A DNA stretch of 18,935 bases from Propionibacteriaceae bacterium (GTDB taxonomy: Bacteria > Actinomycetota > Actinomycetes > Propionibacteriales > Propionibacteriaceae), in the NCBI GenBank assembly GCA_031272685.1, contig JAISTI010000151.1:1-18935 (forward strand), in the 5' to 3' direction. Numbering within the stretch: the stretch's first letter is position 1; every line of letters begins with the position of its first letter. Shown piece after piece: positions 1 to 18,935 of the stretch. A program made the translations under genes and the position numbers. The notes beneath the pieces were generated by a model that saw only the letters and a program-made list of their open reading frames with translations, was not told the origin of the DNA and did not search any database.

Positions 1-1921
1 GCCCGGGTGAGGTAGAGCCGGCGCATCGCCCGGGTGATGCCGACATACGCCAGCCGCCGCTCTTCTTCCAACTCGGCCGGGTCGAGCAGCGAGCGCTGAT
101 GCGGGAAAACCCCGTCTTCCAAACCGGTGATGAAGACGGTGGGGAACTCCAGGCCCTTGGCGGTGTGGAGGGTCATGAGCGTGACGACGCCCGCCCCGTC
201 TTCGGGAAGCTGGTCGGAATCCGCCACCAGGGCGATCCGCTCCAGGAAGGCGGGCAGGGAGGCGTCGGGCTCGACGGCGCCCATCGCCAGCAACCCGCCC
301 TCGCTCTCGCCGGTGGCCAAATCCACGGATTTCACCTGCGCGGTGAATTCGGCCGCCACCGAAACCAGTTCGACGAGGTTTTCGGCGCGCGCCTGCTCTT
401 GCGGATCGGTGGAATGCTCCAGCTCGGCGAGCATGCCGGAATCGGCGAGCATCCGGGTGGTGATGGCGTCCGCCGCCTCGCCGGCCGCGGCGGCGGCGAT
501 GAGCGGGGCCATCAGCTCGGCGAAGCCGGCGAGCGCACCCAGCGAGCGGGTGGGCAATTCCGGGATTTCAACCCGGCGCTGCACAGCCTCGTAGAATGAA
601 ATACCTTGTGAAGCGGCATATTGCGCCAGCAGCGCCTCGGTGCGATCGCCGATGCCGCGCTTGGGGACGTTCAGGACGCGGCGCATGCTGACATCGTCGG
701 CGGGGTTGGCGATGGCCTTGAGATAGGCCAGGGCGTCGCGCACCTCGCGGCGCTCGTAGAAACGCACCCCGCCGACCACCCGGTAGGGCAGGCCGCTGCG
801 GATAAACACTTCTTCGAAGGCGCGTGATTGCGCGTTGGTGCGGTAGAAGACCGCCGTCTCGCCCGGCTGGGACTCGCCGGCCTTCGCCAGCCGGGCGATC
901 TCGTCGGCCACGAACTGCGCCTCGTCGCGCTCGGTGTCGGCGACATAGCCCACCAACAGCGGGCCATCGCCGGAATCAGACCACAGCCGCTTTTCCGGCC
1001 GGCCGGCGTTGCGGGTGATGACGGCGTTCGCGGCCGAGAGGATGTTCTGCGTGGAGCGGTAATTCTGCTCCAGCACAATGGTGCGCGCGCCGGGGAAATC
1101 TTGCTCGAAATCCAGGATGTTGCGGATGGTGGCCCCGCGGAAGGCGTAGATGGATTGATCGGAATCGCCCACCACCATCAGCTCTGGCGGCGGCGGGCCC
1201 GCGGGCTCGGCGGCGCACAGCTCGCGGACGATCGCGTATTGCGCCGGGTTGGTGTCTTGGTATTCGTCTACCAGCACATGCTTGAAGCGCTCGCGGTAGC
1301 GCTGGCGCACATCTGGGCAATCTTGCAGCAGGCTCACGGTGTAGACCAGCAGGTCGTCGAAATCGAGGGCGTGCGCGGCCGTCAGCCGCTTCTGGTATTC
1401 GGCGAAAATCTCGGCCGTGGTGGTTTCTTGCGGGGTGCCGGCCTGCTCCAACGCCGCTTCAGGGGAGACGAGATCCGACTTGAGCGCGGAAATGCGGCCC
1501 AGCACCGCCCGCGGGGGCCAGCGCTTCGGATCGAGGTTCAGCTCTTTGAGGACCAGCTGCATCAGGCGGCGGGAATCGGCGTCGTCGTAGATGGAGAAAT
1601 TCTTGGAGATGCCGAACCTGTCGATGTCGGAGCGCAGCATCCGCAGACAGGCGGAATGGAAGGTGGAAACCCACATCCAGCGCGCCCGCGCCCCCACCAG
1701 CTCCATCACTCGCTCGCGCATCTCGGCGGCCGCCTTGTTGGTGAAGGTGATGGCCAGGATCTCGCTGGGGGCCACCTGCCGCTCGGCCAGCAAGTACGCG
1801 ATGCGCCGGGTGAGCACCCGGGTTTTGCCCGAGCCGGCGCCGGCCACCACCAGCAGCGGCGAGCCGGTGTGCAGCACCGCCTCGCGTTGGGGCGGGTTCA
1901 GGCCGTCGAGCAGAGAATCCA
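1..1921 (-). CDS. pcrA: ATP-dependent DNA helicase PcrA/UvrD (SF1A), 3' end cut by window
   Basis: This is a 3'-to-5' superfamily 1A helicase used in nucleotide-excision and mismatch repair and in removing blocks to replication. The frame is open from the ATG at 1921 to the window edge (about 640 codons; relatives have roughly 750-850), so the C-terminal tail that contacts RNA polymerase in relatives is missing here. The motifs appear in order: Q-motif LNPPQREAV at the N-terminus, Walker A AGAGSGKT, motif II DEYQDTN, motif [16 protein letters not shown], motif [11 protein letters not shown] and motif [15 protein letters not shown]. It lies 40 bp downstream of the response regulator gene on the same strand and may be co-transcribed, although that gap contains a weak TATGCT sequence (minus strand, 1937-1932) that could be its own -10 box. 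The identification as a UvrD-family helicase is certain; PcrA rather than a sister paralogue rests on the overall motif pattern. Confidence 0.95.
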
Positions 1922-1961
1922 TAGCCCCGCCAGCATATAGCCCGCCAGTGGCAAAACCGGC

Positions 1962-2618
1962 TCAGACGAGCTTGCGGTCGGAGGCCCAGCGGGTGAGCTG
2001 GTAGCGGTTGGAGAGTTGCAGCTTGCGCAGCACGGACGAGACGTGCGTCTCCACCGTCTTGATGGAGATGAAAAGCTCCCGGGCGATTTCCTTGTATTGG
2101 TAGCCGCGGGCGATCAAGCGCAGCACCTCGCGCTCGCGCTGGGAAAGCCGATCGAGGTCTTCGTCGATGGCCGCAACCTCGATGGAGCCGGAGAAGGCGT
2201 CGAGCACAAAGCCGGCCAGCTTCGGGGAGAAGACGGCGTCCCCTTCGGCGACCCGGCGGATGGCGTCGACGAGGTCGGGCGCGGAGATGGTCTTGGTGAC
2301 GTAGCCGCGCGCCCCCGCCCGGATCACGCCGATCACGTCTTCGGCCGCGTCCGAGATGGACAGCGCCAGGAAACGCACCTCCGGCAGCTCTTTGAGCACC
2401 AGCTTGGCCACCTGCGCTCCGCCGCCGCCGGGCAGGTGCACGTCGAGCAGCACCACGTCTGGGACTTGCGCCAAAATGGTGGAGACGGCCGAGGCGACGT
2501 CTTCGCCCTCTCCGACAATCTCGACGGCATCGCCGATGTCGGCCTTCACCCCCGAACGGAACATCGCGTGGTCGTCCACGATGACCACCCGGTATTTGTC
2601 CACGCTCTCTTCGCTCAT
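1962..2618 (-). CDS. NarL/LuxR-family response regulator, EsrR-like
   Basis: A 218-residue two-domain response regulator. The receiver domain (about residues 9-125) has the acidic pair D15-D16, the likely phosphoacceptor D59 in LLDVHLPGG, and the conserved K of the VTKT motif. The C-terminal LuxR-type helix-turn-helix (about 150-215) contains LSQREREVLRLIARG and the recognition segment ISIKTVETHVSSVLRKL. It overlaps the upstream kinase gene by 4 bp (ATGA), so the two are translated together and form a cognate pair. Its place beside a PspC kinase and a divergent PspC membrane protein matches Corynebacterium EsrISR, where EsrR activates cell-envelope-stress genes. The family call is seen in sequence; the EsrR role is inferred from gene order. 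Confidence 0.93.
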   Translation of the reverse strand: MSEESVDKYRVVIVDDHAMFRSGVKADIGDAVEIVGEGEDVASAVSTILAQVPDVVLLDVHLPGGGGAQVAKLVLKELPEVRFLALSISDAAEDVIGVIRAGARGYVTKTISAPDLVDAIRRVAEGDAVFSPKLAGFVLDAFSGSIEVAAIDEDLDRLSQREREVLRLIARGYQYKEIARELFISIKTVETHVSSVLRKLQLSNRYQLTRWASDRKLV

Positions 2619-3868
2619 AGCGGCAGCTCCAATCTCACTTCCGTGCCTTCGCCGGGGGCCGTCTTGATGATGGCCCGGCCGCCGGCCCTTTCCATACGCT
2701 CGATAATAGATTCCCGCACGCCCATCCGGTCGGAATCAATGCGGCCGAGGTCGAAACCCGCGCCGCGGTCGCGGACGAAGACGGCGGCGAGGTCGTCGTC
2801 CACTTCAGCGTAGATGTCCACCACCGCCGCCCCCGAATGCTTGGCGGCGTTCACCAGCGCCTCCTGGGCGGCCTTGACCAGCACCCGGAGCTGGTCGCTG
2901 AGCGGGGCGTCACCCACGCTTACCAGCTCCACTTCGACCCCGTAATCGTCTTCCACCTGCTGCGCCCGGCGGCCCAGCTCGGCCACCAGCATCGCCTCGG
3001 CGGAGACCTCCCCGTAAAGGTAGACGCGCAGCTCGCGCTCTTGGCGGCGGGCCAGCGCCAGCACCGTCTTCTCGTCGGCGGCGGACCGCTGGATAAGCGC
3101 GAGGGTCTGCAGCACCGAGTCATGCAGGTGGGCGGCGATGTCCGCGCGGGCGTCGGAGACCCGCCGGTCGGCCAGCGCCTGGGCCAGCTCGCGGCGGTTG
3201 CGCACAATCCAGGGGGCCACGACCACCGCGACGGAGAACAGCACGATGACAAGGGCGATCATGGTGCGCTCGCCGTTCGGGCGCTCGCGCACCGCGGGCA
3301 AATACTGGTAGTAGAAGTCAGGAACCAATACCAGCAGCAAGCCGACGGTGACGACCAGGATGGTGCTCCAGTGGGCGATCAGCGGGTAGAGCAGCCGGCG
3401 CCACCAGGAGGTCTCCCGCGCCCTGGGCGAGGCGGCATGGTCGGCCTGCCACCAGATGAGCACCACCCCGAGCCACTGGATGCCGTTCGCCGCCATCAAG
3501 ACCGGGTCGACGGCGCCGAACAGCCACAGCGCCCAGCAGCAGCCCAGCCCGAGCAGCGCCAGCGCCCCCGCCTGGGCGAGGTCGATAGGCCGGAATTTGC
3601 GCCCGGCGGCGCGCATCCCGGCGCGCTCGGCCGATTCCAACGCCATGGAGGAGCGCTGCGCCCGCGGCGGGATTAGCAGCCAGACCAAGAGGTAGAACCA
3701 GATGCCCCAGGTGCCGAACATGGAGGCGGGCAAGATGATGACGGCGATGGTGCGGATGAGCAGCACCGGGATGTGGAAATGCTGGGCGAAGGCCGCGCAC
3801 ACGCCGCCGATCAGCGCCGCGTCCAGCGGACGGGACAGCTTCTCGCGGGGGACGGCCAACTCGCTCAC
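2615..3868 (-). CDS. PspC-domain sensor histidine kinase, EsrS-like
   Basis: A 417-residue membrane kinase. The N-terminus carries a PspC domain (about 10-68) with the RPLDAALIGGVCAAFA motif and its hydrophobic helix. Further membrane segments lie at about 97-120, 124-140, 168-183 and 203-221. The HisKA_3 dimerisation helix contains the phosphoacceptor H249 in HLHDSVLQTL. The ATPase domain has the N-box EALVNAAKHSG (N341), D-box VRDRGAGFD (D368) and a C-terminal G-box EGTEVRLELP. There is no large extracytoplasmic sensor domain, so it probably senses the membrane or a membrane partner (intramembrane-sensing type). Its stop overlaps the regulator start. The divergent PspC protein across a 115-bp gap would be its inhibitor if the EsrISR model holds. 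Family call certain; specific role inferred. Confidence 0.93.
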   Translation of the reverse strand: MSELAVPREKLSRPLDAALIGGVCAAFAQHFHIPVLLIRTIAVIILPASMFGTWGIWFYLLVWLLIPPRAQRSSMALESAERAGMRAAGRKFRPIDLAQAGALALLGLGCCWALWLFGAVDPVLMAANGIQWLGVVLIWWQADHAASPRARETSWWRRLLYPLIAHWSTILVVTVGLLLVLVPDFYYQYLPAVRERPNGERTMIALVIVLFSVAVVVAPWIVRNRRELAQALADRRVSDARADIAAHLHDSVLQTLALIQRSAADEKTVLALARRQERELRVYLYGEVSAEAMLVAELGRRAQQVEDDYGVEVELVSVGDAPLSDQLRVLVKAAQEALVNAAKHSGAAVVDIYAEVDDDLAAVFVRDRGAGFDLGRIDSDRMGVRESIIERMERAGGRAIIKTAPGEGTEVRLELPL

Positions 3869-3983
3869 AGGTAAAGCATGTCATCTTGGCGGCCCGGCGT
3901 GGAACGGCCGCCCGCGCGTGATGGGGGTTGGTTCAGGGACGACCCTAGTAGCGCGGGGCTGGGCGGCGAGCAAGAATGGCCGT

Positions 3984-5162
3984 ATGACGAATTCGCCGGC
4001 GATGTACCGTCCCCGCCAGGGGGCGGTGCTCGGCGGCGTGTGTTTGGCGATCGCGAACCGGCTGGGCATGGATGTCGGCCTGGTGCGCATCCTCGCCGTC
4101 GTGCTTACTTTCGTTTCCGGCGGCGCGTTGATTCTCGCCTACATCTTGGGCATCATCGCCATCCCGCGGGTCCCCGGACAGCGCCGCTCGGCGGCGGGCA
4201 TCGCCATCGTGGCGGTGCTGCTCGCCCTGGTCTTGGCGGGGTATGTCTCCCGCGAAGACCGCTGGTGGCTGATCCCCGCCGCCGCCGTGGTGGTGCTGGT
4301 CGTGGTGTTGGCCCGGCGCCCGGCGCCCGCCCGCCCGGCCGAGCCCACGCCTTTCGAGCGTTCCGCCCAAGCCTGGCGCGACCGGCTCGCGGTGGTGCGG
4401 CAGGCCGGCGCTACCGGCGACGCCTCTGCCGTCTACGCGCCGGCGTCCACAGCGGTTGAAGTGCCCGTAGTGGAGGGCAAGGTGGTGCCGCGCGGCTGGC
4501 ATGGCTGGCTCTTCGCGCTGGCGCTGGCGGCGCTCTTCGTCGGGGTGCTCTCCGCAATCCAAATGGCCGCCGGCGTGGTGATTCCGCCGGAGGTCTGGGC
4601 AGCGATGGTCTTGCTGGCGTTCGGCGTCACCCTTACCATCGCCACCTGGCGCGGGCGGCCCAAGTTCATGATTCTGGCCACCCTCGCGGCGGCCATCGCC
4701 ACTGTCGCGCTGGCGGTGCCCCATGACACCGTCCCCAATGTGGTGCGGGCGGTCAGCCCGACCGCCGCCACCACCATTTCCGCCGACCCGACCACGTCTT
4801 TGGAAGACCAGGAGATCATCGCCGGCAACACCGTCTTCGACTACTCGGAGGTGGTGCTCGAACAGGACGAGTCGGTGGCTATCGACTACGGGACCGGCAG
4901 CCCGGTGATTCTGTTGCCCGCGGGCTACAGCTACGAGGTGAACTGGGAAGTCGGCGCCGGCGCTTTCGAGTTCGCCGGCGAGGCCGACATCATCCGGACG
5001 GATTCAGATTTCTCGGGCAGCGGCAGCTTGAAGCAGGTCAGCGGCTTGGGTTTGGAAGGCACCATCGGAACCACCAGGTTCGCGCCCGGCACCACCGAGG
5101 CCGCCCCGAAACTCACCGTGAACATCAGCCTCGGAGCCGGAAACCTGGAGGTGGCCGGATGA
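3984..5162 (+). CDS. PspC-domain membrane protein with C-terminal beta-rich domain, EsrI-like
   Basis: 392 residues from the ATG at 3984, chosen because the PspC motif begins almost at once (YRPRQGAVLGGVCLAIANRL, residues 8-27); upstream in-frame starts would lie inside the kinase gene. The PspC helix is followed by hydrophobic segments at about 33-55, 70-110, 163-190 and 195-245. The last 140 or so residues are outside the membrane part and rich in beta-type patterns, ending in a glycine-rich segment (LTVNISLGAGNLEV) typical of the toast-rack domains found with PspC and LiaF-type regulators. In Corynebacterium the equivalent divergent gene, EsrI, holds its kinase-regulator pair inactive without stress; this protein is probably the counterpart. 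Stop overlaps the next gene (ATGA). Confidence 0.85.
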   Translation: MTNSPAMYRPRQGAVLGGVCLAIANRLGMDVGLVRILAVVLTFVSGGALILAYILGIIAIPRVPGQRRSAAGIAIVAVLLALVLAGYVSREDRWWLIPAAAVVVLVVVLARRPAPARPAEPTPFERSAQAWRDRLAVVRQAGATGDASAVYAPASTAVEVPVVEGKVVPRGWHGWLFALALAALFVGVLSAIQMAAGVVIPPEVWAAMVLLAFGVTLTIATWRGRPKFMILATLAAAIATVALAVPHDTVPNVVRAVSPTAATTISADPTTSLEDQEIIAGNTVFDYSEVVLEQDESVAIDYGTGSPVILLPAGYSYEVNWEVGAGAFEFAGEADIIRTDSDFSGSGSLKQVSGLGLEGTIGTTRFAPGTTEAAPKLTVNISLGAGNLEVAG

Positions 5163-5347
5163 GGCTGGACATCACCGCCCTCATCGTGGGGCTGCTCGCC
5201 TGTATCGGCGCGCTCACCGTCGTCGTGCTTTCCGTTTCGGCTATCGGATTCACCGTCTTGAGCACCGCAGGCCCGTTCATCCTGATCGGGGTGGCGCTGG
5301 TGGCGCTGGTCTTGGCCACCCGGCAGCCGCGCGGCCCGAAGGGGTAG
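5159..5347 (+). CDS. small two-helix membrane protein of unknown function
   Basis: A 62-residue protein with two predicted membrane helices (about 6-28 and 35-54) and a short basic C-terminal tail ending in PRGPKG. It overlaps the stop of the PspC protein gene by 4 bp (ATGA), so it is translationally coupled to it and likely works in the same envelope-stress unit. No catalytic motif is visible. Similar small membrane proteins follow PspC genes in other actinobacteria, but I cannot assign a function. Confidence 0.75.
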   Translation: MRLDITALIVGLLACIGALTVVVLSVSAIGFTVLSTAGPFILIGVALVALVLATRQPRGPKG

Positions 5348-5399
5348 CGGTCAGGGTTGAACCGGGGGCGGCTCAGGTGTTCAGACCTGGCAATTTCTA

Positions 5400-5427
5400 T
5401 TGGCAAAGGCAGTTTTTCCCCTAGAGT
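5400..5427 (+). promoter_or_regulatory. candidate sigma-70-type promoter for the DUF4870-like gene
   Basis: TTGGCA at 5400-5405 and TAGAGT at 5422-5427 are separated by 16 bp, a good fit to an actinobacterial housekeeping promoter. The expected start near 5434 leaves a short leader containing the GGAGGA ribosome-binding site at 5447-5452, just before the ATG at 5457. Prediction from sequence only. Confidence 0.45.
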
Positions 5428-5456
5428 ATTGCCATAACAATCGATTGGAGGACCCA

Positions 5457-5840
5457 ATGACAGACCAACCGACACCGGAATACCAGCAGCCGGTTCCGCC
5501 ACAGCAACCCGCTGGCTCAGACGCCGAACAAAACAAGGTATGGGGCATCCTCGCCTACATCATCTTCTTGATTCCGCTCCTGGCCGCGCCGAAAGACTCG
5601 CGCTTCGCCAAGTACCACACCAACCAAGGGCTTTGGCTCGTCATCGTCTCGGTGGGCGGCGCGATCGTCTGGTCGATCCTGGGGCTAATCCCGTTCCTCG
5701 GCGCCATCGCCTGGATCATCGCCCTGCTCTGGTGGATCCCGATTCTGATTTTCGCGATCCTCGGCATCGTCAACGCGGCGAATGGCAAAGAAGTCCCGCT
5801 GCCGTTGTTCGACAAGCTCCCCGTCATCATCAAGTACTAA
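5457..5840 (+). CDS. DUF4870/Tic20-like small membrane protein
   Basis: 127 residues. A polar, proline- and glutamine-rich N-terminal stretch (about 1-25) is followed by a four-helix-type hydrophobic region. The motif KYHTNQGLWLVI (about residues 50-61) is the signature of DUF4870/Tic20-like proteins, which often read F-H-x-x-Q-G/A at this point; the C-terminus FDKLPVIIKY also matches that group. A strong SD (GGAGGA, 5447-5452) sets the start at 5457. The gene has its own likely promoter and ends at a strong intrinsic terminator, so it is a single-gene unit. The function of this family is not established. Confidence 0.85.
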   Translation: MTDQPTPEYQQPVPPQQPAGSDAEQNKVWGILAYIIFLIPLLAAPKDSRFAKYHTNQGLWLVIVSVGGAIVWSILGLIPFLGAIAWIIALLWWIPILIFAILGIVNAANGKEVPLPLFDKLPVIIKY

Positions 5841-5860
5841 TACCTGACGGAACGCATCGG

Positions 5861-5896
5861 CAATCCGGCGGCCGCAAGGCCGCCGGATTGTTTTTT
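5861..5896 (+). terminator. strong intrinsic terminator
   Basis: A perfect 13-bp stem (arms 5861-5873 and 5878-5890) closed by a GCAA (GNRA) tetraloop is followed by six T residues at 5891-5896. It lies 20 bp after the DUF4870-like stop codon and reads in that gene's direction. There is no T-run on the other side, so it does not serve the convergent DUF3467 gene. Confidence 0.95.
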
Positions 5897-5924
5897 CCCG
5901 AGTTTTCGCGAAAGGGGCCGGACG

Positions 5925-6203
5925 CTACAGCTTCTTGTCGGGGTGCTCGCGCTCCCAGGCGCTGAGCTGCTGCTCCAGGGCCTTCATCAACTCGAACACC
6001 TGGCCGGGCGGGATGCGCACCCGGGCGGTGACCGATCCGTCGATGATCATCGAGCCGTCGTCTTCGTCGGCGTGCACCGGCTCGTTCAGGGCCACGAAGT
6101 CCAAAACGAAGGAATCGTTGGTGTGCCAGGCGCGGATGAAATCGGCGAAGACACCCAGCGCCGTCTGCTCCGACATCCGGATTCTCATTTGCTGCTCTGC
6201 CAT
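5925..6203 (-). CDS. DUF3467 family protein
   Basis: A 92-residue soluble protein. It matches the DUF3467 pattern: an N-terminal segment ending in SEQTALGVFADF, then HTNDSFVLDFV, then a basic/hydrophobic strand with ARVRIPPGQVFELMKALEQQL. The start at 6203 fits this alignment. The family is widespread, small and uncharacterised; relatives appear near very different genes. It is convergent with the DUF4870-like gene, with the terminator between them, and divergent from the LytR-CpsA-Psr gene across 57 bp. Confidence 0.85.
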   Translation of the reverse strand: MAEQQMRIRMSEQTALGVFADFIRAWHTNDSFVLDFVALNEPVHADEDDGSMIIDGSVTARVRIPPGQVFELMKALEQQLSAWEREHPDKKL

Positions 6204-6247
6204 GGGGCCAGCCTACCGGCCTATCCAGACTTTTCAGCAACTACAGG

Positions 6248-6253
6248 TAGGGT
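6248..6253 (+). promoter_or_regulatory. candidate -10 box, possible leaderless start
   Basis: TAGGGT ends 7 bp before the ATG at 6261, with no clear Shine-Dalgarno between them. The spacing would place the transcription start at or next to the start codon, a common arrangement in actinobacteria. No convincing -35 box is seen. Confidence 0.3.
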
Positions 6254-6260
6254 GTAAGGC

Positions 6261-7499
6261 ATGGGCAAAGGCACTAGGTTCGAACTGGACGACACCCAAG
6301 CGCTCCCGCAGCCGGGCAAGTGGAGTGTGAAACCCGAAAACGCGCTGGCCTGGGTGCACCGGGCGCTGATTCTGGTGGCGGTCGCCGGATTCGTGTTGGT
6401 GGCGATGCTGATGGCCGGCACCGGCCGGATGCTGCCGAACGGCGCGCAAATCGGCATCTGGATCGGCTCGGTGCTGGTCGCAGCGGCGTTGGTGGCAGGC
6501 AATTTGTTCGCCTCCGGGCGGCATCTGGTGCGCAGCGCGGCGCTCATCCTGGCCACCTTGGTGTTCGCCTTCGGCGCGGGCCTGGGCTCCTGGATGCTCG
6601 TCTCCGAGGTGAAAGAGTCGCTCAAAGACCTCTCCGGCGGCTGCGACAGCGCCTCGGCGGCTGGCTGCGGCGAGGAAATGCCCGAAATCGAAGCGGCCGA
6701 CCCATTTGCCATCTACATCTCCGGCATGGATTCCTACGGGGAGGTCTCGGAGAAATCCCGCTCCGACGTGAACCAGATCATCGCCTTCAACCCCGCCGAG
6801 AAGAAGATGCTGATGGTGAACACCCCGCGCGACTACTACGTCAAGCTCCACGGCCTCGGCCCGAAGAAAGACAAGCTCACCCACGCCGGCATCTACGGCA
6901 TCGACGTCTCCCGCCTCACCCTCGCCGACCTGTACAAGATCGAGCTGAAGTATTACGTCAAAATCAACTTCACCTCGCTGATCGACCTGATCGACCTGAT
7001 GGACGGCATCGACATCGAATCCGAATACACCTTCACCGCTGAGGACGGCTCGAAATTCACCAAGGGAATCAACCACGTCAACGCCAAGCAGGCGCTGGCC
7101 TTCGCCCGCGAGCGGCATGCCTTCAAAGACGGCGACCGGCAGCGCGGCAAAGACCAGCAAATCGTCATCAACGCCATCTTCGCCAAGCTGAAGTCGCCGG
7201 AACTGCTGCCGAAATACCCGTCCATCTTCGAGGCGATGAAAGGCCAGTTCCTGACGAACATCTCCGACGCGGACATCGACAAGCTGGCGGACATGGTTGG
7301 AACCGGCGAGTGGGACACGAAATCCATGAGCGTCACCGGCGGCGACGCCATGAAATACACCTACACCTATCCGAACCAGAAGCTGTATGTGATGACGCCG
7401 AACTCGAAGTCTTTGAAGAAGGCCCGCAAAGCCCTCGCCGAATACCTGACGCCCGCCCAGGCGGAAGTGGGCGTTGGCTCAATCACCGCCACACCCTGA
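6261..7499 (+). CDS. LytR-CpsA-Psr (LCP) family glycopolymer transferase
   Basis: 412 residues. LCP proteins move undecaprenyl-phosphate-linked glycopolymers such as teichoic acid or arabinogalactan-type polymers onto peptidoglycan outside the membrane. Three predicted N-terminal helices (about 34-54, 62-84, 90-115) precede the LCP domain (about 145-380), instead of the usual single anchor. Diagnostic motifs are SRSDVN, NTPRDYYVKLHG, KLTHAGIYG, YYVKINFTSLIDLID and the arginine-rich FARERHAFKDGDRQRGKDQQ that binds the polyprenyl phosphate. A two-cysteine loop (GGCDSASAAGCGE) lies between helix three and the domain. The wording resembles LCP proteins of Firmicutes and anaerobic actinobacteria more than typical mycobacterial ones, and lysine is unusually frequent for this neighbourhood. 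Confidence 0.92.
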   Translation: MGKGTRFELDDTQALPQPGKWSVKPENALAWVHRALILVAVAGFVLVAMLMAGTGRMLPNGAQIGIWIGSVLVAAALVAGNLFASGRHLVRSAALILATLVFAFGAGLGSWMLVSEVKESLKDLSGGCDSASAAGCGEEMPEIEAADPFAIYISGMDSYGEVSEKSRSDVNQIIAFNPAEKKMLMVNTPRDYYVKLHGLGPKKDKLTHAGIYGIDVSRLTLADLYKIELKYYVKINFTSLIDLIDLMDGIDIESEYTFTAEDGSKFTKGINHVNAKQALAFARERHAFKDGDRQRGKDQQIVINAIFAKLKSPELLPKYPSIFEAMKGQFLTNISDADIDKLADMVGTGEWDTKSMSVTGGDAMKYTYTYPNQKLYVMTPNSKSLKKARKALAEYLTPAQAEVGVGSITATP

Positions 7500-7531
7500 C
7501 GGATTTGCCGCCGCCGCCCGCCATCGCGGGC

Positions 7532-7537
7532 TAGAGT
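7532..7537 (+). promoter_or_regulatory. candidate -10 box for the thioredoxin gene
   Basis: TAGAGT lies 30 bp upstream of the thioredoxin ATG and is identical to the -10 sequence of the DUF4870-like gene. A start near 7544 would leave a short leader including the AGGAG ribosome-binding site at 7557-7561. No good -35 box at standard spacing. Confidence 0.3.
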
Positions 7538-7567
7538 TGGACGCCTACCGAACGATAGGAGTGAGCC

Positions 7568-7894
7568 ATGGCCGCGATTCAGCCGGTTTCCGATTCGACC
7601 TTCCAGCAGTCGGTGCTGAGCGCCGACGGCCCAGTGCTGGTGGACTTTTGGGCGGGCTGGTGCTCGCCGTGCAAGCAGCTCGCGCCCATCGTGGAAGAGC
7701 TGGCCGCCGAATACGCCGGCCGCATCGGCTTCTTCTCCATGGACATCGACGCCAACGCGCAGACGCCGATGGAATACGGCATCATGTCCATCCCCACCCT
7801 GCTGGTGTTCAAGGGCGGCCAGGTGGTCAAGGGCATCACCGGGGCGCGCCCGAAGGCCGCCATCGCCCGCGAGCTGGAGGCCGTGCTCGCCTGA
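7568..7894 (+). CDS. trxA: thioredoxin with WCSPC active site
   Basis: A 108-residue cytoplasmic thioredoxin, standard length and complete fold order: FWAGWCSPC active site (two redox cysteines at about 35 and 38), the D26-equivalent in LVDFW, the cis-proline loop in MSIPTLLVF, and the C-terminal KGITGARPK turn. The active-site dipeptide is Ser-Pro, whereas classical thioredoxin-1 has Gly-Pro; such changes shift redox potential modestly, so it may be a secondary thioredoxin. There is no signal peptide. RBS AGGAG precedes the ATG. It converges on the Clp-like ATPase gene with 16 bp between stops. Confidence 0.93.
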   Translation: MAAIQPVSDSTFQQSVLSADGPVLVDFWAGWCSPCKQLAPIVEELAAEYAGRIGFFSMDIDANAQTPMEYGIMSIPTLLVFKGGQVVKGITGARPKAAIARELEAVLA

Positions 7895-7910
7895 GCCCGG
7901 CAACAGCGAG

Positions 7911-9971
7911 TTAAGCCTTGTAGGCGGCCAGTTTTCCGCCTTCCACGCCGAAGCGCAGCGCCCGGCTGTCGGCTTTGGCCAGCAAAGTGACGAACTCCTG
8001 CTCGATATTGCGCTGCAAATGGCGGGCGCCATAGGCCGGGTCGTAGCCGGTGCGCGCCAGCCAGCTCGGCACCTCCGGATCCCACTCCACCGACCAGCCG
8101 GCGGCGGACAGCCGCGCCCGGGTGGCGTTCAGCTCGTTGGCGGCGATCTGCTCGATGGCGTCCAGGCTGAGCGACTCGAAGACGATGATGTCGTCGAGGC
8201 GGTTGATCAGCTCGGCGGGCATCTTCTCTTTCACAATCGCCAACAGCCGGGCGGTGTCGAGGGTGCCGTCCACCGAAGAGCCGAACCCCACCGCCTGCGA
8301 TTTCGCGTCGCGGATGCCGAGGTTGGAGGTCATGATGATGACCGTCTCGGAGAAGTCGGCGGTGGTGCCGCGCCCGTCGGTGAGCCGGCCGGCGTCAAAC
8401 ACCTGTAGGAACACATTCCACACCCGCGGGTGCGCTTTCTCGATCTCGTCGAGTAGCACCACGCAGTACGGCATGGCCGCCACCTTCGTGGTGAGCCAGT
8501 TTTCCGGCTCGGTGGAGCCGACATAGCCGGGCATCGGGCCGACGATGCGGGAGATCGCCCAGTCGTCGTAATACTCGCTCATGTCCAGGCGGATCAGCCG
8601 GTCGGGGCTGCCGTATTCGACGGCGGCCAGCTCGCGGGCGAGGTGGGTTTTTCCCACCCCGGTGGGCCCGATGAACAGGAAGACGCCGTTGGGCCGGTCG
8701 GGGCGCAAATCCAGATGAGCGCGGGTGACGGTGAGCCGGTCGGCGATCTGCGCGATGGCGTGCGGCTGGCCCTTCACCTTTTCTTCCAGCGCGGCGGCGA
8801 GGTTGTGGGCTTGGCTCTTGATGGGCGAATCGTCCTCCGACGAGGAAAGATGCTTCACCTCCACCGTCTTCGCCCCCGCCAGGTAGGCGCGGGCGACGGC
8901 GAGGTCGAGGCGGGAAATGCCCAAGCCGGGCTGGGCGTCTTCGTCGGAGCCGACCGCCGGGGCCAGCGTGGCCTCGATGGCTTCGGCGCTGATTTCCAGC
9001 CCGTAGCGGCCGGCGAGCTTGCCGCCCTCGACGGTCACGATTTCGCGCAACTGGGCAGAGGGCAGCTCGGTGACGGTCGTCACCGCGAGCGCCTCGTCCA
9101 GCGACTGGTTGATGACGGCCAGCCGGCTGGAAAAGCGCCGGTTCAGCACCAGCAGCAGCCGGGCGTGGGGGTGGAAGCGCATCTCGGAGATGGCGTCCAG
9201 CAGGCCCCGGTCTACCGCGTCGGTGCCGAGGTCGGCCAGCTCGTCGAGGTCGTCGATGACCACCACCGCCGGGGATTTGATGGCGACCATCGCCGAGCGC
9301 AGCCAGCCGGTGATGTTGTTGCCGGCCGTCTCCGGGCTGATCCGCCACAGCTTCACCGGCTCGGGCAGGCCGGCCAGGCGGGCGGCCACCGCGCTCAGGA
9401 TGGCGGTGCGGCCCACGCCTTGGCGGCCCAAAATCGCCGTCACCACCGGCTGTGCGCGCAGCAACTGGGCGCAGACGTCGTCCACCTCGCGCTCCCGGCC
9501 GGTGATCGCTCCCGGCTCCACCACCGTGAAGCGGCCTTCCAGACCCTTGGCCAGGGATTCGGCTGGCTCGGGCTCCGCTTTGGCGCCTTCACCTTCGGCG
9601 GCCTTGGCCGCCGAAGGGTTGGAAGGCTCTGCCTTGCCGGAATCAGCGGGCTCGGCGCTGTCATTTTCGCCGGCCGGTCCACCGCCGTCGAGGTCGTCTT
9701 TGAGCTGGTCGAAGATGGCCTGCACCGTCGCCATCCGGTCGTCGGCGTTGTCCAGGATTTTCGCCAGGTCGGCCTCGGAGCCGTGGAACTTTCCGGCTGA
9801 GAGCAGCGCCTCGACTTTCCGCTTGCCGTCTTCGCCGAAGACCTCGTTGAATTCGCTCTCCCATTTGCGCGCCAGCACGATCGCAGCATGCGTCAGGGAC
9901 GGCTCCTCGCCGCCCCAGCGCTTCGTCTCCGACCGGGCTGAATCCAGGATTATCTCTCCAGCCGCGATCAT
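7911..9971 (-). CDS. two-module Clp/Hsp100-like AAA+ ATPase with degenerate first module
   Basis: 686 residues. Residues 1-90 are helical with a Clp_N-like stretch (THAAIVLARKW). A low-complexity Ala/Glu/Pro/Ser linker covers about 95-143. Module 1 (about 155-370) has Walker A GRQGVGRT, with arginine 188 in place of the catalytic lysine, Walker B VVVIDD (236-241), and no recognisable aromatic pore loop. Module 2 (about 395-686) is intact: Walker A GPTGVGKT (435-442), pore loop GYVG (482-485), Walker B VVLLDE (504-509), sensor TSN (548-550), arginine finger R591 and sensor-2 GAR (648-650). The tripeptide VGF (561-563) sits where ClpA and ClpC carry their ClpP-docking loop. There is no ClpB coiled-coil middle domain. 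It is 3 bp downstream of the YbjN gene. It is probably an unfoldase, but its substrate and partner are unknown; it is not a standard ClpA, ClpB or ClpC. Confidence 0.88.
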   Translation of the reverse strand: MIAAGEIILDSARSETKRWGGEEPSLTHAAIVLARKWESEFNEVFGEDGKRKVEALLSAGKFHGSEADLAKILDNADDRMATVQAIFDQLKDDLDGGGPAGENDSAEPADSGKAEPSNPSAAKAAEGEGAKAEPEPAESLAKGLEGRFTVVEPGAITGREREVDDVCAQLLRAQPVVTAILGRQGVGRTAILSAVAARLAGLPEPVKLWRISPETAGNNITGWLRSAMVAIKSPAVVVIDDLDELADLGTDAVDRGLLDAISEMRFHPHARLLLVLNRRFSSRLAVINQSLDEALAVTTVTELPSAQLREIVTVEGGKLAGRYGLEISAEAIEATLAPAVGSDEDAQPGLGISRLDLAVARAYLAGAKTVEVKHLSSSEDDSPIKSQAHNLAAALEEKVKGQPHAIAQIADRLTVTRAHLDLRPDRPNGVFLFIGPTGVGKTHLARELAAVEYGSPDRLIRLDMSEYYDDWAISRIVGPMPGYVGSTEPENWLTTKVAAMPYCVVLLDEIEKAHPRVWNVFLQVFDAGRLTDGRGTTADFSETVIIMTSNLGIRDAKSQAVGFGSSVDGTLDTARLLAIVKEKMPAELINRLDDIIVFESLSLDAIEQIAANELNATRARLSAAGWSVEWDPEVPSWLARTGYDPAYGARHLQRNIEQEFVTLLAKADSRALRFGVEGGKLAAYKA

Positions 9972-9974
9972 GGC

Positions 9975-10412
9975 TCAGCTTTCGTGGAAGCGGGTGCCGC
10001 CGAATTTGCCCTGCAACTCCTCGTCGAGGTCGTCGGCGGAATCCATCAGCCAGGTGACGGCATAGCCCAGCTCCGCCTCGTCGAGGTAGTCGCCGAGCAG
10101 CACATGCGACATGATCAGGTTGATGCCGCCGTCTTGGCGCTCCACCAGGTGCAGCCGACCGTAGATAAAACTGCCGGCGTTGTAGGCGACGTATTTGTGC
10201 AGCTCCGGGCTGTCGACGACGTTCGTCAGCACCTGCGCCCAGATGCGCACGAATACTGGGCCGTCTTCCTCTTCCCGCTGGTCGACGGAGATGAAGCCGC
10301 GGGCCGAGCCGTTGCGGACGGTGAAGTCGCCGTCCGAGTCGATGGTGACCGAGCCGAAAATGTCCTGCAGATATTGCTGGACTTTGTTCTTTACCGCAAG
10401 TAGATTCCCCAT
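9975..10412 (-). CDS. YbjN-domain (type III secretion chaperone-like fold) protein
   Basis: A 145-residue soluble acidic protein that looks like a single YbjN domain, about residues 8-130. Typical marks are the N-terminal helix (VKNKVQQYLQDIFG), the beta-hairpin GSARGFISVDQR, the segment PVFVRIWAQVL and the C-terminal helix DEAELGYAVTWLMDSADDLDEEL. The domain resembles secretion chaperones but most actinobacterial members have no known role. A good SD (AGAGGAG) precedes the ATG. It is the first gene of a two-gene unit with the Clp-like ATPase 3 bp away, which suggests it could be an adaptor or substrate of that ATPase (inference). It is divergent from the lone hypA across 113 bp. Confidence 0.8.
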   Translation of the reverse strand: MGNLLAVKNKVQQYLQDIFGSVTIDSDGDFTVRNGSARGFISVDQREEEDGPVFVRIWAQVLTNVVDSPELHKYVAYNAGSFIYGRLHLVERQDGGINLIMSHVLLGDYLDEAELGYAVTWLMDSADDLDEELQGKFGGTRFHES

Positions 10413-10513
10413 GTTTTTCTCCTCTGAAATGTGGCTGTGGGGGTCAATAGCACTCTACCGGCCCGGCCGGTGGCCGCGCGGCGAATCCCACATACTTTCG
10501 GCAGCTCTCAAGC

Positions 10514-10519
10514 TAATGT
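10514..10519 (+). promoter_or_regulatory. candidate -10 box, possible leaderless start of second hypA
   Basis: TAATGT ends 6 bp before the GTG at 10526 and no Shine-Dalgarno is present, which fits leaderless transcription starting at the GTG. No clear -35 box is seen. Confidence 0.3.
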
Positions 10520-10525
10520 GGGTGC

Positions 10526-10867
10526 GTGCACGAATTGGGGCTGCTGCGCGGCGTGGTCAAGGCGGCGGTGGCGGCCGTCGCCGGAAAACCCGGCGCGATC
10601 GCGGCGGTCGGCTTGCGGGTGGGCACGCTTTCCGGGGCGGTGCCGCAGGCGCTGGAAGGCGCCTGGCCGCTCGCTATCGCCGGCACCCGGCTGGAATCCG
10701 CCAGATTGGAAATCGAGCCGGTGCCAGCCGCCGTCTACTGCCCCGCCTGCCAGGCCGAGCAGCCCATCGACGAGTTTTTCGCCCTCGCTTGCCCGGTGTG
10801 CGCCGCCCCGACCGGGGCCTTGGCGCGCGGCCGGGAATTTCAGCTCGCTTACGTGGATTTGGAATAG
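10526..10867 (+). CDS. HypA-like nickel metallochaperone, divergent second copy
   Basis: 113 residues from a GTG at 10526, chosen because it gives the N-terminal Met-His-Glu that binds nickel in HypA. The zinc site is intact: two CxxC pairs, C72/C75 (CPAC) and C89/C92 (CPVC). HypA delivers Ni(II) with HypB to the hydrogenase large subunit. Between the metal sites the sequence differs strongly from the other HypA in this window (17110-17445), with an Ala/Gly-rich middle. Its position is unusual: it stands alone, convergent with hypC, sharing 19 bp at the 3' ends, and is not part of the hypAB unit. It could be a second chaperone, a HybF-like variant, or dedicated to the large-subunit paralogue in this locus. 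Confidence 0.85.
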   Translation: MHELGLLRGVVKAAVAAVAGKPGAIAAVGLRVGTLSGAVPQALEGAWPLAIAGTRLESARLEIEPVPAAVYCPACQAEQPIDEFFALACPVCAAPTGALARGREFQLAYVDLE

Positions 10868-11076
10868 TCTTCGCCGCTGAAGGCCGCTAACACCTCTTCG
10901 GCTTCTTCCGCGGTGAGGAGCTGGATGGCGAAGCCGTGCTGAGTGAGCACGAAATCGCCAGGTTTCGCTTCCGGGTAGTAAGCCAGACAGCATTCGCCGT
11001 CCCGGCCCACCAGGCGGGCCATCGGCAGCGCGCCGGGGGTAATCTCGGCGATTTCAGTTGGGATGGCGACGCACAT
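10849..11076 (-). CDS. hypC: hydrogenase maturation chaperone HypC
   Basis: A 75-residue HypC/HupF-family protein, normal length. It has the defining N-terminus MCVAIP, in which C2 binds the Fe(CN)2CO precursor and the large subunit, and the GDFVLTQHGFAIQLL motif (H47 region). HypC carries the iron moiety from HypD, where it is assembled with cyanide from HypE/HypF, to the apo-large subunit. It is the last gene of the minus-strand hydrogenase operon, 3 bp after the large-subunit-like gene. HypD, with which it normally works, is not in this window. Confidence 0.97.
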   Translation of the reverse strand: MCVAIPTEIAEITPGALPMARLVGRDGECCLAYYPEAKPGDFVLTQHGFAIQLLTAEEAEEVLAAFSGEDYSKST

Positions 11077-11079
11077 GTT

Positions 11080-12312
11080 TTACCCTTCGATTCTCACAGC
11101 CATTTTGCCAGGTGGCGCGCTGGCGCACGGCAGGCAGGGGTCGGCGGCGCGGATTGCCGCCGCCATTGCGGCTTCCGGGTTGGCTCCGCCCGCCGCCCGC
11201 AGCAGCATTTGGGCTAGCCACGGCTCATTTTGGGCGGTCGGGGTCAAGATGGTGGCGGCGACGACATTTCCTTGCGCGTCAGTCTGATAGCGGTGCGCCA
11301 GCAGCCCGCGGGCGGAATCCACCCAGCCGGTGCCAGTGCGGCCCGCAAGTTGGCCGGGGGAGACGGGATGCACGGCCGCCGGTTGCGCGGGGGGAGTCTC
11401 GCCTAAGACCGTGAAGTCCGCCGCGATGCGCTCGACGGCGTGCACGCAGACGATGGCCCGGGCTTGCCCGGCCGGCTGGGGCCCCGCGAGCCAGGCGGCT
11501 TGCGCCGTGGCGGCCTGCGGGGTTTGCAATGTTCCGAGGCGAAGCTGGGCGGCCGGGCCGACGCGGTAGCCGCCTTGCCTTGAACCCAATTCCGCCAAGA
11601 ACGGGCGCGGGGCGGGCGCGCCGGGGAACTCCTCGGCGATGAGGGCCTCGAACTCGGCCGGACCGCCTTCCGCGAGGACTGCCCCGTCAGGGGCCACCGC
11701 CCGCAGGCGGCTGCCGTACAAGGCCGGGTTGCCGTTGCCGTCCACCAAGCCCACATCAGCCAGCGCGCAAGGGCTGCCGGGGCCGTCGTCCCCATCTGCG
11801 GCGATGGCGAGCGCGGTTTCCAAGATGTTTGGAAGCGCCTCCAGGCAGCGCTCCCGGTCGCCGTCCGCGACAGCCGCGCTCACCCCACCCACGATGGCGG
11901 TGGCGGGAAAGTGCCCAGGCGAGCCGGCGGCGGCCATCACCAGCTTTGCGAAACGCACCAGTTTTACCGCCGGCTCCGGGCGCGCGGGCAGCCAGGTGAG
12001 CGCGTGGGTGGCGAGCACCGCCGCGTGGTGCAAAATGCCGCGGACCAGCTCGGCAGCGGGCGGGGGTGTGACGCCCGCCAGCGCCTCCAGCGCCCGCACT
12101 CCGGCCAGGTGGTGCGCCTGCGGGCAAATCCCGCACAGCCGTTCTACCAAATGGGGAACCTCCGCCGCCGGTTTCCCCAGCAGCAGCGGCTCCACCCGGG
12201 GCAGCGCCTCCATGTCGAACTGCGCGGCGACGGGCCTTCCGGCGGCGTCGCGGGTCAGCAACACCCGGGCGGCGTCCGGATCCAGGGCCTCGTCGATGCT
12301 GACGCGCGTCAT
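11080..12312 (-). CDS. [NiFe]-hydrogenase large-subunit-like protein, possible HupK/HoxV-type scaffold
   Basis: 410 residues, much shorter than the true large subunit in this window (588). The N-terminal active-site motif is intact: RLCGICPQAHH with C60, C63 and H67. The C-terminal motif DPCLPC (C393, C396) is also present, but the residue three past C396, a histidine or arginine in maturing large subunits, is alanine 399, followed by 11 more residues. The first motif (GICP) reads more like group 3 enzymes than the GVCT of its neighbour. No partner small subunit exists here. Its place after the protease and before hypC is where rhizobial and Ralstonia operons encode HupK/HoxV, a large-subunit-like scaffold for cofactor assembly. 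Scaffold is my preferred reading; a divergent active hydrogenase is less likely. It overlaps the protease gene by 4 bp. Confidence 0.8.
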   Translation of the reverse strand: MTRVSIDEALDPDAARVLLTRDAAGRPVAAQFDMEALPRVEPLLLGKPAAEVPHLVERLCGICPQAHHLAGVRALEALAGVTPPPAAELVRGILHHAAVLATHALTWLPARPEPAVKLVRFAKLVMAAAGSPGHFPATAIVGGVSAAVADGDRERCLEALPNILETALAIAADGDDGPGSPCALADVGLVDGNGNPALYGSRLRAVAPDGAVLAEGGPAEFEALIAEEFPGAPAPRPFLAELGSRQGGYRVGPAAQLRLGTLQTPQAATAQAAWLAGPQPAGQARAIVCVHAVERIAADFTVLGETPPAQPAAVHPVSPGQLAGRTGTGWVDSARGLLAHRYQTDAQGNVVAATILTPTAQNEPWLAQMLLRAAGGANPEAAMAAAIRAADPCLPCASAPPGKMAVRIEG

Positions 12313-12767
12313 GGGGCCAACCAGGAGTCGAGGATTTCGGCCGCCAGCGCGGCGGCTTGCGCAACGGCGGCGGCAACCGCCGTGCTCAAACCGACGCGCA
12401 TTTCCACCACCTGCGGCACCACGCCCACAATCTCCACCGCTTCCGGCTCTTTGCCGGTCAGCCGGGCCGCCGAAAGCACGTCCAGCAGGCCGACCTCATG
12501 CGGGGAGAGTTTCGACGAGAGCAGCCGGGGCAGGTGGTCACCACTGAAACGCAACACCTGGCCGGGGATGTCCCCGGACACCGCGTCCAGGAGCAGCAGC
12601 TTGCCGGCGTCCTGCACTTGCGGCAACAGTTCCAGCCCGCCGGTTCCGCCGTCGGAGTATTCGACGCGCGGATCGGGACGCAGTTGCCGCAGCTCGGCCA
12701 GCACCGCCAGCCCCACACCGTCGTCCCCCATGATCGGGTTGCCGATGCCGAGGACGGTGACGGGCAC
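12309..12767 (-). CDS. hyaD: hydrogenase maturation protease, HyaD/HybD family
   Basis: 152 residues from a GTG at 12767 that overlaps the cytochrome b stop. This endopeptidase removes the C-terminal peptide of the large subunit after nickel insertion. The family signature GIGNPIMGDDGVG is at the N-terminus, and the three nickel-sensing ligands are visible: D16, D61 in LLLLDAVSGD and H90 in LSPHEVGLLDVL. Alignment to E. coli HybD is continuous through DVLSAARLTGKEP and VGVVPQ. It follows the large-subunit and cytochrome genes as in hya operons. The substrate should be the 14-residue tail of the large subunit in this operon. Confidence 0.95.
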   Translation of the reverse strand: MPVTVLGIGNPIMGDDGVGLAVLAELRQLRPDPRVEYSDGGTGGLELLPQVQDAGKLLLLDAVSGDIPGQVLRFSGDHLPRLLSSKLSPHEVGLLDVLSAARLTGKEPEAVEIVGVVPQVVEMRVGLSTAVAAAVAQAAALAAEILDSWLAP

Positions 12768-13981
12768 TACCCGACCTCGGGAGCATCGACGGGGTTGGTG
12801 CCCCGGCGCAGCCAGACGCCGCCGTTGATCATGGACGAGATGCCGCCGTGGCGGTCGAGGGAGTCGGCGCGGACGGCAAGGTAGATGTGCATCACCACGA
12901 ACATCCACAGGGCGAACATCATGCCGGTGTGGAACATCCGTACCGTCGGGATGCCGAACCAGTGGCAGGGGGTGGCGGCCAGCGCCCAAATCCAGTTGTT
13001 TTGGTGGTACAGGCCGAATAGGGCGAAGCCGGTGATCATCTGCAGGCCGCAGGCGCAGTACAGCGCCGCATAGGTGAGCTGTTGCAGCGGGTTGTGGGCC
13101 AGGTAGACCGGGGCGTCCTCTTTGATCAGGGCGTAGTGCTGCACCACTTGGCCCAGGTTGCGCACATCCTGCTTGCGTTTCAGCGGCCACCACTCCGTCC
13201 AGCGCAAGTGCGGGTCGCGGGCCACGAAGGCGGAGACGACGCGGGTCATGCCCAGCACCACCCAGACGGCGGCGGCGATGAAATGCACGAGCCGGAACCA
13301 GCCCATCAGGTAGCCGGTGCCCTCTCCGGCGTAGGCCTCCGGGCCGAAGAACGGGTGCATGATGAAATAGCCGGTGAGGCTGAGGGTGAAGATGGTGGCC
13401 ACATTCGTCCAGTGCTGCAGCCGCAGCGAGAGCGACCAGACGGGCACCTCGGTCCAGTCGGCCGGGCCGGGATCGGGCAGGCCGCGGGAGATCTTCTCCC
13501 GGCCGATGTTCACCAGCCCTTGCAGCCGGAACTCCCCGACAGTGTCGCCGTCGGTGACCAGCGCGGTAGCCACCGCCAGCGGCCGCCAGCCGCGCATGCT
13601 GGCCCAGTCGGCATTCCGGTGGACGAGGGAGCGGTCTTTGCGGGTGATTTTCACCTGCTTCAGCACCGCTTCGAGATCGCCGCGCATCACCACCACGTCG
13701 GCGGTGGTGCCTTCTTTGATTGGGAAATCGCGCACCATCGCCAGCGAATAGCGCCGCTGCGCGGTGGCGGGGTCGAAGTCGCCTTCTTCCACATAGGGCA
13801 GCGGCAAATCCGGGCGGTCAACCCGCAGGGTTTCGGCGATGGCGTGGTCGACAGGGTCGTCGGAACCTTCCGGGGCGGCGGCGGCCAGCGCCAGCACCCG
13901 CCCCTGGCTGAGTTTGCCGACGCTGAAACCCGCCCTGGCGATGTAGTTGGAGGCCGGCCTGGCGGCGGTCGCGACGCTCAC
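12767..13981 (-). CDS. hyaC: hydrogenase cytochrome b subunit with N-terminal P-type-ATPase-like extension
   Basis: 404 residues from a GTG at 13981 overlapping the large-subunit TGA (GTGA). The C-terminal part (about 180-404) is a normal HyaC-type diheme cytochrome b: LRLQHWTNV with H190, a second helix with RLVHF (H233), and the last helix pair with H351 and H365 (RMFHTG, VVMHIYLAV). It anchors the hydrogenase and passes electrons to the quinone pool. The first 175 residues are not found in HyaC proteins such as E. coli's (about 235 residues). They read like the nucleotide-binding region of a P-type ATPase, described as a separate feature. This architecture is unusual. The alternative of a long upstream start is excluded because it would lie inside the large-subunit gene. 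Confidence 0.93.
   Translation of the reverse strand: MSVATAARPASNYIARAGFSVGKLSQGRVLALAAAAPEGSDDPVDHAIAETLRVDRPDLPLPYVEEGDFDPATAQRRYSLAMVRDFPIKEGTTADVVVMRGDLEAVLKQVKITRKDRSLVHRNADWASMRGWRPLAVATALVTDGDTVGEFRLQGLVNIGREKISRGLPDPGPADWTEVPVWSLSLRLQHWTNVATIFTLSLTGYFIMHPFFGPEAYAGEGTGYLMGWFRLVHFIAAAVWVVLGMTRVVSAFVARDPHLRWTEWWPLKRKQDVRNLGQVVQHYALIKEDAPVYLAHNPLQQLTYAALYCACGLQMITGFALFGLYHQNNWIWALAATPCHWFGIPTVRMFHTGMMFALWMFVVMHIYLAVRADSLDRHGGISSMINGGVWLRRGTNPVDAPEVG
13493..13933 (-). other. P-type-ATPase N-domain-like region fused to hydrogenase cytochrome b
   Basis: Residues 17-163 of the cytochrome b. In order they match P-type ATPase landmarks. GFSVGKLSQGR occupies the place of the phosphorylation motif (DKTGTLTxGR), with the acceptor Asp replaced by Phe19. 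LALAAAAPEGSDDPVDHAI (30-48) matches the start of the N-domain. FDPATAQRRYSLAMV follows, then MRGDLEAVL (99-107) in place of KGAPEAVL, then MRGWRPLAVA (129-138) as in G-L-R-P-L-A-V-A, then LQGLVNI. There are no transport helices and no hinge with the TGD or GDGxND motifs. It is therefore a P-type-derived, catalytically dead segment by this reading. It rests on motif recall, not on an alignment search. Confidence 0.65.
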
Positions 13982-15744
13982 GTCAATACCTCCGCCATCT
14001 CCTGGCCGTCCACGTCCAAAACGTGCACCGCGCACGACATGCACGGGTCGAAGGAGTGGATGGTGCGCAGCGGTTCCAGCGGCTGGGTGGGATCGGCGAG
14101 CGGGTGTTTGCCGTTGCCGGCGAGGGATTCCTCGTACGGCCCCTGCTGTCCTTGCGCGTCGCGCCCACCGGCGAGCCAGGTGGTCGGCACCACGCACTGG
14201 TAGCGGGAGATTTTGCCATTTTCGATGGTGACCCAGTGGCTGAGGTTGCCGCGGGCCACCTCCACGAAGGAATATCCGGAGCACTGCGACGGCCAGCTGG
14301 ACGGCTCCCACTTCGAGGCGTCGAAGACGTCGATGTCGCCGCCCTTGAGGTTGGCCACGAATGTGGGGAAGCTCTCATTGGCGAGCAACTCGGCCGCGAG
14401 CAGGCACTCGGCGGCGCGGGCCAGGGTGCGCCCGGCGGTGGAGTTGAGCTGGCCGATGGTGATTCCCAGCTTCTGGGCCGCCATGGTGACGATTTCCTTG
14501 GTGCGGGCGTGGCCGCGGGCGTAGCCCAGCAGGATGCGGGCCACCGGGCCGACCTGCACCGGATAGCCGTCGTAGCGCGGGGCTTTGCACCAGGTGTATT
14601 CGGGGTTGTCGGACAGCCACGGCAGGCCGTCGTTCGGGGCGGCGGTGTACGGCGGCTTCGGGCCGGTGTATTTCACCGTAGTCTCGCCTTTGTCCGGGGT
14701 GAGGCCGACATCGCCCTCGGCGTATTCGTACCAAGCTGAGGAGGCCCATTCGGTGATCTTCGCAGGGTCGAAAGCCTCCACGCTCACTTTGTCGCCGTCG
14801 AGGTGCACCACACCCGGCTCCACCTCGGTGTGCACCGATTTCACCCGGGCGTTCGCCGGATCGCCGGCGTAGGTGGCGCCCGTGAGGCCGACGGCCAGGA
14901 AGTCCGGCTGGGCGGCGCCGATGTCGAAGTAGTCTTTGTAGACGCCGGCGATGGCGAGCGCGTCGGGCACGTAGCAGTTGGTGACGAAGTCGACGCACTC
15001 GTTGATCCAGCCCTGCACCGCGTCGAGTTGCACCTGGTTGATGGATTCGGAATGGTTCGGGTCGATGGCGCAGGCCATGCCGCCCACCAGGAAGTTCGGG
15101 TGCGGGTTCTTGCCGCCGAAAACCGTCACGATGCGGATCATCGAGCGCTGGAATTCGAGGGCGTCGAGGTAGTGGGCGACGGCCATCAGGTTCGCCTCCG
15201 GCGGCAGCCGGTAGTCGGGGTGCCCCCAATAGCCGTTGGTGAAGACGCTGAGCTGGCCGGATTCGACGATGGACTTCACCGTGTCGCGCACCGCCGTCAT
15301 CCGGGTGAGGTTGTTGCCCTTCCAGTTTGAGCCGATGGATTGCGCGAAGGCGACGGCTTTGGCCGGGTCGGCGTCAATGCACGCGGCGACGTCGACGAAG
15401 TCCAGGGCGTGCAGGTGGTAGAAGTGGATCACATGGTCTTGGATTTCCTGCGCGCCGAGCACGATGTCGCGGATGCGCAGCGCCTGCTCGGGCGGGTTGG
15501 AGCCGATGGCGTTCTCCACCGCGTTGATGGAGGCGATGGCGTGCACGGAGGTGCAGACCCCGCAGATGCGCCCGACGAAGGCCCAGGCGTCGCGCGGGTC
15601 GCGGCCCTGCAAGATGGTCTCCAGGCCGCGGAACTGGGTGGTCTCGCTCCAGGCTTTGGTGATCTGGCTGTTGGCCGTCTCCAACTCGATGCGCAGGTGG
15701 CCCTCGATGCGGGTGATGGGGTCGATTACAACACGTTCGGCCAT
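13978..15744 (-). CDS. hyaB: [NiFe]-hydrogenase large subunit, group 1
   Basis: 588 residues, the length expected of a periplasm-facing uptake hydrogenase catalytic subunit. It binds the Ni-Fe(CN)2CO centre through C61 and C64 (RICGVCTSVH, residues 59-68) and C568 and C571 (DPCMSCAVH, 566-574). Maturation should cut after H574, releasing 14 residues. The N-terminus VIDPITRIEGHLRIE is the family start, and RIEGH carries the conserved glutamate of the proton path. A strong SD (AGAGGAGG) lies in the end of the small-subunit gene, 2 bp away; the cytochrome gene starts at its stop (GTGA). It has no signal peptide: it leaves the cell together with the Tat-targeted small subunit. The class (group 1) is certain; the subgroup would need a reference tree. 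Confidence 0.98.
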   Translation of the reverse strand: MAERVVIDPITRIEGHLRIELETANSQITKAWSETTQFRGLETILQGRDPRDAWAFVGRICGVCTSVHAIASINAVENAIGSNPPEQALRIRDIVLGAQEIQDHVIHFYHLHALDFVDVAACIDADPAKAVAFAQSIGSNWKGNNLTRMTAVRDTVKSIVESGQLSVFTNGYWGHPDYRLPPEANLMAVAHYLDALEFQRSMIRIVTVFGGKNPHPNFLVGGMACAIDPNHSESINQVQLDAVQGWINECVDFVTNCYVPDALAIAGVYKDYFDIGAAQPDFLAVGLTGATYAGDPANARVKSVHTEVEPGVVHLDGDKVSVEAFDPAKITEWASSAWYEYAEGDVGLTPDKGETTVKYTGPKPPYTAAPNDGLPWLSDNPEYTWCKAPRYDGYPVQVGPVARILLGYARGHARTKEIVTMAAQKLGITIGQLNSTAGRTLARAAECLLAAELLANESFPTFVANLKGGDIDVFDASKWEPSSWPSQCSGYSFVEVARGNLSHWVTIENGKISRYQCVVPTTWLAGGRDAQGQQGPYEESLAGNGKHPLADPTQPLEPLRTIHSFDPCMSCAVHVLDVDGQEMAEVLT

Positions 15745-15746
15745 GG

Positions 15747-16961
15747 CTAGGCCTCCTCTCCGCTCGCGGCCGGTTCTTCGCCGGCGGGCACCGGTTCGGC
15801 CGGCTCAGGGATGTCGCCGAAGGCCTCCAGCGGCTCGTCGCCCTTCTTCTGCGCGGCCGCGTGCCGCAGCGCGGTGGCGCCGGCGTGCAGGCCGACGCCC
15901 ACTACCGTCGCGCCCAGCAAACCCCAGCCGACAGTTTCGGCGGTGGCCTCGATGCCGAGCCCGGTGACGTTCGGCAGCGCGTGGTAGAAGGGAGTGAAGC
16001 GGTCGTAGAAGTGCTTCTCGGTGCAGCCGATGCACGGGTGCCCGGCGCCGATCGGCCAGGAGGTGTGCAGGTTCCATTGGATTATGGGGCAGGCCGAGAA
16101 AGTGCTGGGGCCCTTGCAGCCCATCTCGTACAGGCACCAGCCGGAGCGGGAGCCTTCGTCGTCGAAGGTGCGCACATATTGGCCGGCGTCGAAGTGCGGC
16201 CGGCGGGGGCAGGAGTCGTGGATGCGCTGGTCGTAGGCGAACAGCGGGCGGCCTTCGGCGTCGGTGCGCGGCAGCGACTCGTGGGTGAGGATGTAGGCGA
16301 CGGTGGCGGTGATGACTTCGGCGATGGGCGGACAGCCGGCCACGTTGATGACGGGCTTGTCGCGGATGATCTGGTCGACGCCGACCGCGCCGGTCGGGTT
16401 TGGGTTGGAGCCTTGCACCGAGCCCCAGACCGCGCACGCGCCGACCGCGAGGATGGCGGTGGCGTTTTCGGCGGATTCCCGCAGCACCTGCTCGGCGGAC
16501 TTGCCGCCCATGGTGCAGTAGATGCCGCCGTCCTTGACCGGGATGGAGCCGTTCACCACCAAGATGTGCGGCTCGGCGTTGGTGGAATCCAGCGCCTTGT
16601 TGGCGGCATCGCCGGCGGCGGCCATTATGGCTTCGTTGTAGTTCACCGAAAGCAGGTTCAACACCACTTCCTCCACGGTGGTGCCGCCGGAGCGCAGCGC
16701 GCTCTCGATGCAGCCGGTGCATTCCTGCAGCTGCAGCCAGACTACGTTCGGCTTGGTCACGTCGGCGAGTTTTTCGGCAATTAGGTCGCCGGTGATCTCG
16801 TCGGCCATCGCCTCATTTCCGGCGCCCAGCAGCGAGGGGGCGACGGTGAAGATGGCGGCCAGCGAGCCGCAGTATTTCAGGAAGTCCCGGCGCTCGACAC
16901 CGGCCCTGGCGAGATTTTCGCCCAATGTCGGCTCTTGCCAACCGTCTAGTTTGTAGGACAT
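15747..16961 (-). CDS. hyaA: [NiFe]-hydrogenase small subunit, Tat-exported and membrane-anchored
   Basis: 404 residues. The Tat signal ERRDFLK (twin arginine R24-R25) and hydrophobic core lead to cleavage probably near residue 53 (AMA). The proximal cluster is CTGC (C81, C84) with C176 in GACAVWGS; at the two positions that give O2-tolerant enzymes extra cysteines, this protein has Gly83 and Ser181. Distal ligands are HDSC and CLYEMGC; the medial cluster, with WP and HPCIGC, looks like the usual 3Fe-4S. A C-terminal membrane helix (about 344-362) anchors the enzyme to the cytochrome. Beyond it is an unusual 37-residue Ala/Glu/Pro-rich acidic tail. It is the first gene of the operon, with SD GAGAGGAAC 10 bp from the ATG at 16961. 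Confidence 0.97.
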   Translation of the reverse strand: MSYKLDGWQEPTLGENLARAGVERRDFLKYCGSLAAIFTVAPSLLGAGNEAMADEITGDLIAEKLADVTKPNVVWLQLQECTGCIESALRSGGTTVEEVVLNLLSVNYNEAIMAAAGDAANKALDSTNAEPHILVVNGSIPVKDGGIYCTMGGKSAEQVLRESAENATAILAVGACAVWGSVQGSNPNPTGAVGVDQIIRDKPVINVAGCPPIAEVITATVAYILTHESLPRTDAEGRPLFAYDQRIHDSCPRRPHFDAGQYVRTFDDEGSRSGWCLYEMGCKGPSTFSACPIIQWNLHTSWPIGAGHPCIGCTEKHFYDRFTPFYHALPNVTGLGIEATAETVGWGLLGATVVGVGLHAGATALRHAAAQKKGDEPLEAFGDIPEPAEPVPAGEEPAASGEEA

Positions 16962-17109
16962 GCGAACCTAGTTCCTCTCTATAAAAAGCGGCGACGCTTG
17001 TTTTTCGGGGGTAAGTTCAGGCACACACTATCGCAGAAAACCCCTAGAAGTAATACCTATTGGGGTTCTTTTTATCGGTTGCGTTAATCATGGGCGTAAG
17101 GTGCGGGAT
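16962..17109. promoter_or_regulatory. divergent control region between hydrogenase operon and hypAB
   Basis: 148 bp, AT-richer than the flanks. On the minus side, TATAGA (16983-16978) and SD AGAGGAA precede the small-subunit start. On the plus side, AAGG at 17098-17101 precedes hypA. It contains the inverted repeat described separately. No FNR-type TTGAT-N4-ATCAA box is present, so the regulator is not evident. Confidence 0.6.
17039..17073 (+). promoter_or_regulatory. inverted repeat followed by T-run upstream of hypA (operator or attenuator)
   Basis: AACCCC (17039-17044) and GGGGTT (17062-17067) are inverted; the stem can continue through TAG (17045-17047) and CTA (17057-17059) with a two-base TT bulge, around a 9-base loop. 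A near-pure T-run follows (17066-17073). Read on the plus strand it is shaped like a weak terminator, but it sits in a leader rather than after a gene, so attenuator or protein-binding operator is more plausible. Confidence 0.45.
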
Positions 17110-17445
17110 ATGCACGAAATGGCGCTCAGCCGCTCCATCGCCGACATCGCCCGCCGCCGGGCGGAAGGCCGGGCGGTGCGCGCCGTGGAAATCGACGTGG
17201 GCGAGTTGCGCCAGGTGGTGCCGGACACGCTGCGAAGGTGTTGGACGCTGCTGGTGCGCGGCTCGGATTTGGACGGCGCGGCCTTGCGGGTGAACCGGAT
17301 TCCGGCGGTGCTCGGCTGCCGTGCCTGCGGTGCGCGAACTACCCCCACCGACCTGCCTATACTTGTTTGCGGCGCCTGCGCCGCCCCGGACGTCGAAGTG
17401 GTCTCCGGAGAAGAATTCCTTGTCAGAGCCTTGGAGGTGGATTGA
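17110..17445 (+). CDS. hypA: hydrogenase nickel metallochaperone HypA
   Basis: 111 residues from the ATG at 17110. A GTG three codons earlier is rejected because the mature HypA N-terminus must be Met-His-Glu, where the N-terminal amine and H2 bind nickel. The zinc site has C70/C73 (CRAC) and C87/C90 (CGAC). Motifs EIDVGELRQVVPDTL and SGEEFLVRALEV fit the standard actinobacterial HypA well, so this is the canonical copy. It hands nickel to the large subunit with HypB. Its TGA overlaps the hypB ATG (TGATG). Confidence 0.96.
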   Translation: MHEMALSRSIADIARRRAEGRAVRAVEIDVGELRQVVPDTLRRCWTLLVRGSDLDGAALRVNRIPAVLGCRACGARTTPTDLPILVCGACAAPDVEVVSGEEFLVRALEVD

Positions 17446-18251
17446 TGGGCCGTTTTCACCGTCATGACGGCGAGCATGAGCATTCCCACGATCACGATCA
17501 CGATCACGATCACGAACACGGCCATGGGCACGGGCCGGACAGCGGCCACGGCGCCGAGCTGGTCGGCGACCATTCCGGGTATGCCACCGGTACCGAGCGC
17601 ATCGAAATCCTGGAGCGCGTCTTTGCGGAAAACGACCACGCGGCCGCCCACAACCGGGCGCATTTCGACGCCGCCGGGGTGCGGGCCGTCAACATTATGT
17701 CCTCGCCCGGATCGGGCAAGACCACCCTCATCGCCCAAACCTTGCAAGCGTTGAAAGGCAAGCTGCGGGTGGGCGTCATCGAGGGCGACATCGCCACCGC
17801 CATCGACGCCGACCGGCTGCGCGGGCTGGCGGCGCAGGTGTCGCTGCTGAACACCGAGGCCGGTTTCGGCGGGGAGTGCCACCTCGACGCGCCGATGGTG
17901 GCGCACGCCATCCACGGGCTCGACCTCGGCTCGCTGGACTTGGTGTTGATTGAAAACGTCGGAAACCTGGTCTGCCCGGCGGAGTTCGACGTCGGGGCGC
18001 ACCGGCGGGCGATGGTTGCCAGCGTAACCGAAGGCGAGGACAAGCCGCTGAAATACCCGGTGATGTTCCGGGTGGTCGACGCGGTCGTCGTCAACAAAAT
18101 CGACCTGCTGCCCCATTTGGATTTCGATTTGGGCCTCTTCTTGGCGAACCTGCGGACGGTGAACCCAGCGGCCAAAGTCATTCTGGCTTCGGCGAAGACC
18201 GGCGAGGGCGTCCAAGAATGGCTCGGGTGGCTTTCCGAGCCAGCCGAATAG
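17445..18251 (+). CDS. hypB: hydrogenase nickel-incorporation GTPase HypB with histidine-rich N-terminus
   Basis: 268 residues. HypB is a SIMIBI GTPase that drives nickel release from HypA to the large subunit. The G-domain carries P-loop SSPGSGKTT (K92), the metal-bridging dimer pair C145-H146 in GGECHLDA, ENVGNLVCPAEFD and the guanine-specificity motif NKIDLLP. The first 43 residues contain 14 histidines, mostly in D-H pairs, a nickel-storage tail as in rhizobial and Bradyrhizobium HypB. The E. coli-type N-terminal CxxCGC high-affinity site is absent. The start overlaps the hypA stop. Confidence 0.97.
   Translation: MGRFHRHDGEHEHSHDHDHDHDHEHGHGHGPDSGHGAELVGDHSGYATGTERIEILERVFAENDHAAAHNRAHFDAAGVRAVNIMSSPGSGKTTLIAQTLQALKGKLRVGVIEGDIATAIDADRLRGLAAQVSLLNTEAGFGGECHLDAPMVAHAIHGLDLGSLDLVLIENVGNLVCPAEFDVGAHRRAMVASVTEGEDKPLKYPVMFRVVDAVVVNKIDLLPHLDFDLGLFLANLRTVNPAAKVILASAKTGEGVQEWLGWLSEPAE
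17487..17519 (+). repeat. in-frame CACGAT hexamer tract coding for His-Asp repeats
   Basis: Four exact tandem copies of CACGAT at 17487-17510, then CACGAACAC, inside the HypB histidine tail. Each hexamer adds one His-Asp pair, so slippage would change the number of nickel ligands without breaking the frame. Confidence 0.9.
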
Positions 18252-18254
18252 GGC

Positions 18255-18260
18255 TAGGGT
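18255..18260 (+). promoter_or_regulatory. candidate -10 box downstream of hypB
   Basis: TAGGGT in the short gap after hypB, upstream of SD GAAAGGA (18271-18277) and the ATG at 18284. It may give the two membrane-protein genes a second, internal promoter. No strong -35 box is visible. Confidence 0.25.
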
Positions 18261-18283
18261 TTTCCCAAACGAAAGGACGCGAG

Positions 18284-18649
18284 ATGGCTTGTTTCCTGGC
18301 ACCCACCGCCGCCGCCATGGTGGTCGGCGTGGTCAAAAGCTCCGCGAAAGAAGCGGCCCCCAAAGCCGGCCGCCTCCCACTGCGCACCAAACTCTCCTGG
18401 CTTCTCACCATGCTCGCCGGCGGCTCCGTGCTGCTGGCCCTGGAGCACCTCTGGCACGGCGAGGTCGTCCTCGCCCCGCCCTTCCTCACCGCCATGGCGG
18501 ACGGCGCGAGCACGGCCGTTATGGTGCAAGAGATCGCGACGGTCGGGGTGGGCATGGCAGTGCTGGTAACCGTCTGCTGGGCTGTCATGGTGGTGGCGGT
18601 CGAGCGGATCGCGCTGCTGCGCCGGGTGTTCGTCAAGGCTGAGCGGTGA
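18284..18649 (+). CDS. small conserved-looking membrane protein of unknown function
   Basis: 121 residues from the ATG at 18284, with SD GAAAGGA. Predicted layout: a short N-terminal hydrophobic stretch (MACFLAPTAAAMVVGVV), a basic loop, a helix at about 38-55, the motif LEHLWHGEVVLAPPF (about 53-67) and a helix at about 83-108. The two histidines and glutamates in LEHLWHGE could bind metal or heme but this is conjecture. I recall small membrane proteins with a W-H-G-E-V core in strict anaerobes, and cannot check this here. It follows hypB after 32 bp and overlaps the next gene (GTGA), so it belongs to a membrane pair probably linked to the hydrogenase unit. Confidence 0.8.
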   Translation: MACFLAPTAAAMVVGVVKSSAKEAAPKAGRLPLRTKLSWLLTMLAGGSVLLALEHLWHGEVVLAPPFLTAMADGASTAVMVQEIATVGVGMAVLVTVCWAVMVVAVERIALLRRVFVKAER

Positions 18650-18935
18650 CGCTGATCCTCACCGCGCTGGCGGTGATCCTGGTGACGGTGCTGCGCTTCG
18701 CCAAGCCGGATGCCGGGGTGCGGCTGCGCTTGGGCACCCTCGCCCTCATCTACCTCGGGGCGGCCTTGATGTGGTGCGTGGACGGCATCGCCGCCCTGGC
18801 CCAAGCCGAGCCCTTTCTTGATTTTTCCGACCCGGCCGTCATCGCCGACGACTCGCTGCTCGGGCTGGCGGTAATCGCGCTTGGGCTGGTGGTGTGGGGA
18901 GTTTTGCTCGGCATCTCGAAGATCACCGATCGCAA
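18646..18935 (+). CDS. small membrane protein of unknown function, 3' end cut by window
   Basis: Open from a GTG at 18646, overlapping the previous stop (GTGA), to the window edge: 96 codons. It has a hydrophobic helix at the start (LILTALAVILVTVL), a second helix around residues 30-50 containing ALMWCVDGIAAL, and a third near the end (GLAVIALGLVVWGVLLGI). It looks like a three-helix membrane protein and likely a partner of the preceding gene product. No catalytic motif is visible and I do not recognise the family firmly. A long GC-rich antisense frame here is not believed. Confidence 0.75.
   Translation, partial: MTLILTALAVILVTVLRFAKPDAGVRLRLGTLALIYLGAALMWCVDGIAALAQAEPFLDFSDPAVIADDSLLGLAVIALGLVVWGVLLGISKITDR

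Follow-up and report, generated by a model that had tools for sequence, protein, structure and literature searches.

The window, meaning the whole stretch of 18,935 nucleotides that was analysed, contains a minus-strand operon in which the gene for a HyaC-type cytochrome b sits with genes for the small and large subunits of a [NiFe] hydrogenase and for a maturation protease; two different hypA-like genes flank it:

17101-17445, plus strand: hypA-like gene, below model cut-off
15747..16961, minus strand: hyaA, hydrogenase small subunit (TIGR00391 above cut-off; twin-arginine-type motif RRDFLK)
13978..15744, minus strand: hyaB, [NiFe] hydrogenase large subunit, 588 aa
12767..13981, minus strand: HyaC-type cytochrome b gene, 404 aa, with a GTG start overlapping the hyaB stop
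12309..12770, minus strand: hydrogenase maturation protease, HyaD/HybD type (TIGR00072 above cut-off)
10526-10867, plus strand: second hypA-like gene, below model cut-off

A hypB gene above its model cut-off also lies near the operon, and the nearest solved structures to HyaB are 3myr and, in second place, E. coli hydrogenase-1. The start assigned to hyaC is credible on account of GGAGG at 13989-13993, ahead of the GTG, and the overlap of that codon with the hyaB stop. Among relatives, hyaB, hyaC and hyaD are consecutive in 11 of 11 distinct loci, and hyaA is upstream in all four that extend so far.

Two further genes in the window were recorded as side observations:

11080-12312, minus strand: a further [NiFe] protein of large-subunit-like type, 410 aa, with a cysteine pair at each end (LCGIC and DPCLPC)
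7911-9971, minus strand: 686-aa protein, the C-terminal half of which resembles the second AAA domain of ClpB/ClpA

The 410-aa protein, which we presume may be HupK/HoxV-like, has no second small subunit adjoining it; its best NCBIfam match is VhuA (118 bits, far under cut-off), and its gene also accompanies the hya operon, in varying orientation, at L003, L004 and L007. The 686-aa protein has another ATPase-like region ahead of its AAA half, and all of its matches are far under the family cut-offs.

Architecture and predicted orientation of HyaC

The HyaC protein divides into three parts:

13493..13948, minus strand: P-type ATPase N-domain-like domain, residues 12-163 (AlphaFold2, Foldseek, VIA-align, TIGR01647, profile searches, hhalign)
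13442..13492, minus strand: linker, residues 164-180, low confidence
12821..13441, minus strand: cytochrome b561-type membrane domain (PF01292 / TIGR02125), residues 181-387

Over residues 181-387 the protein is a hydrogenase cytochrome b of the usual kind; PF01292 (85.1 bits) is the sole Pfam match above cut-off in the 404-residue protein, and TIGR02125 scores 127.7 bits against a curated cut-off of 121.5. Together with the operon partners, this match bears out the earlier note's claim that the N-terminal domain is fused to HyaC. Five histidines (H190, H233, H296, H351 and H365) are invariant in the 43 aligned members described below and are candidates for the histidines of the two hemes. Positive charges are found in loop 2 and at the C-terminus and are absent from loops 1 and 3; by the positive-inside rule the N-terminal domain should be cytoplasmic, as the earlier note had proposed. 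Cytochromes of this family are generally taken to bind quinone on the cytoplasmic side.

Distribution of the extension

A search with residues 1-175 retrieved at least 44 proteins, the query included, and two further searches added three each, for at least 50 in all; each search scored about 8,000 candidates, those sharing most words, within a limited range of protein lengths, so that these counts are lower bounds. The earlier note had suggested looking for other HyaC proteins with the same extension, and these were found in number: PF01292 is present in 49 of the 50, the remaining one being a 103-aa partial sequence. When stand-alone copies of the domain were sought with a 37-sequence profile, four matches were obtained, three of them with PF01292 and the fourth (P0045, 103 aa, partial) uninformative. 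Two alignments were used: A1 holds 43 of the 44 proteins (P0017, a partial sequence of 240 aa, was left out) and A2 holds 37 (P0014, P0024, P0032, P0038, P0041 and P0043 were left out); the six proteins added later are in neither.

The source names available for part of the rows are Propionibacteriaceae, Bifidobacteriaceae, Cellulomonas, Brooklawnia, Micrococcales and Actinomycetia, and carriers include entries assigned to Xylanimonas allomyrinae and X. ulmi. Within the window's genus, 14 of 30 genomes, its own included, gave a match, in every case starting at residue 16 or earlier; 30 other genomes of the family and order gave none. With at most eight candidates scored per genome, no other copy of the fusion was found in the sampled genomes of the class (394) or phylum (396) apart from the window's own, so that in an even sample the fusion is rare or patchily distributed. 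Ordinary HyaC proteins were compared at ten other actinobacterial loci (L053-L062), drawn from TIGR02125 matches of at least 119 bits, nine being above cut-off and one at 119.1 bits; in the eight that could be tested, about 65-305 nt precede the cytochrome match, too short for the domain, and the nine HyaB proteins measured share 42-46% with HyaB of the window.

Computational evidence that the extension is a P-type ATPase N-domain

The earlier note had proposed that the extension derives from a P-type ATPase and that a structure prediction be compared with P-type N-domains. The AlphaFold2 model of the extension matches the N-domain fold along its whole length and with the right ends (Foldseek, VIA-align). 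The full-length HyaC model has a pTM of 0.54, and its orientation of the domain on the cytochrome is not trusted; the linker has a mean pLDDT of 61 (block 161-170) and 63 (block 171-180).

None of the motifs DKTGT, TGES and GDGxND occurs in the 404 residues of HyaC. Relative to a pump, the domain was excised just past DKTGTLT and at the strand leading back into the P-domain, which leaves it unable to be phosphorylated or to pump, and the description of the domain as catalytically dead stands. One detail of that description does not: FSVGKLS had been read as a mutated DKTGTLT in which Phe replaces the phospho-accepting Asp, and this reading was rejected, as the fold match begins beyond that motif and the sequences of some members, P0030 among them, begin only after the point where it would lie. 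The earlier observation of an N-domain on HyaC was thus partly confirmed, the Asp-to-Phe substitution being wrong. Its interpretation was supported in part, for ancestry, fusion, inactivity and cytoplasmic side; between the nucleotide sensor and the docking domain that it had put forward, the evidence is divided.

Sequence comparisons bear on whether the extension could instead be an unrelated alpha/beta domain with no more than a resemblance to P-type N-domains. Such a reading can point to Pfam, in which the extension alone matches no model and none of the 37 members of A2 has a P-type match (four unrelated one-off matches among them were taken as chance), and to the PDB sequence searches. 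With the single domain, the latter returned six weak matches to P1B pumps (best E 0.011), and with a profile eleven, ten of them P1B-type pumps and one a SopB fragment (best E 0.012); in the top matches the highest-scoring stretch aligns with an incorrect region of the pump, close to the end and past GDGxND, and another, lower-scoring one (LAA..SEHP) is in register. Neither PDB search was counted as evidence of ancestry.

Other comparisons place the extension in register with pump N-domains. The NCBIfam model TIGR01647 matches 11 of the 37 members at E<=0.1 (best 7e-6). The P1B models match fewer (TIGR01525 seven, TIGR01512 four and TIGR01511 one); these matches were set aside, being out of register in the window's protein and, for TIGR01525, on the wrong part of the pump, as were four unrelated single matches to other NCBIfam models. 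In profile searches of sampled genomes, with at most eight candidates scored per genome and partly overlapping samples, the phylum search (396 genomes) gave matches at E<=0.001 in six genomes, the window's own and five others, and all five non-self matches are P-type ATPases in which the match starts 6-18 residues past the Asp of DKTGT. The class search (394 genomes) gave four non-self matches at this threshold, of which the best two are P-type ATPases; the others were judged by eye to be chance matches, L051 opposite an apparent gyrase A gene and L052 opposite an apparent phosphodiesterase-like gene.

Profile-profile alignment with hhalign against two P-IIIA-like N-domains gave a probability of 95.9% over residues 10-162 (reversed control 0.3%), although the values of 95.9 and 94.1 are partly circular because their targets were found by the family profile itself. 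Against 30 pumps that the profile had not picked, the probability was 46.8 (P 2e-4), and against a P2-like set of 12 it was weak (11.4); reversed-sequence controls ranged from 0.1 to 0.3. The predicted fold match across the entire domain and the in-register similarity, set beside reversed controls of 0.3 or less, argue strongly against an unrelated domain, which we regard as highly improbable. Together these computations show that the extension is, by fold and homology, a P-type ATPase N-domain fused to HyaC. Separately, TIGR01647 has at least one match at E<=0.001 in each of 41 genomes (the window's own and relatives), none of them at cut-off; the likely donor family was accordingly not seen above threshold in near relatives.

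Conservation and inheritance

Mean pairwise identity is 48% for the domain and 63% for the cytochrome part. The lower figure for the domain would be expected of evolutionary ballast, a leftover with no function; against this, ten positions in the domain are invariant among 43 sequences, and domain and cytochrome part diverge in parallel across pairs of members (Mantel r 0.62, with 0 of 1000 permutations as high). We therefore consider ballast very unlikely. The pattern fits one old fusion that may have been inherited as a unit.

Residues at the nucleotide site

Positions of the pump nucleotide site were mapped onto the extension:

13847..13849, minus strand: Asp45, aligned with SERCA Glu442; Asp in 35/43
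13775..13777, minus strand: Phe69, at the probable position of SERCA Phe487 (adenine-stacking), mapped with less certainty than the others
13682..13684, minus strand: Arg100, aligned with the Lys of the KGA motif in pumps (SERCA Lys515); Arg in 43/43
13583..13585, minus strand: Arg133, aligned with SERCA Arg560; Arg in 43/43

A review (PMC10654040) counts a conserved Lys as part of the ATP site of the N-domain and notes that P1B and P6 pumps lack it; in HyaC it is replaced by Arg in every one of the 43 members. Phe487 and Arg560 are described as needed for nucleotide binding (PMC3203174), and for KdpB the residues named are Phe377, Ser384 and Lys395 (PMC6255902). At other SERCA positions, Leu562 corresponds to Leu in 42 members, Thr441 to Val in 42, and Lys492 to Arg in 39 and Lys in three. 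For the adenine-stacking Phe, two alignments lie three columns apart: ungapped hhalign leads to Ala72, and MAFFT with the FDPAT motif of L084 leads to residue 69. Residue 69 is V in 27 members, I in eight, F in five, L in two and Y in one, so the probable position lacks an aromatic in 37 of 43 and has one in six; at residue 72, 41 members have Ala and two have Pro, and an aromatic is thus absent in most members whichever mapping is taken.

Tight ATP binding is doubtful, given the Lys-to-Arg replacement throughout and an aliphatic residue at the probable adenine position in 37 members. A p value of 0.003 obtained in this connection is confounded by the conservation of the core. Basic and acidic residues are retained in the pocket (R100, R133 and D45), and its overall composition would be compatible with a weakly bound nucleotide, with a different anionic ligand or with no ligand at all. 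The last of these leads to the main rival of a ligand-responsive role, and one nearly as likely: the captured N-domain may bind no ligand and act as a cytoplasmic docking or assembly platform, for example in oligomerisation, as a maturation checkpoint or in contact with another membrane complex. This reading, to which we give somewhat less than an even chance, accommodates the loss of the adenine aromatic and of the Lys, and also the conserved charged residues that lie beyond the mapped pocket, such as D42, R84 and D95. It is further favoured by the position of Arg560, which serves in pumps for domain contact as well as nucleotide binding (PMC11977196); conservation at this position alone is therefore no proof of a nucleotide. 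Against docking, D42, R100 and R133 are the only invariant charged residues in the domain, and two of the three occupy nucleotide positions; these two invariant arginines would favour a ligand.

Proposed role and relation to known systems

We propose that HyaC of a membrane-bound uptake [NiFe] hydrogenase in actinobacteria acquired, probably once, an N-domain most like those of P-IIIA H+-ATPases, and that the two have since been passed on as one polypeptide. The domain would lie on the cytoplasmic face, by the quinone-side heme of the cytochrome family, and an anionic ligand (ATP, ADP or another phosphate compound) might be held there by Arg100, Arg133, Arg77 and Asp45. Binding of this ligand could alter how the domain packs against the cytochrome and thereby tune the flow of electrons from H2 to menaquinone. 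The computations show the fold, the homology, the fusion, the linkage in the operon and the conservation; a ligand-responsive regulatory cap is the most likely role of the captured P-IIIA-like domain, with roughly even chances of being correct. The narrower proposal, that the hydrogenase senses adenylate or phosphate status through a pump-less N-domain on its quinone-side cytochrome and thereby couples H2 oxidation to energy charge, is offered tentatively and appears less likely than not.

P-type N-domains are otherwise familiar as built-in components of pumps. In this set of actinobacteria the domain has parted from the pump and is now a conserved component of a respiratory complex; the fusion offers a natural test of whether an N-domain alone can act as a ligand sensor, and it could be a candidate for direct energy-state control of membrane-bound H2 uptake. 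The earlier note knew of no description of such a fusion, and we found none in open-licence PMC papers.

Among known systems, the N-domain of P-IIIA plasma-membrane H+-ATPases (Pma1, AHA2; TIGR01647, the best NCBIfam match) is alike in fold and domain ends, and both have the DP(V/I)D helix start, a DPAT-like loop, the (K/R)G turn and the GxRxLxVA strand. Unlike these pumps, the HyaC fusion lacks a P-domain, an A-domain and transport helices; its N-domain has Arg for the KGA Lys in 43/43 members, a mostly aliphatic residue for the stacking Phe, and about three extra residues ahead of the RRYS strand. Cytochromes b of the HyaC/HupC/HoxZ type (TIGR02125, PF01292) have the same cytochrome domain and operon partners, whereas the window's protein has about 175 extra N-terminal residues. 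The isolated N-domains of KdpB (PDB 1svj) and of P1B pumps (5lbk, 2voy) are pieces of pumps studied alone, whereas the HyaC domain occurs naturally on a non-pump protein. In the Toxoplasma guanylate cyclase with P4-ATPase domains (PMC6592433), P-type parts are likewise joined to another enzyme; there the module is a eukaryotic P4-ATPase, whereas in HyaC it is a single N-domain on a hydrogenase subunit.
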